The notes beneath the pieces are model-generated. The model made no database searches. It saw nothing but the letters and a program-made list of their open reading frames with translations, and was not told the DNA's origin. 64,000 bases of DNA from assembly GCA_946497035.1 (NCBI GenBank), contig CAMMIW010000010.1:1-64000 (forward strand), given 5' to 3'. The position numbers and the translations under genes were made by a program. The stretch comes from an uncultured Eubacteriaceae bacterium (GTDB lineage: Bacteria; Bacillota; Clostridia; Lachnospirales; CAG-274). Positions 1-64,000 of the stretch are shown here, piece by piece (position 1 is the stretch's first letter; every line of letters starts with the position of its first letter).

Positions 1-2353
<2,353 letters not shown>

Positions 2354-2361
2354 AAATAAAT

Positions 2362-2399
2362 AAAGGTAGGTTTTTACGAAATAAAAACCTGCCCTTTTG
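2362..2399 (+). terminator. Intrinsic terminator after lacZ
   Basis: AAAGGTAGGTTTTTA pairs with TAAAAACCTGCCCTTT across a short loop, with one bulged base, and ends in CCTTTTGTT. It follows the lacZ stop codon by about ten bases. Confidence 0.7.
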
Positions 2400-2514
2400 T
2401 TATGTAACTAAAACACCTAAAAAATACATTAATAAAAGTATAATTATTACTTGAAGATTATATATTATTAAGTTATAATATATAACTAGGTAATAAAATA
2501 TATAGGTGATATAA

Positions 2515-4371
2515 ATGATAAGCTTAACTTTAAATGAAAATCAATATAAAGCTATGATACATCAAAAGGGGCCTATGCTAGTTTTATCTGGGCCAGGTAG
2601 TGGAAAAACAACCGTTATAACATATAGAATAAAAAATCTAATTGAAAAATTTGGTGTAAATCCTAGTGATATTTTAGTTATTACTTTTACAAAGGCTGCA
2701 TCTGAAGAGATGAAAGAAAGATTTAATGATATATGTAATTTTTCCTATAATGTAACCTTTGGAACATTTCATTCATATTTTTTTAGGATTATTAGAGATT
2801 ATTATAAATATAATTTAAACGATATTTTAGATGATAGCCAAAAAATAAATATTATAAAAAAAATAATTATAAATAATAATATTTCTTTTGAAAATGAAGA
2901 AGAATTTATCCAGTCTATTATATGTGAAATATCTTTAATGAAAAATGAGCTTATAAATCCTATCTTTTTTAATTCTAAATGTATAGATAACAATAGCTTT
3001 AATTTAATATTTGAACAGTATGAAAAAGTGAAATATGAGCAAAAGAAGATAGATTTTGATGATATGCTTATACAATGTTATAATTTATTAAAAGAAAATC
3101 AAATAGTAAGGAAAGCTTGGTCTGATAAATATAAATATATTTTAATTGACGAGTTTCAAGATACAAACAGGGTGCAATATGAATGTATAAAGATGCTAGC
3201 AAATGATGAGAAAAATATATTTGTTGTAGGTGATGACGACCAAAGTATATATGGTTTTAGAGGTTCTAGGCCAGAATTTTTACATAAGTTTTATAAAGAT
3301 TTTGAAAATAGTAAAAAGATTATATTAAATACTAATTATCGTTCTACAAAACAAATCATTAATTTATGCAACAAAGTTATAACAGAAAATAAAAATAGAT
3401 ACGAAAAAAATATTATAGGAACGGACAAAGAATATAAAGCACCAATATTAATAAGAGCCTATGATTCTTACGAAGAAGCTAAAAAGATTGTAGAAAAAAT
3501 AGACAAATTAAAAAAAGATTATCCTTTAGAAGAAATTGCAATAATATATAGAACAAATTTACAAGCTAGAGTTATTGTAGAAACATTAAAAGATTATAAC
3601 CTAGAATATCAATTAAAAGATAAACTAACTAGTATATATGATCATTTTATAGCTAAAGATATAATGGCATATTTAAAATTATCTATAAACAAGTTAGATA
3701 ATGAGGCTTTTTTTAGAATAGCAAATAAGCCTAAAAGATTTTTAAATAAAGATATGTTAAAAGAGGCTTTAGATATTTGCAAAGATGAAACATCTGCTTT
3801 AGAATATTTATATTGTAAAGTAAGTTTAAAACCTTGGCAATTAGAAAATGTGAATGAACTTTTATTTCATATAGGCCAAATTAAAAATAAAAATGCTTAT
3901 GATGCTATAAGATATATAATAAAAATAGTAAAATATGAAAATTATTTAGAAGAATATGCAGATTTTAAAAATATAACCACAAAAGGACTAATAGAAATAT
4001 TAAACGAAGTGTTAGAATCGGCAAAAGGTTATAATAGTATAGAAGAATATTTACAACATATAGAAATAATCAATCAAGAGATTTTTAAAAATTATAAAAA
4101 TACAAATAACCAAAAAGGTGTTGTTCTTACTACTATGCACAGTGCTAAAGGGCTAGAGTTTGAAGTTGTTTTTGTTATAGGTTGTGTAGAAGGTATTATA
4201 CCTCACGAAAAAAGTAAAAACCATTTAGAAATAGAAGAAGAAAGAAGATTATTTTATGTTGCTCTTACAAGAGCTAAAATGTTATTATATATATCAATAA
4301 TAGAAAATAAATATGAAAACAAAGTTTTGCCTAGTAGATTTTTAAATAAATTGATAAATATTAAGAGGTGA
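2515..4371 (+). CDS. UvrD/Rep/PcrA-type superfamily 1A DNA helicase, short form
   Basis: ATP-dependent 3'-5' DNA helicase of the UvrD/Rep family, acting in repair or replication restart. Visible motifs in order: Walker A GPGSGKTT (near residue 27), LVITFTKAASEEM (motif Ia), LIDEFQDTN (motif II), GDDDQSIYGFRG (motif III), NYRSTKQI (motif IV), TTMHSAKGLEFEVVFVIG (motif V) and RRLFYVALTRAK (motif VI). At 618 residues it is about 100 shorter than PcrA and lacks the basic C-terminal tail that binds RNA polymerase in PcrA. It is therefore probably an accessory paralogue rather than the main PcrA. The ATG is preceded by TAGGTGAT. It is followed after 4 bases by a tiny membrane protein gene and appears co-transcribed with it. 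Confidence 0.9.
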   Translation: MISLTLNENQYKAMIHQKGPMLVLSGPGSGKTTVITYRIKNLIEKFGVNPSDILVITFTKAASEEMKERFNDICNFSYNVTFGTFHSYFFRIIRDYYKYNLNDILDDSQKINIIKKIIINNNISFENEEEFIQSIICEISLMKNELINPIFFNSKCIDNNSFNLIFEQYEKVKYEQKKIDFDDMLIQCYNLLKENQIVRKAWSDKYKYILIDEFQDTNRVQYECIKMLANDEKNIFVVGDDDQSIYGFRGSRPEFLHKFYKDFENSKKIILNTNYRSTKQIINLCNKVITENKNRYEKNIIGTDKEYKAPILIRAYDSYEEAKKIVEKIDKLKKDYPLEEIAIIYRTNLQARVIVETLKDYNLEYQLKDKLTSIYDHFIAKDIMAYLKLSINKLDNEAFFRIANKPKRFLNKDMLKEALDICKDETSALEYLYCKVSLKPWQLENVNELLFHIGQIKNKNAYDAIRYIIKIVKYENYLEEYADFKNITTKGLIEILNEVLESAKGYNSIEEYLQHIEIINQEIFKNYKNTNNQKGVVLTTMHSAKGLEFEVVFVIGCVEGIIPHEKSKNHLEIEEERRLFYVALTRAKMLLYISIIENKYENKVLPSRFLNKLINIKR

Positions 4372-4375
4372 TTTT

Positions 4376-4489
4376 ATGAAAAAAAATAAAAAAGAACAAA
4401 AAAGACTAATAGCACAAATTATAGCTATTTTATTAGTTATATCTATGCTAATTAGCTTTGCAATACCTTTTTTAGGCATATTAACTTAA
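4376..4489 (+). CDS. 37-residue single-pass membrane protein (DUF4044-like)
   Basis: MKKNKKEQKRLIAQ leads into one hydrophobic helix of about 20 residues (IIAILLVISMLISF), ending GILT. The Shine-Dalgarno AAGAGGTG overlaps the end of the helicase gene and sits 6-7 bases before the ATG. Very small proteins with a Lys-rich start and one membrane helix (DUF4044 family) are common in Clostridia. The pattern fits, but the family call is from memory of that pattern and the function is unknown. It stands between the helicase and the 745-aa acidic membrane protein, all on one strand with short gaps. Confidence 0.7.
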   Translation: MKKNKKEQKRLIAQIIAILLVISMLISFAIPFLGILT

Positions 4490-4507
4490 TTTTTTGGAGG
4501 TAAAAAA

Positions 4508-6745
4508 ATGGATATTGATGATTTAGAAAAACAACTTGGTTTGTCAGATGAAAACTTGAACAATGACAAGACAAACGAAGAGCTAGAAGATATTATTAAT
4601 TTGTTAAATTCTTCTGAAGAAGATATTATTAACATTCAAAATGATTCAGAAATTTTTGAAGGTTTATCTCAAGAAGAGTTAGATATGTTAATGCAAGAAG
4701 ATGCAGAAATAGATATAAATGATATAGATACAGATCCTATGAGTGATATATCTATTTATGCTGATGAAAAGCCTTTAACAGAGGAGCTAAAAGAAAGCAT
4801 TTCTTCAGGCGAAGATGAAGAAGAAAACCAAGAAGATGGACAAGACTCTGAAGAGCTATCTGATCAACAAGATGAAGAATATGAAGAAGATGGAGAAGAT
4901 GAAGAGCAAACAATTTCAGAAGAAGACTTTTTGAGCTTTATGTCTGAAGATGGAGAAGATGAACAAGAAGAACCTAGCCAAGAGGATGAAAATGTTTATG
5001 CAGAGCAAAATGACGAGCCTATTGAAGAGCAAATAATGTCAGAAGAAGACTTTTTAAACTTTATGGAAACCCCAGAAGGAGAAGGGGAGTTTTTAGAATT
5101 TGTAGAGGCACCTAAAAAAGGGAAAAAACAAAAGAAAGCTAAAAAACCTAAAAAACCTAAAAATGCTAAAAAAGATAATTCTAAAGGAGATAAACCTAGC
5201 ATATTAATTATAGGAAGTATAATATTTTTAATAACACTTATAATTATTACTATTATCTTTTTTACTGTTGCAATAAAAAAAGCAAATAGTATTGCGGTGC
5301 AAAATCAAATAGATAGTGATAACGCTTTATCAAAATATAGGCCAGAAGATAAAAACACAGTTTATTTTGATATGGCTAAAAATATAGATGATGAAACTAT
5401 CATATTAGAAAAAGTACATATCGGGCAAAAAAATACAACTTTTTATTTTAAAAATAAAATAGATCTTATAAAATATAATATTACTCTTACAGATGCTGAA
5501 GAAAATTTATACCCAATGGATTTAAATTTTACAGTAGATGGGCATAATAAAAATAATACTATATTAAGGTTTGATAGTATAATAGGAAATAAAAAAGGCT
5601 TAAAATTAATATTTGAAAGCTTATCTACAGGAGAAAAAACAGAGTTTAATTTAAGTTTTGATGCAACACTTGAGCCAGAACAAACCACTTATATAAATAG
5701 CAGAATAAAAAATTATTTCGAAGATTATAGTATAAATATTAATTATTCTGAATTTGGTGAAAATTACTCTAGAATAGATTATACTATAGAACCTATAGGT
5801 AATGCAAATTATCAAATGCAACAAGGAAATTTAAATGAAAAAGATTATATAAAGCTTAAAGAGGGAGAAGAATATGTGGGAGCTCTTGCTGATAAACCTG
5901 TTGAATATAGCATAGATAACAAAATTATAGGAAGAATGGATTTTGAATCTGTTGAAAATACAAAAGGTGATGTTATTATACAATTTGATAACATATATAA
6001 AAAATATCCTATAAATGAAAAATTTTCTTTAAGTCAAATTAGAAATGGCAACATATCTTACGATTTTGGAAAATATAGGGTAAAAATAGAAGGTATGCAC
6101 AAATTTGATAATAAATATGTATTAGTTTTACATACTCAAGATACAAGTATTAGCACAGAAGGTAAATCTCCAAATTCTAATCGTGTAGAGACAAAATTAG
6201 ATGTAGAAATGATAGCAACAGATAAAAATGGTGTAGATATTATTATATCTCCTACAGAGGTTAGATCAGCATCTTATGGTACAGATATTATATTTGATTT
6301 AGATGAACAACAAATGAGTATATTAAGAGGTATTTCTACTAATAATATTAGTGTTAATTTAAAATCTGCTCTTTTAAAAGAAAAATCTGCTACCATTCCT
6401 TTAAGTTTAAATAGAGGTTTAGATAGACAAATAGTTTCACATGAAATTATGGAAAAACAAATTTCTCAAGCTTTTGAAAGTAGATTGAAAGGTAAAAATT
6501 ATATAGACGTAACAAATAATACAGACTTAATTAAAGAATATACACCATTAATGGGCAAAGTTATAAAAAGTGATTTAACATTTGTATCTAAAAATCTAGA
6601 TAATGATCAATTAGAAGCTATTGTTCAAGAATCTATACAAATAAAAGAAGAAGGAAAAACTAAAGTTGTATATAAAAATCATAAAATAAAAGCAAAATAT
6701 GAAAATGATAAATGGACAATATACTTTGATGAGATAATAAAATAG
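4508..6745 (+). CDS. Large acidic membrane-anchored protein of unknown function
   Basis: 745 residues, not recognised as a named family. Residues 1-200 are extremely acidic, dense in Glu/Asp, with a repeated motif ISEEDFLSFM / MSEEDFLNFM (near 137 and 177). Residues about 200-228 are a Lys-rich stretch (KKGKKQKKAKKPKKPK), followed by a single membrane helix at about 230-253 (ILIIGSIIFLITLI). The remaining 490 residues are beta-rich and would lie outside the cell if the Lys-rich stretch marks the cytoplasmic side. The start is firm: TTTTTGGAGG is 7 bases before the ATG. It sits with other envelope genes (SHOCT/DUF4097, VanW). A cytoplasmic acidic tail joined to an extracellular sensor or adhesin-like domain is an inference from topology only. 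Confidence 0.8.
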   Translation: MDIDDLEKQLGLSDENLNNDKTNEELEDIINLLNSSEEDIINIQNDSEIFEGLSQEELDMLMQEDAEIDINDIDTDPMSDISIYADEKPLTEELKESISSGEDEEENQEDGQDSEELSDQQDEEYEEDGEDEEQTISEEDFLSFMSEDGEDEQEEPSQEDENVYAEQNDEPIEEQIMSEEDFLNFMETPEGEGEFLEFVEAPKKGKKQKKAKKPKKPKNAKKDNSKGDKPSILIIGSIIFLITLIIITIIFFTVAIKKANSIAVQNQIDSDNALSKYRPEDKNTVYFDMAKNIDDETIILEKVHIGQKNTTFYFKNKIDLIKYNITLTDAEENLYPMDLNFTVDGHNKNNTILRFDSIIGNKKGLKLIFESLSTGEKTEFNLSFDATLEPEQTTYINSRIKNYFEDYSININYSEFGENYSRIDYTIEPIGNANYQMQQGNLNEKDYIKLKEGEEYVGALADKPVEYSIDNKIIGRMDFESVENTKGDVIIQFDNIYKKYPINEKFSLSQIRNGNISYDFGKYRVKIEGMHKFDNKYVLVLHTQDTSISTEGKSPNSNRVETKLDVEMIATDKNGVDIIISPTEVRSASYGTDIIFDLDEQQMSILRGISTNNISVNLKSALLKEKSATIPLSLNRGLDRQIVSHEIMEKQISQAFESRLKGKNYIDVTNNTDLIKEYTPLMGKVIKSDLTFVSKNLDNDQLEAIVQESIQIKEEGKTKVVYKNHKIKAKYENDKWTIYFDEIIK

Positions 6746-6818
6746 ATATAAAATCATTAAACTTAATTAAAATTTTTTCGTATTATTATTTAGTTAAAAA
6801 ATTTTAAGGAGTGATTTT

Positions 6819-7904
6819 ATGAGTAATGAGAAAATAAAAATATTAAAAATGTTAGAAAATGGAGAGATAACAGCAGATGAGGCAAGTAAGCTATTATCTG
6901 CTGTAGAAGGTAAATCTTTTTATACATCTACAAATAACAATAATAATAGTAACAATAATAATAATGGAAGCAGTATAGATTTTAATAAAATTGTAAATAA
7001 AATAACTAGTACAACTCAGGTTTTAGCTAAAAAAACTTCTCAAATATATAACGGTTTAGAAAAAGAATTTAAAGGAATATTTAAAAATATAAATACATCT
7101 TCTAATAAAAGCAACATTTGTAAAGAATTTAACATAGATTTAACAGATGTTAACAATACTTTAGACGTAAAATCTTTAAATGGTGAAATGGTTTTAAAGG
7201 GATATAATGGGGATAAATTAACTTTAAAAGCTATATATATACCTAAAGATATTAACGCTAATATAGATTTTTATAACACAGATAATAAAAAATATATTTT
7301 TACATTTAGAGAAGAAATTTTTGAAAAAGTATCAATAGAGGTTTTAGTTCCTAAAAAATATTTTGATACTATATGTGTAGGCGGTTTAAATTCTAACTTT
7401 TCTTTAGATTCTTTAAACTTTAAAAATATAATATCAGACACAACCAATTGTAATGGTATAGTAGAAAATTGTGAAGGAAATGATATAAATATTAACAATG
7501 TTAATGGTAAATTAATTATTAGAGGCATCAAATCAGATAATTTAAAAGTATGTAATATAAATAGTTATGTAAAATTAAAAAATATTGACATAAAAAATGT
7601 ATCGGTTGATGTTCTTAATGGAGAGATAGATGTTGTAAATGATTATTTAAATTTATTTGATGACTATAAATGGAAATTAGAAACTCAAAATAACCCTATA
7701 AATGTTGAAATAAATACAGACAACATTAATTATAATATAGATGCAAAAACTTCTTTAGGAAGGGTAAATATATTAAAAAATAACCTAATTTATTCTGAAA
7801 AAAGTGATTTTAAGGTTGTAGCTATAACTGAAAATAAAAATGAATTATTTAAAAATTTAAGTTTATTTTTAGAAACTACTAATTCTACTATAATTTTAAG
7901 CTAG
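6819..7904 (+). CDS. SHOCT-like domain / DUF4097-family protein (YvlB-LiaX-like)
   Basis: 361 residues. The N-terminal 31 residues (EKIKILKMLENGEITADEASKLLSAVEG) are the two-helix SHOCT-like domain found at the start of YvlB/LiaX-type envelope-stress proteins. An Asn-run linker (about residues 38-51) follows. The rest (about 105-361) is a repetitive beta-strand region with alternating Asn/Asp and hydrophobic residues, as in DUF4097 beta-helix adhesin-like domains. No signal peptide or membrane helix is visible. In related bacteria these proteins belong to cell-envelope stress responses to lipid II-targeting antibiotics. That role is borrowed from the family and not shown here. SD AAGGAGTG precedes the ATG. 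Confidence 0.75.
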   Translation: MSNEKIKILKMLENGEITADEASKLLSAVEGKSFYTSTNNNNNSNNNNNGSSIDFNKIVNKITSTTQVLAKKTSQIYNGLEKEFKGIFKNINTSSNKSNICKEFNIDLTDVNNTLDVKSLNGEMVLKGYNGDKLTLKAIYIPKDINANIDFYNTDNKKYIFTFREEIFEKVSIEVLVPKKYFDTICVGGLNSNFSLDSLNFKNIISDTTNCNGIVENCEGNDININNVNGKLIIRGIKSDNLKVCNINSYVKLKNIDIKNVSVDVLNGEIDVVNDYLNLFDDYKWKLETQNNPINVEINTDNINYNIDAKTSLGRVNILKNNLIYSEKSDFKVVAITENKNELFKNLSLFLETTNSTIILS

Positions 7905-8035
7905 TTATATTAGAATAATTTAGTAAAACTAATAACAACTCTAATAAAAGGGAATAAAAATAATTATAAATTTAAAATTATTAACGTCTAACTCTTCCAT
8001 AATTTTTAAATAGGTTATGTTTGGAGGGAAAGGTA

Positions 8036-9601
8036 TTGTCAAAAAATGTGGGTAAAAATAAAAATATATTATTAGGGGTTATAATAGTTTTATCTGTTAT
8101 ATTAGTTGTTGTTGCTGTTTCTGGTATTATATTTTTTAAAATTCAGCTAGAAAATAAAAAAATTTTAAACAATCCTAACATATATAATAATATTTTTATA
8201 GGAGATTTAAACGTTTCTAATATGTCTAAAGAGCAGGCTCAAAAAGCTTTAGAAAATATAAAATTAGATGAAATAATTACTTTATCTTATAAAGATAAAC
8301 AATATTCTTTTAATAAGCAAGATTTTGGGGTTACATTAGATAAAGAAAAAGCTTTAGAAAATGTATATAACATTGGTAGAATTGGCTCAGAAAAAGAAAG
8401 AATAGAAACTATTAAATCTTTAGAAGAAAATATGCAAAATATAACTATAACTAGAAATATAAACGAAGAAATTGCTAAAAAAAAGCTTGAAGAAATAGCT
8501 AAAAATATAAATATAGAGCCTAAAAATGCTACATTAGAAAAAACAGATAAGGGCTTTAATGTTATAGATGGTAATAATGGTTTAAAAGTTAATTTTGATG
8601 AAACATATGCGATTTTATATGACGCTTTACAACAAGAAGGGGATAAAACAGTAGAAATAATTGTGGAAGAAACTAAGCCTCAATATACATCACAAGAGCT
8701 TAATAAAATACAAGATAAATTAGGCACTTTTGTTACTCAATATACTAATAAAGGTGGGAGCGATAACAATCGTATAATTAATATGAAGGTTGCTTCTGAA
8801 AGAATAAATGGTACAATTTTATATCCTGGTGAAGTTTTTTCTACAAATAAAAAATTTGGAGCAACTACAAAATCAAACGGATATAAACCAGCTCCAACAA
8901 TATTAAATGGAAAATTTGTAGATGAATATGGTGGTGGTGTTTGTCAAATATCTAGCACACTTTATAATGCGGTATTAGAATCTGAACTAGATATAGTAGA
9001 AAGACAAAATCATTCTTTAAAAGTAGGCTATTTAGATTATGGATATGATGCCACTTTAGCAGGTGATTATATAGATTTTAAATTTAAAAATAATACAAAT
9101 TATCCTATATATATTGAAAGCTATTTAACTAGTAATGAGGTTGTTTGTAACATTTATGGTTATGATGAAAGGCCAGATAATAGAGAGGTAAAATTTGAAA
9201 ATGTTTTAGTTGAAGTTATTGAGCCTGGCCCTAAAGTTATAAAAGAAACAGACGAATTGCCGGAAGGCCAACAAAAAGTAACTGTTAAGCCTTTAAAAGG
9301 ATATAAATATAAATTATATAAGTTAGTTTATATAGATGGAAAGTTACAAGAAAAAGTTTTAGTTAATAATAGCTATTATAGGCCAAGAGCAGAAGAGGTT
9401 TTAGTTGGAACGAAAAAGGTTCAATCTGTAGCTAATATAGATTCTAAGCCTATTAATACTACAAAAGAAAAACCAACAGAAACAACAACTAAAACGATAG
9501 AAACTACCTTAGAAACAACAACAGAATTGACAGAAACAACAACACAAATAATAGAAGAACCTATAATAGAAAATCCTACAATAGAAGACAATATGCAATA
9601 A
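8036..9601 (+). CDS. VanW-family membrane-anchored protein
   Basis: 521 residues from the TTG at 8036. GGAGGG lies 7 bases upstream, which makes the more upstream in-frame TTG at 8021 unlikely because it overlaps the Shine-Dalgarno. Order: cytoplasmic start, a membrane helix at about residues 9-32 (ILLGVIIVLSVILVVVAVSG), one or two YoaR/putative peptidoglycan-binding domains (about 45-215), then the VanW domain (about 225-385) with LYPGEVFS, GGGVCQISSTLYNA and GYDATL motifs. The tail is Thr/Glu-rich low complexity (about 470-521), probably a wall-spanning stretch. VanW proteins accompany glycopeptide-resistance and sporulation or envelope loci, but their biochemical function is not established. 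A strong terminator follows at once. Confidence 0.88.
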   Translation: MSKNVGKNKNILLGVIIVLSVILVVVAVSGIIFFKIQLENKKILNNPNIYNNIFIGDLNVSNMSKEQAQKALENIKLDEIITLSYKDKQYSFNKQDFGVTLDKEKALENVYNIGRIGSEKERIETIKSLEENMQNITITRNINEEIAKKKLEEIAKNINIEPKNATLEKTDKGFNVIDGNNGLKVNFDETYAILYDALQQEGDKTVEIIVEETKPQYTSQELNKIQDKLGTFVTQYTNKGGSDNNRIINMKVASERINGTILYPGEVFSTNKKFGATTKSNGYKPAPTILNGKFVDEYGGGVCQISSTLYNAVLESELDIVERQNHSLKVGYLDYGYDATLAGDYIDFKFKNNTNYPIYIESYLTSNEVVCNIYGYDERPDNREVKFENVLVEVIEPGPKVIKETDELPEGQQKVTVKPLKGYKYKLYKLVYIDGKLQEKVLVNNSYYRPRAEEVLVGTKKVQSVANIDSKPINTTKEKPTETTTKTIETTLETTTELTETTTQIIEEPIIENPTIEDNMQ

Positions 9602-9604
9602 AAT

Positions 9605-9638
9605 AAAAAGGCTATAGATTTTTATCTATAGCCTTTTT
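9605..9638 (+). terminator. Strong intrinsic terminator after the VanW gene
   Basis: A 15-bp perfect stem (AAAAAGGCTATAGAT with ATCTATAGCCTTTTT) around a TTTT loop. The A run and T run make it usable from both strands. Confidence 0.9.
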
Positions 9639-9711
9639 AATATCAAAATGTAATAATTAATATATATATATAATATTGTTGATCGACTTTTTCTAATATT
9701 TATTATAGAGG

Positions 9712-10389
9712 TTATATAAATAAATAAATTAAAACAGTCATAATACCTGCAAGGCCTATTGCTATACCACTTAAAGCACCTTCTGTTTCTCCTATTTCTA
9801 TTGCTTTAGATGTTCCCACACCATGGCTAGATGTACCAATAGCAAGCCCACTAGCGACAGGATTATCTATTTTAAATATTTTTATTAATGTAGGAGATAA
9901 AACAGCACCTAATATACCAGATATACAAACACAAGTAATAGTTATAGATGTGATACCTCCTGTTTTTTTAGCTAAATCAAGAGCTATAGGGATAGTAACA
10001 GATTTTGGTAATATACCATTAGTAACATTATCATCTAGGCCAAATAATTTTGCCATAAAAAGAATACTTAATATAGATACTAAAGACCCAACAAATGTGC
10101 CTATTATAATAGGTAAAAAATTATGCTTTATTATCTTTATTTTATGATACATAGATATAGCAAGAGCAGCTGTAGCAGGTGTTAGCATCATATTTATTAT
10201 GCTACCGCCTTTTTGATAGCTGGTAGAAGGTATATTAAATATTAATAAAAAGCTAATAATAAATATTAGAGATAATATAAAAGGGGAGCAAAAAGGTGAT
10301 TTTACCTTTTTATATATAATAACGCCTATTTCAAAGGCTATTAAAGTTATGCTAATTCCAAAAAGAGGGCTATTTAATATTTGTTCCAT
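9712..10389 (-). CDS. lrgB: LrgB/CidB-family membrane protein
   Basis: 225 residues, nearly all membrane helices, matching LrgB in length. Conserved LrgB features are PKSVTIPIALDLAKKTGG and the C-terminal SHGVGTSKA...E...EGALSGIAIGLAG. LrgA/LrgB and CidA/CidB pairs were described as holin/antiholin-like controllers of autolysis, and later work links them to pyruvate or by-product transport across the membrane. The gene overlaps the end of lrgA by about 20 bases, with AGAAAGGA upstream of its ATG, so the two are translationally coupled. Confidence 0.93.
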   Translation of the reverse strand: MEQILNSPLFGISITLIAFEIGVIIYKKVKSPFCSPFILSLIFIISFLLIFNIPSTSYQKGGSIINMMLTPATAALAISMYHKIKIIKHNFLPIIIGTFVGSLVSILSILFMAKLFGLDDNVTNGILPKSVTIPIALDLAKKTGGITSITITCVCISGILGAVLSPTLIKIFKIDNPVASGLAIGTSSHGVGTSKAIEIGETEGALSGIAIGLAGIMTVLIYLFI

Positions 10390-10744
10390 TTTTTTGTATC
10401 CTTTCTTGTATTTTAATAACTAATTTTACTGTATAAGCTGTAGCTAAAAATGTTAATAAAAAACTAACAAAGCTAATAAATAATATAGGAAATAATTTGT
10501 CTTTTATAGTTTCAAATTCATCCATTAAAGATATAGCTGGCGGTATAAAAAATATAGCTATATGGTTTTGTAAAAATGTTCCTACTGTTTCAATTTTTTT
10601 TATATTTAAAATTTTTGTAGCTAATAATATAAATAATATAACCATTGCCATTAAGCTAGTAGGAAATGTGAAAGGTAAAAAGCTAGATATTATTTCGCTA
10701 AAAAAACTTATTAAAAATAAAATTGTAAGTTGTCTTATAATCAT
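10370..10744 (-). CDS. lrgA: LrgA/CidA-family membrane protein
   Basis: 124 residues with four predicted membrane helices. The typical LrgA signature is visible as LPFTFPTSLMAMVILFILL (family consensus LPxPIPGSVIGM) and FIPPAISLMD (family consensus FxPaGVGv). It is the first gene of the lrgAB pair, with AGAAAGGA 8 bases before the ATG. It is transcribed divergently from the pyrimidine operon, so the 150 bases between its start and the pyr promoter must hold its own promoter. No LytSR-type regulator is in view. Confidence 0.9.
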   Translation of the reverse strand: MIIRQLTILFLISFFSEIISSFLPFTFPTSLMAMVILFILLATKILNIKKIETVGTFLQNHIAIFFIPPAISLMDEFETIKDKLFPILFISFVSFLLTFLATAYTVKLVIKIQERIQKNGTNIK

Positions 10745-10893
10745 ATAAAAAAATCCTTTCTAAAAGTTTAATACATAAATATTTTACAATAACAGTAGCT
10801 ATATAATCAATGTAACTAATATTAAAAATATATTGATAAATTGTAAAAAATATATTAAATAATAACAAACATCGAAGATTTATAAAAAAAATG

Positions 10894-10922
10894 TTGACAA
10901 AAGGCTTTTGTAATGATAAAAT
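10894..10922 (+). promoter_or_regulatory. Sigma-A promoter of the pyrimidine operon
   Basis: TTGACA (10894-10899), 17-base spacer, TAAAAT (10917-10922). Transcription would start near 10929, giving a leader of about 190 bases before pyrB that holds a leader peptide gene and a terminator. Confidence 0.85.
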
Positions 10923-10966
10923 TTTAAAAGCAAATTAATAGATAGAGATTTAAAGGAGGAATAGAT

Positions 10967-11053
10967 ATGAACAATTTATTAAAGAAAAAGAGTTTTTTTG
11001 TTTTTGTTTTTTCTATTCTTTTATTTAATCTTTTAGGTTTTAGCAATAGTTGA
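10967..11053 (+). CDS. pyr operon leader peptide (PyrL-like), 28 residues
   Basis: A strong site, AAAGGAGGA, lies 6 bases before an ATG. The peptide begins MNNLLKKKSFFVFVFSIL and ends LLGFSNS, with many Phe, Val and Leu codons written so that the RNA has runs of seven, five and six U in its middle. The TGA stop (11051-11053) falls inside the 5' arm of the downstream terminator hairpin. In E. coli pyrBI the same arrangement (translated leader, U-rich pause tract, stop near an intrinsic terminator) senses UTP: slow transcription through the U tract keeps the ribosome close to polymerase, and the ribosome then blocks the hairpin. The layout here is directly visible. The mechanism is inferred by analogy. 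The hydrophobic peptide could alternatively be a tiny membrane protein. Confidence 0.75.
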   Translation: MNNLLKKKSFFVFVFSILLFNLLGFSNS

Positions 11054-11089
11054 GTTGTTTTATTTTCTCAGTCTTATTGCTTTTTTTTT
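11042..11089 (+). terminator. Attenuator: intrinsic terminator between leader peptide and pyrB
   Basis: The 5' arm AGCAATAGTTGAG (11042-11054) pairs with CTCAGTCTTATTGCT (11067-11081), interrupted by a small internal loop, and is followed by nine T (11081-11089). The 5' arm contains the last codons and stop of the leader peptide, so a ribosome finishing the leader would prevent the hairpin. pyrB begins 31 bases after the T run. Confidence 0.85.
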
Positions 11090-11120
11090 GAGTAAATTAT
11101 TAATTAGGAGGTTGCTTTCT

Positions 11121-12044
11121 ATGTTAAAAAGAAAAGATTTGTTAGAGATAAAATCTTTATCAGAAGACGAAATTTTATCTATATTACATACTGCTAAAGA
11201 TATGAAACAAAAAATAGATAATACAGCTCTTAGAAGCCAAGAGCTAAAAAATAAAAGTGTTGTTACTTTGTTTTATGAAAACAGCACAAGAACAAAAATG
11301 TCTTTTATGTTAGCGGCCGATTATTTAGGTGCAAAACCAGAAGATTTAGGTATAGCTACAAGTAGCGTTAATAAAGGTGAAAGCCTTATAGATACAGGTG
11401 TTACATTAGACCAAATGGGCATAAATGCTATGATAATAAGACATTCTTTAACAGGGGCTAGCCATTTGTTAGCTAAAAATGTTGATGCTTGTGTTATAAA
11501 CGCAGGAGATGGTAGCAATGAACATCCAACTCAAGCACTTTTAGATATGTATAGCATATTAGAAGAAAAGGGCAAAATAGAAGGGCTTAATATTTCTATA
11601 ATAGGAGATATTGCCAATAGCCGTGTAGCTAGAAGTAATGTTTTTGGACTTACAAAACTAGGAGCTAATGTTACTCTTGCAGGGCCTTCTACATTAGTAT
11701 CTAAAAATATGGAAACATTATCTAAAAACGTTAAAGTTGTTAATAATATAGAAGAAGGAATTAAAAATGCAGATGTTATAATGGGGCTTAGGGTACAATT
11801 TGAAAGACAAAAAACAATGCCTTTTCCTAATACTAGAGAATATCATCAATTTTTTGGCCTTAAAAAAGATATGTTAGCTATAGCTAAAGAAGATGTTACT
11901 ATTATGCATCCAGGTCCTGTAAATAGAGGGGTTGAGCTTAGCACAGATGTTATAGATGGTAAAAACTCTATAATAAATGAACAAGTTAAAAATGGTGTTG
12001 CGGTTAGAATGGCTATATTAAAGCTATTATTAGAAAATAGATAG
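11121..12044 (+). CDS. pyrB: Aspartate carbamoyltransferase catalytic subunit
   Basis: Condenses carbamoyl phosphate with L-aspartate to N-carbamoyl-aspartate, the first committed step of pyrimidine synthesis. 307 residues, the normal length. The carbamoyl-phosphate signature FYENSTRTKMSF, HPTQALLDMYS and MHPGPVNRGVEL are present. The start is the ATG at 11121, with AGGAGG 9 bases upstream. Extending the frame upstream would run through the T tract of the attenuator, so longer starts are wrong. No pyrI regulatory-subunit gene follows, so the enzyme is probably the unregulated catalytic trimer type, with control falling on transcription. Confidence 0.97.
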   Translation: MLKRKDLLEIKSLSEDEILSILHTAKDMKQKIDNTALRSQELKNKSVVTLFYENSTRTKMSFMLAADYLGAKPEDLGIATSSVNKGESLIDTGVTLDQMGINAMIIRHSLTGASHLLAKNVDACVINAGDGSNEHPTQALLDMYSILEEKGKIEGLNISIIGDIANSRVARSNVFGLTKLGANVTLAGPSTLVSKNMETLSKNVKVVNNIEEGIKNADVIMGLRVQFERQKTMPFPNTREYHQFFGLKKDMLAIAKEDVTIMHPGPVNRGVELSTDVIDGKNSIINEQVKNGVAVRMAILKLLLENR

Positions 12045-12070
12045 TATATTTAAGACAAGGAGAATAATAT

Positions 12071-13369
12071 ATGAATATATTAATAAAAAATGGTAGACTT
12101 ATTGATCCATTTAACAATATTGATGAAAAAATGGATATATTAGTAAGTAATGGTATTGTTGCTAAAGTGGCAGAAAATATAACAGCAGATGTTGACAAAA
12201 TAATAGATGCTAATAATATGTGGGTTACTCCTGGTCTTATAGATTTACACGTACATCTTAGGGAGCCAGGATATGAGCATAAAGAAACTATAGCAACAGG
12301 TACAAGAAGTGCGGTTATGGGCGGGTTTACTACTATTTGTTGTATGCCAAACACTAAGCCTGTTACAGATAATGAAATTTTAGTAGAATATATAAAAATG
12401 AAGGCAGATCGTGAAGGGGTATGTAAAGTTTTACCTGTTGGTGCTATAACAGTAGGACAAAAAGGAGAAAACCTTGCAGATATTGGTAAAATGGCAAATG
12501 CTGGAGCTTGTGCTATATCTGAAGATGGATTTACCGTTGAAAATGCATCACTTATGAAAACGGCTATAAAATATGCCCAAATGTTTGATATACCTGTGTT
12601 TTCACATTGTGAAGATGTAACTTTAGCAGGTGGTTGTATGAACGCAGGAGATACGGCTACAAAGCTTGGTTTAAAAGGTATAAGTAATGAAAGCGAAGAC
12701 GTTATCGTATCTAGAGATATTATACTTGCAGATAGCTTAAAAGCTCCTATACATCTTTGCCATATAAGCACAAAAGGTTCAGTTGATTTAATAAAAGAGG
12801 CTAAAGCTAGAGGCTCTAAAGTTACGGCAGAGGCTGCTCCACATCATTTTACTCTTGTAGATGAGGATATTACAGATTATGATGGAAACTTTAAAATGAA
12901 CCCACCTTTAAGAAGTATACAAGATAGAGCGGCTATTATAGAAGGTTTGAAAAATGATACAATTGAGGTTATAGCAACAGATCACGCTCCACATCATATA
13001 GACGAAAAAAATTGTGAATTTGAGCGTGCTTTAAATGGTATTGTTGGTCTTGAAACTGCTCTTAGCCTTAGTATATCTGAGCTTGTTGAAAAAGGAGTTT
13101 TAACACCATTTAAAATGATTGAAAAACTTACAAAAAATCCTGCTCAAGTTTTAAGAAGAAAAGATTTAGGTCATTTATCTGTGGGAGCTAATGCAGATAT
13201 TACTATAATAGATCCTAATATTAAATATAAAATAAATGTTGAAAAATTTTTATCTAAAGGTAAAAATAGTCCTTTTAATGATAGAGAAGTAACAGGAAAA
13301 GTTTTATATACGTTAGTTAATGGTAAAATAATAGTAGAAAATGGACAACTTAGAGAGGAGTTTAAATAG
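12071..13369 (+). CDS. pyrC: Dihydroorotase
   Basis: Cyclises carbamoyl-aspartate to dihydroorotate, the third step of the pathway. 432 residues, the class I (amidohydrolase) length. Zinc ligands appear in DLHVHLREPG near the N-terminus, with FSHCED and HLCHIST in the middle and the catalytic Asp in ATDHAPHH. SD ACAAGGAGAA precedes the ATG. The stop TAG shares its G with the GTG start of pyrF, so translation is coupled. Confidence 0.97.
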   Translation: MNILIKNGRLIDPFNNIDEKMDILVSNGIVAKVAENITADVDKIIDANNMWVTPGLIDLHVHLREPGYEHKETIATGTRSAVMGGFTTICCMPNTKPVTDNEILVEYIKMKADREGVCKVLPVGAITVGQKGENLADIGKMANAGACAISEDGFTVENASLMKTAIKYAQMFDIPVFSHCEDVTLAGGCMNAGDTATKLGLKGISNESEDVIVSRDIILADSLKAPIHLCHISTKGSVDLIKEAKARGSKVTAEAAPHHFTLVDEDITDYDGNFKMNPPLRSIQDRAAIIEGLKNDTIEVIATDHAPHHIDEKNCEFERALNGIVGLETALSLSISELVEKGVLTPFKMIEKLTKNPAQVLRRKDLGHLSVGANADITIIDPNIKYKINVEKFLSKGKNSPFNDREVTGKVLYTLVNGKIIVENGQLREEFK

Positions 13370-14283
13370 TGGTTATTGATAAGCTTATAAATAAGATTAA
13401 AGAAACAGGTAACCCTACCGTTGTAGGCTTAGATCCTAGATTAGATTATATACCTAGCTTTATTATAGAGGAAAAATATGAAAAATATGGACATAGTTTA
13501 AAGGCAGTAGCAGAGGCTATGTATGATTTTAATAAATATATTATAGATGAAATTTATGATCTCATACCAGCTGTTAAACCTCAAATAGCAATGTATGAGA
13601 GATATGGGTTAGAAGGTATAGAAGCATATTTAAAAACTATTGAATATGCTAAAGAAAAAGGGTTAATTATTATAGGAGATATTAAAAGAAGTGATATAGC
13701 ATCTACCGCAGAAGCTTACTCTGACGGTCATATAGGAAGAACTGTTGTAAAAGAAAATAGCTTTGATGTATTTAAACAAGATTTTATTACACTTAATCCT
13801 TATTTAGGTTCTGATAGTATTGTACCATTTTTAGAAGATTGTAAAAAATATGAAAAAGGCTTATTTATATTAGCTAAAACATCTAATCCGAATAGTGGAG
13901 AAATACAAGATTTATTAGTAGATGGTAAACCTTTATATGAAAAAATAGGTAGCCTTATTGATAAATGGGGCAATGAGCTTATAGGTGAAAATGGCTATAG
14001 CGAAGTTGGAGCGGTTGTTGGAGCTACTCATAAAGAGCAAGCTAAAAGGCTTAGAGAGATAATGCCTAAAAGCTTTTTCCTTGTGCCTGGATATGGGGCT
14101 CAAGGTGGTAAAGCAGAAGATTTAGCTGTATGTTTCGATAAAAATGGTCTTGGTGCTATTATAAATTCTTCGAGAGGTATTATAGCTAACCATATTAAAG
14201 AAAATATAGATGGTAAAGACTTTGCTAAAGCTAGTAGACAGGCAGTTATTGAGATGAAAGAAGATTTAAGGAGGTGCATTTAA
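13369..14283 (+). CDS. pyrF: Orotidine 5'-phosphate decarboxylase
   Basis: Decarboxylates OMP to UMP, the last step of the pathway. 304 residues, the longer type 2 form rather than the 230-residue B. subtilis form. VVGLDPRLDYIP and the catalytic IIGDIKRSDI (Asp-x-Lys-x-x-Asp) are visible, and the phosphate-binding end reads LVPGYGAQGG and INSSRGI. The start is a GTG overlapping the pyrC stop by one base, with AGAGAGGAG upstream. Confidence 0.95.
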   Translation: MVIDKLINKIKETGNPTVVGLDPRLDYIPSFIIEEKYEKYGHSLKAVAEAMYDFNKYIIDEIYDLIPAVKPQIAMYERYGLEGIEAYLKTIEYAKEKGLIIIGDIKRSDIASTAEAYSDGHIGRTVVKENSFDVFKQDFITLNPYLGSDSIVPFLEDCKKYEKGLFILAKTSNPNSGEIQDLLVDGKPLYEKIGSLIDKWGNELIGENGYSEVGAVVGATHKEQAKRLREIMPKSFFLVPGYGAQGGKAEDLAVCFDKNGLGAIINSSRGIIANHIKENIDGKDFAKASRQAVIEMKEDLRRCI

Positions 14284-15363
14284 TTGTATAAAAAATCTAT
14301 TAAAGCACAATTAATATTAGAAAATGGTAAAGTTTTTAATGGAAAAGCTTTTGGATATATAAAAGAAACTGTTGGAGAGGTTGTTTTTACAACAGGTATG
14401 ACAGGCTATCAAGAAACCCTTACAGACCCATCTTTTGCAGGACAAATAGTTACTATGACATATCCTCTCATAGGTAATTATGGTATTAATTTAGAAGATA
14501 TGGAAAGTATAAAACCATTTTTAAAAGGTTTTGTTGTTAGAGAAAAATGTGATTTACCTAACAATTGGCGTTGTGAGATGGAGCTTGATGGATTTTTAAA
14601 CCAACACAAAATAATGGGCATAGAGGGCATAGATACTAGAGCATTAACAAGAACTTTGAGAGATAGCGGAACAATGAGAGGTATTATTACTACTAGGGAT
14701 GATTTAACACCTTCTCAAATAAAACAAAAATTTGATACATATACTAATAAAAATGCCGTAAAAGAAGTTACTATACCAGAAAAATATACTATAAATGGTA
14801 ATGGAACTCATTTGGCCGTTTTAGATTGTGGCATAAAAAAAGGTATTTTAAAAGAGCTTGAAAAAAGAGGTTGTAAACTTAGTGTATTTCCTGCTTTTGC
14901 AACTTATGAAGAAATTATGGAAGTAAATCCAGATGCAATATTTTTAGGCAATGGCCCTGGTGATCCTAAAGATATACCAACAGTTGTAGATGTAGTTAAA
15001 AAACTTATCGATACTAAAATTCCTGTTTTAGGTATTTGTTTAGGCCATCAAATTTTAGGTTTAGCTTTAGGTTGTAACACAAAAAGATTAAAATTTGGAC
15101 ATCATGGAGGCAATCACCCTGTTAAAGATTTAAAAACAGGTAATGTTTTTATAACTTCACAAAACCACGAATTTGTTGTTTGTGATTTATCAGATGATGT
15201 AGAACCTACATTTATAAACGTAAATGATGGTAGTATAGAAGGTATTAGACATAAAACTAAGCCTATTTATAGTGTTCAGTTTCACCCAGAGGCTAATCCA
15301 GGGCCTTTAGATATGCAATTTTTATTTGATAGATTTTTAAAAATTATAGAGGAGGGTAAATAG
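14284..15363 (+). CDS. carA: Carbamoyl-phosphate synthase small (glutaminase) subunit
   Basis: Hydrolyses glutamine and passes ammonia to CarB. 359 residues. The N-terminal CarA domain has [20 protein letters not shown]. The C-terminal class I glutamine amidotransferase domain has the nucleophile Cys in GICLGHQI and the His/Glu pair in FHPEANPGP. The start is TTG, immediately after the pyrF TAA, with AAGGAGG about 9 bases upstream. Placement inside the pyr operon suggests this copy serves pyrimidine synthesis, though arginine synthesis may share it. Confidence 0.96.
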
Positions 15364-15364
15364 T

Positions 15365-18300
15365 ATGCCAAAAGATATATCTATTAAAAAGGTGCTTGTT
15401 ATAGGTTCAGGGCCTATCGTTATAGGACAAGCAGCCGAATTTGACTACTCAGGAACACAGGCAGTTTCTTCTTTTAAAGAAGAGGGTATAGAGGTTGTTT
15501 TAGTAAACTCTAACCCTGCAACTATTATGACAGATATAGGTATGGCACACTATACTTATATAGAGCCTCTTAATATAGACTTTTTAGAAAAAGTTATAGC
15601 TAAAGAAAGGCCAGATAGCATAATAGCAGGTATGGGAGGACAAACAGGCCTAAACCTTGCTTGTGAGCTTTATGATAAAGGTATTTTAGATAAATATCAC
15701 GTTAGGGTAATAGGTACATCTATTGACTCTATAAAAGAGGGTGAAGATAGAGATAGCTTTAAAAAGCTTATGGAAAGAACTAATCAACCTATTATTGAAA
15801 GTAAAATAATAACAGACCTTGAAGACGGTGTAGAATTTGCTAAAAAAATAGGTTATCCTGTTATAATAAGACCTGCTTATACTCTTGGTGGTACAGGTGG
15901 TGGTATAGCCGAAAATGAAGATGAATTTAGAGAAATTTGTGCACAAGGTTTACATTTTAGCCGTGTAGGACAAGTTTTAATTGAAAAAAGTATAAAAGGT
16001 TGGAAAGAAATAGAATTTGAAGTTATAAGAGATGGTGCTGGGAATTGTATAACTGTTTGTAGTATGGAAAATGTAGACCCAGTAGGTGTTCATACAGGAG
16101 ATAGTATAGTAGTAGCTCCAGCTCAAACTTTAACAGATAGAGAATATCAAATGCTTAGAACGGCCGCTATTAATATTATTAATTCTATTGAGATAAAAGG
16201 TGGTTGTAACGTTCAATTTGCTTTAGACCCTAATAGCTATAACTATGCAGTTATTGAAATTAACCCTCGTGTTAGCCGTTCATCTGCCTTAGCATCTAAA
16301 GCTACTGGTTATCCTATAGCTAAAGTTGCGGCTAAAATAGCTTTAGGATATAATTTAGATGAGATTAAAAATGAGGTGACAGGTAAAACTTTTGCTTGTT
16401 TTGAGCCTACTCTTGATTATGTTGTTTTAAAAATACCTAGATGGCCTTTTGATAAATTTTATGGAGCTAAAAGAACTCTTGGTACTAAAATGATGGCAAC
16501 AGGTGAGGTTATGGCTATTGCTAATAACTTTGAAATGGCTCTTTTAAAAGGGGTACGTTCTCTTGAAATAGGTCAATATGGACTTGAAAGAAAATCTAGC
16601 ACAAATAGAGATTTAGAAGAACTTAAAAAGCGTGTGCAAGTGCCTGATGATGAAAGACTTTTTGACTTAGCCGAAATGCTTAGAAGAAATTATCGTGTAG
16701 AAAAAGTTTGTGAAATAACAGGAATGGATCCATTTTTTGTAAATAAAATTAAAGGTATTGTAGATATGGAAGAGGCATTGAAAGAAATGTCTATACAAGA
16801 TTTAGATGCAGATACTTTAAGATATTATAAAGAAAAAGGGTTTTCAGATAAAGTTATAGCTAAATATTTAAATGTTCAACCGCCTAAAATTTATGAGCTT
16901 AGAAAACAATTTAACATTATACCAGTTTATAAAATGGTTGATACTTGTGCAGGAGAGTTTGAAGCAGTTACACCTTATTATTATTCAACTTATGATGAAG
17001 AAAATGAGGCTATATCAACAGATAAGAAAAAAGTTTTAGTTATAGGTTCTGGCCCTATAAGAATAGGGCAAGGTATAGAATTTGACTATTGTTCTGTACG
17101 TTCTATTATGTCCTTAAAAGATGCAGGTATAGAAACAATAATTGTTAATAATAACCCAGAAACAGTAAGTACAGATTTTGATACTTCTGATAAACTTTAT
17201 TTTGAGCCTTTAACAGAAGAAGATGTTTTGAATATTGTTGAACAAGAAAAACCAAACGGTGTAATATTACAATTTGGTGGACAGACAGCTATTAAACTTG
17301 CCAATTTCTTTGATGAAATGAACATACCTATTTTAGGTACAAAACCAGAACAAATTGATGCGGCAGAAGATAGAGAAAAATTTGATGAAATATTAGAAAG
17401 CTTAGGTATTATCCGTCCTAAAGGTAAAGGTGTTTGGAGCGTTGAAGAAGGGGTTAAAGTAGCTAATGAATTAGGTTTTCCTGTTTTAGTACGTCCTTCT
17501 TATGTTTTAGGTGGACAAGGTATGGAAATAACTTATGAAGAAGAGGGGCTTGTAAAATATTTAACAGATGCCTTTGAAAAAGATAGCAAAAACCCTGTTT
17601 TAATTGATAGATATATAAACGGTAGAGAACTAGAGGTAGATGCTATTTGTGATGGAGAAGATGTATTTATACCAGGTATAATGGAACATCTTGAAAGAGC
17701 AGGGGTTCACTCGGGTGATAGTATTTCTATATATCCACCACAAAATGTAACTGATGAAATTAGAAAAGAAATTATAGAAGTTACTAAAAAAATGGCGGTT
17801 GCTCTTAAAGTAATAGGTATGATTAATATTCAGTTTATTGAATATAAAGGCGAGCTTAATATTATTGAGGTTAACCCTCGCTCTTCAAGAACGGTTCCTT
17901 ATATAAGTAAAGTAACAGGTGTGCCTATTATTGATATTGCTACTAAAGTTATGCTTGGTGAAAAGCTTAAAGATTTAGGTTTAAATACTGAAATAGCAGA
18001 AGAACCTAAAGTGGTTTCTGTTAAAGTGCCTGTTTTCTCAACAGAAAAATTACCACAAGTTGAGGTTAGCTTAGGTCCTGAGATGCGTTCTACAGGTGAA
18101 GTTTTAGGACTTGGATATAACTTACAAAATGCCCTTTATAAAGGATTTATAGCATCAGGTATGAAAATACCTAAAAAAGGTAGCACAATAGTAGCAACTA
18201 TTAGAGATAGAGATCAAGAAAAATTTAAAGATATAGCTAGACGTTTTGATGCTTTAGGTTGTCGTCTTATTGCTACATCAGGTACGGCAAAAGCTATTGA

Positions 18301-18580
18301 AGAAGCAGGTATTAATGTTCAAACTGTTAAAAAAATAAGCGAAGGTGTGCCTAACATTTTAGACATTATAAGAAGTGGTATAGTAGATTTAATTATAGAT
18401 ATACCAGAAAAAGGTAATGATGTTGAAAGTGATGGCTTTAAAATTAGAAGAACTGCCGTTGAAAGTGCCGTAACTCTTATAACTTCTTTAGATACACTAG
18501 TAGCTATTCTTGAAGTTATGGAGAAAGATATAAAATTAGAAGATTTACAATTATTTGATATATCTAAAGATTTAAAATAG
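15365..18580 (+). CDS. carB: Carbamoyl-phosphate synthase large subunit
   Basis: Makes carbamoyl phosphate from bicarbonate, ammonia and two ATP. 1071 residues, full length. Two homologous ATP-grasp halves each begin with the same motif ([15 protein letters not shown] near residue 8 and [15 protein letters not shown] near 554). A C-terminal MGS-like allosteric domain (about 935-1071) starts at [16 protein letters not shown]. In family members this last domain binds UMP/PRPP or ornithine. The gene follows carA by one base. Confidence 0.97.
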
Positions 18581-18606
18581 TTTTTAATAGAAAGGGGTAG
18601 GTAACA

Positions 18607-19371
18607 ATGAAAAAAACAGTAGTAAAAGCTACAATTTTAAAAAATGAGCAAATAGCACCTGATATTTTTGATATGGTTTTACATACTGCTTTAGCTAAAG
18701 ATGCTAAAGCAGGACAATTTGTAAAGTTATATCCTGATAACAATAAAAATTTATTACCACGCCCTATAAGTATTTGTGAAATAGATAAAGAAAAAGAAAC
18801 TTTAAGACTTGTTTATCAAAAAATAGGTGAAGGTACTTGTCTTTTTTCTACTATGAGAAAAGGAGATATTATTAGAGTTTTAGGCAATTGTGGTAACGGT
18901 TATAAGCTTTTTGAAGAAGAAAAAACTCATATTTTTGTGGGTGGTGGAATAGGTGTACCTCCGCTGTTAGAAACTTGTAAACAGGTTAAAGGTAAAAAAA
19001 TTGTTATTTTAGGTTTTAGAACAGGACAATTTTTAAAAGAAGATTTTGAAAAAATAGGTGCTACTGTTTATATAGCAACAGATGATGGCTCTGTAGGTTT
19101 TAAAGGTAACGTTATTCAGCTTATGGAAAAAGAAAATATAGTAGGAGATTATATATATTCTTGTGGCCCAAAACCTATGCTTTCGGCATTAACAGAATAT
19201 GCTAAAGAAAAAAATATTTATACACAAGTTTCTATGGAAGAGAGAATGGCTTGTGGAATAGGTGCTTGCGTTGGTTGTGTTGTAAAAATATTTGAAAATG
19301 GGGAAATTGTAAATAAAAAAGTTTGTAAAGATGGGCCTGTTTTCAATTCTTTAGAGGTGGTATATAAATGA
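18607..19371 (+). CDS. pyrK: Dihydroorotate dehydrogenase B, electron-transfer subunit
   Basis: FAD and [2Fe-2S] subunit that passes electrons from dihydroorotate to NAD+. 254 residues. RPISICEI (flavin binding) and HIFVGGGIGVPPL (NAD/flavin domain) are visible, and the iron-sulfur cysteines lie in MACGIGACVGCVVK plus the later VCKDGPVF. The last bases overlap pyrD (ATGA), so the two subunits are translated as a unit. SD GAAAGGGG precedes the ATG. Confidence 0.96.
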   Translation: MKKTVVKATILKNEQIAPDIFDMVLHTALAKDAKAGQFVKLYPDNNKNLLPRPISICEIDKEKETLRLVYQKIGEGTCLFSTMRKGDIIRVLGNCGNGYKLFEEEKTHIFVGGGIGVPPLLETCKQVKGKKIVILGFRTGQFLKEDFEKIGATVYIATDDGSVGFKGNVIQLMEKENIVGDYIYSCGPKPMLSALTEYAKEKNIYTQVSMEERMACGIGACVGCVVKIFENGEIVNKKVCKDGPVFNSLEVVYK

Positions 19372-20273
19372 AAAATTTAAGTTTTAAAATAGGTAATGTA
19401 GAATTTAAAAACCCTGTAATGACTGCCTCTGGCACATTTGGTAGTGGTAAAGAATATGCAGATTTTGTAGATTTGAATAAACTTGGTGCGGTTGTTGTTA
19501 AAGGTGTTTCTAAAACGGCTTGGACAGGTAACGATACACCTCGTATTGCAGAAGTTTATGGTGGTATGTTAAATAGTGTTGGTTTGCAAAATCCTGGTGT
19601 AGATGTATTTATTAAAGAAGATATACCTTTTTTAAGACAGTTTGATACAAAAATAATTGTAAATGTTTGTGGCCACTCTTTAGATGAATATGTAGAAGTT
19701 ACAAAAAGTTTACAAAATGCAGATGTAGATGCTTTAGAACTAAATATATCTTGTCCTAATGTGGCAGAGGGTTGCCTTAGCTTTGGTACAGATGCTAAAA
19801 TGGTAGAAAAAGTAGTATCTACTGTTAAAAATGTGGCTAAACAACCGCTTATTGTAAAGCTTACCCCTAATGTTACAGATATAACAGAAATTGCAAGGGC
19901 TAGTGAAATAGGTGGGGCAGATGCAATTTCTCTTATTAATACTATTACGGGTATGAAAATAGATATACATAAAAAAAAGCCTGTTTTAGCTAAGAAAATG
20001 GGTGGTATGAGCGGTCCTGCTATTAAGCCTATTGCGGTTAGAATGGTTTATCAAGTAAATAAAGTTGTAAATATACCTATTATTGGTATGGGTGGCATAT
20101 CAAATGGTGATGATGCTATAGAATTTATTTTGGCAGGTGCTAGTGGTGTTGCTGTTGGTACTGCTAACTTTATTAATCCTTATGCCACAATAGATGTTTT
20201 AAATGGTATTGAGGCTTATATGGATAAATATAATATAAAAGATTTAAGAGAAATTAGAGGAATTGTAGATTAA
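19368..20273 (+). CDS. pyrD: Dihydroorotate dehydrogenase B, catalytic subunit
   Basis: Oxidises dihydroorotate to orotate with FMN, class 1B (NAD-dependent, with PyrK). 301 residues. Visible are MTASGTFGSG, the Asn/Cys active-site region LNISCPNV (Cys as the catalytic base of class 1 enzymes) and the FMN phosphate site IGMGGISNGDDA...GASGVAVGTAN. It is the last gene of the operon. pyrE (orotate phosphoribosyltransferase) is not present and must lie elsewhere. Confidence 0.97.
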   Translation: MKNLSFKIGNVEFKNPVMTASGTFGSGKEYADFVDLNKLGAVVVKGVSKTAWTGNDTPRIAEVYGGMLNSVGLQNPGVDVFIKEDIPFLRQFDTKIIVNVCGHSLDEYVEVTKSLQNADVDALELNISCPNVAEGCLSFGTDAKMVEKVVSTVKNVAKQPLIVKLTPNVTDITEIARASEIGGADAISLINTITGMKIDIHKKKPVLAKKMGGMSGPAIKPIAVRMVYQVNKVVNIPIIGMGGISNGDDAIEFILAGASGVAVGTANFINPYATIDVLNGIEAYMDKYNIKDLREIRGIVD

Positions 20274-20330
20274 TATAGATTAGATTTTATATAAATAAAG
20301 GATAATTATTTTAATATTTATATAAAATAA

Positions 20331-20371
20331 AAAAAGACAAAGTTGTAAAATATTTTATACTTTGTCTTTTT
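20331..20371 (+). terminator. Terminator of the pyr operon, shared with convergent pepF
   Basis: AAAAAGACAAAGT pairs with ACTTTGTCTTTTT (13 bp) around a 15-base AT loop. It is symmetric enough to stop transcription from both directions. Confidence 0.85.
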
Positions 20372-20436
20372 ATTTAATTTCTTTTTTTATTAGTTAGATT
20401 TTAAATAAAAGTTTAAGTTTTTATGACTATCCAAGG

Positions 20437-22194
20437 TTATTTTATTTGGCAATATTTTTCTATATCTTCTATTATTAAATTTAAACTTGATAACCAAAAA
20501 TCTTTATCTTTTAAATTTACACCGATATATTTTCCTACTTCATATAAACTAGCCTTACCAGTTATGCTAAGCATATTATCATATTTTTTTATAAAGTTTT
20601 GTTTATCTTTTAAATATAAAGCGAATAAACCTTTTGAAAATAAAACACCATATGCATATGGAAAATTATAATAATTAATATTAGCATTATAATAATGTGT
20701 TTTACATATCCACATATATTTATGTAAAAATGTATGATCTAGTCCATTTCCATAAGCTTGCTTTTGGGCATCTTCCATTATGTTACAAAGCTCATCTTTA
20801 CATATAAAGCCATCAATACGTCTTTTAAATACTTCATCTTCAAATAAAAATCTACTATATATATCTACTATACATTGTAATGTGCCGGACAAATCATTTT
20901 CTAATATTGCTAGTTTTTCTTGTTCATCATCAGTATTTTCTAAAGCAGATTTAACTAATATATGCTCACAAAATGTAGAGGCTGTTTCGGCAATAGGCAT
21001 AGAATATGATGTATTTAAGTATTTTTCATTATTTAAACATAAATTGTGGTAGCCGTGGCCTAGCTCGTGGCCTAATGTAAATATATTATCTAAAGATCCT
21101 GAAAAATTTAATAGTATTCTACTTTCTTTTATACTTTGGATGCTATAGCAAAAAGCTCCCCCAACTTTACCTTTTTTAGAATAAACATCTATCCAATTAT
21201 TATCAAAGGCTTTTTTAGCAAAATTACCTAATTTTTCACTAAAATTAGAAAAATTATCATATATAAAATTTTTAGCTTCTTCATAAGTGTATGTTTTATT
21301 ATTAGTAGATATAGGTGCAAATAAATCGTAAAAAGGTAAACCATTTTTATGACCTAAAATTTGGGATTTTTTTATAAAATATTTTTGTAATTTTGGTAAG
21401 CTTTCTTTTATTGCACTAAACATAGCTTCAAAAACTTCTTTATCTAATCTAGCATCTTTTAAAGTCATTTCTAATGGAGAACTATATCCTTTAAGATTAC
21501 AAACTTCAATAACTTCACCTTTAATACCATTTAAACAGAAAGATGCAGGTAAATCTATTTTTTCATAAGATTTAAGCTCACTAAAATAGGCATCTTTTCT
21601 AACATTACAGTCTGAGCTATATGCTAAATTTCTTATTTCTGGTAAAGTTAAAACTTTATCTTTATAATCTACATTTAACGTAGAAGTTATTTGTTGCCAT
21701 TGTTTTGTCCACATAATAGAGCCATTTAAAGCCATTTTAGATATAATATATTCTTTATCATTATCTAAAAGTTTGTTAGCCTTTTCTTTAGCTTCTTCTA
21801 AAATAAATTTATATTCTTTTAAAATATTAGAATTATATATTATATCTTGCAAATTATCTATATTTTTTAAAAATAATATAAGATTATTTTCTATTTGTTT
21901 AAAATTTACTAGTAGTTTTTCTATTTGGGACATTAAGTTTAAAAGGTGAGCATTAGTTGTATCTACCTTTAAGCTAAGACTAACATATGCTATAAGACAA
22001 TCGAATTTATTTAAGTTTTCCAATTTTTCTATATAAGTTTCAAGTTTTTCTGTGGTATTTTTTGTGCTGTTAAAATTATCATTACACCAGTTTAAAAAGC
22101 TTAATATATCTTCTTCAAAAGATTTTAAATCTGCTATAAATTGTTGGCTTTCATAGCTTTTATATAAATTATCTAAATTCCAATTAGTATCCAT
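20437..22194 (-). CDS. pepF: Oligoendopeptidase F family M3 metallopeptidase
   Basis: Cytoplasmic zinc peptidase that cleaves oligopeptides of roughly 7-17 residues. About 585 residues, as in PepF/PepB. The zinc-binding HELGHGYHN is at about residues 372-380 and the third-ligand Glu region, AETASTFCEH, follows some 25 residues later. The N-terminal helical region matches the M3B family. The preferred start is the ATG at 22194, because GAAAGG lies 9 bases upstream. An ATG at 22200 and a TTG at 22203 are too close to the Shine-Dalgarno. Single gene, facing the pyr operon. Confidence 0.93.
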   Translation of the reverse strand: MDTNWNLDNLYKSYESQQFIADLKSFEEDILSFLNWCNDNFNSTKNTTEKLETYIEKLENLNKFDCLIAYVSLSLKVDTTNAHLLNLMSQIEKLLVNFKQIENNLILFLKNIDNLQDIIYNSNILKEYKFILEEAKEKANKLLDNDKEYIISKMALNGSIMWTKQWQQITSTLNVDYKDKVLTLPEIRNLAYSSDCNVRKDAYFSELKSYEKIDLPASFCLNGIKGEVIEVCNLKGYSSPLEMTLKDARLDKEVFEAMFSAIKESLPKLQKYFIKKSQILGHKNGLPFYDLFAPISTNNKTYTYEEAKNFIYDNFSNFSEKLGNFAKKAFDNNWIDVYSKKGKVGGAFCYSIQSIKESRILLNFSGSLDNIFTLGHELGHGYHNLCLNNEKYLNTSYSMPIAETASTFCEHILVKSALENTDDEQEKLAILENDLSGTLQCIVDIYSRFLFEDEVFKRRIDGFICKDELCNIMEDAQKQAYGNGLDHTFLHKYMWICKTHYYNANINYYNFPYAYGVLFSKGLFALYLKDKQNFIKKYDNMLSITGKASLYEVGKYIGVNLKDKDFWLSSLNLIIEDIEKYCQIK

Positions 22195-22276
22195 ATGCAT
22201 CAACCTTTCTTTTATATAAATTTATATTCATACAATATAACATATATATAAATTATAGTCAACATATTAATAATAT

Positions 22277-22305
22277 TTGATATGACACAGTTTATATGAT
22301 AATAT
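22277..22305 (+). promoter_or_regulatory. Promoter before the DUF1836 gene
   Basis: TTGATA, 17-base spacer, TAATAT, ending about 22 bases before the start codon at 22328. Moderate match in very AT-rich DNA. Confidence 0.45.
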
Positions 22306-22327
22306 ATTTAATTATGGAGGGATTTAT

Positions 22328-22861
22328 ATGAATCAAAAAGATATATTAGAAATTTTAAAAGAATATGTAAATATAGATGATGTAACATTAGATAAAATAC
22401 CTAATATAGATTTATATATGGATCAGGTTACAACATTTATAGATGATAGCTTAAAACAATATAAAAGAAATGACGAACAAAAGATAATAACTAAAACAAT
22501 GATAAATAATTATACAAAAGATAAAATATTATCATCTCCTAATAAAAAAAAGTATAATAAAACACATTTAATATCTTTAATTTTAATTTATCATTTAAAA
22601 TCTATAATTTCTATAAATGACATTAGCCTAATATTAAAAGATAATGAAAAAAAAATAGAATGTATATATGATAAATTTTTACAATATAAAAAAATATCAG
22701 AAGAAAATTTTTATAAAGATGTTGAAAATTTTTTAAATATTATAGAAAATAATGAAGAAGATAATATATCACTTATAATATTTTTAATTAATATTATTAA
22801 TGAGGCTAATGAAAGAAAATATTTGGCAGAAAAAATTATAGATAAATATTTAAAAAAATAA
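22328..22861 (+). CDS. DUF1836 domain protein (MerR-like putative regulator)
   Basis: 177 residues, helical. The middle reads KIITKTMINNYTKDKIL then KKYNKTHLISLILIYHLK, the pattern of DUF1836, a Firmicute family with a MerR-type winged helix-turn-helix. DNA binding is inferred from the family. The gene has GGAGG before its ATG and its own upstream promoter. It is followed by the phospho-sugar mutase after 85 bases, with GGAGG again before that gene. Confidence 0.75.
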   Translation: MNQKDILEILKEYVNIDDVTLDKIPNIDLYMDQVTTFIDDSLKQYKRNDEQKIITKTMINNYTKDKILSSPNKKKYNKTHLISLILIYHLKSIISINDISLILKDNEKKIECIYDKFLQYKKISEENFYKDVENFLNIIENNEEDNISLIIFLINIINEANERKYLAEKIIDKYLKK

Positions 22862-22946
22862 ATTTAAAATTAAATCTTGTATATTTTTAACATTAGATAT
22901 ATAATAAATGTATATTATTTTATGTGTATTTTATGGAGGTTAAATT

Positions 22947-24683
22947 ATGGATTATAAAAATATATATGAAAATTGGCTAAAAGATGATTATTTTGATAAC
23001 GAAACAAAAAAAGAGCTTTTAAATATAAAAGATAACGAAAAAGAAATAGAAGATAGATTTTATAAAGATTTAGAATTTGGCACAGGTGGTTTAAGAGGCA
23101 TTATAGGTGCAGGTACAAACCGCATAAATATATATACAGTTAGTAAAGCTACACAAGGTCTAGCAGATTATATATTAGATCAACCACAGTATAATAAAGA
23201 AAAAGGCGTAGCTATTGGTTATGACTCTAGATTTATGAGCCAAGATTTTGCAGAGATAGCAGCATTAGTTTTAAATGGTAATGGTATAAAAACATATTTA
23301 TTTGATGAATTAAGGCCAACGCCTATGGTTTCTTTTGCTATAAGAGAATTAGGCTGTATAGCAGGTATTGTTATTACAGCTAGTCATAATCCACCAGAAT
23401 ATAACGGATATAAAATATATGGTGAAGATGGTGGACAAGTGCCATTTCCTAAAGATATGGAAATTATAAAATATGTTAACAATGTGAAAGATTTTAAAAC
23501 TATAAAAAAAGCAGATAAATCTCAAGCTATTAAAGATGGCTTATTTAACATAATAGGTAAAGAAATAGATGAAAAATATGATGAAAATGTTTTAAATCAA
23601 TTAGTTAATAAAGATGTTATAGAAAAAGCTAGCGATTTAAAAATAGTTTATACTCCTATACATGGCACAGGGAACAAACCTGTTAGACGTATTTTAGAAA
23701 AAGCAGGCTTTAAAAATGTTAATATTGTAAAAGAACAGGAGCTTCCAGATTGTAAATTTAGCACAGTATCATATCCAAATCCAGAAGATCCAAAAGCTTT
23801 TACATTAGCCTTAAAATTAGCCGATGAGATAGATGCTGATATAATAGTAGGCACAGACCCTGATGCAGATAGGGTAGGAACTGTTGTAAAAAATAATAAA
23901 GGTGAATATGTTGTTTTATCTGGCAATATGATGGGTGTTTTATTAACAGATTATATTTTAAGCCAAAGAAAAGAAAAAGGTATTTTATCAAATAAAGGTG
24001 CTATAATATCTACTGTTGTTTCCTCTAATATGACAGAAAAAATAGCTAAAGCTTATAATGTAGATTATTTTAATGTTTTAACAGGTTTTAAATTTATAGG
24101 TGAAAAAATTAAACAATTTGAAGAAACAGGGTCTAATGAATATATTTTCGGTTTTGAAGAAAGCTATGGTTGTTTAGCTGGTACATATGCAAGAGACAAA
24201 GATGCGGTTGTTGCTACTATGCTTATATGTGAGCTTGCAGCATTTTATAAAAATAAAGGTATAACTTTATATGAAGGGTTACAAGAAATTTATAAAAAAT
24301 ATGGATATTTTAAAGAAGATATAAAATCTATTACATTAAAAGGGATAGATGGACTTAAAGATATGGAAAAGATTATGACAAATTTAAGAACATCAACACC
24401 TACAGTAGTTAATAATGAGTCAATAGTGGAAATTAGAGATTATAAATGTGGAGAGATAAAAGATATAGTTAATAATATAATATCAAGTAGTAACTTACCT
24501 AAATCTAATGTTTTATATTTTACATTAAAAGATAAATCTTGGTTTTGCGTTAGACCTTCTGGTACAGAGCCAAAAATAAAAATATATTTTGGTGTAGAAG
24601 AAGAAAATGAAGAAAAGGCAGACAATAAATTAAAAAGCTTAATAAATAATGTAATGAATATTATAGATGATATTTTAAAATAG
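22947..24683 (+). CDS. pgcA: Phospho-sugar mutase (phosphoglucomutase, PgcA type)
   Basis: Interconverts glucose 1-phosphate and 6-phosphate through a phosphoserine, feeding UDP-glucose for wall and lipid glycosides. 578 residues, normal for the Firmicute alpha-PGM. Motifs in order: GTGGLRGIIGAGTNRIN, the active-site serine in ITASHNPPEYNGYK (about residue 145), the metal loop GTDPDADRVG, sugar-binding GFEESYG and the phosphate-binding RPSGTEPKIKIY near the C-terminus. GGAGG precedes the ATG. Confidence 0.95.
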   Translation: MDYKNIYENWLKDDYFDNETKKELLNIKDNEKEIEDRFYKDLEFGTGGLRGIIGAGTNRINIYTVSKATQGLADYILDQPQYNKEKGVAIGYDSRFMSQDFAEIAALVLNGNGIKTYLFDELRPTPMVSFAIRELGCIAGIVITASHNPPEYNGYKIYGEDGGQVPFPKDMEIIKYVNNVKDFKTIKKADKSQAIKDGLFNIIGKEIDEKYDENVLNQLVNKDVIEKASDLKIVYTPIHGTGNKPVRRILEKAGFKNVNIVKEQELPDCKFSTVSYPNPEDPKAFTLALKLADEIDADIIVGTDPDADRVGTVVKNNKGEYVVLSGNMMGVLLTDYILSQRKEKGILSNKGAIISTVVSSNMTEKIAKAYNVDYFNVLTGFKFIGEKIKQFEETGSNEYIFGFEESYGCLAGTYARDKDAVVATMLICELAAFYKNKGITLYEGLQEIYKKYGYFKEDIKSITLKGIDGLKDMEKIMTNLRTSTPTVVNNESIVEIRDYKCGEIKDIVNNIISSSNLPKSNVLYFTLKDKSWFCVRPSGTEPKIKIYFGVEEENEEKADNKLKSLINNVMNIIDDILK

Positions 24684-24763
24684 TTTTAGGTAGTTATTTT
24701 TAATATTTTAGGAAACATTTATTATATAACCTTATATTTTTGATAATTATTTTACATTTTTAA

Positions 24764-24793
24764 AGGGTGTAGATTTTATCTGCATCCTTATTT
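24764..24793 (+). terminator. Terminator after the phospho-sugar mutase gene
   Basis: GGGTGTAGAT pairs with ATCTGCATCC (two G-U pairs) around TTT and is followed by TTATTTAAT. Modest T tract. Confidence 0.6.
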
Positions 24794-24837
24794 AATATAT
24801 ACAAAGAATTATAGTTTTAATTAGGGAGTGTGCAAAA

Positions 24838-25326
24838 ATGGAATATTTTATTTTAGATGAAGATGAAAGATTAGAAAATAAACTAAAAATAAACTTTTCA
24901 GACAATAAATTTGAAGAAGATACACCTTTTATATTAAATTTAAAAACAGAAAAATATACACAATTTCAAGATTATATGTTAGGTAAAAATATATTTAATT
25001 ATTATTTTTGTATATCTGAAAAGTTATATAAAATATTTTCTGCCTATGATGATTTTAAAATAGTACCATTTTTTATAACTGATATTGAAAATAAAATACA
25101 AATGCCTTATTTTAAAATAGAAATAAGGACGATAGATTGTATATTAGATGAAAATGTAAACAAAATAGAAGACATTGTTATATGTAAAGAAAAAATTAAT
25201 GATAAATATATTTTTAAAATAAAATTTAAAACAATAGAAAGAATCGTAGTATCATTACATTTAGCAGAAAATATATTAAAAGCTTTACCATATGGGATAA
25301 AATTAGTTCCTTTAAAGTTGAAATGA
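24838..25326 (+). CDS. Imm11-family (DUF1629) putative immunity protein
   Basis: 162 residues. The pattern ...FNYYFCISEKLYKIFSAY...VPFFITD...TIDCILDEN...IVVSLHLAENIL matches DUF1629/Imm11, an immunity family of polymorphic toxin systems often found beside VgrG-type spike genes. It opens a cluster of accessory genes on one strand, with AGGGAGTG before the ATG and 10 bases to the next gene. No toxin gene lies directly beside it. It may protect against a toxin no longer encoded here, or be a structural partner of the VgrG protein. Confidence 0.65.
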   Translation: MEYFILDEDERLENKLKINFSDNKFEEDTPFILNLKTEKYTQFQDYMLGKNIFNYYFCISEKLYKIFSAYDDFKIVPFFITDIENKIQMPYFKIEIRTIDCILDENVNKIEDIVICKEKINDKYIFKIKFKTIERIVVSLHLAENILKALPYGIKLVPLKLK

Positions 25327-25336
25327 GGTGTAAAAT

Positions 25337-26746
25337 ATGTATGTTGTAACCGAAGAACTAAAAATACAATTACCTTTTAAATATAAAATAATAAAAACTT
25401 TATATATAAAAGAAAAATTGAATGAACATTCAAAAATATTTATAAAGGGAATATTAGACAATGAAGAAGAAAATATTAACATATTTAAAAAACTATCAAT
25501 AACAGATAATTTAAAAGTAAAAGGTAAAAAAATTGTATTTGAAAATAAAATTGAAAAAGAAGAAGAAACCGATATATTTTATGGCATAATAACAAAAATT
25601 AAATTAAAACAAGATGGAAATTTATATGATTTTGAATTAGAAGGAAGTAGCTATTCATTAATGTTAGATTTAAAAAAGAAAAAAAGGAGCTTTCAAGATA
25701 AAAATTTAACATATAGAAATTTGATTGGAGATATAGTAAAAGAAAATAAAGGCAACACTATATTTATAGGAGATTTTTCAAAAACATTAGATGTACCATT
25801 TATCCAATATAATGAAACAGATTGGGAATTTATAAAAAGATTAAGCTCACATATGGGATTAAAACTTTGTCCAGATGTAAAAACAGAAAAACCAAACATA
25901 TTTATAGGCATAAAGAAGGGAAATGAATATATATGTAATGCTTATGAATATAAATTGAAAAAAGATATAAAGAGCTATTTAAAAATGAAAGAAAATCACA
26001 TGAAAGTAACAGAAGAAGATTTTATAAGCTATGAAATAGAAATAAAAGATAATTATGAAATAGGCGATAAAATATTATATAAAGATTTAAAATTAGTAAT
26101 TATAGAAAAATATTTAGAGCTAAAATCTAGCGAATTAATAAATAAATATAAATTAAAATTAGAAAGAAATATAAAACAAGAAAAGATATATAATGAGCAA
26201 ATAATAGGACAAGTAATAAATGGAATAGTAATAAAAGTAGAAAAAGATAAAATAAAAGTACATTTAGATATAGATGAAAAACAAGAAGAAAATAAAGCAT
26301 ATTTATATAGTTTTGGAAGTAACTATACAACAGAAGGTAACACCGGGTGGTATATAATGCCTGAAGTACAAAGCAAAATAGAATTATATATACCTACAAA
26401 ATGTGAAGGTAGTGGATATTTGAGAAGAGTATTAAGAGAGGATGGAAAAGAAAATGAAAAAACACAAGATGTATCTATAAAATATTTAGGAACAATAGAT
26501 GGAAAAGAACTAAAATTAGCACCAGAACAATTAAAATTTACAACTAACGGAGAAAGTTTATACTTAAATATGGAAAATGAAGGTGGTATATCAATAGTAT
26601 CAAATGAAAATATAAATATATACTCAGAAAAAAATATAAAAATAGAAAGTGAAAAACTTACAATAAAATCAAATGACAAAATAGCAATAACAACACAAGA
26701 CGCAAATATAGTAATAGATGAAGTAACACATTTGAAAGGAAGTTGA
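25337..26746 (+). CDS. VgrG/gp27-gp5-like spike protein, copy 1
   Basis: 469 residues. An N-terminal gp27/late-control-D-like part (about 1-280) holds KRSFQDKNLTYRNLIGDI and YNETDWEFIKRLSSHMGL, typical of VgrG, phage tail-hub and contractile-injection proteins. A gp5-like OB-fold follows (about 285-365: IIGQVINGIVIKVEKDKIKVHLD then EGNTGWYIMPEV). The C-terminus is a repetitive beta-prism-like stretch (ISIVSNENINIYSEKNIKIE). Such spikes pierce the target or carry effectors. No sheath, tube or baseplate gene is in the window, so the machine it belongs to is unknown. A second copy lies at 30222-31658. Confidence 0.8.
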   Translation: MYVVTEELKIQLPFKYKIIKTLYIKEKLNEHSKIFIKGILDNEEENINIFKKLSITDNLKVKGKKIVFENKIEKEEETDIFYGIITKIKLKQDGNLYDFELEGSSYSLMLDLKKKKRSFQDKNLTYRNLIGDIVKENKGNTIFIGDFSKTLDVPFIQYNETDWEFIKRLSSHMGLKLCPDVKTEKPNIFIGIKKGNEYICNAYEYKLKKDIKSYLKMKENHMKVTEEDFISYEIEIKDNYEIGDKILYKDLKLVIIEKYLELKSSELINKYKLKLERNIKQEKIYNEQIIGQVINGIVIKVEKDKIKVHLDIDEKQEENKAYLYSFGSNYTTEGNTGWYIMPEVQSKIELYIPTKCEGSGYLRRVLREDGKENEKTQDVSIKYLGTIDGKELKLAPEQLKFTTNGESLYLNMENEGGISIVSNENINIYSEKNIKIESEKLTIKSNDKIAITTQDANIVIDEVTHLKGS

Positions 26747-26750
26747 TAAA

Positions 26751-27338
26751 ATGTCATACCAAGAAGAATTAATAAAAAATTTAAGAGAAGTAAAAGAAGA
26801 AAAAATAGATTACTTTAATGTAGAAAATGATATAGAAAAAGGCTATATAATAGTAAAATATGAAAAATTACTATTAGAAGAAAAAAATTTATATGAAGAT
26901 AAATTAAAAATAATATTACCTAAAGATTTTGATTTAATGAATGATGATTTATTAAATAGTAAATATCCGTCAAATGAGGAATTAGACTATGTATATACAA
27001 GTGAAGATACAACAGTAAATTTTAACTTTAGTTTAGAAGAAGGGGAAATTTTAAATGAAGAAGTAGAAGAAATAAGAGATATAATATTAAATGAATTTAC
27101 AAGAATGTATCCTCATAGTGAAATGGAAGATATAAAAATAATTGAGAAAGAAAATAAAAAAATAGGAACATTTTCATTTGTAGTAAATGTTATAGATGGT
27201 GAATTATTTAATAAAATGTATTTTATCCCGCTTAAAATGGGATTATTAATATTAACATTTAGTTGTGATATTTTTCAGAAAAAAGAATGGGAAAATATAT
27301 TAGATGATATTATTTTAACAATAGAAGAAAAAGAATAA
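26751..27338 (+). CDS. DcrB/DUF1795-like protein of the VgrG cluster
   Basis: 195 residues with no signal peptide. A helical start (about 1-30) is followed by an alpha/beta region with DKLKIILPKDFDLMND...DTTVNFNFSLEEGE...KKIGTFSFVVNVIDG...MYFIPLKMGLLILTFSC, the strand pattern of the DcrB/PsbP-like fold that commonly accompanies VgrG and toxin genes. It starts 4 bases after copy 1 of the spike, with GAAAGGAAG upstream, so the two are co-translated. Role as an effector adaptor or chaperone is an inference from position. Confidence 0.55.
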   Translation: MSYQEELIKNLREVKEEKIDYFNVENDIEKGYIIVKYEKLLLEEKNLYEDKLKIILPKDFDLMNDDLLNSKYPSNEELDYVYTSEDTTVNFNFSLEEGEILNEEVEEIRDIILNEFTRMYPHSEMEDIKIIEKENKKIGTFSFVVNVIDGELFNKMYFIPLKMGLLILTFSCDIFQKKEWENILDDIILTIEEKE

Positions 27339-27365
27339 AATTATTGCTTAAAAAGGAGATAATAA

Positions 27366-28469
27366 ATGATAAAATATATACCAGAACATTTTGATTGTAC
27401 ATATTTTAAGCCAATACTGAAAGAAACATTAGAAAAAATGGAAGAAGATTTTCAAGAAAATATAGAAAAATATAAAAGTGAATTTATATTAAATTTTAAA
27501 AGTATAAGTAATGAAATAAAAAATAAATATGTAGATAAAAAAATAGGATACTTAAGCTATAATTTAATGTTAACAAAAATAATAAATAAAAATTATAATT
27601 ATGATATTTATATATATGATAAAGATTGGTATTTAAACGGAGATATAAAAATAGGAGAGTATAACGTAGAACATATATATAAATATTATGAAGAAATGTG
27701 GAATAAATTATTAGAAGAAGGGATAGGATATATATTTAAAATAAATAAAACAGATATAAATAATGTAATGTTAAATATAATAGATAAATTTCATAATTAT
27801 ATAGTTAGCATTATGAGAAATAGCATAATAGAATTAACAGAAACAGAAGAATATAAAAATTTAAAAAAAGAAGAAACATTTAGCATACATACAGGTAAAT
27901 TTTATGATATATTTGACTTAATATATACAGAAAAGGAAAATAAAAATATAATAAAAATTAAAAGATGGTTATCAAAAAAATTAGATGAAGAATATTGTAA
28001 TGAAGATTTTAAAAATTTAGATTTAAATAAAATGGATTTAGAAAGATGTGATTTAAGAGGAGCAGATTTTAGAGGAAGTGAATTAAAAGAAGCTGATTTA
28101 TCATATAGCATATTAAATGGTGCAAAATTTAAAGGAGCAGATTTAAGAAATAGTAATATGATATCAAGTAGTTTAAGTGGAGTAAACTTTGAAAATGTAA
28201 ATTTAAGCGGTAGTAAAATGACATATTCAATAATGAGAAAAGGGAAAATAAATGACTTAATGGAAATAGGTGAATTAGCCACAGTATTAAAAAATACAGA
28301 TTTAACAAATGTAGACCTAAGAAATAGTATATTTGAAGGTATTGATTTTAGAGAAGCAATATTAAATAATACAAATTTTGAAGAATGTGTATTTAAAAAA
28401 TGTAAATTTAAAAAAGAACAAGTTTTAAATTTAACTAAACAGCAATTAAATGGAATAAAAATATGTTAA
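27366..28469 (+). CDS. Pentapeptide-repeat protein of the VgrG cluster
   Basis: 367 residues. About 215 N-terminal residues are helical and not recognised. From about residue 218 come pentapeptide repeats (LDLNKMDLERCDLRGADFRGS, then ADLSY, ADLRNS, VNLSGS, with an interruption near residues 290-315, then TDLTN VDLRNS IDFRE), which build a right-handed square beta-helix. Pentapeptide proteins of this layout occur in VgrG/T6SS-like loci as effector adaptors or loading proteins, and elsewhere as gyrase-protecting DNA mimics. The context favours the first. AAAAGGAG precedes the ATG. The toxin wreck begins about 30 bases downstream. Confidence 0.7.
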   Translation: MIKYIPEHFDCTYFKPILKETLEKMEEDFQENIEKYKSEFILNFKSISNEIKNKYVDKKIGYLSYNLMLTKIINKNYNYDIYIYDKDWYLNGDIKIGEYNVEHIYKYYEEMWNKLLEEGIGYIFKINKTDINNVMLNIIDKFHNYIVSIMRNSIIELTETEEYKNLKKEETFSIHTGKFYDIFDLIYTEKENKNIIKIKRWLSKKLDEEYCNEDFKNLDLNKMDLERCDLRGADFRGSELKEADLSYSILNGAKFKGADLRNSNMISSSLSGVNFENVNLSGSKMTYSIMRKGKINDLMEIGELATVLKNTDLTNVDLRNSIFEGIDFREAILNNTNFEECVFKKCKFKKEQVLNLTKQQLNGIKIC

Positions 28470-28499
28470 AGTAAATAATTGGAAGAGAAGTATATTTGG

Positions 28500-29446
28500 G
28501 GAGAAAAGGTATAGGAAATATAATAAAAAAAGCAAGTAATTCAATAGGAAAAGTTGTAAAAGTAGGTCAACAAGCAATAAAAAAAGTGGGCAATAGTATA
28601 AAAGTAGGGTAAAAAGTACAATAGGAAATGCACTAAAGACAACAAAAAATATAGGTAATAAAATAAAGGATTTAAAAGAAGGTGTAAAAGAATTAGGAGA
28701 AAATATACTTGCTAAATTAAAAAATCAAATAAAAGAGATAAAAGAAAATGGATTTTTTAAAAATGTAGTAGTAGGAAGAGTGATAAAAGGAGCAAAAAGT
28801 TATTATATAAAAAGTAAAGAAGAGATTATACAAACATTAAATAAAAAAGGAAAAGGGAAATATGGAAACACAAAATTTAATTAGTTATCAAATAGAGGAT
28901 TAGAGCTTAGTAAAAAAGGAGGAAAGTTATTAAAGGATACAAGTAATTATTTGGATAAATCATTAAATCACATGATAAAAGGCAGTTATGCGGGAGATGA
29001 AACTACATTATTAGGAACATTAGGAGAAATACTTGTCGGTTGCGTACTTGGAGTAGGACAAGTAGCAGATATAAGAGAAGTAGTATATGATATTCAAAAT
29101 TGGGAATTGAAATGGAGCAATGCAGGGGATTTAGTTTTAGATGCTATAGGATTTATACCTTTAATTGGAGATGTAATAAAAGGAGTAAAAAAATACCATT
29201 TAAAGAAATAGGAAATGGTATGAAAAATGGTACTAATAACTTTATAAATAAATTTAGCAAAAAAGTAATAAAAGAAACAACAGAAAAATTTTTATCAACA
29301 GATAAAATAAATGGTAAGTTTTTTAGAAAAGTTTAGGTGATGTACTAAATAGCCTAGTAAAAAACTGAAAGACTGTAGATAGTATAATTATAAAATGTCC
29401 AATTCCTAATGGAAAAATATACCCAAAAAATTTATTGGAGGATTAA
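28500..29446 (+). pseudogene. Broken polymorphic toxin gene with pre-toxin (PT-TG-like) domain
   Basis: Pieces of one protein can be followed through several frames. LGRKGIGNIIKKASNS (from 28500) stops at 28611. The next frame runs KSTIGNALKTTKNIGNKI to an in-frame TAG at 28882, then continues with the pre-toxin-like region GEILVGCVLGVGQVADIREVVYDI and DLVLDAIGFIPLIGDVIKG up to 29211. A frame change then gives IPFKEIGNGMKNG to 29336, and a last frame IPNGKIYPKNLLED ends at 29446. At least three frame changes and one internal stop are needed. VADIREVVYD followed by GFIPLIGDVIKG is the pattern of pre-toxin domains in front of C-terminal toxin tips. The toxic domain itself is too decayed to name. 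Confidence 0.7.
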
Positions 29447-29447
29447 C

Positions 29448-29897
29448 ATGTATATAGAAGAGATTAATTTATTAACAAAAGAAATGGCTAAATATGGTGA
29501 TAAAATAAATAATGGTGTATTAGAAAAAGATTTAAAATTGTTTGTAGATATTTTTAAAAAAACTTTTAGTGTAATTTTACCTAATGATTATTTAGATTTT
29601 TTAAAAAATTTTAATGGAATAGAATTTAATGGGTTTATTATATATGGTGTTGACAAAAATTTATTAAGTATTAAAACAGATAATCATATAAACGGATTAA
29701 TAGAATTTAATAATATATTTTATGAAAATGAATATCAAAAAAAGTATATATTTTTAGGAGAAAATAATATTAGTTGGTATGTTTATGATATAGAATCAGT
29801 TATATATTTTGAATTGGATAACTCATCTGGAACAAAAATTAATAAATTTGATGATTTTAAAGATATGCTAAAAAGTTTTATTAAAGAAGCTATTTAA
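29448..29897 (+). CDS. SMI1/KNR4 (SUKH) family immunity protein
   Basis: 149 residues. FSVILPNDYLDFLKNFNGIEFNGFIIYGV, FLGENNISWYVYDIES and the closing FDDFKDMLKSFIKEA are typical of SUKH immunity proteins, which neutralise many nuclease-type polymorphic toxins. The start is the ATG at 29448, with TTGGAGG 6 bases upstream. A longer in-frame start at 29409 lacks a site and overlaps the toxin wreck. It lies exactly where the cognate immunity gene of the broken toxin should be, and is intact although the toxin is not. Confidence 0.8.
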   Translation: MYIEEINLLTKEMAKYGDKINNGVLEKDLKLFVDIFKKTFSVILPNDYLDFLKNFNGIEFNGFIIYGVDKNLLSIKTDNHINGLIEFNNIFYENEYQKKYIFLGENNISWYVYDIESVIYFELDNSSGTKINKFDDFKDMLKSFIKEAI

Positions 29898-30221
29898 ATT
29901 TGGAATATATAAAATAGACCTTCAATGATTTAGATATAGAAAAATTAAGTTATATTTCGGAGTCATTATTGGAGTTATTAGTTGATGGTATCGGATTAGG
30001 CATAATATAAATTTTAAAGTATTAAATACATTTTAGCTATATTGAGAGGAAAATAGGTATTAATATATGATGGATAAAATGAGTAAGAGATAAAAGAAAA
30101 AGCAATAGGTTTGCATTTAGAAGAGAATGGACTGTTAAAAATATTATAAGAAACACAAATATAGATGATAGAATAATAAAGATATAAAAATTAGACCAAT
30201 AAAAGAATAGGAGTGGAAAAA
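29898..30221 (+). other. Decayed coding remnants between immunity gene and second spike gene
   Basis: No intact gene. Short protein-like scraps remain, e.g. DLDIEKLSYISESLLELL (about 29925-30010) and IGLHLEENGLLKIL (about 30108-30150), both ended by stops and lacking starts. They look like further toxin or immunity debris. Confidence 0.45.
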
Positions 30222-31658
30222 ATGTTAGATGCAATTACATATTTAGATTTAAAAACAAATATTATGAATTTACAAGAATTAATAGATTTTGAAATGAAAT
30301 ACGAAATAAATGAACATTGTTATTGTAATATAATGGGAATTTTAAAAGAAGAAGATGAAGAATTTTTTGTAAAGCATATAACAGCTTTTAGTCCAATACA
30401 AGTTAGGATAGAAAAGGATATACCAATAACAATATTTAATGGAATAATACAAAAATCAGAAATAAGGCATATAGGTGGAGTATATTATTTAACATTAAAA
30501 TGTGTTTCAAATTCATTTAAACTAGATATAAAAAAGAAAAATCGTTCTTTTCAAGATAAAAATATGACATATAAAAACATAATGGATAAAATAGCAACTG
30601 AATATGCACCAAGTCAAATATTAGATTTTGCAACAGAAGGGGAAAAAATAGAAAAATTAATTTTACAGTATGAAGAAACAGACTGGGAATTTATAAAAAG
30701 ATTAGCATCAAGGTTTAATGTAGGGATAATACCACTAGGAGCAGATGATGGAGCAAATATAATATTTGGTATAAAAAATGGGAAAGACGTTGGCAATATA
30801 GAAGAATATGAATACACATTAGAAAAAGATATAAAAAATTATCTTATATCAAAGGAAAATTATAATGAAAGTTTGTCAGAGCTTGATAGTATAAGATTTA
30901 AGATAGAAACAATAGAAAATTTAGATGTTTATAGTAGAATAAAATATCAAGGTTTTGATTTATTTATAAGCAAAAAAATAGCTTTTTTAAAAGATGGTAT
31001 ATTAAATTTTGAATATGAGCTATGTAATAAAAAAGGATTAACTAGAGATAGATTTTATAATGATAAAATAATAGGTCTTTCTATAAAAGGAAAAGTGTTA
31101 AAATCAATACAAGATAGAATAAAAGTACATTTAGATATAGATGAAAACCAAGATGAAAAAACTAGTTGGGAGTTCTTATATTCAACAATGTATACAGCGG
31201 AAGGTAATAGCGGTTGGTATTGTATGCCTGAAATAGATGATACAGTATATATATATTTTCCAACAAAAGAAGAAAGTGAAGCAGTTGGTATAAGCTCATT
31301 AAGAATTGGAGATAAAGGAACGGATAAAATAAATGATCCAACTATAAAATATTTTAGGACGATAGATGGAAAAGAAATAAAATTTTCACCAGATGAAATA
31401 TTAATAACTTGTATAAATGGAAAAGATAAAGAAACAGGAGAAGATAGAGTAATATATATAAAAATGAACCAAAATACAGGTATAGAAATAATAAGCACAG
31501 AGCCAATTTCTTTAAAAAGTGAAAAAGAAATAAAAATAGAAGCAGAAGAAAAAATAGAAATATTAGCAGGGGAACAAATAAAAATGAACTGTAAGAGAAG
31601 CCAAATAAAGGTTGATTATGCAGTAGATATAAGAGGACCAGAAGTTAGAATAAATTAA
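30222..31658 (+). CDS. VgrG/gp27-gp5-like spike protein, copy 2
   Basis: 478 residues from the ATG at 30222 (AGGAG 8 bases upstream). The architecture is that of copy 1: KNRSFQDKNMTYKNIMDKI, YEETDWEFIKRLASRFNV, then the OB-fold region IIGLSIKGKVLKSIQDRIKVHLD and EGNSGWYCMPEI, and a C-terminal strand repeat (LKSEKEIKIEAEEKIEI). The N-terminal 60 residues differ clearly from copy 1. The two copies may load different cargo. No toxin follows. The next gene downstream is uvrC on the other strand. Confidence 0.8.
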   Translation: MLDAITYLDLKTNIMNLQELIDFEMKYEINEHCYCNIMGILKEEDEEFFVKHITAFSPIQVRIEKDIPITIFNGIIQKSEIRHIGGVYYLTLKCVSNSFKLDIKKKNRSFQDKNMTYKNIMDKIATEYAPSQILDFATEGEKIEKLILQYEETDWEFIKRLASRFNVGIIPLGADDGANIIFGIKNGKDVGNIEEYEYTLEKDIKNYLISKENYNESLSELDSIRFKIETIENLDVYSRIKYQGFDLFISKKIAFLKDGILNFEYELCNKKGLTRDRFYNDKIIGLSIKGKVLKSIQDRIKVHLDIDENQDEKTSWEFLYSTMYTAEGNSGWYCMPEIDDTVYIYFPTKEESEAVGISSLRIGDKGTDKINDPTIKYFRTIDGKEIKFSPDEILITCINGKDKETGEDRVIYIKMNQNTGIEIISTEPISLKSEKEIKIEAEEKIEILAGEQIKMNCKRSQIKVDYAVDIRGPEVRIN

Positions 31659-31909
31659 AAAGCTTATGTAAATATTAATTTATTTTATTATATAAATTTA
31701 AAATATATGTAAGGTAAATAACACATTATCTTAGGATATAGCCAAAGTTTCAAGCTTTTCAAATAAATAAAATATTAAAAAGTTACTTTAAAGTATTTTG
31801 TATTTATTATATGGTAAGAAAAAAGAAACCTTGAAAAAATGTATGAAGATACTTGGAAATGTCAAACAAAAAAACCTAATGGTTATGAAGAATAAAAAAA
31901 GTTTAACAT

Positions 31910-31934
31910 GCTAGGGCATAGCCCTAGCTGTTTT
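31910..31934. terminator. Bidirectional terminator between spike copy 2 and uvrC
   Basis: GCTAGGGC, ATA, GCCCTAGC, then TGTTTTTT on the + strand. On the minus strand the hairpin contains the uvrC stop codon and is followed after a few bases by a T run. The preceding 250 bases (31659-31909) hold only a decayed scrap, MYEDTWKCQTKKPNGYEE, at about 31841-31895. Confidence 0.75.
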
Positions 31935-33777
31935 TTCTAAAAAAGGTATATATAGATTGGGCAACTTTTTGGTTTATACTTTCTACTTGTAATAATTGTT
32001 CAATAGAGGCATTTTTTATTTTGTCTATAGAGCCAAAATGTTTTAATAAATCTTTTTTTCTTTTTTCTCCTATACCATCTATTTCATCTAATATAGAATG
32101 TATAATAACTTTTTCTCTAGATTTTCTGTGAAATTCTATTGCAAATCTGTGAACTTCGTCTTGTATTCTTGTTATTAGCTTAAAACCTTCAGAGGTTTTT
32201 TTAAGCTCAATTTCTTTATTGTTAAATAATAAACCTCTAGTTTTATGGTTATTATCTTTTACCATACCGCATATTAAAATATTTAAGTTTAATGTTTTTA
32301 ATACTTTTTCAACAGCATTAATTTGCCCTTTACCACCGTCTAAAAATATTATATCTGGCAGTTTATTAAACTTTCCATTTATACTATTTTCTTCTGTTTC
32401 TTTTATATATCTTAAAAATCTTCTTTGTATTACTTCTTGCATACTTGCATAGTCGTTAGCACCACTAACATATTTTATTTTAAACTTTCTATAATCTGTT
32501 CTTAAAGGTTTGCCATCTTCAAAAACAACCATAGAGCCAACAGAATCTATACCTTGTATATTAGATATATCATATGCTTCTATTCTTTTTAAATATGTTT
32601 TTATACCAAGAGATTTAGAAATTTCTTCTAATGCACCAATAGTTTTTTGTTTTTCTTTTTTTATTCTATCGCCAAAACGTTCAAGGCTTATTAAAGCATT
32701 TTGATAAGCCATTTCAACAAGCTTATGTTTTTCACCTTTTTTAGGTGTGTTAATAAAAACTTTTTGTTCTTTTATAGTGGATAACCATTTTTCTATAGTT
32801 TCTTTATCTTCTATATCTTCTTGTAAAAGTATTTCTTTAGGTATAAAAGGTGTGCCACTATAAAATTGTTTAATAAAATCTTCCATAAGCTTACTTCTAG
32901 TTAAATATTCAACATTGTTAAATAAAAAATGTTCTCTTCCAACAATTTTACCACCTCTAACAAAAAATATTTGAAACATAGCTTCAAAATCTGATCTAGC
33001 AAAGGCTATAATATCTTTATCATCTGTGTTTATATTTTCTACTAGTTGGCTTTCTTCTAATTTTTTTATAGCGAAAATTTTATCTCTTATCTCAGATGCT
33101 TTTTCAAATTGTAAATTTTCAGAAAAATGTAACATTTGTTTTTCTAGGTTACATATTATTTCTTTATGTTTTCCACTAAAAAAATCTATTATATCATTAA
33201 TAAATTTGTTGTATTCTTCTTCGGATATGTGATAATTGCACGGAGCAGAACATTTACCTATATGATAATTAAGGCAAGGCCTTTTTTTACCTAAATCTTT
33301 AGGAAATTTTAAATGACAAGTCCTTATAGGAAATATATTATGAATAATCTCTACACTTTCTTTTAAAAGAAGACTATTAGTAAAAGGTCCAAAATATTTT
33401 GCTTTATCATTAATATGTTTTCTAGTAATATAAACTTTAGGAAACATTTCATTAGTTGTTATTTTTACATAAGGGTAAGTTTTGTCATCTTTTAACCTAA
33501 TATTATATTTAGGATCATATTTTTTTATAAGGTTATTTTCTAAAATTAAAGCTTCTACTTCGGTATTTGTTATAATATATTCAAATTTTGCTATTTTTTT
33601 TACCATACTTAAAACTTTAAAAGAGTTTTTTGTGCCACTATCTGTAAAATATTGTCTAATTCTATTTTTTAATATTTTTGCTTTGCCTACATATATAACA
33701 ATATCATCTTTATCAAACATTAAATATACACCAGGTTTTTCTGGAATTTTTTTAAGTTCTTCTTCTATATTAAACAA
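31924..33777 (-). CDS. uvrC: Excinuclease ABC subunit C
   Basis: Makes both incisions around bulky DNA lesions in nucleotide-excision repair. 617 residues, the standard length. The N-terminal GIY-YIG nuclease is visible (PGVYLMFDKDDIVIYVGKAK), then four Cys (CHLKFP, RPCLNYHIGKCSAPC), the UVR motif near residues 200-235, the RNase H-like nuclease (AYDISNIQGIDSVGSMVVFEDG...PDIIFLDGGKGQI) and C-terminal helix-hairpin-helix repeats (LDEIDGIGEKRKKDLLKHFGS). The start is TTG at 33777, with AGGAGG 7 bases upstream. Single gene on the minus strand. Confidence 0.97.
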   Translation of the reverse strand: MFNIEEELKKIPEKPGVYLMFDKDDIVIYVGKAKILKNRIRQYFTDSGTKNSFKVLSMVKKIAKFEYIITNTEVEALILENNLIKKYDPKYNIRLKDDKTYPYVKITTNEMFPKVYITRKHINDKAKYFGPFTNSLLLKESVEIIHNIFPIRTCHLKFPKDLGKKRPCLNYHIGKCSAPCNYHISEEEYNKFINDIIDFFSGKHKEIICNLEKQMLHFSENLQFEKASEIRDKIFAIKKLEESQLVENINTDDKDIIAFARSDFEAMFQIFFVRGGKIVGREHFLFNNVEYLTRSKLMEDFIKQFYSGTPFIPKEILLQEDIEDKETIEKWLSTIKEQKVFINTPKKGEKHKLVEMAYQNALISLERFGDRIKKEKQKTIGALEEISKSLGIKTYLKRIEAYDISNIQGIDSVGSMVVFEDGKPLRTDYRKFKIKYVSGANDYASMQEVIQRRFLRYIKETEENSINGKFNKLPDIIFLDGGKGQINAVEKVLKTLNLNILICGMVKDNNHKTRGLLFNNKEIELKKTSEGFKLITRIQDEVHRFAIEFHRKSREKVIIHSILDEIDGIGEKRKKDLLKHFGSIDKIKNASIEQLLQVESINQKVAQSIYTFFRKNS

Positions 33778-34004
33778 AAATAAACCTCCTGTTATTTTAA
33801 TTAAAATATTTATTTTATTATTATAACATAGTTATTTTATATTTAAAATATATATAATATTTTAAAATATTACTTGTATGATAAAAAATATTGTTTATTA
33901 TTTGTGAAAATATTTTTTATAGCTTAAAATGTAATAATTAATCTATAGTTTTTATATAAACTAAAATAATTATTTTATAATAATATTTATTTATAAGAAA
34001 TTAA

Positions 34005-34033
34005 TTGATTTGTTTAAAAATAATTGATATAAT
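34005..34033 (+). promoter_or_regulatory. Promoter before tsaD
   Basis: TTGATT, 17-base spacer, TATAAT, ending 37 bases before the tsaD start. The rest of the 290-base gap between uvrC and tsaD is plain AT-rich DNA with no other signal that could be read. Confidence 0.6.
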
Positions 34034-34070
34034 AATAAAACAAATTAACTAGTTTAGAAAGGATATAATA

Positions 34071-35108
34071 ATGGAGGAAAAACAAAAAGATATAATTATA
34101 TTAGCTATAGAAAGTTCTTGTGATGAGACGTCTATTGCCGTTGTAAAAAATGGTAGAGAAGTTTTATCTAATATAATATCTTCTCAAATAGATACACATA
34201 AATTTTTTGGAGGCGTTGTGCCTGAGATAGCATCAAGAAAGCACATAGAAGTTATAGATATAGTTTTAGATGAAGCTTTAAAACAAGCTAATAAAACTTT
34301 GGCAGATATAGATGCTATTGCTGTTACATATGGTCCAGGGCTTGTTGGCGCGCTTTTAGTTGGTGTGAGCTATGCAAAATCTTTAGCATATACATTGAAA
34401 AAACCGCTTATACCAGTCCATCATATAGAAGGCCACATATATGCAAATTATATAGATAATAAAGAGCTACAACCACCTTTTATAAGCCTTGTTATATCTG
34501 GTGGACATACACATATAGTTTATGTAGAAGACTATGGAAAATTTAAAATATTAGGAAAAACAAGAGATGATGCTTGTGGCGAAGCATTTGATAAAGTAGC
34601 AAGGACAATAGGTCTTAGTTATCCAGGAGGGCCTGAAATAGATAAGCTTGCAAAAATGGGAGATAAAAATGCTATACCATTACCGCGTGTAATGATTGAT
34701 ACAGATGATTATGATTTTAGCTTTAGCGGTTTAAAATCGGCAGTTTTAAATTTTGTTAATAAAAGTAAAATGACAAACATATCATTTAAAAATGAAGATT
34801 TAGCAGCATCTTTTCAACAAGCTGTGGCAGATGTTTTAGTTTTTAAAACAATAAAAGCTTGTAAAGATACAGGCTTAAAAACTTTAACATTAGCAGGAGG
34901 TGTTTCTGCAAATTCTTTTATAAGAGAAACTGTGAAAGAGGCTTGTGATAAAGAAAATATAAAGCTTTCTATACCTAGCTTAAAGCTTTGCACAGATAAT
35001 GCGGCTATGATAGGTTGTGCTGGTTATTATGAATATTTAAAAGGAAACTTTGCTACTTTAGATTTAAACGCTTATCCTAATTTAAAATTAGATAATATTG
35101 CAATGTAA
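34071..35108 (+). CDS. tsaD: tRNA N6-adenosine threonylcarbamoyltransferase TsaD
   Basis: Transfers threonylcarbamoyl to A37 of ANN-decoding tRNAs, with TsaB and TsaE. 345 residues. [11 protein letters not shown] at the N-terminus, the metal-binding histidines in [43 protein letters not shown] and LAGGVSANS are all present, followed by a C-terminal Asp ligand in CTDNAAMIG. First gene of a run with thioredoxin, CcdA-TlpA and tdk genes, separated by 2-23 bases or so. Confidence 0.97.
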
Positions 35109-35131
35109 AATTGAGATTGGAAGTGAACTAT

Positions 35132-35446
35132 ATGATAATTGATATTTTAAACAGTAATTATGATGAATATGTAACCAATAATAAAAATTTTGTAATTTTA
35201 GATTTTGGGGCTACAAATTGTGCTCCATGTAAAATTTTAAATAATATATTAGAAGAAATTGACAAACAATATGAAAATATAACGATAGGAAAAATAAATA
35301 TCGAAGAAAATATAGATATAGCAGTTAAATTTGGTATAATGTCTGTTCCTGCTATAGTTTTTATAAAAGATAATAAAATTATAGAAAAAGTGAATGGTCT
35401 AAAAGATAAACAATATATAGAAAAAGTAATTGAAAAAAATAAATAG
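35132..35446 (+). CDS. Thioredoxin-like protein with a CAPC active site
   Basis: 104 residues, one thioredoxin fold. The redox motif is ATNCAPCKIL, with CAPC in place of the usual WCGPC. The conserved cis-proline is in GIMSVPAIVFIK. The start is the ATG at 35132, preceded by TTGGAAGTGA. The upstream in-frame TTG at 35111 would overlap the end of tsaD spacing and has no site. It stands directly before the CcdA-TlpA fusion, suggesting electrons flow from this cytoplasmic thioredoxin through the CcdA membrane part to the external thioredoxin domain. Confidence 0.85.
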   Translation: MIIDILNSNYDEYVTNNKNFVILDFGATNCAPCKILNNILEEIDKQYENITIGKINIEENIDIAVKFGIMSVPAIVFIKDNKIIEKVNGLKDKQYIEKVIEKNK

Positions 35447-35460
35447 AAAGGGGTAAAAAA

Positions 35461-36813
35461 ATGATAAGCAATTTAGAATTTTCTCAACATATAAGTTTTA
35501 TAATTGTATTTTTAGAGGGAATAATATCTTTTTTATCGCCTTGCATAATACCAATAATACCAGTTTATATAACCTATTTAGCAGGAAATGCAAGAAAGGT
35601 ATTAGATGATGGAACAATAGTATATAACAGAAAAAAGGTATTTTTCCATACATTATGTTTTACAATAGGTATAAGCTGTACTTTTTTTATATTAGGTATT
35701 TCTTTCTATTCTTTAGGACAATTTTTTAATGAGCACCAAATTTTATTTACTAGAATAGGCGGTATAATAATTATATTAATGGGGCTTTTTCAATTAGGCA
35801 TTTTTGATTTTAAATTTTTACAAAAAGAAAGAAAAATTAATTTTGACATAAGTAGAAAAGAAGTAAATCCATTTTTAGCCTTTGTAATGGGCTTTACATT
35901 TAGCTTTGCTTGGACACCTTGTGTAGGCCCTGCTTTATCATCAGTATTAATATTAGCATCTAGCGCAGAAAATGCTTTAAAAGGTAATGGGTTAATATTA
36001 GTATATTCTTTAGGTTTTATATTACCATTTTTGTTATTAGGTTTATTTACATCAAAAGTATTAAATTTCTTTAAAAATAATCAAAAATTAATAAAATATA
36101 CAGTAAAATTAAGCGGTGTTTTATTAGTTGTAATAGGTATAATGACATTTACAGGTTATATGAACGGTATATCAAAATATTTAAACCAATATACTATAAC
36201 AAACCAAAATAATAAAACAGATGTTGATGAAAATAAACAATTAGAAGAAACTAAAGAACAGACTACAGAAAATGTAACATCAGAAGAAACAGGTGAACAA
36301 AATAATGTAGATACAGATGAGCTAACAGATGCCTTTGATTTTACACTTATAGATCAATATGGCAATAAACATACTTTATCAGATTACAAAGGCAAAGTTG
36401 TATTTTTAAATTTTTGGGCAACTTGGTGCAATCCTTGTTTAATAGAAATGCCACATATAGAGGAGCTTTATGCCGAATATGGATATAACAAAGAAGATGT
36501 AGTTATATTAGGTGTTGCTAATCCATCATCAGAAGAATATCCTCATAATAGTGATGTTTCTAAAGAAGAGATAAAACAATTTATTAAAGACAAAGGTTAT
36601 ACGTTTCCTATAGTTTTTGATGAAACAGGGGAAGTGTTAAGTAATTATTTCGTTAGGGCATTTCCTACTACATTTATGATCAATAAAGATGGCAAAATAT
36701 ATGGATATGTATCTGGAACTCTTACAAAAGATATAATGAAAAATATTATAACTCAAACTTTAGATAGCACAAAAAGTGATTTAGAAAAAACTGAAGAAAC
36801 AACAAAAAACTAA
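35461..36813 (+). CDS. CcdA-TlpA fusion: membrane thiol transporter with external thioredoxin domain
   Basis: 450 residues. Residues about 1-235 are a CcdA/DsbD-type six-helix membrane domain with both redox Cys-Pro motifs (FLSPCIIPIIP near 30 and WTPCVGPALS near 155). An acidic Thr/Glu/Asn linker follows (about 240-285). The C-terminus (about 290-430) is a TlpA/ResA-type thioredoxin with FWATWCNPCLIEMP and the cis-proline FPTTFMI. It carries reducing power across the membrane to reduce disulfides outside. Bringing transporter and acceptor together in one chain resembles DsbD-like fusions. The GAAAGGGG site precedes the ATG. Confidence 0.9.
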   Translation: MISNLEFSQHISFIIVFLEGIISFLSPCIIPIIPVYITYLAGNARKVLDDGTIVYNRKKVFFHTLCFTIGISCTFFILGISFYSLGQFFNEHQILFTRIGGIIIILMGLFQLGIFDFKFLQKERKINFDISRKEVNPFLAFVMGFTFSFAWTPCVGPALSSVLILASSAENALKGNGLILVYSLGFILPFLLLGLFTSKVLNFFKNNQKLIKYTVKLSGVLLVVIGIMTFTGYMNGISKYLNQYTITNQNNKTDVDENKQLEETKEQTTENVTSEETGEQNNVDTDELTDAFDFTLIDQYGNKHTLSDYKGKVVFLNFWATWCNPCLIEMPHIEELYAEYGYNKEDVVILGVANPSSEEYPHNSDVSKEEIKQFIKDKGYTFPIVFDETGEVLSNYFVRAFPTTFMINKDGKIYGYVSGTLTKDIMKNIITQTLDSTKSDLEKTEETTKN

Positions 36814-36831
36814 AAATAATAGGAGATAAAA

Positions 36832-37437
36832 ATGGCAAAGTTATATTTTAAATATGGCACTATGGATGCATCTAAATCGGCAGATCTTTTAATGACAGCA
36901 CATAAATATGAAAATCAAGATAAAAATATTATATGTCTTAGATCTAATTTAGATACAAGAACAGAAGATGGATATATAGAAAGTAGAGCTTTAACTTACA
37001 AACATAAATGCTTTTGTTTTGATAACAAGACAAATTTATATAAATTTATAGAAGAAAAATCAGATCAAAAAATAAATTGTATATTAATAGACGAAGCACA
37101 ATTTTTAACTAAACAACAAGTTATTGAGCTTACAGAAATAGTTGATTTTTTAAAAATACCTGTTATATGCTATGGACTTAAAAATAGCTACATAAAAGGA
37201 GAGCTATTTGAAGGCTCAAAGGCTTTATTATATTTTGCAGATAGCATACAAGAGATAAAAAGTGTTTGTCATTTTTGTGATAAAAAAGCTACAATGAATT
37301 TAAGAATAAAAAATGGAAAGCCTGTTTTAACCTCTGAAACAGGTAACACAGTTGTAATAGGAGATATAGAAGAAGGTGAAGATTATTTTATATCAACTTG
37401 TAGAAAACATTATTTTAAGCCATTATTAAATAAATGA
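36832..37437 (+). CDS. tdk: Thymidine kinase (type II)
   Basis: Phosphorylates thymidine in the salvage pathway. 201 residues. The P-loop is the divergent form KYGTMDASKSADLLM (normally GPMFSGKS), found in one branch of the family. The Walker B region is INCILIDEAQFLTKQQV, the substrate loop VICYGLKNSYIKGELFEGSKAL, and the zinc-binding cysteines are CHFCDKKA, with a later CRKH. AGGAGATAAAA precedes the ATG. Last gene of the run; a terminator follows. Confidence 0.92.
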   Translation: MAKLYFKYGTMDASKSADLLMTAHKYENQDKNIICLRSNLDTRTEDGYIESRALTYKHKCFCFDNKTNLYKFIEEKSDQKINCILIDEAQFLTKQQVIELTEIVDFLKIPVICYGLKNSYIKGELFEGSKALLYFADSIQEIKSVCHFCDKKATMNLRIKNGKPVLTSETGNTVVIGDIEEGEDYFISTCRKHYFKPLLNK

Positions 37438-37443
37438 TTTATT

Positions 37444-37492
37444 AAGTTGTATAACATTTTGGTGAGAGCTAAAAGGTTATACGACTTTTTTT
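37444..37492 (+). terminator. Terminator after tdk
   Basis: AAGTTGTATAAC pairs with GTTATACGACTT (one G-U) around a 20-base loop, then seven T. The following 260 bases up to 37759 are AT-rich and hold no recognisable gene or structure. Confidence 0.8.
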
Positions 37493-37759
37493 ATTAAAAT
37501 TTTTGATTATTTTTTAATATTTGGGTTTAAATGAACAACAAGGTTTAAGGTATATTAAAGATGTTTTTTAATAATGTGGAATAATATAATAATTACTAAA
37601 AAATAATTTAATATCATAAGCTATTTTTATGAAATGATTTAGACAATTATTATAATTAAAATATTGTAAATTTATATAATATATATTATACTAAATTATA
37701 TAAGGAATATTTTTATTATATATATAAATATAAATATTTACAATTTTAAGGAGAAAAAA

Positions 37760-38248
37760 ATGAAAATAGAAAATGCAAAAGAAATTCATTTAAAAGAAAT
37801 AAACGAAATAACAAATTATTCTATAATAAATACAAATTATAATCTTAATTTTGAGCCAAAAACTTTAGAAGATACAAAAAAATGGTATAATGAACATAAA
37901 GAAAAAAATTTTCCTATAATAGTTTGTTTATTAGATGAACAGGTAGTGGGTTGGGCTTCTTTATCTACTTTTAGAGATTATAGAGGTTATGATAAAACTG
38001 TTGAAGTATCTTTATATGTAAAAAATGAATATAAAAGAAAAGGAATAGGTAGCTTATTATTACAAAAAATAGAACAAGAAGGGAAAAATAAAAATTTTCA
38101 TGCAATAGTTTCTGCTATAACAGGTGGTAATGAGGCTAGCATTAATTTACATAAAAAATTTGGATATAGTATAAAATGTACCTTTGAACAAATAGGTTAT
38201 AAAAATGACACTTTTTTAGATGTATTGTTTTTATATAAAATATTATAA
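37760..38248 (+). CDS. GNAT-family N-acetyltransferase (phosphinothricin acetyltransferase-like)
   Basis: 162 residues, a single GNAT domain. ITNYSIINTNYNLNFEPKT at the start, VVGWASLSTFRDYRGYDKTVEVSLYV and the acetyl-CoA loop KRKGIGSLLLQKI are the layout of Pat/bar-like amino-group acetyltransferases (family consensus NxxIxxTxxxF...VGYA...R.G.G). The natural substrate cannot be read and is probably a methionine sulfoximine-type or amino acid-like compound. Own gene, with AAGGAG before the ATG. Confidence 0.85.
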   Translation: MKIENAKEIHLKEINEITNYSIINTNYNLNFEPKTLEDTKKWYNEHKEKNFPIIVCLLDEQVVGWASLSTFRDYRGYDKTVEVSLYVKNEYKRKGIGSLLLQKIEQEGKNKNFHAIVSAITGGNEASINLHKKFGYSIKCTFEQIGYKNDTFLDVLFLYKIL

Positions 38249-38341
38249 TATTGAAATGAAAATTTAAAGTAAAAATAATTGAATAATATATTTATATATA
38301 GTATAATTTGTTTATATAACAGAATAAAGGTGGGGTTATAA

Positions 38342-39499
38342 ATGAATATAAAATTGATAGTTTTTATATTAAGTTTTGTTTTTTTATATAATGCAAATAT
38401 ATATGCTAACGACATTAAGCCTAGCCAAAGCTATTTTAAAATAAATAAAAATGATAATGACATAATAAATGTTGAAAATATTCAAATATTAGATGCTAAT
38501 AATAATATAGTTGGTAATAAAAACTGGAGTAGTGCTGTTATTTTAAATAATGGAAATTTATTAATAGGTGAATATAAACCTAATAAAACTTATGATTATT
38601 ATGAAGTTAATAAACAAGGAGAACAATCTTTCATAACTAACAGTAAATATTATATAAAAAATATAAATAGCCAAACAGGAAATTTTATAACAGTAAAAAA
38701 TGAAAACAACAAATATTATTTAGGGGTTTTAGACAAAGAATTTAAAGTAATTTATGACAATATTTTTGAATATAAAGAAAACGCTTTTAATGACTATAGT
38801 GATATATTAAAATTAAAAAATAATGGTTATGGTGTTTTTACTATTGATGGGGAAGAAATAGTAAGTCCTATATTTGATAATATAAAAAAAGTAGATAATG
38901 ATACTTTTGAATGTTTATATAACAATAATTTATATATATTAAAAAATATAAATGGAGTATATATAAACGAAACGGCTATAAGTAATGTTGATAATTGGGC
39001 AAAAGATAGCGTAAAAGAAGCTATAAATTTAAATTTTGTGCCACAAAGGTTACAAGTAAAATTAAACGATTATATAACAAGAGAAGAATTTTGTGAGATA
39101 ATGTTAAGGCTGTATGAGCAAAAAACAGGATTTATAATTCCTACAAATATGAAAAATCCTTTCATAGACACAAACAGTGAATATGTTTTAAAGGCTTATA
39201 ATTTAGGTATTGTGTCTGGTAAAACTCAAAATAAGTTTGAGCCTAATAGTTGTATAACTAGAGAAGAAAGTGCGGTTATTTTAAGTAATTTATTAAAAAA
39301 AATGGAAATTGTTTTAACAGATGTTGAATATTTATATAATGATGAAAATTTAATATCTTCTTGGGCTAAAGATAGCATACAAACTGTATCTAATGCAGGT
39401 ATAATGAAAGGAGATAAAAACAACAATTTTAACCCTAAAAATAACTATAAAGTAGTTGAGGCTATATCTACTATTATGAGGTTATATAAATTAAAATAA
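38342..39499 (+). CDS. Secreted protein with three S-layer homology (SLH) domains
   Basis: 385 residues. The signal peptide (IKLIVFILSFVFLYNANIYA) is followed by a beta-strand region of about 180 residues that resembles WG-type repeats (ILDANNNIVGNKNWSSAV, VLDKEFKVIYDNIF, VFTIDGEEIVSPIFDNIK). Three SLH motifs then follow: WAKDSVKEAINLNFV...ITREEFCEIMLRL, YVLKAYNLGIVSG...ITREESAVILSNLL and WAKDSIQTVSNAGIMKG...EAISTIMRL. SLH domains bind pyruvylated wall polymers, so the protein should sit on the cell surface. The function of the N-terminal part is unknown. SD AAAGGTGGGG precedes the ATG. Confidence 0.88.
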   Translation: MNIKLIVFILSFVFLYNANIYANDIKPSQSYFKINKNDNDIINVENIQILDANNNIVGNKNWSSAVILNNGNLLIGEYKPNKTYDYYEVNKQGEQSFITNSKYYIKNINSQTGNFITVKNENNKYYLGVLDKEFKVIYDNIFEYKENAFNDYSDILKLKNNGYGVFTIDGEEIVSPIFDNIKKVDNDTFECLYNNNLYILKNINGVYINETAISNVDNWAKDSVKEAINLNFVPQRLQVKLNDYITREEFCEIMLRLYEQKTGFIIPTNMKNPFIDTNSEYVLKAYNLGIVSGKTQNKFEPNSCITREESAVILSNLLKKMEIVLTDVEYLYNDENLISSWAKDSIQTVSNAGIMKGDKNNNFNPKNNYKVVEAISTIMRLYKLK

Positions 39500-39557
39500 C
39501 TATAATATATTATTAAAATTTGTAAAATTAAGTAAAAAAATTACTATAAATAAACAG

Positions 39558-39586
39558 TTGAAATAATAATTAATGTATGTTATAAT
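39558..39586 (+). promoter_or_regulatory. ssrA promoter
   Basis: TTGAAA, 17-base spacer, TATAAT, ending 14 bases before the tmRNA 5' end. Confidence 0.8.
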
Positions 39587-39600
39587 GATAAAGAGCTTAC

Positions 39601-39951
39601 GGGGATGCAATGGTTTCGACGGGGGTTTTGAAGACAGAGATAGCCATTCGTAGCGGACTCTACGTTAAAAGTTCAAAATTTTAAAAATTAAACGACAAAG
39701 ATAACTTTGCGTTTGCAGCTTAATTAAAAGCTGCCATCAGCCTTTAGTCGCTCACTGCTAAAGTTACTGGTGCCGAAAAGGTGAGGTACTTTACTCTATA
39801 AGCTTTGCTAGAGTAAAAGATTTTATGAAGCTACTTAAAATAATAGTTTGTTAGTTAACAGTTATTTTAGGGAATATCTTTTAACTAACTGTAATGGGAG
39901 AAGTTTTTGTTGACGGGCTTTCGGACAGGAGTTCGATTCTCCTCATCTCCA
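39601..39951 (+). ncRNA. ssrA: tmRNA
   Basis: Rescues stalled ribosomes by acting as tRNA-Ala and then as mRNA. The 5' end GGGGATG pairs with CATCTCC at the 3' end (one G-U) as the acceptor stem. GGTTTCGACGGGG and the T-arm GGAGTTCGATTCTCC are the usual conserved parts. The reading frame ends AAC GAC AAA GAT AAC TTT GCG TTT GCA GCT TAA (39691-39723 as separate codons), so the tag ends NDKDNFAFAA. The first residue of the tag is not certain. CCA is not encoded (the gene runs into TACC). The 3' end serves as the attachment site of a decayed prophage that follows. Confidence 0.97.
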
Positions 39952-39983
39952 TACCATAAATTTTTAATACTTTAAACCCTTTT

Positions 39984-40010
39984 AAAACCTTGATTTTTCA
40001 AGGTTTTTTA
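39984..40010 (+). terminator. Terminator downstream of ssrA
   Basis: AAAACCTTGA pairs with TCAAGGTTTT around a TTTT loop, then a T run. It lies 35 bases past the tmRNA end. Confidence 0.75.
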
Positions 40011-40079
40011 TTTTTTAATAACACAAATAAAAGTAAAAAAAGATAAATTCGGGGTAAACTCGTGGTAACTTTTTTATTA

Positions 40080-40289
40080 TTAAAATGACAAATTTTGAAT
40101 AGCTTTTTTCTTTTGTTCATCTGAAATATGTGTGTAAATATTTGCAGTCATTTTTATATAACTACGTCCCATTAGTACACTTGCTGTTATTTGTTTATAC
40201 TTAACTGTTCCATCAGCATTTCTTCCAATAGGTATTTTCTCCTTATAATAAGTTATACCTTTAATTGTTACTTTTGTAATGATAATCAC
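40080..40289 (-). pseudogene. Tyrosine integrase with a large internal deletion
   Basis: The 69 codons join two ends of a phage-type tyrosine recombinase. The first 33 or so (VTIKGITYYKEKIPIGRNADGT) look like the N-terminal start of an arm-binding domain. The last 30 (GRSYIKMTANIYTHISDEQKKKAIQNL) are the C-terminus after the catalytic Tyr region (family consensus S...T...YTHV/IS...). The core-binding and catalytic domains, some 300 residues, are gone. It lies 130 bases behind the ssrA 3' end and points towards it, the usual position for an integrase whose attachment site is ssrA. Not functional. Confidence 0.75.
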
Positions 40290-40304
40290 TCCTTTAATTT
40301 TATA

Positions 40305-40334
40305 TAGACAAAATATAACAATTTGTGCTATAAT
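40305..40334 (+). promoter_or_regulatory. Promoter of the type I toxin mRNA
   Basis: TAGACA (40305-40310), 18-base spacer, TATAAT (40329-40334). The mRNA would start near 40341, about 58 bases before the toxin ATG. Confidence 0.7.
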
Positions 40335-40398
40335 GCAAAAGATTAATACTTAAATATAAGTGGTTAGCTTTACCCCTAAATGAAGGGGGGTGAGGCTT

Positions 40399-40476
40399 AT
40401 GTCTAGCTATGAAATATTATCTTTAGTTATCTTAATACTAACATTAATAGAAATAGTTAGAAATAACAAAAAATAA
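40399..40476 (+). CDS. Type I toxin: 25-residue holin-like membrane peptide (TxpA/BsrG-like)
   Basis: MSSYEILSLVILILTLIEIV then RNNKK: a short start with SxYExL, one membrane helix and a basic tail, the pattern of Hol_Tox peptides (TxpA/BsrG/BsrE-like) that damage the membrane when overproduced. GGGGGGTGAGG lies about 7 bases before the ATG. A 13-base stretch just upstream of the site (40360-40372) is exactly complementary to one in the 3' untranslated region (40527-40539), so the mRNA ends can pair and hide the ribosome site, as known for such toxins. An antisense RNA gene overlaps the 3' end. It lies in the decayed prophage between integrase and ImmA/IrrE remnants. Confidence 0.8.
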   Translation: MSSYEILSLVILILTLIEIVRNNKK

Positions 40477-40477
40477 A

Positions 40478-40501
40478 CCACTTATATAAATATATAAGTG
40501 G
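40478..40501 (-). terminator. Terminator of the antisense RNA
   Basis: CCACTTATATA and TATATAAGTGG form an 11-bp stem, in practice 9 bp with a small loop. On the minus strand it is followed by TTTATTTTTT. On the plus strand there is no T tract, so the toxin mRNA reads through. Confidence 0.7.
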
Positions 40502-40552
40502 AGAATCTTTAAATAACAAAATTTTTTAAAGCTAACCACTATAGTATTAATC

Positions 40553-40583
40553 AAAGGTTACTGTTGACGCAGTAGCCTTTTTT
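40553..40583 (+). terminator. Terminator of the toxin mRNA
   Basis: AAAGGTTACTG pairs with CAGTAGCCTTT (one G-U) around TTGACG, then TTT. It lies inside the region covered by the antisense RNA. Confidence 0.75.
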
Positions 40584-40602
40584 AGTGGTTAAGTATATTA
40601 TT

Positions 40603-40631
40603 ATTATAAACTTAAAATATTATACTGTCAA
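40603..40631 (-). promoter_or_regulatory. Consensus promoter of the antisense RNA
   Basis: On the minus strand: TTGACA (40631-40626), 17-base spacer, TATAAT (40608-40603). This is an exact consensus, stronger than the toxin promoter, as expected for an antitoxin RNA that must be in excess. Confidence 0.8.
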
Positions 40632-40665
40632 TATTTATTATAATACTAACCACAAATTTTATATT

Positions 40666-40815
40666 TTATTTTTTAATGAAATTTTTAAAATTATTGTATA
40701 CTTTCACCTCTAATTTACTGGTAAAAAATTTATTTCTTTTTATTAATTCTTTAAGTCTAGCAGAACGATATTAACTAGCTTGTATTGATATATTACATAT
40801 GTTAGATATATCTTG
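40666..40815 (-). pseudogene. C-terminal remnant of an ImmA/IrrE-type protease
   Basis: Reading the minus strand gives PQDISNICNISIQAS, a stop, YRSARLKELIKRNKFF, then TSKLEVKVYNNFKNFIKK and TAA at 40668-40666. This resembles the C-terminal helix-turn-helix end of ImmA/IrrE family peptidases, which cleave phage or ICE repressors. The peptidase domain with HExxH is missing. Position next to the integrase remnant fits a prophage lysogeny module. Confidence 0.45.
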
Positions 40816-40889
40816 TGGTTAAATACAATTTAATTATTTTAATACGATATCTGGGATTAATAAACATGAAGAAGAGGTAGTAAAACATA

Positions 40890-41090
40890 GGCTATTAAGC
40901 GCTAAAATGAAATAGCAAAAGTATTATATAAAATAGGACTTAGAATAGAGCTGGTTGATTTTGTAGTAACAACTGATGATGAAGATGAGTGTATAGAAAA
41001 AATTACAACACTATATAAAATCTTTAAACAAATAGCAAAAGATGAGGTTAATAAAAGGCTAAAAATCATATCACCTTGAATATACTGACT
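40890..41090 (+). pseudogene. Unidentified phage-type remnant
   Basis: An open piece KIGLRIELVDFVVTTDDEDECIEKITTLYKIF...IISP (about 40925-41080) with no start, preceded by HEEEVVKHRLLSAKMK in another frame. The family is not recognised. Position suggests a phage head or packaging gene. Confidence 0.35.
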
Positions 41091-41400
41091 TTGGTTATAC
41101 AGCTATTGTTGATACATTAGTAGAACTTGATAAAGAAGTGGAAGATGATATGTTTATTATTATTGGTAATGATTTAAAAGATGCTATTAGAAAAGATAAA
41201 GATTTTATAACTAGTAAACAAGGGGAAATTTCATACACTTGTCAATTTACTACTATATATTACTATTATTATCTAGTAAACTTATACCAGTGGAAACTTT
41301 CTATATAACTAAGAAAAATACTATTAAGTTTTTTGTTAAAAAAGAGGATAGTATAGAACAAAAAATGATAAATACATAACAATAGGTGGTATTATAGAAT
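41091..41400 (+). pseudogene. Phage major capsid-like protein remnant
   Basis: FGYTAIVDTLVELDKEVEDD, then MFIIIGNDLKDAIRKDKDFI, then (after a frame change near 41265) LIPVETFYITKKNTIKFFVK and EDSIEQKMINT. The order (domain with 'index of residue' strand, RKDKDFI, then KKNTIKFFVKKE) resembles the C-terminal half of N4-gp56/major capsid proteins. One frame change and stops. Assignment is by pattern only. Confidence 0.4.
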
Positions 41401-41620
41401 GTAATAAATATAGTTAAAATTTAAGGATAAAATTAATAAGAACATTTTAATCCTAATTTTTTAAAGAGTAAATTAATTTTACAAAAATCTAATAAATATT
41501 ATAAAACAATAGATATTTATATAGAGAAAGTTGTATAGCATAAAACTAATAAAGGTATTATAAATTTTGAAATAGATTTAATTGCATTTAGTCCATTTTT
41601 GTAAAATGAAGTATGTGGCC
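41401..41620 (+). pseudogene. Phage distal-tail-like protein remnant
   Basis: FNPNFLKSKLILQKSNKYYK, TIDIYIEKVV, a stop, then GIINFEIDLIAFSPFL. The last motif (strand followed by aromatic/Pro 'DPF' motif) is typical of Dit/siphovirus tail-component N-terminal domains. Broken by two stops. The following 130 bases to the terminator at 41755 contain nothing recognisable. Confidence 0.4.
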
Positions 41621-41754
41621 TATTTATATAGTATAGTAAGTTTTCCTATTGATTTTATATTGGATAAAAATTTATCAAGATTATAGACTTTATTATTAAC
41701 AAGATTTTGCTATATATTTTGAATATTAAATTTACTAAAATAGTTTAATATGTA

Positions 41755-41789
41755 AATTTAAAGGGGAGATGAAATCTCCCCTTTAAATT
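41755..41789. terminator. Symmetric terminator below the BFD-like gene
   Basis: AATTTAAAGGGGAGAT and ATCTCCCCTTTAAATT, a 16-bp perfect stem around GAA. It ends the BFD-like gene on the minus strand and could also stop plus-strand transcripts from the prophage side. Confidence 0.85.
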
Positions 41790-41800
41790 AATATAATTAA

Positions 41801-42100
41801 TTATCTTTTATTTTCTATAATATTTGATATAATACCTTTACATCTACCACATCCAGTACCAGCACCAGTAACTTCTCCAACTTTTTCAAAAGTATCAGCA
41901 CCATTTTTTACTGCTTCTACAATAGTACTTATTGATACATTTTTACATTTACAGGTATTTTGTAATAATTTTTCAACTTCTTCAAGTTCAGTATCATTTT
42001 CAATAACTATATCAGAAATACTTTTAAGTTCTTCTATTGTTCTTGCTCCTTCTGATTGAGCTTTTCTAATCTTTAAATATTTTTCCATTTCTAAAACCAT
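41801..42100 (-). CDS. BFD-like [2Fe-2S]-binding protein
   Basis: 99 residues. The four cysteines sit as CKCKN near residue 50 and GTGCGRCKGII near residue 85, the C-x-C/C-x-x-C arrangement of the BFD-like [2Fe-2S] fold (bacterioferritin-associated ferredoxin, NifU centre, Cu chaperone relatives). The N-terminal 35 residues are an added helical part (EKYLKIRKAQSEGARTIEEL). Probable electron carrier or iron-handling protein; partner unknown. The start chosen is the ATG at 42100, with AAGGAG 7 bases upstream. An ATG at 42106 abuts the Shine-Dalgarno. Single gene with its own terminator. Confidence 0.8.
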   Translation of the reverse strand: MVLEMEKYLKIRKAQSEGARTIEELKSISDIVIENDTELEEVEKLLQNTCKCKNVSISTIVEAVKNGADTFEKVGEVTGAGTGCGRCKGIISNIIENKR

Positions 42101-42637
42101 AACCATTCTCCTTAATAATAAATTTGTATTAAAAATACAAATTTATTATAGTAAAATATTAGAATAAATGCAATATCTATTTTAAATATATTTATTTAAG
42201 TTTATAAAATTATTAATTATAGTATTTTGAAATATTAAAGTTAAATAATATTAATATAGACTTTTCTCCTTTTTATTTTTATAGTCAAAAAATGCATTAA
42301 AAAACAAATAAGAATTATTAAAAAATGATAAAAAATTTGAGTAGTGTTTTTATTTATTTAATTATACTTATGTACAAATCTAAAAAATATAAGTTTATTT
42401 TAAATAAATTTAATTAATTACTTGTATAAATATACAATAGTAATAAAATTAATATTTTTTAAATCTAATTTATAGTTATACTAGAAAAATAATTATTTTA
42501 TTATAAGCTTATTATAAATATAAAAAAATTATAAATATATAGAGAATGTATACATTATAAATATTCGTATCCTATTCATAATATTAAAAACATTAGAAAT
42601 ATAATGTTTTTTTATAATAATTTATTTATTAAACATA
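42101..42637. other. AT-rich intergenic region without recognisable features
   Basis: About 540 bases of extremely AT-rich sequence between the BFD-like gene and the M60 peptidase promoter. No gene on either strand, no strong hairpin and no repeat array could be seen. Confidence 0.6.
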
Positions 42638-42667
42638 TTGACAGAATATAATATATTGTGTTATACT
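42638..42667 (+). promoter_or_regulatory. Promoter of the M60 peptidase gene
   Basis: TTGACA (42638-42643), 18-base spacer, TATACT (42662-42667), 35 bases before the ATG. Confidence 0.65.
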
Positions 42668-42702
42668 TTAAAATATATTAAATTATATTGGGGGAATGTT
42701 AA

Positions 42703-45700
42703 ATGTTATATAAAATGTATAAAAAGAGAGTAGCTGTAATGACTATGGCAACAATACTTGCTAGTAGTTCTTTAGGATTAGTGAGTGTTTTTGCTGAAGA
42801 ACCAAATAAAGAGGGGGAAGTAATTAGTTCTAATAATTCTTTACATAATGATGAAAATTTAGATGAAAACCATGAGCATAGAGATTATAGAATTATTGAA
42901 GATGAGAGTGGTTTGAAGGAAGAGAATAGAGCAATAATTAATAATGGTATTAGTTTATTAGCAGAAGAAGAACAATCTAAAAAGGCAGTTATAAATAGGT
43001 TTGATTTACAAAATAATGAAAAAATTAATGAATACAATAAATTATTTAAGTTAGAGAATTCTAAAATAAAATCTATTAGTAACAACGGTGGTAATTATCC
43101 AAATTCTCAGCTTAATAAAGCTATAGATGGTAATTTAAATACTCATTGGGAAACAGGTAAACCTAATTCTAACAGTTTTACAAATGAAGTTGTTATTACT
43201 TTAGATGAAGTAACTGAGTTAGATAGAATAGTTTATGCTGCTAGAAGAGATGGGGCTAGAGGAAAAGGGTTTGCTCAACAAGTAGAAATTTATTCATCTT
43301 TATCTGATAACGGTAATGATTTTAAACTAGTAGCTAGCGGAGATTATAGTGGTTCTGTTGCTGACTTAGTAGAGATAAAATTTGAGCCTACCCAATTTAA
43401 AAGATTAAAATTTGTATTTAAGAAAGCTAATCAAGACTGGGCTTCTGCATCAGAAATAATGCTTTATAAAGAAGATGAAACTAGAGATAAAGTTAATAAT
43501 TTATTTACAAGCTATGCTATGACTGAATTAAACCCAGAGTTTGATTCTATTGAGAAAATAGAAAAATTACAAGAAGAAGCAAAAAAACATCCTTTATATG
43601 AATCATTTTTACCATATATAGAAGATGCTAAAGATATTGCCTTAGGACAAGTGAAAAATATTAAAACAGTTGTAGCAGAACAACAAGGTGATAGAGATGC
43701 TCATTCTTCGAATAATTTAAAAATGCGTTTTGGTAATAATCATCAACCAACAGGTATTTTAGCTTTACCTGGTGATACTATAACAGTATATGTAGATGTT
43801 GAACCTGGAAAACCAGTTCCTACTTTACTATTTTCTCAACAAGAAGGTAGTTGGTCTAGTTGGGCAAAAACAGTTCAATTAAAGCCAGGTAGAAATGATA
43901 TAGTTGTTCCTAAGGTAGAACAAGATAAATGGTATGGACATAGTGTAACACCTGGTGGACCTATCTATATAATCAACCCTTATACTAGTGAACAACAAGG
44001 TAAAGCTCCTACATTAAGATTTGCAGAGGGTGTTCAAAAGTTCCCTATATATGATAAAAACACTAACGAAGAAGAGTTTTTACAATTTTTAAAAGATTAT
44101 AAACAGAAAGTAGATGAAGATGCTGCTAAAAATCCAAATGTGATGGATAGAAAAATGATTGATGTAGTTGAAATTGTTTCAGACCATGCCGTATTAACAG
44201 TTACTACTGGAGGTGCTTATGAAGCATATATTAATCAAGGCTTTAAACCATCTGAAACAGTAAAAATGTATAACGACCATTTAAAAATGTTATTTGATTA
44301 TTTAGGATTAGATGGTAGAAGTGAAAAACATGATATAAAATATTCTAGACAAAATATAAGACTTGCTCAACCTTATGGATATATGTATGCGGCAGGTAAT
44401 CACATAGGTGTTCAAAAAGATGTTATGGCAAGCTTGTTAACTAGTGTTAATGGTTGGGGCATTAACCATGAAATAGGTCATAATACAGATATAGATGCAC
44501 TAAATATTAGTGAAGTTCTTAATAATATGTTACCACAATATGCTTCTTATAAATATGGTACATTAGATGAAAGAATACCTTTTGAGAGCGAAGTATATAA
44601 AAATATAATAAAATTAGATAACAACAAATATACAGAAGGTGGTTTATCTGAAAAAATAGCACCATTTTGGCAATTAGAAATGGTATATCCAGGTTATTGG
44701 GGCAAACTTAATAGTATATATAGAGAAAATGATATTAGAGTAAAAGATGAAAATGATAAATTAGATAAAATGGCTTATTACTCTAGTATGGCTTTAGAAT
44801 TAGATCTTTCAGAATTTTTTGAAAGACACGGATTCCCAGTATCTGAAAATACAAAAGAATTTACAAAACAATATAAAAAGCCAGAAAAGAAAATTTGGTA
44901 TGCAAATTATGAATTTATAAAATATACAGGTGAAGGCTTTAAAAATGATCCTAGCCTACAAGTGATAAAATCTAAACAAGGAGATAATATGAAATTATCT
45001 TTTAATGTAGATGATAGTTGCAAAGATGATGTTTTAGGATATGAAATTTATAAAAATGGTGAAGTTATAGGATTTACTTCTACAAATAGCTTTGTAGATA
45101 AATCTACAAAGTTTGATGAAAAAGTAACTTATAAAGTTGTTCCTTTTGATAAAAAATTAAACGAAGGTAAATCTGTTGAGCTTAATTCATATGCTCCAAT
45201 ATTAAGACTTGCACAAAATAAATTAACATTAAAATTAGGACAAGAGTTTGAACCTAAAGATATTGTAGAAGCCTATAATTATAAAGGTGAAGATATAAGT
45301 GAATCTGTAAAAATAGATAGCAACGTAGATACTAATAAAAAAGGTAACTATGAAATAACATATACTGTTACAGATAATAATTTTACTTCACAAAAAACAT
45401 TAAATGTAGAAGTTGTAAGTGATTATGTATATATATCTGATTTAGATTGGGAAAGTGCAAGAACAGATTATAACACAGTAAATAAAGATAAATCTTCAAC
45501 AAAGGGAGATATTAAAGTAAATATAAATGGAGCAAACACTGTATTTAAAAAAGGTGTAGGAACACATGCTAATTCAGAAATAGTTTATGATTTATCAAAT
45601 GAAAATTATGAATATTTTGAAACTTATGTAGGTGTAGATAAAAATATACCAGAACAAGATAGATCTAGCATAATATTTAAAATATTAGCAGATGGTAAAG

Positions 45701-47250
45701 AAATATATAATAGTGGGGTTATGAACTATTATAGTGAAGCTAAAAAAGTTAGAGTACCTATTAGTGGTGTTAAGAAGTTAGAATTAATCGTTAATGATGC
45801 ATCTAACAGTAACTCTTCAGATCATGGTAACTGGGCAGATGCTAAGTTTATAACAAATAATGCTGCTCCAATTTTAACTATACCAAGCTCAGTATCTACT
45901 AAAGTTGGTGAAGAAATTGATTTAAACCAAGCTTTCACAGCAATAGATCCAGAAGATGGAGATATTACTGATAAAGTAGAAGTTAGCGGAAATGTTGACT
46001 TTAATAAAGTTGGTAAATATGATATAACATATAAAGTTACAGATAGTGATGGAAACCAAGTTGTAAAAACTAGAAGCGTTGCAGTAGTTGATATGGATGA
46101 CTATAAATATTTAACAGAGTATGACTGGTCTTCAACTCAAAATAGCTATGCTGCACCAGTTAAAGATAAAGCTACTAGCCAAAAACCTTTAAGATTAACA
46201 GGTAGTAATGGAAAAGAAGTTGTTTATGAAAAAGGTATAGGTGCTCACGCAACTTCAACAATAACTTATGATTTAACAGATAAAGATTTTGCTTATTTTA
46301 CATCTTATGTAGGTGTTGATAGACAAATGTATGGTAGCGTTGGTTCTGTAAGTTTTGAAGTTTATGTAGATGGAGTTAAAAAGTTTGATAGTGGCTTAAT
46401 GAACTCTAGAGATGAGCAAAAATATGTTGAAGTAGATATAAATGGTGCTAAAGAATTAAAACTTGTTGTAACAGACGGTGGTAATGGAATTGGATCAGAT
46501 CATGCAACTTGGGGAGATACAAAATTACATTTTGTAAATCCTAAAGAAGAAGTTGTAGAAACTGAAGCAAGAAAAGAGCTTAAAAAAGTAGTAGAGTATG
46601 CAAATACTATAACTAAAGATATGATTGGAGCAACAAATCATATTGATACAAGATGGGAAAACTTTACTAACGAATTAGAAAACGCTAAAAAGCTTTTAGA
46701 AGATACAAATAGTACAGATGAGCAAATGAATAATTCTAAAGTTATGTTAGAATACCTTATTAGCGAATTATATATTAAAGAAGAAGTAACAGAAAGTGAA
46801 GCTAAAAAAGAGCTTAAAAAAGTAGTAGAGTATGCAAACACTATAACTAAAGATATGGTTGGAGCAACAAGCCATGTTGAAAAAAGATGGGAAAACTTTA
46901 CTAACGAATTAGAAAACGCTAAAAAGCTTTTAGAAGATACAAATAGTACAGATGAGCAAATGAATAATTCTAAAGTTATGTTAGAATACCTTATTAGCGA
47001 ATTATATATTAAAGAAGAAGTAACAGAAAGTGAAGCTAAAAAAGAGCTTAAAAAAGTAGTAGAGTATGCAAACACTATAACTAAAGATATGGTTGGAGCA
47101 ACAAGCCATGTTGAAAAAAGATGGGAAAACTTTACTAATGAATTAGAAAATGCTAAAAAACTTTTAGAAGATGTAAATAGTACAGATGAGCAGATAAATA
47201 CTTCTAAAATGATGTTAGAATATTATATCAGTGAATTATATATAAAATAA
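42703..47250 (+). CDS. Secreted M60-family (enhancin-like) mucin-type metallopeptidase
   Basis: 1515 residues. Signal peptide about 1-31 (ending VFAEE). F5/8 type C/CBM32-like domain about 115-257 (NKAIDGNLNTHWETG). M60 catalytic domain about 330-720 with zinc motif HEIGH at 589-593 and a downstream Glu at 604. Ig-like domains follow near 830-905 and 1055-1130. Two NPCBM-type carbohydrate-binding domains lie near 906-1054 and 1130-1275 (WESARTDY..., GVGTHANSEIVYDL; WSSTQNSY..., GIGAHATSTITYDL). Three FIVAR repeats of 78 residues close the protein (1282-1515). No LPxTG motif or SLH domain. M60 peptidases cleave O-glycosylated mucin-like proteins, so this is a likely host-mucin enzyme. GGGGGA precedes the ATG. 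Confidence 0.93.
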   Translation: MLYKMYKKRVAVMTMATILASSSLGLVSVFAEEPNKEGEVISSNNSLHNDENLDENHEHRDYRIIEDESGLKEENRAIINNGISLLAEEEQSKKAVINRFDLQNNEKINEYNKLFKLENSKIKSISNNGGNYPNSQLNKAIDGNLNTHWETGKPNSNSFTNEVVITLDEVTELDRIVYAARRDGARGKGFAQQVEIYSSLSDNGNDFKLVASGDYSGSVADLVEIKFEPTQFKRLKFVFKKANQDWASASEIMLYKEDETRDKVNNLFTSYAMTELNPEFDSIEKIEKLQEEAKKHPLYESFLPYIEDAKDIALGQVKNIKTVVAEQQGDRDAHSSNNLKMRFGNNHQPTGILALPGDTITVYVDVEPGKPVPTLLFSQQEGSWSSWAKTVQLKPGRNDIVVPKVEQDKWYGHSVTPGGPIYIINPYTSEQQGKAPTLRFAEGVQKFPIYDKNTNEEEFLQFLKDYKQKVDEDAAKNPNVMDRKMIDVVEIVSDHAVLTVTTGGAYEAYINQGFKPSETVKMYNDHLKMLFDYLGLDGRSEKHDIKYSRQNIRLAQPYGYMYAAGNHIGVQKDVMASLLTSVNGWGINHEIGHNTDIDALNISEVLNNMLPQYASYKYGTLDERIPFESEVYKNIIKLDNNKYTEGGLSEKIAPFWQLEMVYPGYWGKLNSIYRENDIRVKDENDKLDKMAYYSSMALELDLSEFFERHGFPVSENTKEFTKQYKKPEKKIWYANYEFIKYTGEGFKNDPSLQVIKSKQGDNMKLSFNVDDSCKDDVLGYEIYKNGEVIGFTSTNSFVDKSTKFDEKVTYKVVPFDKKLNEGKSVELNSYAPILRLAQNKLTLKLGQEFEPKDIVEAYNYKGEDISESVKIDSNVDTNKKGNYEITYTVTDNNFTSQKTLNVEVVSDYVYISDLDWESARTDYNTVNKDKSSTKGDIKVNINGANTVFKKGVGTHANSEIVYDLSNENYEYFETYVGVDKNIPEQDRSSIIFKILADGKEIYNSGVMNYYSEAKKVRVPISGVKKLELIVNDASNSNSSDHGNWADAKFITNNAAPILTIPSSVSTKVGEEIDLNQAFTAIDPEDGDITDKVEVSGNVDFNKVGKYDITYKVTDSDGNQVVKTRSVAVVDMDDYKYLTEYDWSSTQNSYAAPVKDKATSQKPLRLTGSNGKEVVYEKGIGAHATSTITYDLTDKDFAYFTSYVGVDRQMYGSVGSVSFEVYVDGVKKFDSGLMNSRDEQKYVEVDINGAKELKLVVTDGGNGIGSDHATWGDTKLHFVNPKEEVVETEARKELKKVVEYANTITKDMIGATNHIDTRWENFTNELENAKKLLEDTNSTDEQMNNSKVMLEYLISELYIKEEVTESEAKKELKKVVEYANTITKDMVGATSHVEKRWENFTNELENAKKLLEDTNSTDEQMNNSKVMLEYLISELYIKEEVTESEAKKELKKVVEYANTITKDMVGATSHVEKRWENFTNELENAKKLLEDVNSTDEQINTSKMMLEYYISELYIK
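46546..47247 (+). repeat. Three tandem 234-bp repeats encoding FIVAR domains
   Basis: Units 46546-46779, 46780-47013 and 47014-47247. Long parts of units 1 and 2, and 2 and 3, are identical at DNA level, including silent positions, which indicates recent duplication and allows copy-number change by recombination. Confidence 0.9.
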
Positions 47251-47267
47251 TTAAAAAATAATATTTT

Positions 47268-47313
47268 AAAAGAGTTATATACTGTTAAAGTTAAAACAGT
47301 ATATAACTCTTTT
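47268..47313 (+). terminator. Terminator after the M60 peptidase gene
   Basis: AAAAGAGTTATATACTGTT pairs perfectly with AACAGTATATAACTCTTTT (19 bp) around a short loop, then TGTTGTTTTT. Confidence 0.85.
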
Positions 47314-47338
47314 GTTGTTTTTATGTTATTTTTAATGG

Positions 47339-47403
47339 TTGTATACTGTTTTTAGTGATAGAAAAAAATATCACTAATAAAAAACAGTGTACAATCTTTT
47401 TTT
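47339..47403 (+). terminator. Large hairpin with T tract at the start of the conjugative-element genes
   Basis: The left arm 47339-47360 (TTGTATACTGTTTTT then AGTGATA) pairs with 47369-47394 (TATCACT, a four-base bulge, then AAAAACAGTGTACAA) and is followed by CTTTTTTT. It could be a terminator, an attenuator for the gene at 47442, or part of the element end. It shares the core TATACTGTT with the terminator just upstream. Confidence 0.55.
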
Positions 47404-47441
47404 ATTGTGCATTTTTACATTTTTATAAAGGAGGGTTGGAA

Positions 47442-48107
47442 ATGATTATTTATGAAATTTTAAGAGTTTATGATTATGAAACAACTACACAATATTATGA
47501 AGAAGAAGAAAAAGCTCTGTATGATTTAAAATGTGAGTTTAAATCATATGTTAAAAAATTTGTTGAAGAAGATTATAAGTTTATAACTAAGTCATTATAC
47601 TTTAAAGCGTTTAAACCAAAAATTTTAAATTTAAAGGAAATGATAGAATTAAGTTTATTTGACAGAAATTTAGTTCTTTTAGAATTACAACTAAAAGAAA
47701 ACCAACTAGATAGAGATATGACATTTAAGGAAATAGTTTTCTTTTGGAAACATCTAAATATTTTTAGATTAACAGATTTTTTTGAGATTCTAAAAGATGA
47801 AAATTTATTGACTATAAATAATCTTATTCAAAAAATTGACTTAAACTTTTCTTATAGGATAATTGATGAAGAAATAAGGAATAAATTAAATTTTGATTTA
47901 TTAAATGCTAATGAAAAAGAGTTATTTATTCAAATATATAAAAAAAGTGAAAATTATATTGATTTTGTACAAAAATTATTTTATGAGATAAAAAATTTTG
48001 ATGATATTAAAATTATGGAGATAGGAATTAATAGAACAATATTTAATTTAATAAATTTCCAAATAGAATTAAATGAACTATACCATAATTTAATAAAAGA
48101 AAAATAG
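47442..48107 (+). CDS. Hypothetical protein at the left of the conjugative element
   Basis: 221 residues, not recognised. It begins MIIYEILRVYDYETTTQYYE and is helical and rich in Phe, Leu, Lys and Glu throughout, without signal peptide, membrane helix or cysteine pairs. The start is the ATG at 47442, with AAAGGAGGG 8 bases upstream. Longer in-frame starts run into the hairpin at 47339-47403. It is followed after 24 bases by a zinc-ribbon gene, and both read towards repA, so they probably form the first part of the replication operon. Confidence 0.7.
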   Translation: MIIYEILRVYDYETTTQYYEEEEKALYDLKCEFKSYVKKFVEEDYKFITKSLYFKAFKPKILNLKEMIELSLFDRNLVLLELQLKENQLDRDMTFKEIVFFWKHLNIFRLTDFFEILKDENLLTINNLIQKIDLNFSYRIIDEEIRNKLNFDLLNANEKELFIQIYKKSENYIDFVQKLFYEIKNFDDIKIMEIGINRTIFNLINFQIELNELYHNLIKEK

Positions 48108-48131
48108 ATATTAACCAAGAAGGTGATAAAA

Positions 48132-48680
48132 ATGAAAATATCTATTGTAGAAGAAGATGATAATAAAATTGTATTAGAATATCAAGATGTTAAATGTCCT
48201 AATTGTTCTAGTGATGATTTAGTAATACAACAATCATTTAATGATAGTTATTTAGATACACTTAGTTTAAAAGAATTTTTAAAAAAAGATACATATATAA
48301 AAAAGGTTAGGTACAAATGCAGATGTTGTAATAAAACTTTTGTAAATAAAACTAGATTTACAGATAGGATATTTGACAAAGATTTTAAACCTTTTTTAAG
48401 ACTTTTATTAGACAAAAACTTATTAAAGGTTTTTGAGATAAATCCTACTGTTCTAGAAAAATTAAATATAGATTATAAGTGGTCATTACTTAGAGCAGGG
48501 AAAATTATTACAGTAATCAATATTTATACACTAGAGATTAGAGAGTTTAGTCGTATAGTAGAAAAAGAACGTAAAATAATTAATAAAAATGTTGTATCAT
48601 TAAAGAAATTTAAATATGAGCCATTTTACAGGTTAAATAATGATAGATTTTACAAAAACAACAAGAAAAAACCAATCTAA
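48132..48680 (+). CDS. Zinc-ribbon DNA-binding-like protein, transposase-type N-terminus
   Basis: 182 residues. Two CxxC pairs, VKCPNCSSDD (about residue 21) and RYKCRCCNKTF (about 58), form a zinc ribbon of the type at the N-terminus of IS-family transposases and some plasmid regulators. The rest is Lys-rich and helical with no DDE catalytic triad that can be seen, so it is either a regulator or the front part of a former transposase. The start is the ATG at 48132, with AAGAAGG upstream. The GTG at 48123 overlaps that site. Confidence 0.65.
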   Translation: MKISIVEEDDNKIVLEYQDVKCPNCSSDDLVIQQSFNDSYLDTLSLKEFLKKDTYIKKVRYKCRCCNKTFVNKTRFTDRIFDKDFKPFLRLLLDKNLLKVFEINPTVLEKLNIDYKWSLLRAGKIITVINIYTLEIREFSRIVEKERKIINKNVVSLKKFKYEPFYRLNNDRFYKNNKKKPI

Positions 48681-48714
48681 CATTGGTTAGTGATGGTATA
48701 TTATGGAGGATAAT

Positions 48715-49551
48715 ATGTTAGATTTAAAAGTTTTAGCGAATGAAAAATTTTATAAATTACATAAATTTTTATTTGAAGATGAAAGATTTGAAAAACTTAC
48801 AATTGAGGGAAAAGTATTATATAGCTTAATATTAGAAAGATATAAATTAAGTGTTGAAAGAGAAAGAAAAGATGAAAATGGTTATTATGTAATTTTTAGA
48901 ATTACAGAAATTCAAAAGATATTAAATTGTGGAAATCAAAAAGCAGGAAAAATATTAAACGAATTAGAATTAGTTGGTTTAATTGATAAAAGAAAACAAG
49001 GGTCAAGTAATCCAGATTTAATATACTTAAAAAATTTAAATTTTAAAGTGAAATGTGAAAATCAAAAATTTGAAAGTCACACTACAAATGATGTGAAATG
49101 TGAAAATCAAAAGTGTGAAAATCACATTTATAATAAGACTAATATTAATAAGACTAATATTAAGACTGATATTAGTAAGATTAATATACAATCTGGAGCT
49201 TTAGCTCCAGATAATAAAGGAGGTGTGAAAATCACACCTCAAGAGCAAATATATAAAATCCCACTAAAAAATGGAGATTATTATATATTATACCACGAAC
49301 AAGTAGAGATTTACAAGAGTTTATATCCAAATATCAATATTGAACAAGAATTAAGGAATATAATTGGTTGGAATATGGCTAATGTCAATAAAAGAAAATC
49401 ACTTAAAGGTATTAAGAAACATATAAATCTTTGGTTACAAAAATCTAATGCTACTGCTTTAGAGAAAATAGAGAATTTTAATCAAAAAGAAAATAGAGAA
49501 AATGTAATATATAGACCAAATTATTCAACAGATGATTTTTTTAATATTTAA
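48715..49551 (+). CDS. repA: RepA_N-family replication initiator
   Basis: 278 residues. Residues 1-110 (FYKLHKFLFEDERFEKLTIEGKVLYSLILERYKLS...RITEIQKILNCGNQKAGKILNELELVGLIDKRKQG) are the RepA_N domain with winged helix that binds iterons. The C-terminal 90 residues are a smaller helical domain. Between them is a low-complexity Asn/Lys linker (about 112-165) whose DNA is full of direct and inverted repeats, as in RepA_N plasmids where the origin lies inside rep. The start is the ATG at 48715, with GGAGG 5-6 bases upstream. Such initiators are also carried by Tn1549-type conjugative transposons, where they allow replication after excision. Confidence 0.88.
   Translation: MLDLKVLANEKFYKLHKFLFEDERFEKLTIEGKVLYSLILERYKLSVERERKDENGYYVIFRITEIQKILNCGNQKAGKILNELELVGLIDKRKQGSSNPDLIYLKNLNFKVKCENQKFESHTTNDVKCENQKCENHIYNKTNINKTNIKTDISKINIQSGALAPDNKGGVKITPQEQIYKIPLKNGDYYILYHEQVEIYKSLYPNINIEQELRNIIGWNMANVNKRKSLKGIKKHINLWLQKSNATALEKIENFNQKENRENVIYRPNYSTDDFFNI
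49048..49240 (+). repeat. Direct and inverted repeats inside repA: candidate replication origin
   Basis: Direct repeats GTGAAATGTGAAAATCAAAA at about 49048 and 49092, further copies of TGAAAATCACA (49115, 49226) and a series of GACTAATATTAA-type units (49137-49185). Two dyads follow: ATCTGGAGCT with AGCTCCAGAT (49190-49211) and GGTGTGA with TCACACC (49222-49238). The origin assignment follows the known placement in RepA_N replicons. Confidence 0.6.
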
Positions 49552-49636
49552 TTCTAATTACATATATTAACAATGAGTGGCACTCATTGTAAAAATAATA
49601 TTAAAAAAGAAGTAATGTATTAAGGAGCTAATGATA

Positions 49637-50405
49637 ATGGGATATGAAATAACTTATTGTGAAAATTGTGGTGAACAAAATACAATGGTTATCAACTTAT
49701 TAGGGGTTGATAGATTAGTACCTTGTTTATGTAGTTGTAAAAGAGAAGAGATTAAAAAAGAAAAATTTGAAGAGCATCAAAAAGAACTAGAAAGACGTAT
49801 GACTACATTAATAGCTCAAGGACTAACAGATAAAGAGTTTTTAAAAAATACTTTTGAAAAAGACAATGGTAGCAATATGAAAGTATTTAATGTTTGTAAA
49901 AAATATGTTGAAAAGTGGGAAGAAATGAAAAGGGAAAATATAGGAATACTTTTTTATGGCGATGTTGGGCGTGGTAAAACATTTTATGCAAGTTGTATAG
50001 CAAACGAACTATTCAAAAATGGAGTTTCTGTATGTATTACAAGCTTTCCTAAAGTTATCAACAAACTAATGAATTTTACTGAAGAAAGTAAACTTTTAGT
50101 AGAAAAAGTAAAATCACAAAGTTTATTAGTTATAGACGATTTTGGGGTTGAAAGAGAAACAGAGTTTGTATTAGAGCAAATGTTTCAAATTATAGATTGA
50201 TAGGCTAAGGTCTGGTCTACCAACTATAATAACAACTAATATAGGGCTTAATGAATTAAAAGAGCCAAAAACATTAGCTCAAAGACGTATATATGATAGA
50301 ATACTTGAAATGTGTTCAATACAAATTTTGGTTGATAATCAAAATAACAGGCAGGAAAAAGCTAACAGAAAAACACAACTAGCAAGACAGTTGTTGTTAG
50401 GTTAA
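49637..50405 (+). pseudogene. DnaC/IstB-like helicase loader, frameshifted
   Basis: An N-terminal zinc-finger-like start (YCENCGEQN, CLCSCKREE), Walker A in YGDVGRGKTFYASCIANELF (about residue 110) and Walker B in SLLVIDDFGVERETEF identify a DnaC/DnaI-type AAA+ loader that would bring DnaB helicase to the element's origin. Frame 1 stops at 50200 right after FQIID. The missing end continues in another frame as RLRSGLPTIITTNIGLNEL...QLARQLLLG to 50405. One extra base near 50196 explains both. Either a true mutation, a sequencing error or, less likely, programmed frameshifting. The ATG at 49637 is 9 bases after AAGGAG. Confidence 0.85.
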
Positions 50406-50436
50406 AAAGAAATTAATGAGTATAAAGGAGAAAAAA

Positions 50437-50601
50437 ATGAACAATAGAAGAGATGAAGAAAAATTAAATAAACTTTTAAAAGAAGATTTAAAAGTTAAAG
50501 AAGAGTGTTTAAGATATTATTTAGGAGATGAATTAGTAGATAGTTTAATATCATCTGGTATAGATTTAGAAGATATAGATGTCAAAGGAGAATATAATTA
50601 A
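50437..50601 (+). CDS. Small hypothetical protein before the tubR-like gene
   Basis: 54 residues, charged and helical (NNRRDEEKLNKLLKEDLKVK...YYLGDELVDSLISSGIDLED). Not recognised. AAAGGAG stands 6 bases before the ATG at 50437. It ends 25 bases before the winged-helix gene and probably shares its transcript. Confidence 0.6.
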   Translation: MNNRRDEEKLNKLLKEDLKVKEECLRYYLGDELVDSLISSGIDLEDIDVKGEYN

Positions 50602-50626
50602 TTATAATTTTATAATGGAGAATGTT

Positions 50627-50869
50627 ATGTTAAATAAAATAGAAGTATTGTTACTTGCAGAGTTAGATAATAAAAAAAAGTATACACCAATAAATTCTGT
50701 ATCAATAGATAGTTTTGATACGGCAAAGTGTATGAGTATCAATACTATTTATAAAAAAATATGTAATCTAGAAAAGTTAAACTATGTTCAAAAGGGGTTA
50801 AAAGAAAGTAAAAAAAATACATACTTTATTACAAAATTAGGTATAGAAATATTAGAAAGTTATAAATAA
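50627..50869 (+). CDS. Winged-helix DNA-binding protein, TubR-like
   Basis: 80 residues forming a single winged helix: KIEVLLLAELDNKKKY...MSINTIYKKICNLEKLNYVQKGLKESKKNTYFITKLGIEILE, with recognition helix around SINTIYKKICNLEKL and wing around ESKKNTYFIT. It lies 21 bases before a TubZ-like tubulin gene. In type III partition systems TubR is exactly such a small winged-helix protein. It binds the tubC centromere and links DNA to TubZ filaments. The name is an inference from position, size and fold. The start is the ATG at 50627, with GGAG 6 bases upstream. An ATG at 50615 lacks a site. Confidence 0.65.
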   Translation: MLNKIEVLLLAELDNKKKYTPINSVSIDSFDTAKCMSINTIYKKICNLEKLNYVQKGLKESKKNTYFITKLGIEILESYK

Positions 50870-50890
50870 AAAATAAAAGGAGAGATAATT

Positions 50891-51937
50891 ATGAAAAATA
50901 AAATAGGAGTTATTTGTATAGGACAAGCAGGAGGAAATTTAGGATTTTTATTAAAAAAGGAAAACTTTGATGTAGCATTTATTAATTCTAGCAAGGGCGA
51001 CTTAGATACATTAAATATAGATGAAAGCAAAAAATATCACATAAAAGATGGTTTAGGTTGTGCAAAAGATAGAACTACTGCAAAACAAATAGCTCAAAAA
51101 GATTTTAGTAATATAAATGAGTTTTTAAATAAATCATTAGGAGAAAAAGAGTTTTATTATATAGCTTTTTCTACTGGTGGAGGTACTGGTAGTGGAATAA
51201 GCCCAGTATTAGCAGATATATTAACTACTCATTTAGGTAAAAAAGTAGGACTTATAACTATACTACCAAGTGATAAAGATACTTTACAAGCACATATAAA
51301 TGCTTATGAGTGTGTTCAAGAAATATCCAACTTAAAAAATATATGTTCAACATTTGTTGTAGACAATAATAGAAAAAATAGTATAGCACAAATTAATGAA
51401 AAGTTTGTTAAATTATTTAATAAAATATTTGACTATAAAAAGTATGAAACAATTAAAGGCAATATTGATGAAGCAGAAATATTAAAATTGTTAGAAACAA
51501 AAGGAATGATTAATATTGCTAGTTGTAAAAATGAAGAAACAACGAATAAACTTATTGAAAATATAAAAAATGATATATTTGCTCCACTTGAGAACGATGG
51601 TAAGATTAAATATTTAGGTTTATCTAAAGGCATAAATTTTGATGAAGCTATGTTTAGTAAAGAAATAGGAAAATATTTAGATAAATTTGAAAATACAAAT
51701 AAAGAGTATACTTTAGCTATATTAAGTGGTTTAACATTACCATTTAAAAGAGTTAAAGATATGAAAGAAAAAATATTAGCAGAAAAAGAAACAATATTAT
51801 CTTTTGAAAAAGAAACAGAACAAAGGTTAGAAGATATAGATTTTTTAACTAAAAAAGTACCTATTAAAGAAGAAAATAGTAATATAGAAAAACAAAAATT
51901 AGATGTAAATGATTTATTTGCACAATATTTGAATTAA
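50891..51937 (+). CDS. tubZ: TubZ-like tubulin/FtsZ-family GTPase (type III plasmid partition)
   Basis: 348 residues. The nucleotide-binding loop GVICIGQAGGNLG is at residues 5-17, and the tubulin signature FSTGGGTGSGISPVLADIL is at about 92-110. The signature has GGGTGSG (tubulin/TubZ form) rather than GGGTGTG of FtsZ. The catalytic T7 loop (Asn-x-Asp equivalents) cannot be fixed by eye. TubZ polymers treadmill and move plasmid or phage DNA bound through TubR. Length is close to the short TubZ of clostridial phage c-st. The C-terminus (about 315-348) is a charged tail ending DLFAQYLN. AAAAGGAGAG precedes the ATG. Confidence 0.85.
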   Translation: MKNKIGVICIGQAGGNLGFLLKKENFDVAFINSSKGDLDTLNIDESKKYHIKDGLGCAKDRTTAKQIAQKDFSNINEFLNKSLGEKEFYYIAFSTGGGTGSGISPVLADILTTHLGKKVGLITILPSDKDTLQAHINAYECVQEISNLKNICSTFVVDNNRKNSIAQINEKFVKLFNKIFDYKKYETIKGNIDEAEILKLLETKGMINIASCKNEETTNKLIENIKNDIFAPLENDGKIKYLGLSKGINFDEAMFSKEIGKYLDKFENTNKEYTLAILSGLTLPFKRVKDMKEKILAEKETILSFEKETEQRLEDIDFLTKKVPIKEENSNIEKQKLDVNDLFAQYLN

Positions 51938-52005
51938 TATTATAAAACTTTTTAAAATACTTTTAAGGAGTATATAGTAATTATATATATACTGATGCTA
52001 ATAAA

Positions 52006-52347
52006 ATGATAATTGATATACAACATATTAGAAACAATATAGAAAAAACTAATATAGAAAATTATAAAAAAATAGCAAAGATAAAAATGCTGTTTCTAAC
52101 GATAGGTATTTTTATTGTTCTAATAGTAAAAGTTTTGGGAGAGATTGTTATGGCTATAACTGAACATAGAGTATATCTACTATTCATTTTAATTTTATTA
52201 CTTATTGGAAGTATTTTTCTGTTATTAAAAATAGAGAGATATGTAATAGCTAATATACAAACTAATATGGAAAATAGTTTATTGTATATGGAAAATCAAA
52301 TTAATGATAAGATAATAAATTATGAAGAGCCTTTAAATATAAATTAA
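52006..52347 (+). CDS. Small membrane protein with two helices
   Basis: 113 residues. Helices at about 26-50 (MLFLTIGIFIVLIVKVLGEIV) and 60-83 (YLLFILILLLIGSIFLLL), with polar ends. Not recognised. The start is doubtful: no Shine-Dalgarno lies near the ATG at 52006, while AAGGAG at 51965 is followed in the same frame by an open stretch without ATG, GTG or TTG. The reading frame upstream (ending YTDANK) looks protein-like, so the ancestral start may have been lost. Confidence 0.55.
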   Translation: MIIDIQHIRNNIEKTNIENYKKIAKIKMLFLTIGIFIVLIVKVLGEIVMAITEHRVYLLFILILLLIGSIFLLLKIERYVIANIQTNMENSLLYMENQINDKIINYEEPLNIN

Positions 52348-52376
52348 TTTTAATTATGTTAAGAGTGGGGTTATTT

Positions 52377-52901
52377 ATGAAGAACTTTAAAATTATAGAA
52401 GAAAAACTAAATGAATTTTTTATAAATGATAAAAAAATAGATATTATAAAAAATTCTATAATAAAACTAAAACAAAAAAGAGAGTATTTAGAATGCCAGA
52501 TAAAAGAATTAAAAATAAATTTTGATATAAGTATAAAAGGTAGTAGTATTAGTGGTATGCCAATAGCTAGTATTAATACTACTAGCTATTTTGAAAAAGA
52601 TATAATAAAGCAGGTTGATAAAAGCCAAGAACTACTAAATAATATAAATATAGAAATAATACAACTAGAAAATGACTTACTAATGTTACAAATGAAAAAT
52701 GAAACTTTTTATAGGATAATAAATATGTTAAATAGTAATAGTATAAAATTATTAACCTATAAATATAAAGAAAATTTATCGGAAATAGAAATAGCCTATA
52801 AATTAAATATGTCTATTCCAAATTATCATAGAAAAAAGCGACAAGTATTAGATACGATAAGTAAAATGTTAATTTTTTATGAAAATGTGGAATGGATGTG
52901 A
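52377..52901 (+). CDS. Sigma-70 region 4-like / DUF1492-like protein
   Basis: 174 residues. A long coiled-coil half (about 5-115, with KIDIIKNSIIKLKQKREYLECQIKEL) and a C-terminal helix-turn-helix (KLLTYKYKENLSEIEIAYKLNMSIPNYHRKKRQVLDTI), as in ArpU/DUF1492 phage-type late-gene regulators. Probably controls expression of element genes. The start is the ATG at 52377, with AGTGGGG 6 bases upstream. Confidence 0.65.
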   Translation: MKNFKIIEEKLNEFFINDKKIDIIKNSIIKLKQKREYLECQIKELKINFDISIKGSSISGMPIASINTTSYFEKDIIKQVDKSQELLNNINIEIIQLENDLLMLQMKNETFYRIINMLNSNSIKLLTYKYKENLSEIEIAYKLNMSIPNYHRKKRQVLDTISKMLIFYENVEWM

Positions 52902-52906
52902 TAAAT

Positions 52907-52978
52907 ATGTCAGGAACAATAGGTTTAGTATTTATTTTAGTATTTATAATTATTTTAATTTATGATTTAATAGAATAA
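52907..52978 (+). CDS. 23-residue membrane peptide
   Basis: MSGTIGLVFILVFIIILIYD then LIE: one membrane helix, directly after the sigma-like gene. The ribosome site is weak (GGATGTGATAAAT). It could be a real micro-protein or chance in AT-rich DNA. Confidence 0.4.
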   Translation: MSGTIGLVFILVFIIILIYDLIE

Positions 52979-53274
52979 ATAAAAATGTTAATTATGTGGA
53001 TAAATGTAGTATCAACATATATATCAACATACTTTTAAACATAAAAATGTTAATAACTAAAGTTAAAAAACTTGATAGGAAAATGATAGGTTTTTGATAG
53101 GAAAGTGATAGGTTTTTTTAAAAAATCTATGATACAATACTAATATGGAATTTTATATATTTGCTTTATATATTTTTTAGTTTTTTAAATTTCTTTTCTA
53201 TTTTTTGATTATGGTATCTTTATCTCTCCTTTATACATAGATTTAAAAGATAAATATATATGTTCCAAATGATT
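52979..53274. other. Non-coding region of the conjugative element with iterons
   Basis: No intact gene from 52979 to 53425. It contains two ATCAACATA copies (about 53010-53033), a pair of 23-24-base direct repeats built from four GATAGG units (53071-53117), a possible promoter before 53145 and a terminator-like hairpin at 53275-53310. A region of this kind between the replication/partition block and the transfer block is a candidate centromere (tubC) or transfer origin. Confidence 0.5.
53071..53117 (+). repeat. GATAGG iterons
   Basis: Two direct copies of TTGATAGGAAARTGATAGG followed by TTTT (R is A or G), giving four GATAGG cores with regular spacing of about 11-12 bases. Such spacing, one helical turn, suggests a protein binding along one DNA face. 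Confidence 0.75.
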
Positions 53275-53310
53275 AAAAGCATTTCAAAAAATTTTTGAGA
53301 TGCTTTTTTT
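53275..53310 (+). terminator. Terminator before the transfer operon
   Basis: AAAAGCATTTCAAAAA pairs with TTTTTGAGATGCTTTT (one G-U), then TTT. Confidence 0.7.
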
Positions 53311-53425
53311 ATTGAAAAAAATGAAAGGTGGTGGATTAGCTTTATGTAAAAAATACACCTAAAGAGTTACATATAGTTAATAGGTTGGATAATAGTATAA
53401 AAATATTAAACAAGGAGTGATGTAT

Positions 53426-53914
53426 TTGAATATACAAGAAGAAAACAACCAAAAGTTAGTAAGGTTAAATGTAGAAATTAGTAAGTTTTCTTTAAAAGTT
53501 TTAATGAACTTTTTTAAAAATGCTAAAAAGAAAATAGGTACTAAAATAGAAGATAATAAAACTAACTATAAATTAAAAGACCTTGTGAAAAAGGAAAAAA
53601 ATCTAACAAAAATAGACTTATCAAATTTAAAAGATAATGATTTAAAAGACTTTCATTTAATAGCAAAAAAATGTGGCTTAAAATACTCATTAGTAAAAGA
53701 TACAGAAAGAAATATGTATACATTTTTCTTTAATGCAAAAAGTGCCGATATGTATAACTATGTTGCTAAGGAACTAGAAAAAAGATTAGATGAAAAAATG
53801 AAATTGCCTAGTATAAAAGAACAGATGGAAAAAGCTCAATTTATATCTAAAGAAATAAATGCTCCTAAATTAGATATAAATATAGAAAATAAAGCTCCAA
53901 AACTTTCAAGGTAA
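53426..53914 (+). CDS. PcfB/DUF3801-family conjugation protein
   Basis: 162 residues. LNVEISKFSLKVLMNFFKNAKKK at the start, LKDLVKKEKNLTKIDLSNLKDNDLKDFHLIAKKCGLKYSLVKD and the end MYNYVAKELEKRLDEK are the PcfB (DUF3801) pattern. PcfB helps bring the relaxosome to the coupling protein in pCF10-type and Tn1549-type elements. First gene of the transfer operon. The start is taken as the TTG at 53426, 8 bases after AAGGAG. ATG at 53420 is too close to the site. Confidence 0.85.
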   Translation: MNIQEENNQKLVRLNVEISKFSLKVLMNFFKNAKKKIGTKIEDNKTNYKLKDLVKKEKNLTKIDLSNLKDNDLKDFHLIAKKCGLKYSLVKDTERNMYTFFFNAKSADMYNYVAKELEKRLDEKMKLPSIKEQMEKAQFISKEINAPKLDINIENKAPKLSR

Positions 53915-53928
53915 CAAGGTAATATATT

Positions 53929-55725
53929 ATGAAAGAAAAATTAAAAGAAAATTTAGTACCTATATTGTTAGTTTTTTTACTTTTTATATTTTTTAATAAG
54001 TATTCGGAAGCGATTAGAAATAGTCAAGAAGAAGATTTTATAAATAAAATAGTATTTAGTCTTTTAGAAGTTAAAAATATGTTTAAAAATGGGCTAATTA
54101 GCTTTAACTTTAAAGATATATTAGCAGGTATATTTATGCCACTTATATTATATGGTATCGCTACGATGAACCCTAGTAAAAATTATAAAAATGGTATAGA
54201 ATACGGCTCTGCTAGTTGGGGAAACAAAAAAGATATATTACCATTTATTGACCAAAAAAATTTTAATAATAATGTATTACTTAGCCAAACAGAACAACTA
54301 ACTATGTCTTCAAGACCTAAAAAGATAAAATATGCAAGAAATAAAAATATACTTATAGTTGGTGGTTCTGGCAGTGGTAAAACAAGGTTTTTCGTAAAAC
54401 CAAACTTAATGCAAATGCACTCAAGTTATGTTGTAACAGACCCTAAAGGAACGATAGTTATTGAGTGTGGTAAAATGCTAAAAGATAATGGATATGATTT
54501 AAAAATTTTAAATACAATAAACTTCAAAAAATCTATGAAATATAATCCTTTTGCTTATATAAAAAATGAAAAAGATGTATTAAAGTTTGTAGAAACATTG
54601 GTAGCTAATACTCAAGGAAGTGGAGCTAAAGAAGATTTTTGGGTAAAAGCAGAAAAGTTATACTATACGGCACTAGTTGGATACATAATGACACAATTAC
54701 CAGAGAAAGAAAGAAATATGTCTACATTATTATATTTAGTAAACAATTCACAAGCTAGTGAGCAAGATGAAAATTTTAAAAATCCAGTAGATTTACGTTT
54801 TGAAGAATTAGAGAAAAAAGACCCTAATCATTTTGCTGTTGGACAATATAAAAAGTTTAAATTAGCTAGTGGAGAAACAACTAAAAGTATATTAATCAGT
54901 TGTGCTACAAGATTATCCCCTTTTGATATACCATCATTAAAAGAATTAACTGAATATGATGATATGAATTTAGATACATTAGGAGATAAAAAAACTGCAT
55001 TATTTGTAATTATATCCGATACAGACGCAACATTTAATTTTTTGGTGAGCATAATGTATACTCAATTATTTAATTTATTGTGTGAAAAAGCAGATGATGT
55101 ATATGATGGTAGATTACCTGTACACGTGAGATTTTTACTAGATGAGTTTGCAAATATAGGACAAATACCTAATTTTGATAAGCTTATAGCTACAATAAGA
55201 AGTAGAGAATTGTCGGCTAGTATAATTCTTCAAACAAAAAGCCAATTAAAATCTATTTATAAAGAAAATGCAGATACAATAGTTGGTAACTGTGATACTA
55301 CATTATTTTTAGGTGGTGGAGAAGAAACAACACTAAAAGATATGTCGGAAGTATTGGGAAAAGAAACAATAGATATATTAAATAATTCATTAAGTCGTGG
55401 GCAAAGCTCATCTTATAGTACAAGTTATCAAAAAATGGGCAGAGAGCTTATGAGTAAAAATGAGTTATTTGAAATGGATGGTGCAAAGTGTATAGTTAGA
55501 ATAAGGGGTGCAAAGCCTTTTTTATCTAATAAATTTGATATAACTAAGCATAAAAACTATAAATTACTTTTAGATAGTGATGATAAAAATAAGTTTGATG
55601 TAGAAAAATATTTAAAATCTTTAGAACCAAACTTAAAAATGGGAGTTAATGATGAAGTAATTTATGAAGAAACTTATGCAGATGATATAGCAAAAGGTTT
55701 AGAAGAGTTTAAAAATCTTACATAA
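53929..55725 (+). CDS. VirD4/TraG-type coupling ATPase of the type IV secretion system
   Basis: 598 residues. Two N-terminal membrane helices (about 10-22 and 45-75), then Walker A in LIVGGSGSGKTRFFVKPNL (about 142-160), VVTDPKGT, and Walker B in VRFLLDEFANIGQIPNF (about 400). QTKSQLKSIY and LGGGEETTLKDMSEVLG follow. It receives DNA with relaxase and pumps it to the channel. Membrane ATPase, 14 bases after pcfB and followed after 13 bases by a small membrane gene. Confidence 0.93.
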   Translation: MKEKLKENLVPILLVFLLFIFFNKYSEAIRNSQEEDFINKIVFSLLEVKNMFKNGLISFNFKDILAGIFMPLILYGIATMNPSKNYKNGIEYGSASWGNKKDILPFIDQKNFNNNVLLSQTEQLTMSSRPKKIKYARNKNILIVGGSGSGKTRFFVKPNLMQMHSSYVVTDPKGTIVIECGKMLKDNGYDLKILNTINFKKSMKYNPFAYIKNEKDVLKFVETLVANTQGSGAKEDFWVKAEKLYYTALVGYIMTQLPEKERNMSTLLYLVNNSQASEQDENFKNPVDLRFEELEKKDPNHFAVGQYKKFKLASGETTKSILISCATRLSPFDIPSLKELTEYDDMNLDTLGDKKTALFVIISDTDATFNFLVSIMYTQLFNLLCEKADDVYDGRLPVHVRFLLDEFANIGQIPNFDKLIATIRSRELSASIILQTKSQLKSIYKENADTIVGNCDTTLFLGGGEETTLKDMSEVLGKETIDILNNSLSRGQSSSYSTSYQKMGRELMSKNELFEMDGAKCIVRIRGAKPFLSNKFDITKHKNYKLLLDSDDKNKFDVEKYLKSLEPNLKMGVNDEVIYEETYADDIAKGLEEFKNLT

Positions 55726-55738
55726 AAGGAGATAACTT

Positions 55739-55945
55739 ATGAAAAATATAAAAATGATTTCAATAGGAATGGGTATAGCTAGTGCCTTTTTTATAAGTTT
55801 ATTTATTGTAAAAAGAATACTAGATAATAAACAAAACGGAGAAAAATTTATAAGAGAAAATTTTCTATTAGAAGAAGATGATGATGAAGAAAACTATACT
55901 TTAAATAAATATGGGATTTTTGAGTTTCCAGAAGAAGATGATTAA
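55739..55945 (+). CDS. Small single-pass membrane protein of the transfer operon
   Basis: 68 residues. A helix at about 7-25 (ISIGMGIASAFFISLFIV), then an acidic tail (LEEDDDEENYTL...FPEEDD). Not recognised by name. Small genes of this type sit next to virD4 in related elements. AAAAGGAG precedes the ATG. Confidence 0.65.
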   Translation: MKNIKMISIGMGIASAFFISLFIVKRILDNKQNGEKFIRENFLLEEDDDEENYTLNKYGIFEFPEEDD

Positions 55946-55964
55946 TAAAAGGAATGAATACAAA

Positions 55965-56327
55965 ATGGACTATGTAAATGTACCAAAAGATATATTAAAA
56001 ATAAGAGAAAAATATTTAATGGGACTTGGTAAAAGAGAATTAATAAGTTTAGCAGTGGCAGGTGTTGTTGGATTACCCTTATATTTTAAATTTAAAGATT
56101 TAATAGGAGTACAAGCAATATATGTTATGCTTATTGTAATAATACCAATTATATTTGCAGGTTTTTATGAAGATGATGGTATATATTTAGAAAAAAAGGT
56201 ATGGTATATAATAAAATTTTATACTAGTAAGCCAATAAGAGTTTACAAATCTAATAACTTTTACAAACAAATTGAAAATAAGGCTATTTTAAATAAAAAA
56301 CTTATAAAAGTAATTAAGAGAAAATAA
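55965..56327 (+). CDS. PrgI-family (VirB3-like) membrane protein
   Basis: 120 residues. VNVPKDILKIREKYLMGLGKRELISLAVAGV (PrgI start: 'VP.d......k...gLt.RQ'), two membrane helices (about 28-45 and 52-72), then GIYLEKKVWYIIKFY. PrgI is the VirB3-like partner that anchors VirB4 at the membrane. The order PrgI then VirB4 is as expected. The start is the ATG at 55965. A longer frame beginning inside the previous gene has no ribosome site. Confidence 0.85.
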   Translation: MDYVNVPKDILKIREKYLMGLGKRELISLAVAGVVGLPLYFKFKDLIGVQAIYVMLIVIIPIIFAGFYEDDGIYLEKKVWYIIKFYTSKPIRVYKSNNFYKQIENKAILNKKLIKVIKRK

Positions 56328-56500
56328 AAGTTTATAAGAATTTATAAGAGAAAATAAAACTTAATCAAAGAATAGCAGAAAAAATAAAAGAAAATAAGAA
56401 TTTATAAAAGTTTGTAAGAGTTTATAAGAAAATGTAAAAGTTAAGCAGAGAATATAAGAGAACGTAAAAGAAAATAAAAGTATTACATTTTTTGTAAATA
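56328..56500 (+). repeat. Degenerate purine-rich repeats between prgI and virB4
   Basis: About 170 bases made of repeated TTTATAAGA and AGAAAATAAAAG-like units, without a reading frame. Apparently expanded or slipped DNA. Confidence 0.6.
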
Positions 56501-56580
56501 TTAAATTGAAAGGTGTGATTTGAATTTTATTTTTTAATAATAGTAAAAAAAGAAAAATAAATACAACTAAACTTAATAAA

Positions 56581-58929
56581 ATGAATTTAACTTCTTCCCA
56601 AAGAAGAAAAATAAATCAAATTATTAGGGAAAGTAATACAAAAAATAAAGATAGCACTCAAAATATGCTATGTTTTGATGAAATATTAAAAAATGGTATT
56701 TGTGTTGTTGGTAAAAATATATATTCTAAAACTATAAGATTTTTTGATATTAACTATTTATTATCTAATAATGAAGATAAAGTAGCTATTTTTGATAATT
56801 ATTGTGAGTTTTTAAATTATTTTGATAATAAAATCAAAGTACAATTAACATTTTATAATCAAGAAATGGATACTTCCGAATTTTATAAACACATTAATAT
56901 AAAGATGCAAAATGATAACTTTAACTACTTAAGAGAAGAATATTTAGAAATGTTAAAAAATCAATTAGAAAAAGGTAATAATGGTATAGTTAAATCTAAA
57001 TATATTACTTTTTCTGTTGAAGATGAAGACTATAAAAGGGCTAAAGCTAGATTAGAACGTATTGAACTGGATATGTTAAATAACTTTAAAATGATGGGAG
57101 TGTTGGCAGAAAGTTTAAATGGCTATGAAAGGTTAGAAATTTTATATAATATTTTTTATCCAAAAGAAAAATTTATATTTAACTACAATATGATAAAAGA
57201 TACTGGACTAACAACTAAAGATTTTGTTGCTCCTATGTCAACTAAAATAGATATTAAAAATATTCAATTAGGTAGTAAATATTGTTCTAGTTTTTATTTA
57301 CAAATAGTAGTTAAAGAAATGGCAGATAGAATATTAGCCGACTTTTTGGATATAGAAAACAATTTGCTTTTAAATATTCATTTAAAAACGATAGACCAAG
57401 TAGAAGCTATAAAAATTGTTCAACGAAAAAGAATGGACGTTGAGGGTCAAAAGGTTGAAAGTCAAAAAAAGGCATTAGCAAATGGTTATGATATGGACAT
57501 TTTACCTTTAGAACTACAAGAAAATATTGATGAAACGACTAGCTTATTAGAAATGCTAAAAAGTAGGCACGAACATCTATTTTTAGCAACTGTAATAATA
57601 ACATCTTTTGCAGATAGTAAAGAAGATTTAGAAAATGTAAATATGCAATTAAAGGGTGTAGCTCAAAAACATAGTTGTAATTTAAGATGTTTAGAGTATC
57701 AACAAGAACAAGCTTTAAATTCTAGTTTACCAATAGGTAACAACTTAATTGAGATAGAAAGAACGTTAACTACAACATCTACGGCTATATTTGTCCCCTT
57801 TACTACTGAAGAACTTTTTTCTTCTAGTAAAGAAAGTCTTTACTATGGTTTAAATGCACTATCTAACAATGTTATTTTTGCCGATAGAAAAGAACTAAAA
57901 AATCCTAATGGCTTAATTTTAGGAACGCCAGGCTCTGGTAAATCATTTAGTGCAAAAAGAGAAATAACAAATGCTTTTTTAGTAACAGATGATGATATTA
58001 TGATATGCGACCCTGAAAATGAATTTTCAAATTTAACACAGGCTTTTGGTGGACAAGTAATAAATATTAGTCCTAATTCTAAAGATTATGTAAATATTAT
58101 GGATATAAACTTAAATTACTCTGATGATGATAATCCATTAACATTAAAGAGTGATTTTTTATTGGCTTTTTTTGAATTAGTTTGTGCAGGAAAGGACGGT
58201 TTAAATGCAGTTGAAAAGTCTATTATAGATAGGTGTGTTAAATTAGTATATCAAGATTATTTAGCCAATCCTATCGATAAAAATGTACCTATATTAGAAG
58301 ATTTATATAATTTAATTAAAAAACAAGATGAACCAGAAGCTAAAAATTTAGCAGTATCTTTAGAAATTTATGTTACAGGTAATTTTAATTATTTTAATAA
58401 CAAGACTAATGTTGACATAAACAATAGGCTTGTTTCTTTTAATATTAAAGATTTAGGTAACCAAATTAAAAAGATAGGAATGCTCGTTGTTCAAGACCAA
58501 ATATGGAATAGAATATCGCAAAATAGAGATTTAAAAAAATCTACAAGGTATTATATAGATGAGTTTCACTTACAATTAAAAGAACAACAGACGGCAAGTT
58601 ATAGTGTAGAAGTATGGAAAAGAGCTAGAAAATATGGGGGTATACCAACAGGTATAACTCAAAATGTTAAAGACTTTTTAGCTTCTAAAGAAGTTGAAAA
58701 TATATTTGAAAATAGTGATTTTGTATATATGCTTAATCAAGGTGGTGGAGATAGAGAAATACTTGCAAGACAATTAAATATTTCTGCTACACAGTTAAGT
58801 TATATTACAGATAGTCAAGTAGGTTGTGGTTTAATTAAATATAGTGGAATTATTATACCTTTTGTAGATAGATTTCCTAAAGATACACAACTATATAAAA
58901 TGATGACAACAAAATTAAATGAAAATTAG
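56581..58929 (+). CDS. VirB4/TrsE-type ATPase of the type IV secretion system
   Basis: 782 residues from the ATG at 56581. The N-terminal CagE/TrbE/VirB domain contains LFNYNMIKDTGLTTKDFVAPM-type sequence (about 195-225). Walker A is GTPGSGKSFSAKRE (about 448-461) and Walker B is RYYIDEFHLQL (about 655-665), followed by GGIPTGITQNVKDFLAS. It powers assembly and substrate transfer at the membrane. The frame is open upstream to 56524 (FFNNSKKRKINTTKLNK, as in related VirB4 N-termini), but that part has no ATG, GTG or TTG. GAAAGG stands 10 bases before an ATT at 56524, so the true start may be that ATT. Confidence 0.92.
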   Translation: MNLTSSQRRKINQIIRESNTKNKDSTQNMLCFDEILKNGICVVGKNIYSKTIRFFDINYLLSNNEDKVAIFDNYCEFLNYFDNKIKVQLTFYNQEMDTSEFYKHINIKMQNDNFNYLREEYLEMLKNQLEKGNNGIVKSKYITFSVEDEDYKRAKARLERIELDMLNNFKMMGVLAESLNGYERLEILYNIFYPKEKFIFNYNMIKDTGLTTKDFVAPMSTKIDIKNIQLGSKYCSSFYLQIVVKEMADRILADFLDIENNLLLNIHLKTIDQVEAIKIVQRKRMDVEGQKVESQKKALANGYDMDILPLELQENIDETTSLLEMLKSRHEHLFLATVIITSFADSKEDLENVNMQLKGVAQKHSCNLRCLEYQQEQALNSSLPIGNNLIEIERTLTTTSTAIFVPFTTEELFSSSKESLYYGLNALSNNVIFADRKELKNPNGLILGTPGSGKSFSAKREITNAFLVTDDDIMICDPENEFSNLTQAFGGQVINISPNSKDYVNIMDINLNYSDDDNPLTLKSDFLLAFFELVCAGKDGLNAVEKSIIDRCVKLVYQDYLANPIDKNVPILEDLYNLIKKQDEPEAKNLAVSLEIYVTGNFNYFNNKTNVDINNRLVSFNIKDLGNQIKKIGMLVVQDQIWNRISQNRDLKKSTRYYIDEFHLQLKEQQTASYSVEVWKRARKYGGIPTGITQNVKDFLASKEVENIFENSDFVYMLNQGGGDREILARQLNISATQLSYITDSQVGCGLIKYSGIIIPFVDRFPKDTQLYKMMTTKLNEN

Positions 58930-58945
58930 AAAGGAAAAAATCAAA

Positions 58946-59212
58946 ATGTACAATTTTTTAAATAATATGGTAATGTTAAGTGTTCAATCAAGAGCAGGTA
59001 GTCCTGCATCATTTATAAATGAAGCACTAACTGTAATAACAGGTATTATAGGTGGAGCAATTGCAGGGCTTGGTGTCTTGCATTTAATAATGGCTTTTAG
59101 AGAACAAAATCCAGCTGGTAAACAAAATTCTTTTTTAGAGATAGCTTCTGGTTGTGCTATTCTTTTTTTAGGACCTAAAATAGCAGAGTTTATCGTAAGC
59201 TATTTTAATTAG
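58946..59212 (+). CDS. Maff2-family membrane protein (pilin/VirB2-like)
   Basis: 88 residues. Two membrane helices (about 30-55, ITGIIGGAIAGLGVLHLIM, and 66-85) with FREQNPAGKQNSFLEIASGCAI between, the Maff2 pattern always found in Tn1549-type transfer modules before TrbL. By size and topology it is the likely VirB2-like subunit; that role is inferred. The start is the ATG at 58946, with GAAAGGA upstream. Confidence 0.88.
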   Translation: MYNFLNNMVMLSVQSRAGSPASFINEALTVITGIIGGAIAGLGVLHLIMAFREQNPAGKQNSFLEIASGCAILFLGPKIAEFIVSYFN

Positions 59213-59236
59213 TCCTAAAATAAGCGAGGTGTTGCT

Positions 59237-60106
59237 ATGTTTGAAATGATAGGAGATTTCTTTTCAAAGCTAATAGCAGAACTGTGTAGAAATGGTTTAG
59301 AAAATATATTTAACAATATAAATGCTACGGCAGAAAATATAGGAGATGAACTTGGTACAAATCCTGCCGACTATAACCCTGCAATATTTTCACTTTTGGA
59401 AAGACTATCGGAAACGGTAATATTGCCAATAGCAGGTATGATTTTAACAGTAGTTATAATAATTAATTTATTTAATAGTGTTTTAGATGAAAGACAAAGA
59501 AAAGACCCTTTTGAACTTTATATAAAGTTTTTTCTAAAAACAATAATAGCTATATTATTAACAACAAATGCCTTTAAAATAACTAACTACATATTAGAAA
59601 TGGGACAAGGAATAGTAGAAAAGGCTATACAAGTATTAAATAATGATGCAGTAATAAATCTAAATGAAAATTTAGATAACTTTCAAGCCTTTTTGGAAAC
59701 TTTGAGTGTAGGAAAAACTATATTAATAGGCTTAACATTATTTATTACCTATATAATTATATGGATAATACATATATTATCATATGTTGTAATATTAGGT
59801 AGGTTTATTGAAATATTTATGAGAATAGCATTAAGCCCACTAGCTTTTTCTACATTTTTTAGTAGAGAATTTAATGGAATAGGCTTTAATTTTGTAAAAG
59901 GAATGATAGCAATAACAATACAAGCATTTTTAATAATGGTAGTAATAGCCTTGTATAAAGGTATGCTTGTAAATTTAGTAGTAGATATAAGTACAGAAGA
60001 AAGTTTAAATTTATTTTTAATACAAATATTAGCAACAAGTATTACACTTATATTCTCATTATTCCAAACAAACAGAATAGCAAATAGTATATTTAATGCT
60101 AATTAA
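59237..60106 (+). CDS. TrbL/VirB6-like conjugal transfer membrane protein
   Basis: 289 residues, mostly membrane helices (about 62-85, 100-125, 155-185, 195-220, 225-250, 255-280). FARF-like VILGRFIEIFMRIALSPLAFSTFFSREF and the phrase FNFVKGMIAITIQAF are typical of TrbL proteins in Gram-positive elements. It forms the inner part of the transfer channel. It follows Maff2 by 24 bases, with AGCGAGGTG before the ATG. Confidence 0.88.
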   Translation: MFEMIGDFFSKLIAELCRNGLENIFNNINATAENIGDELGTNPADYNPAIFSLLERLSETVILPIAGMILTVVIIINLFNSVLDERQRKDPFELYIKFFLKTIIAILLTTNAFKITNYILEMGQGIVEKAIQVLNNDAVINLNENLDNFQAFLETLSVGKTILIGLTLFITYIIIWIIHILSYVVILGRFIEIFMRIALSPLAFSTFFSREFNGIGFNFVKGMIAITIQAFLIMVVIALYKGMLVNLVVDISTEESLNLFLIQILATSITLIFSLFQTNRIANSIFNAN

Positions 60107-60118
60107 GTAGGTGTTTTT

Positions 60119-62236
60119 ATGGCTAAAGAAAACGCTAAAAAATCATTAAATAACAGAAAAAATATTGAAATATTAAACAATAAAAATACTAAAAATATAA
60201 AATTAAGAAGTCCTAAAATAGAAAATGGTAGATTTAAAAATAGTAATATTAAATTAGATAAAAACACTATAAAAAAGAAAAATTTTAAAAGGCAGTTAAA
60301 AGCTAATATTGTAGCTAATAGTAAAAAAACTATCGAAAATACTGTTAATATACCAATAGAAAAAAACAAAAATGAGCCAATTATTAAAAATACTATAATT
60401 AATAATAAAGATGAATTTAAAAATAGTAATATTAATACATTAGGCTCGCCAAATAATATAAAAAATAATAAGAAAAGTAGTATTAATTTAAAAAATCAAG
60501 TTATAAGCAAAAAAAGCGATAATAACTTGCAAAATAAATTAACTAATAATACTACTAAAAATAAAAAACTTTATAAAAATAAGCAAAATAAAATTTATAA
60601 AGAAAAAAATTCTAAAGAACAAGTTAAAAATACATTAGAAGATATTAATATATTTACAAATGAAAAGCTAGATGAGTTAGAGAAAGAAGAAAATAAGCCT
60701 AATGATAACATAAAAATAAGCAAAAATAAAAAATACCAAAGGCTAAAATCTAAAGAAGATAAAAATATAGATGGCATAAATACAGAAAACTTAAATATTG
60801 ATTTAAAAAATGCTAGTATTGAACAAAAACAAATAAAATATCGTTTTAAACAACAAAAAATCTATAATAGACTTAAAAAGAAAGATTCTATTAAAGTAGG
60901 TATAGAAAGAACACCTATTTATAATGAAGAAAAAGATAGTTATGATGATATAAAGAAAAAATTAGTTGTGAAAAAACAAAAAGAAATACGATATGATAAA
61001 AGTGTTCCAACTAGATTGAAAAATTATACAGTAGATTTAGCAAGGTATAAAATAAAGCAAAAATTTAGGGAAAATGAAGAAGATAATTCTTCAGTAAAGG
61101 CTTCAAATAAAATAGGTTTTTTTATTGAAAGGCAAGTTGTTAATAAATTACGTTCTGGTAATGAAAGAAGACTTTTAAAATATCAAAAATTAGATAAAAA
61201 AGTTGAAAATTTAGAATATAAGAAAACTTTAAATAATTTAAAAAAAGAGTATAAAAATGATAAAACAACTTATAAAAAAGCCTATAAAAATCTTAGACAA
61301 CAAAAAAGATTAAATAGAAAAATGCAAAGAAAAACCTTTAAAAAAGCAAATATTATAAAAGCTAAAAATTTTTTAGCATTAACAAAAATAAGTACAAATA
61401 TAATAAACGCTTTATTGTCCTTTAAAGCTATAATAATAAGTATAGTAGCAGGTTTATTTTTAGGATTAATAGGCTTTATAGTAGCAATAGTAATATTACT
61501 TACTTCTATGGGTGGTGGTGTAGGAAATATTTATGAAATACAAAAAGCAGAACTCTATTATAGAGAACTAGAAGCAAAAGCAGAATTTTATGATAATAAA
61601 TATATAGACCACGACCCAATTCATTTAGCGTCATTTTTAACTTGTTTGTTTGGAGAATTTGTATTTGATGAAAATATACAAAGTTTTTTAGATGAACTTA
61701 TGCAAAGGCAATATGATGGTAAAAGTTTAGACCAATTAGTGAGTGATAGTTTAACAAAAGAACAGTATGAAATGTGGCAACAATTAAATGCAACAAAACT
61801 AAATTTAATTAAATATGGTAGTCCATTTCAAGTAGAATATGAAAGTAGAATAACATCATATATAGGTTATAGAATAAATCCAACATCTAGTACACCAGAA
61901 CTACAACTACATAAAGGTTTAGATATAGGTATGGCAGGAGGTACACCAATTTTAGCTATATCCGATGGAACAGTAACAAGAGCTAATTATTCTAGTAGTT
62001 TTGGTAATATAGTTGAAATACGCCACGAAGACGGCTATTTAAGTAAGTATGCACACCAACAGAGATTAAATGTTGTGAAAGGGCAAAAAGTAAAAAAAGG
62101 TGATGTTATAGGTTTTGTTGGAACTACTGGAGATAGTACAGGAAATCACTTACATTTAGAGCTTTATGATGAAAATGGGGAATTTATGAACCCAATATTT
62201 GTAATAGAACGAGGTGGAAATACAGAAAATGAATGA
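60119..62236 (+). CDS. Membrane-anchored M23 (LytM) peptidase of the transfer system
   Basis: 705 residues. The first 430 are very rich in Lys and Asn without a recognisable domain (NIEILNNKNTKNIKL...), mostly helical between about 330 and 430. One membrane helix at about 436-460 (IIISIVAGLFLGLIGFIVAI) is followed by an extracellular part and an M23 domain with zinc ligands in LHKGLDIGM (His-x3-Asp), EIRHEDGYLSKYAH and NHLHLEL. The peptidase cuts wall peptides so the channel can cross. Related elements use NlpC/P60 or CHAP enzymes here. The long basic cytoplasmic arm is unusual and may bind DNA or the channel ATPases (inference). Confidence 0.9.
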   Translation: MAKENAKKSLNNRKNIEILNNKNTKNIKLRSPKIENGRFKNSNIKLDKNTIKKKNFKRQLKANIVANSKKTIENTVNIPIEKNKNEPIIKNTIINNKDEFKNSNINTLGSPNNIKNNKKSSINLKNQVISKKSDNNLQNKLTNNTTKNKKLYKNKQNKIYKEKNSKEQVKNTLEDINIFTNEKLDELEKEENKPNDNIKISKNKKYQRLKSKEDKNIDGINTENLNIDLKNASIEQKQIKYRFKQQKIYNRLKKKDSIKVGIERTPIYNEEKDSYDDIKKKLVVKKQKEIRYDKSVPTRLKNYTVDLARYKIKQKFRENEEDNSSVKASNKIGFFIERQVVNKLRSGNERRLLKYQKLDKKVENLEYKKTLNNLKKEYKNDKTTYKKAYKNLRQQKRLNRKMQRKTFKKANIIKAKNFLALTKISTNIINALLSFKAIIISIVAGLFLGLIGFIVAIVILLTSMGGGVGNIYEIQKAELYYRELEAKAEFYDNKYIDHDPIHLASFLTCLFGEFVFDENIQSFLDELMQRQYDGKSLDQLVSDSLTKEQYEMWQQLNATKLNLIKYGSPFQVEYESRITSYIGYRINPTSSTPELQLHKGLDIGMAGGTPILAISDGTVTRANYSSSFGNIVEIRHEDGYLSKYAHQQRLNVVKGQKVKKGDVIGFVGTTGDSTGNHLHLELYDENGEFMNPIFVIERGGNTENE

Positions 62237-62603
62237 AAAAATTTTAAAGTTAGAAGAAAAATTAAAAGCTAATATGCAAAAAAAGGTTGATTTAGAAGAA
62301 AAAATAAAAAAAATAGATGACGAAAACGAAAAACTAGAAAATCAAATAACTCAATTAAAAGCTACTGAAGTATTGTATTTACTTGATGTAAATCATATAG
62401 AAATAACCGAGTTAAAAGACATATTAGATAGACATAGGAAAAATAAGCAGAACAACAATGAGCCTAACAATCAAAACAAAATTAATAATATAAACCAAAA
62501 CAATAACCAATTTAATCAAGTTAATAATGAAAATATTCAAAGACATAATAATAACTTTAACAACCAAAATGAAAGGAGCTTTAATAACCTTGAGAAAAAT
62601 TAA
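62229..62603 (+). CDS. DUF4315-family coiled-coil protein
   Basis: 124 residues. The start MNEKILKLEEKLKANMQKKVDLEEKIKKIDDENEKLENQI is a coiled coil, then ATEVLYLLDVNHIEITELKDIL, the DUF4315 pattern of Tn1549-type elements. The tail (about 80-124) is Asn/Gln-rich. The start is the ATG at 62229, overlapping the end of the M23 gene by 8 bases, with AGGTGG upstream. Function unknown; always beside a DUF4366 gene. Confidence 0.85.
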   Translation: MNEKILKLEEKLKANMQKKVDLEEKIKKIDDENEKLENQITQLKATEVLYLLDVNHIEITELKDILDRHRKNKQNNNEPNNQNKINNINQNNNQFNQVNNENIQRHNNNFNNQNERSFNNLEKN

Positions 62604-63219
62604 AAGTATACTTTTAGGGGCAATATTAAGTTTAATATTGCCTTTTAATATTGTACTTGCTAGTGATAATAAAGTAGAAAAAGTAGAGCAAGGACAAGCT
62701 ACTGTTAATGAAGCCGTAAAAAGTGGCAATAGAGAATTTTACACAATAGTAACACCAAGCCAACAAACTTATTATCTTGTTATAGATTTTTTAGAAAAAG
62801 AAAGAAATGTATATTTTTTAAAAGCAGTAGATGAAATAGATTTGTTAGACTTAGCAGGAGTTGGAGAAGTAATTTATACACCAGAAGAAACTACAAAAGA
62901 AACAACAACAGAAACTACTACTGAAAGTGTAACAGAGCAAACAAGTGATGAAATATTAGAAGAACAAGAAAAAAGTGAAGAAAAGCCTAAAATAGATATA
63001 ACATTAATTTTAGGTATTGGTATATTGGGAGTTGCTATCTTTTTCTTTATAAAAAATAAAAAAGATAACAAAAATAAAGAAGATATGTATTTAGATGAGG
63101 CAATTCAAGATGATAGTGAAGAAGTTGTATTTAACACAGAAGAACCATCTAAAGAACAAAATAATAAAAAAGAAGAAGATAAAAAAGCATTAGAAGATAT
63201 GCAAAATTTAGATTTATAG
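62590..63219 (+). CDS. DUF4366-family exported protein
   Basis: 209 residues from the TTG at 62590, with AAAGGAG 11 bases upstream. An in-frame ATG at 62569 lies across that site. A signal peptide (about 1-22, ending IVLAS) leads into a conserved domain with NREFYTIVTPSQQTYYLVIDF and VYFLKAVDEIDLLDL, then a Thr/Glu linker, a membrane helix (about 138-158, ITLILGIGILGVAIFFFI) and a charged cytoplasmic tail. DUF4366 proteins accompany DUF4315 in transfer operons. It overlaps the previous gene by 14 bases in another frame. Confidence 0.85.
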   Translation: MRKIKSILLGAILSLILPFNIVLASDNKVEKVEQGQATVNEAVKSGNREFYTIVTPSQQTYYLVIDFLEKERNVYFLKAVDEIDLLDLAGVGEVIYTPEETTKETTTETTTESVTEQTSDEILEEQEKSEEKPKIDITLILGIGILGVAIFFFIKNKKDNKNKEDMYLDEAIQDDSEEVVFNTEEPSKEQNNKKEEDKKALEDMQNLDL

Positions 63220-63231
63220 GAGGATATAATA

Positions 63232-63420
63232 ATGAAAAAAGACACACTAACATTATTAAACATAGGGCTAATATTTGTTGTTATAGCCTTATTTGTTAAT
63301 CAAAATAAAAATGATACTTTACTTAAAAAAGTACAAAATCTTGAAGAAGATTATGAAAATTCAATTAATAATTGGGCTAATGTATTAGCTAGTGTAAAAG
63401 ATAAAGTTGATTTAATATAA
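63232..63420 (+). CDS. Small membrane protein with short coiled coil
   Basis: 62 residues. A helix at about 6-24 (LTLLNIGLIFVVIALFV) and a heptad-like C-terminal part (LLKKVQNLEEDYENSINNW). Not recognised. TAGGAGGAT is 8 bases before the ATG, and the gene is in line with the transfer operon. Confidence 0.65.
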   Translation: MKKDTLTLLNIGLIFVVIALFVNQNKNDTLLKKVQNLEEDYENSINNWANVLASVKDKVDLI

Positions 63421-63436
63421 AATAGGAGCTAAAAAT

Positions 63437-64000
63437 ATGAAAAAACTAATATTTTTTATTGTTTTTTGTATATTTTTAAATAATATATCATTAGTTTTTG
63501 GAGCAGAACAACCTACTATTGAAGCTATATCAACTAAAGAAACATTGATAAAAATTTATGAGTTTGCAGGTAATGTAGACTATGAGCCTTTAATACCTAA
63601 TAATATTGAACATAAGGGAGAAACTTTTATAAAAAAAGATATAAAAGTTGAAGAAGAAAAAAGGACTGAAAATGTTGATATTACAGAACCAGTAGAGAAA
63701 ATAATATCGGAAAGTGAAAAATCTAAAGCAATTAGCCTTTTTGAAAAAGAGTTAAACTATAATAAAAATAACTTGAAAGGTATATTGAAATTAGATGAAA
63801 GTAGCTTAAAGGTTGTAAAAAATGAAATTGAAAATGTTACAAAATATGATACTAAAAAATATACAATATATGAAGATAAAACTTATTATGGTTTAGAAAG
63901 TAATGATTATTCATTGTTGCCTCAAACAATAATTAAAGATGGTGTTGTATTAAAGCTAATTACTGCCGATTTTGTTAAAACAAATTCAAAAGACACTTAT
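63437..64000 (+). CDS. Exported protein of the transfer operon, partial at window edge
   Basis: 188 residues visible and no stop before the window ends. A signal peptide (about 1-22: KLIFFIVFCIFLNNISLVFG) is followed by a charged region with no recognised domain (KETLIKIYEFAGNVDYEPLI...EKIISESEKSKAISLFEK). It begins 16 bases after the previous gene, with AGGAGC before the ATG. Probably a surface or channel component; the function cannot be told from this part. Confidence 0.7.
   Translation, partial: MKKLIFFIVFCIFLNNISLVFGAEQPTIEAISTKETLIKIYEFAGNVDYEPLIPNNIEHKGETFIKKDIKVEEEKRTENVDITEPVEKIISESEKSKAISLFEKELNYNKNNLKGILKLDESSLKVVKNEIENVTKYDTKKYTIYEDKTYYGLESNDYSLLPQTIIKDGVVLKLITADFVKTNSKDTY

What the first reader, a model, noticed from the sequence alone, without database searches (positions are those of the whole stretch)
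50627..51937. Tubulin-based (type III, TubR-TubZ-like) partition pair in a Tn1549-like conjugative backbone
Seen: an 80-residue winged-helix gene followed at 21 bases by a 348-residue protein with GQAGGN and GGGTGSG, the tubulin/TubZ rather than FtsZ signature. Known: TubZ systems are described from large Bacillus plasmids and from phages, including clostridial c-st, whose TubZ has about this length. Tn1549-type elements usually carry ParA/ParB-type genes instead. Inference: this element moves or stabilises its circular form by tubulin filaments.
Basis: partly seen in the sequence, partly recalled or inferred. Interest (0 to 1): 0.75.

Follow-up and report, generated by a model that had tools for sequence, protein, structure and literature searches.

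The report
Tubulin-type DNA partition genes on ICE
A chromosome-borne conjugative element of an uncultured Clostridia genus carries an intact TubR-TubZ pair, the tubulin-like machinery so far known for moving plasmids and phage genomes, which suggests that these "integrative" elements also live and are inherited as plasmids.

Summary
Window 50891-51937 encodes a TubZ: Pfam Tubulin and TubZ_C_3 are both over cut-off, and the best solved relative is Clostridium botulinum phage c-st TubZ. Window 50627-50869 encodes a TubR: a confident model has two TubRs as its top two PDB fold matches. FtsZ is a separate gene elsewhere in the genome. The T4SS is of the C. difficile CD1115/CD1110 (Tn1549-like) kind, and synteny joins contig C23 with a MOBP relaxase. 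The pair is conserved (61-85%) in five other genomes of the genus, in two unrelated conjugative backbones; one (type B) lies in a finished chromosome beside three large serine recombinases. Outside the genus, relatives are rare, and the assignable ones are prophage or chromosomal, without a T4SS. tubRZ is under purifying selection. Differences from textbook type III systems: no TubY was found; a phage ArpU/RinA-type regulator follows tubZ instead, as in two prophages; and the candidate centromere (four 11-bp repeats) lies downstream. Most likely the pair segregates the excised, replicating circular form. The precedent is ParMRC-like srpMRC of SXT/R391; no tubulin-type case turned up in the papers held. 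Unproven here: centromere, filament, excision. This copy looks partly decayed: dnaC is broken, and no integrase was found.

The parts
50627..50869 (+). tubR: 80-aa winged-helix centromere-binding protein
   Evidence: 6tey TubR by sequence and top two PDB fold matches are TubRs; dN/dS 0.07 against the G005 copy
50891..51937 (+). tubZ: 348-aa tubulin-like GTPase
   Evidence: Pfam Tubulin + TubZ_C_3, c-st TubZ 3v3t E 1e-28, not FtsZ; dN/dS 0.12
52377..52901 (+). third cassette gene: ArpU/RinA-type regulator, long helices plus sigma-region-4-like C-terminus (ATG 52377; a longer reading starts at 52356)
   Evidence: phrog_36; 37-78% identical copies follow tubZ in both element types; model and fold search
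53073..53112 (+). four direct repeats TGATAGG at 11-bp steps; candidate centromere (tubC)
   Evidence: 4 copies against 0.035 expected; G005 has TGTTAGG repeats at the same place; function inferred only
48703..49551 (+). RepA_N replication initiator with internal GTGAAAATCA-like iterons (48929-49234)
   Evidence: PF06970 3.2e-21; 5 iterons against 0.2 expected
49631..50200 (+). dnaC-type helicase loader, broken in frame in its 3' part (189 aa here, 255 aa in G005)
50416..50601 (+). small conserved ORF between dnaC and tubR
   Evidence: 63% identical 55-aa ORF in the type B element of G003
52006..52347 (+). 113-aa hydrophobic, probably membrane protein between tubZ and the third gene, only in this copy
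   Evidence: no counterpart in G005
53929..55725 (+). VirD4-type coupling protein, CD1115 family
   Evidence: NF045973 554.6 bits, cut-off 250
56581..58929 (+). VirB4-type ATPase, CD1110 family
   Evidence: NF045971 1026.1 bits, cut-off 325
60119..62236 (+). M23 peptidase of the conjugation machine
   Evidence: PF01551 3.4e-31
47314..47338 (.). left boundary of the element: homology of the flanking surface-protein locus to G005 stops at 47313

Best explanation
The pair is a type III (TubR-TubZ) partition cassette of an integrative and conjugative element. When the element is excised and replicating as a circle (RepA_N initiator, DnaC loader, in the relative also DnaB), TubR binds a repeat array on it and TubZ filaments carry the complex, so that both daughter cells keep the circle; after that it can reintegrate or be transferred by its Tn1549-like T4SS. 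The cassette tubR-tubZ-arpU was probably acquired from a prophage and spread between two unrelated conjugative backbones in this genus. Shown here: identity of both proteins, conservation, selection, the conjugative and replicative context. Inferred: excision, TubR site, filament, partition.
For: TubZ and TubR identities with a separate FtsZ on another contig. Conserved pair in 6 of 8 genomes of the genus, in two backbones whose T4SS ATPases share only 21-28%. Purifying selection on tubR (0.07) and tubZ (0.12), similar to virD4 (0.12). Replication module next door: RepA_N with internal iterons and DnaC; DnaB in G005. Type B element inside a finished chromosome with serine recombinases, relaxase, VirD4-like and VirB4-like genes. 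No ParB-like gene or ParA Walker motif in the type A element. Precedent: srpMRC stabilises the ICE R391 (PMC4489591).
Against: No experiment. No TubY homologue, though TubY is reported as needed for stable maintenance of known type III plasmids (PMC7762940). The candidate centromere is downstream, not upstream of tubR. No integrase was recognised in the type A element and no att repeat was resolved; dnaC is broken and a helicase gene is interrupted, so this copy may no longer be mobile. The link from C10 to C23 (relaxase) rests on synteny with G005.
Confidence: 0.7

Rival explanations
1. TubZ positions the element's DNA for another purpose, for example bringing the replicating circle to the conjugation pore or centring it as PhuZ does for phage, rather than segregating it at division.
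For: The nearest TubZ outside the genus belong to prophages, the cassette lies directly before the conjugation operon, and a phage-type regulator is part of the cassette.
Against: TubR, the DNA-binding adaptor of type III partition, is present beside every tubZ of the genus whose surroundings are intact; this TubZ is closer to c-st TubZ, a known partition protein, than to PhuZ (phrog_17961 6.7e-28 vs PhuZ phrog_4733 1.3e-10).
Confidence: 0.15
2. The cassette is a phage relic kept for regulation or as an incompatibility factor, with no segregation role in the ICE.
For: Order tubR-tubZ-arpU is shared with prophages; one second copy in the same genome has a broken tubZ; this element is partly decayed.
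Against: tubR and tubZ are under purifying selection between two elements and intact in six elements; the GTPase motifs are invariant.
Confidence: 0.12
3. The element is really a plasmid and its link to the chromosome in contig C10 is an assembly join.
For: RepA_N replication genes, no integrase found, contigs end in repeats or insertions, and G005's contig starts in a repeat array.
Against: Left junction is sharp at the end of a chromosomal gene, G005's element contig also runs on to genes that read as chromosomal, and a related TubRZ element lies inside a finished 2.04-Mb chromosome.
Confidence: 0.2

Closest known systems
TubR-TubZ-TubY of Clostridium botulinum phage-plasmid c-st
   Same: TubZ best match over full length (E 1e-28) and TubR best match by sequence and fold; tubR directly before tubZ
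   Different: Host element is conjugative and integrated; no MerR-type TubY; an ArpU/RinA-type gene follows tubZ; candidate repeat array downstream
TubRZ of Bacillus-type plasmids (pBtoxis, pXO1, pBM400, pBsph)
   Same: Type III gene pair; pBM400 TubR is the second fold match; pBsph-like p1593 is conjugative (PMC13239906)
   Different: About 28% TubZ identity to pBM400; those are free plasmids, and PLSDB types all 21 TubZ plasmid hits as non-mobilizable
srpMRC of SXT/R391 ICEs
   Same: A plasmid-type active partition system on an ICE (PMC4489591)
   Different: Actin-like (type II), gammaproteobacterial; unrelated proteins
Tn1549/CTn-type ICEs of C. difficile
   Same: CD1115-type VirD4, CD1110-type VirB4, M23 peptidase, TopB, DUF3991/Toprim protein, MOBP relaxase
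   Different: TubRZ and RepA_N/DnaC module; no integrase recognised in this copy

Membership tests
Type III (TubZ) partition system | Tubulin-superfamily GTPase of TubZ type, not FtsZ | tested here: met
   PF00091, PF22340, 3v3t; TIGR00065 far below cut-off; separate FtsZ on C12
Type III (TubZ) partition system | Nucleotide loop GGGTGSG and catalytic-loop acid | tested here: met
   Invariant in six aligned TubZ; E196 aligns with c-st E200
Type III (TubZ) partition system | TubR winged-helix protein encoded next to tubZ | tested here: met
   adjacent in all six intact loci of the genus and in prophages
Type III (TubZ) partition system | tubC repeat array bound by TubR, upstream of tubRZ | tested here: inconclusive
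   Type B has repeats upstream of tubR; type A only has an 11-bp array downstream of the third gene; binding not testable
Type III (TubZ) partition system | TubY, MerR-type regulator near tubRZ | tested here: not met
   A MerR-like query from a chromosomal TubZ locus finds no relative in the element; absence of a very diverged TubY is not excluded
Type III (TubZ) partition system | GTP-dependent filaments and replicon stabilisation | not testable with these tools
   needs biochemistry and loss assays
Tn1549-like ICE | CD1115/CD1110-type T4SS | tested here: met
Tn1549-like ICE | Relaxase | tested here: met
   PF03432 6.7e-33 on C23, joined to C10 by synteny with G005 C13; the join is inferred
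Tn1549-like ICE | Integrase and defined att ends | tested here: inconclusive
   None recognised in the C10 + C23 ORFs inspected; left junction at 47313, right end unresolved. Type B has three serine recombinases
TubY (third gene) | N-terminal MerR HTH, C-terminal coiled coil with lysine-rich tail | tested here: not met
   Third gene has N-terminal long helices and C-terminal sigma-r4-like HTH; phrog_36/248

The most novel reading that the evidence does not exclude
A family of ICEs that are maintained largely as TubRZ-segregated plasmids, with a new type III variant: a phage-derived tubR-tubZ-arpU cassette in which the sigma-like ArpU protein replaces TubY, shuffled between unrelated conjugative backbones and with different centromere specificities so that two such elements can coexist in one cell.
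Probability: 0.35. Interest if true: 0.75.

Novelty: new variant of a known kind. Interest (0 to 1): 0.58.

Why it matters
Active partition on ICEs was shown for an actin-type system in SXT/R391; a tubulin-type system on Tn1549-like elements would be a second, independent case in a different bacterial group, and would support the view that ICEs and conjugative plasmids grade into each other. The sharing of the cassette with prophages and between two conjugative backbones gives a route by which cytoskeletal DNA-segregation genes move.

Tried and rejected
FtsZ or other tubulin family: rejected. Third gene as TubY: rejected on domain order, profiles and fold. tmRNA as the insertion site of this element: the element's left junction is 7 kb further on, at 47313, so not supported. 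att repeats between element ends: none found in type A or type B. Hairpin at 47338-47393 as the element end: diverged copies lie at many other intergenic sites, so it is a dispersed repeat. IMG/VR scans for this TubZ: nothing. Rfam over the element: nothing. G005's gene after the surface protein was not found at C23, so a clean empty site could not be shown.

Full report
What is there. The 348-aa protein is a TubZ by Pfam (Tubulin and TubZ_C_3, both over the gathering score), by PHROGs (phrog_17961 over the whole length) and by the PDB (c-st TubZ, E 1e-28). FtsZ models score far below their cut-off, and the genome has its own FtsZ on contig C12 at 406.7 bits. The 80-aa protein is a TubR: sequence match to 6tey, confident model, and the first two of all PDB fold matches are TubRs. 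The nucleotide loop and the catalytic-loop acid are invariant across six copies; the acid aligns with c-st E200, the residue named for the catalytic loop in PMC5322520.

The element. The window is contig C10 (82.8 kb) of a 2.0-Mb genome in 35 contigs. The VirD4 and VirB4 are of the C. difficile CD1115 and CD1110 families; an M23 peptidase, TopB and a DUF3991/Toprim protein follow. Upstream lie a RepA_N initiator and a DnaC-type loader. The RepA_N gene holds five GTGAAAATCA-like repeats against 0.2 expected, although G005's repA has only one; origins inside repA are usual for RepA_N plasmids (my own knowledge). The related element of genome G005 (TubZ 85%, VirB4 94%) also has DnaB. Using G005's contig as a ruler, C10's homology ends at 82784 and that of C23 starts 3 bases later in G005's coordinates, so C23 with its MOBP relaxase is very likely the rest of this element. 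The left junction is sharp at 47313, where homology to the element-free surface-protein locus of G005 ends. The right end was not resolved, and no integrase was recognised.

Conservation. Six of eight genomes of the genus carry an intact TubZ, the other five at 61-85% identity to the window's; G007 holds a decayed copy of the same region. There are two sorts of element. Type A is the window's (G000 C10, G005). Type B (G001, G002, G003, G006, G000 C17) has another set of neighbours and, where it is covered, another backbone; its T4SS ATPases share only 21-28% with type A. In G001, a finished 2.04-Mb chromosome, the type B element runs from three large serine recombinases at about 1,410.8 kb to tubRZ at 1,470.4 kb, with a MOBP relaxase, VirD4-like and VirB4-like genes and a T2SSE-type ATPase between. 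Between window and G005, dN/dS is 0.07 for tubR, 0.12 for tubZ and 0.12 for virD4. The genome of the window carries both types; its type B tubZ is frame-broken.

Elsewhere. TubZ of this kind was found in 13 of 392 genomes of the order (six of them this genus), in 2 of 390 further genomes of the class and in none of 398 further genomes of the phylum at E 1e-15. The loci outside the genus that could be assigned are prophages with terminase, portal or tail genes, or chromosomal TubZ near dnaA and dnaN; none shows a T4SS gene within the stretch read. Several are short contigs and stay unassigned. In the tree, the ICE TubZ form one group (100/100) whose next neighbours are two prophage TubZ (83/81, moderate).

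The third gene. Both element types have, after tubZ, a protein of about 173 aa with two long helices and a C-terminal sigma-region-4-like part. It belongs with phage ArpU/RinA-type regulators (phrog_36, phrog_248; the ArpU/RinA naming is mine, the library says transcriptional regulator/activator), and the prophages G139 and G094 have a member of those families in the same place. So tubR-tubZ-arpU is one cassette shared by prophages and ICEs. Known type III systems use TubY, with a MerR-type HTH at the N-terminus and a coiled coil and lysine tail at the C-terminus; in Clostridium botulinum it lies downstream of tubRZ (PMC7762940). No such protein was found here. Whether the ArpU-type protein does TubY's work is open.

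Candidate centromere. Type A elements have, behind the third gene, four to five direct repeats at 11-bp steps: TGATAGG in the window, TGTTAGG in G005. The sequence differs between elements but is uniform within each, as expected for a site that follows its binding protein. Type B elements have other repeats upstream of tubR (GTTTCAAAATGA, 2-5 copies against 0.1-0.2 expected; not in C17). None is tested; RepA or a conjugation regulator could bind them instead.

Mechanism and verdict. The likeliest working is partition of the excised replicating circle by TubZ filaments through TubR. SXT/R391 shows that an ICE can use such a system (srpMRC, actin type; PMC4489591). None of the papers found in the held library joins TubZ with an ICE; the library is incomplete, so this is not proof of novelty. 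The window copy itself may be past moving: dnaC is broken, a helicase gene is interrupted at the contig end, and no integrase was found.

Noticed in passing
window 47338-47393: Long hairpin (TTGTATACTGTTTTTAGTGATA ... TATCACTAA ... AACAGTGTACAA); diverged copies at ten or more sites in G001 and in other genomes of the genus, mostly between genes. Looks like a small dispersed repeat.
   Followed up: partly
L006:10138-11168 (G000 C17): Second TubR-TubZ in the same genome, on a type B element, with tubZ broken in frame; the same element carries what look like sugar-uptake and sucrose-hydrolase genes.
   Followed up: partly
window 49631-50200: dnaC-type helicase loader truncated by a frame break; the G005 copy is 255 aa.
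   Followed up: partly
L005:18785-18835 and L109:1-53: About 50 bases at each side of the C10/C23 break have no counterpart in G005, inside an SNF2 helicase gene: an insertion. Rfam names nothing.
   Followed up: partly
window 46542-47247: Three 234-bp tandem repeats in the C-terminal part of a 1515-aa surface protein gene next to the element.
   Followed up: no
window 39601-40289: tmRNA (tag DKDNFAFAA) followed by a small reverse ORF that reads like two fused ends of a Tn916-type integrase; Pfam gives no match.
   Followed up: partly
L005:398-1510: Element-borne protein with S-layer homology repeats and a sortase domain, next to a 2005-aa surface protein.
   Followed up: no
L049:1-70 (G005 C13): Tandem 16-bp repeats TTTAGGTTGTATAATA at the very start of the contig, just before dnaB; may be an origin array or an assembly edge.
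   Followed up: no
L079:11329-12189 (G374) and L043:17515-18378 (G001): A membrane-anchored, SPFH-like protein (my reading) near tubRZ in both a phage-like locus and a type B ICE (36% identical).
   Followed up: no
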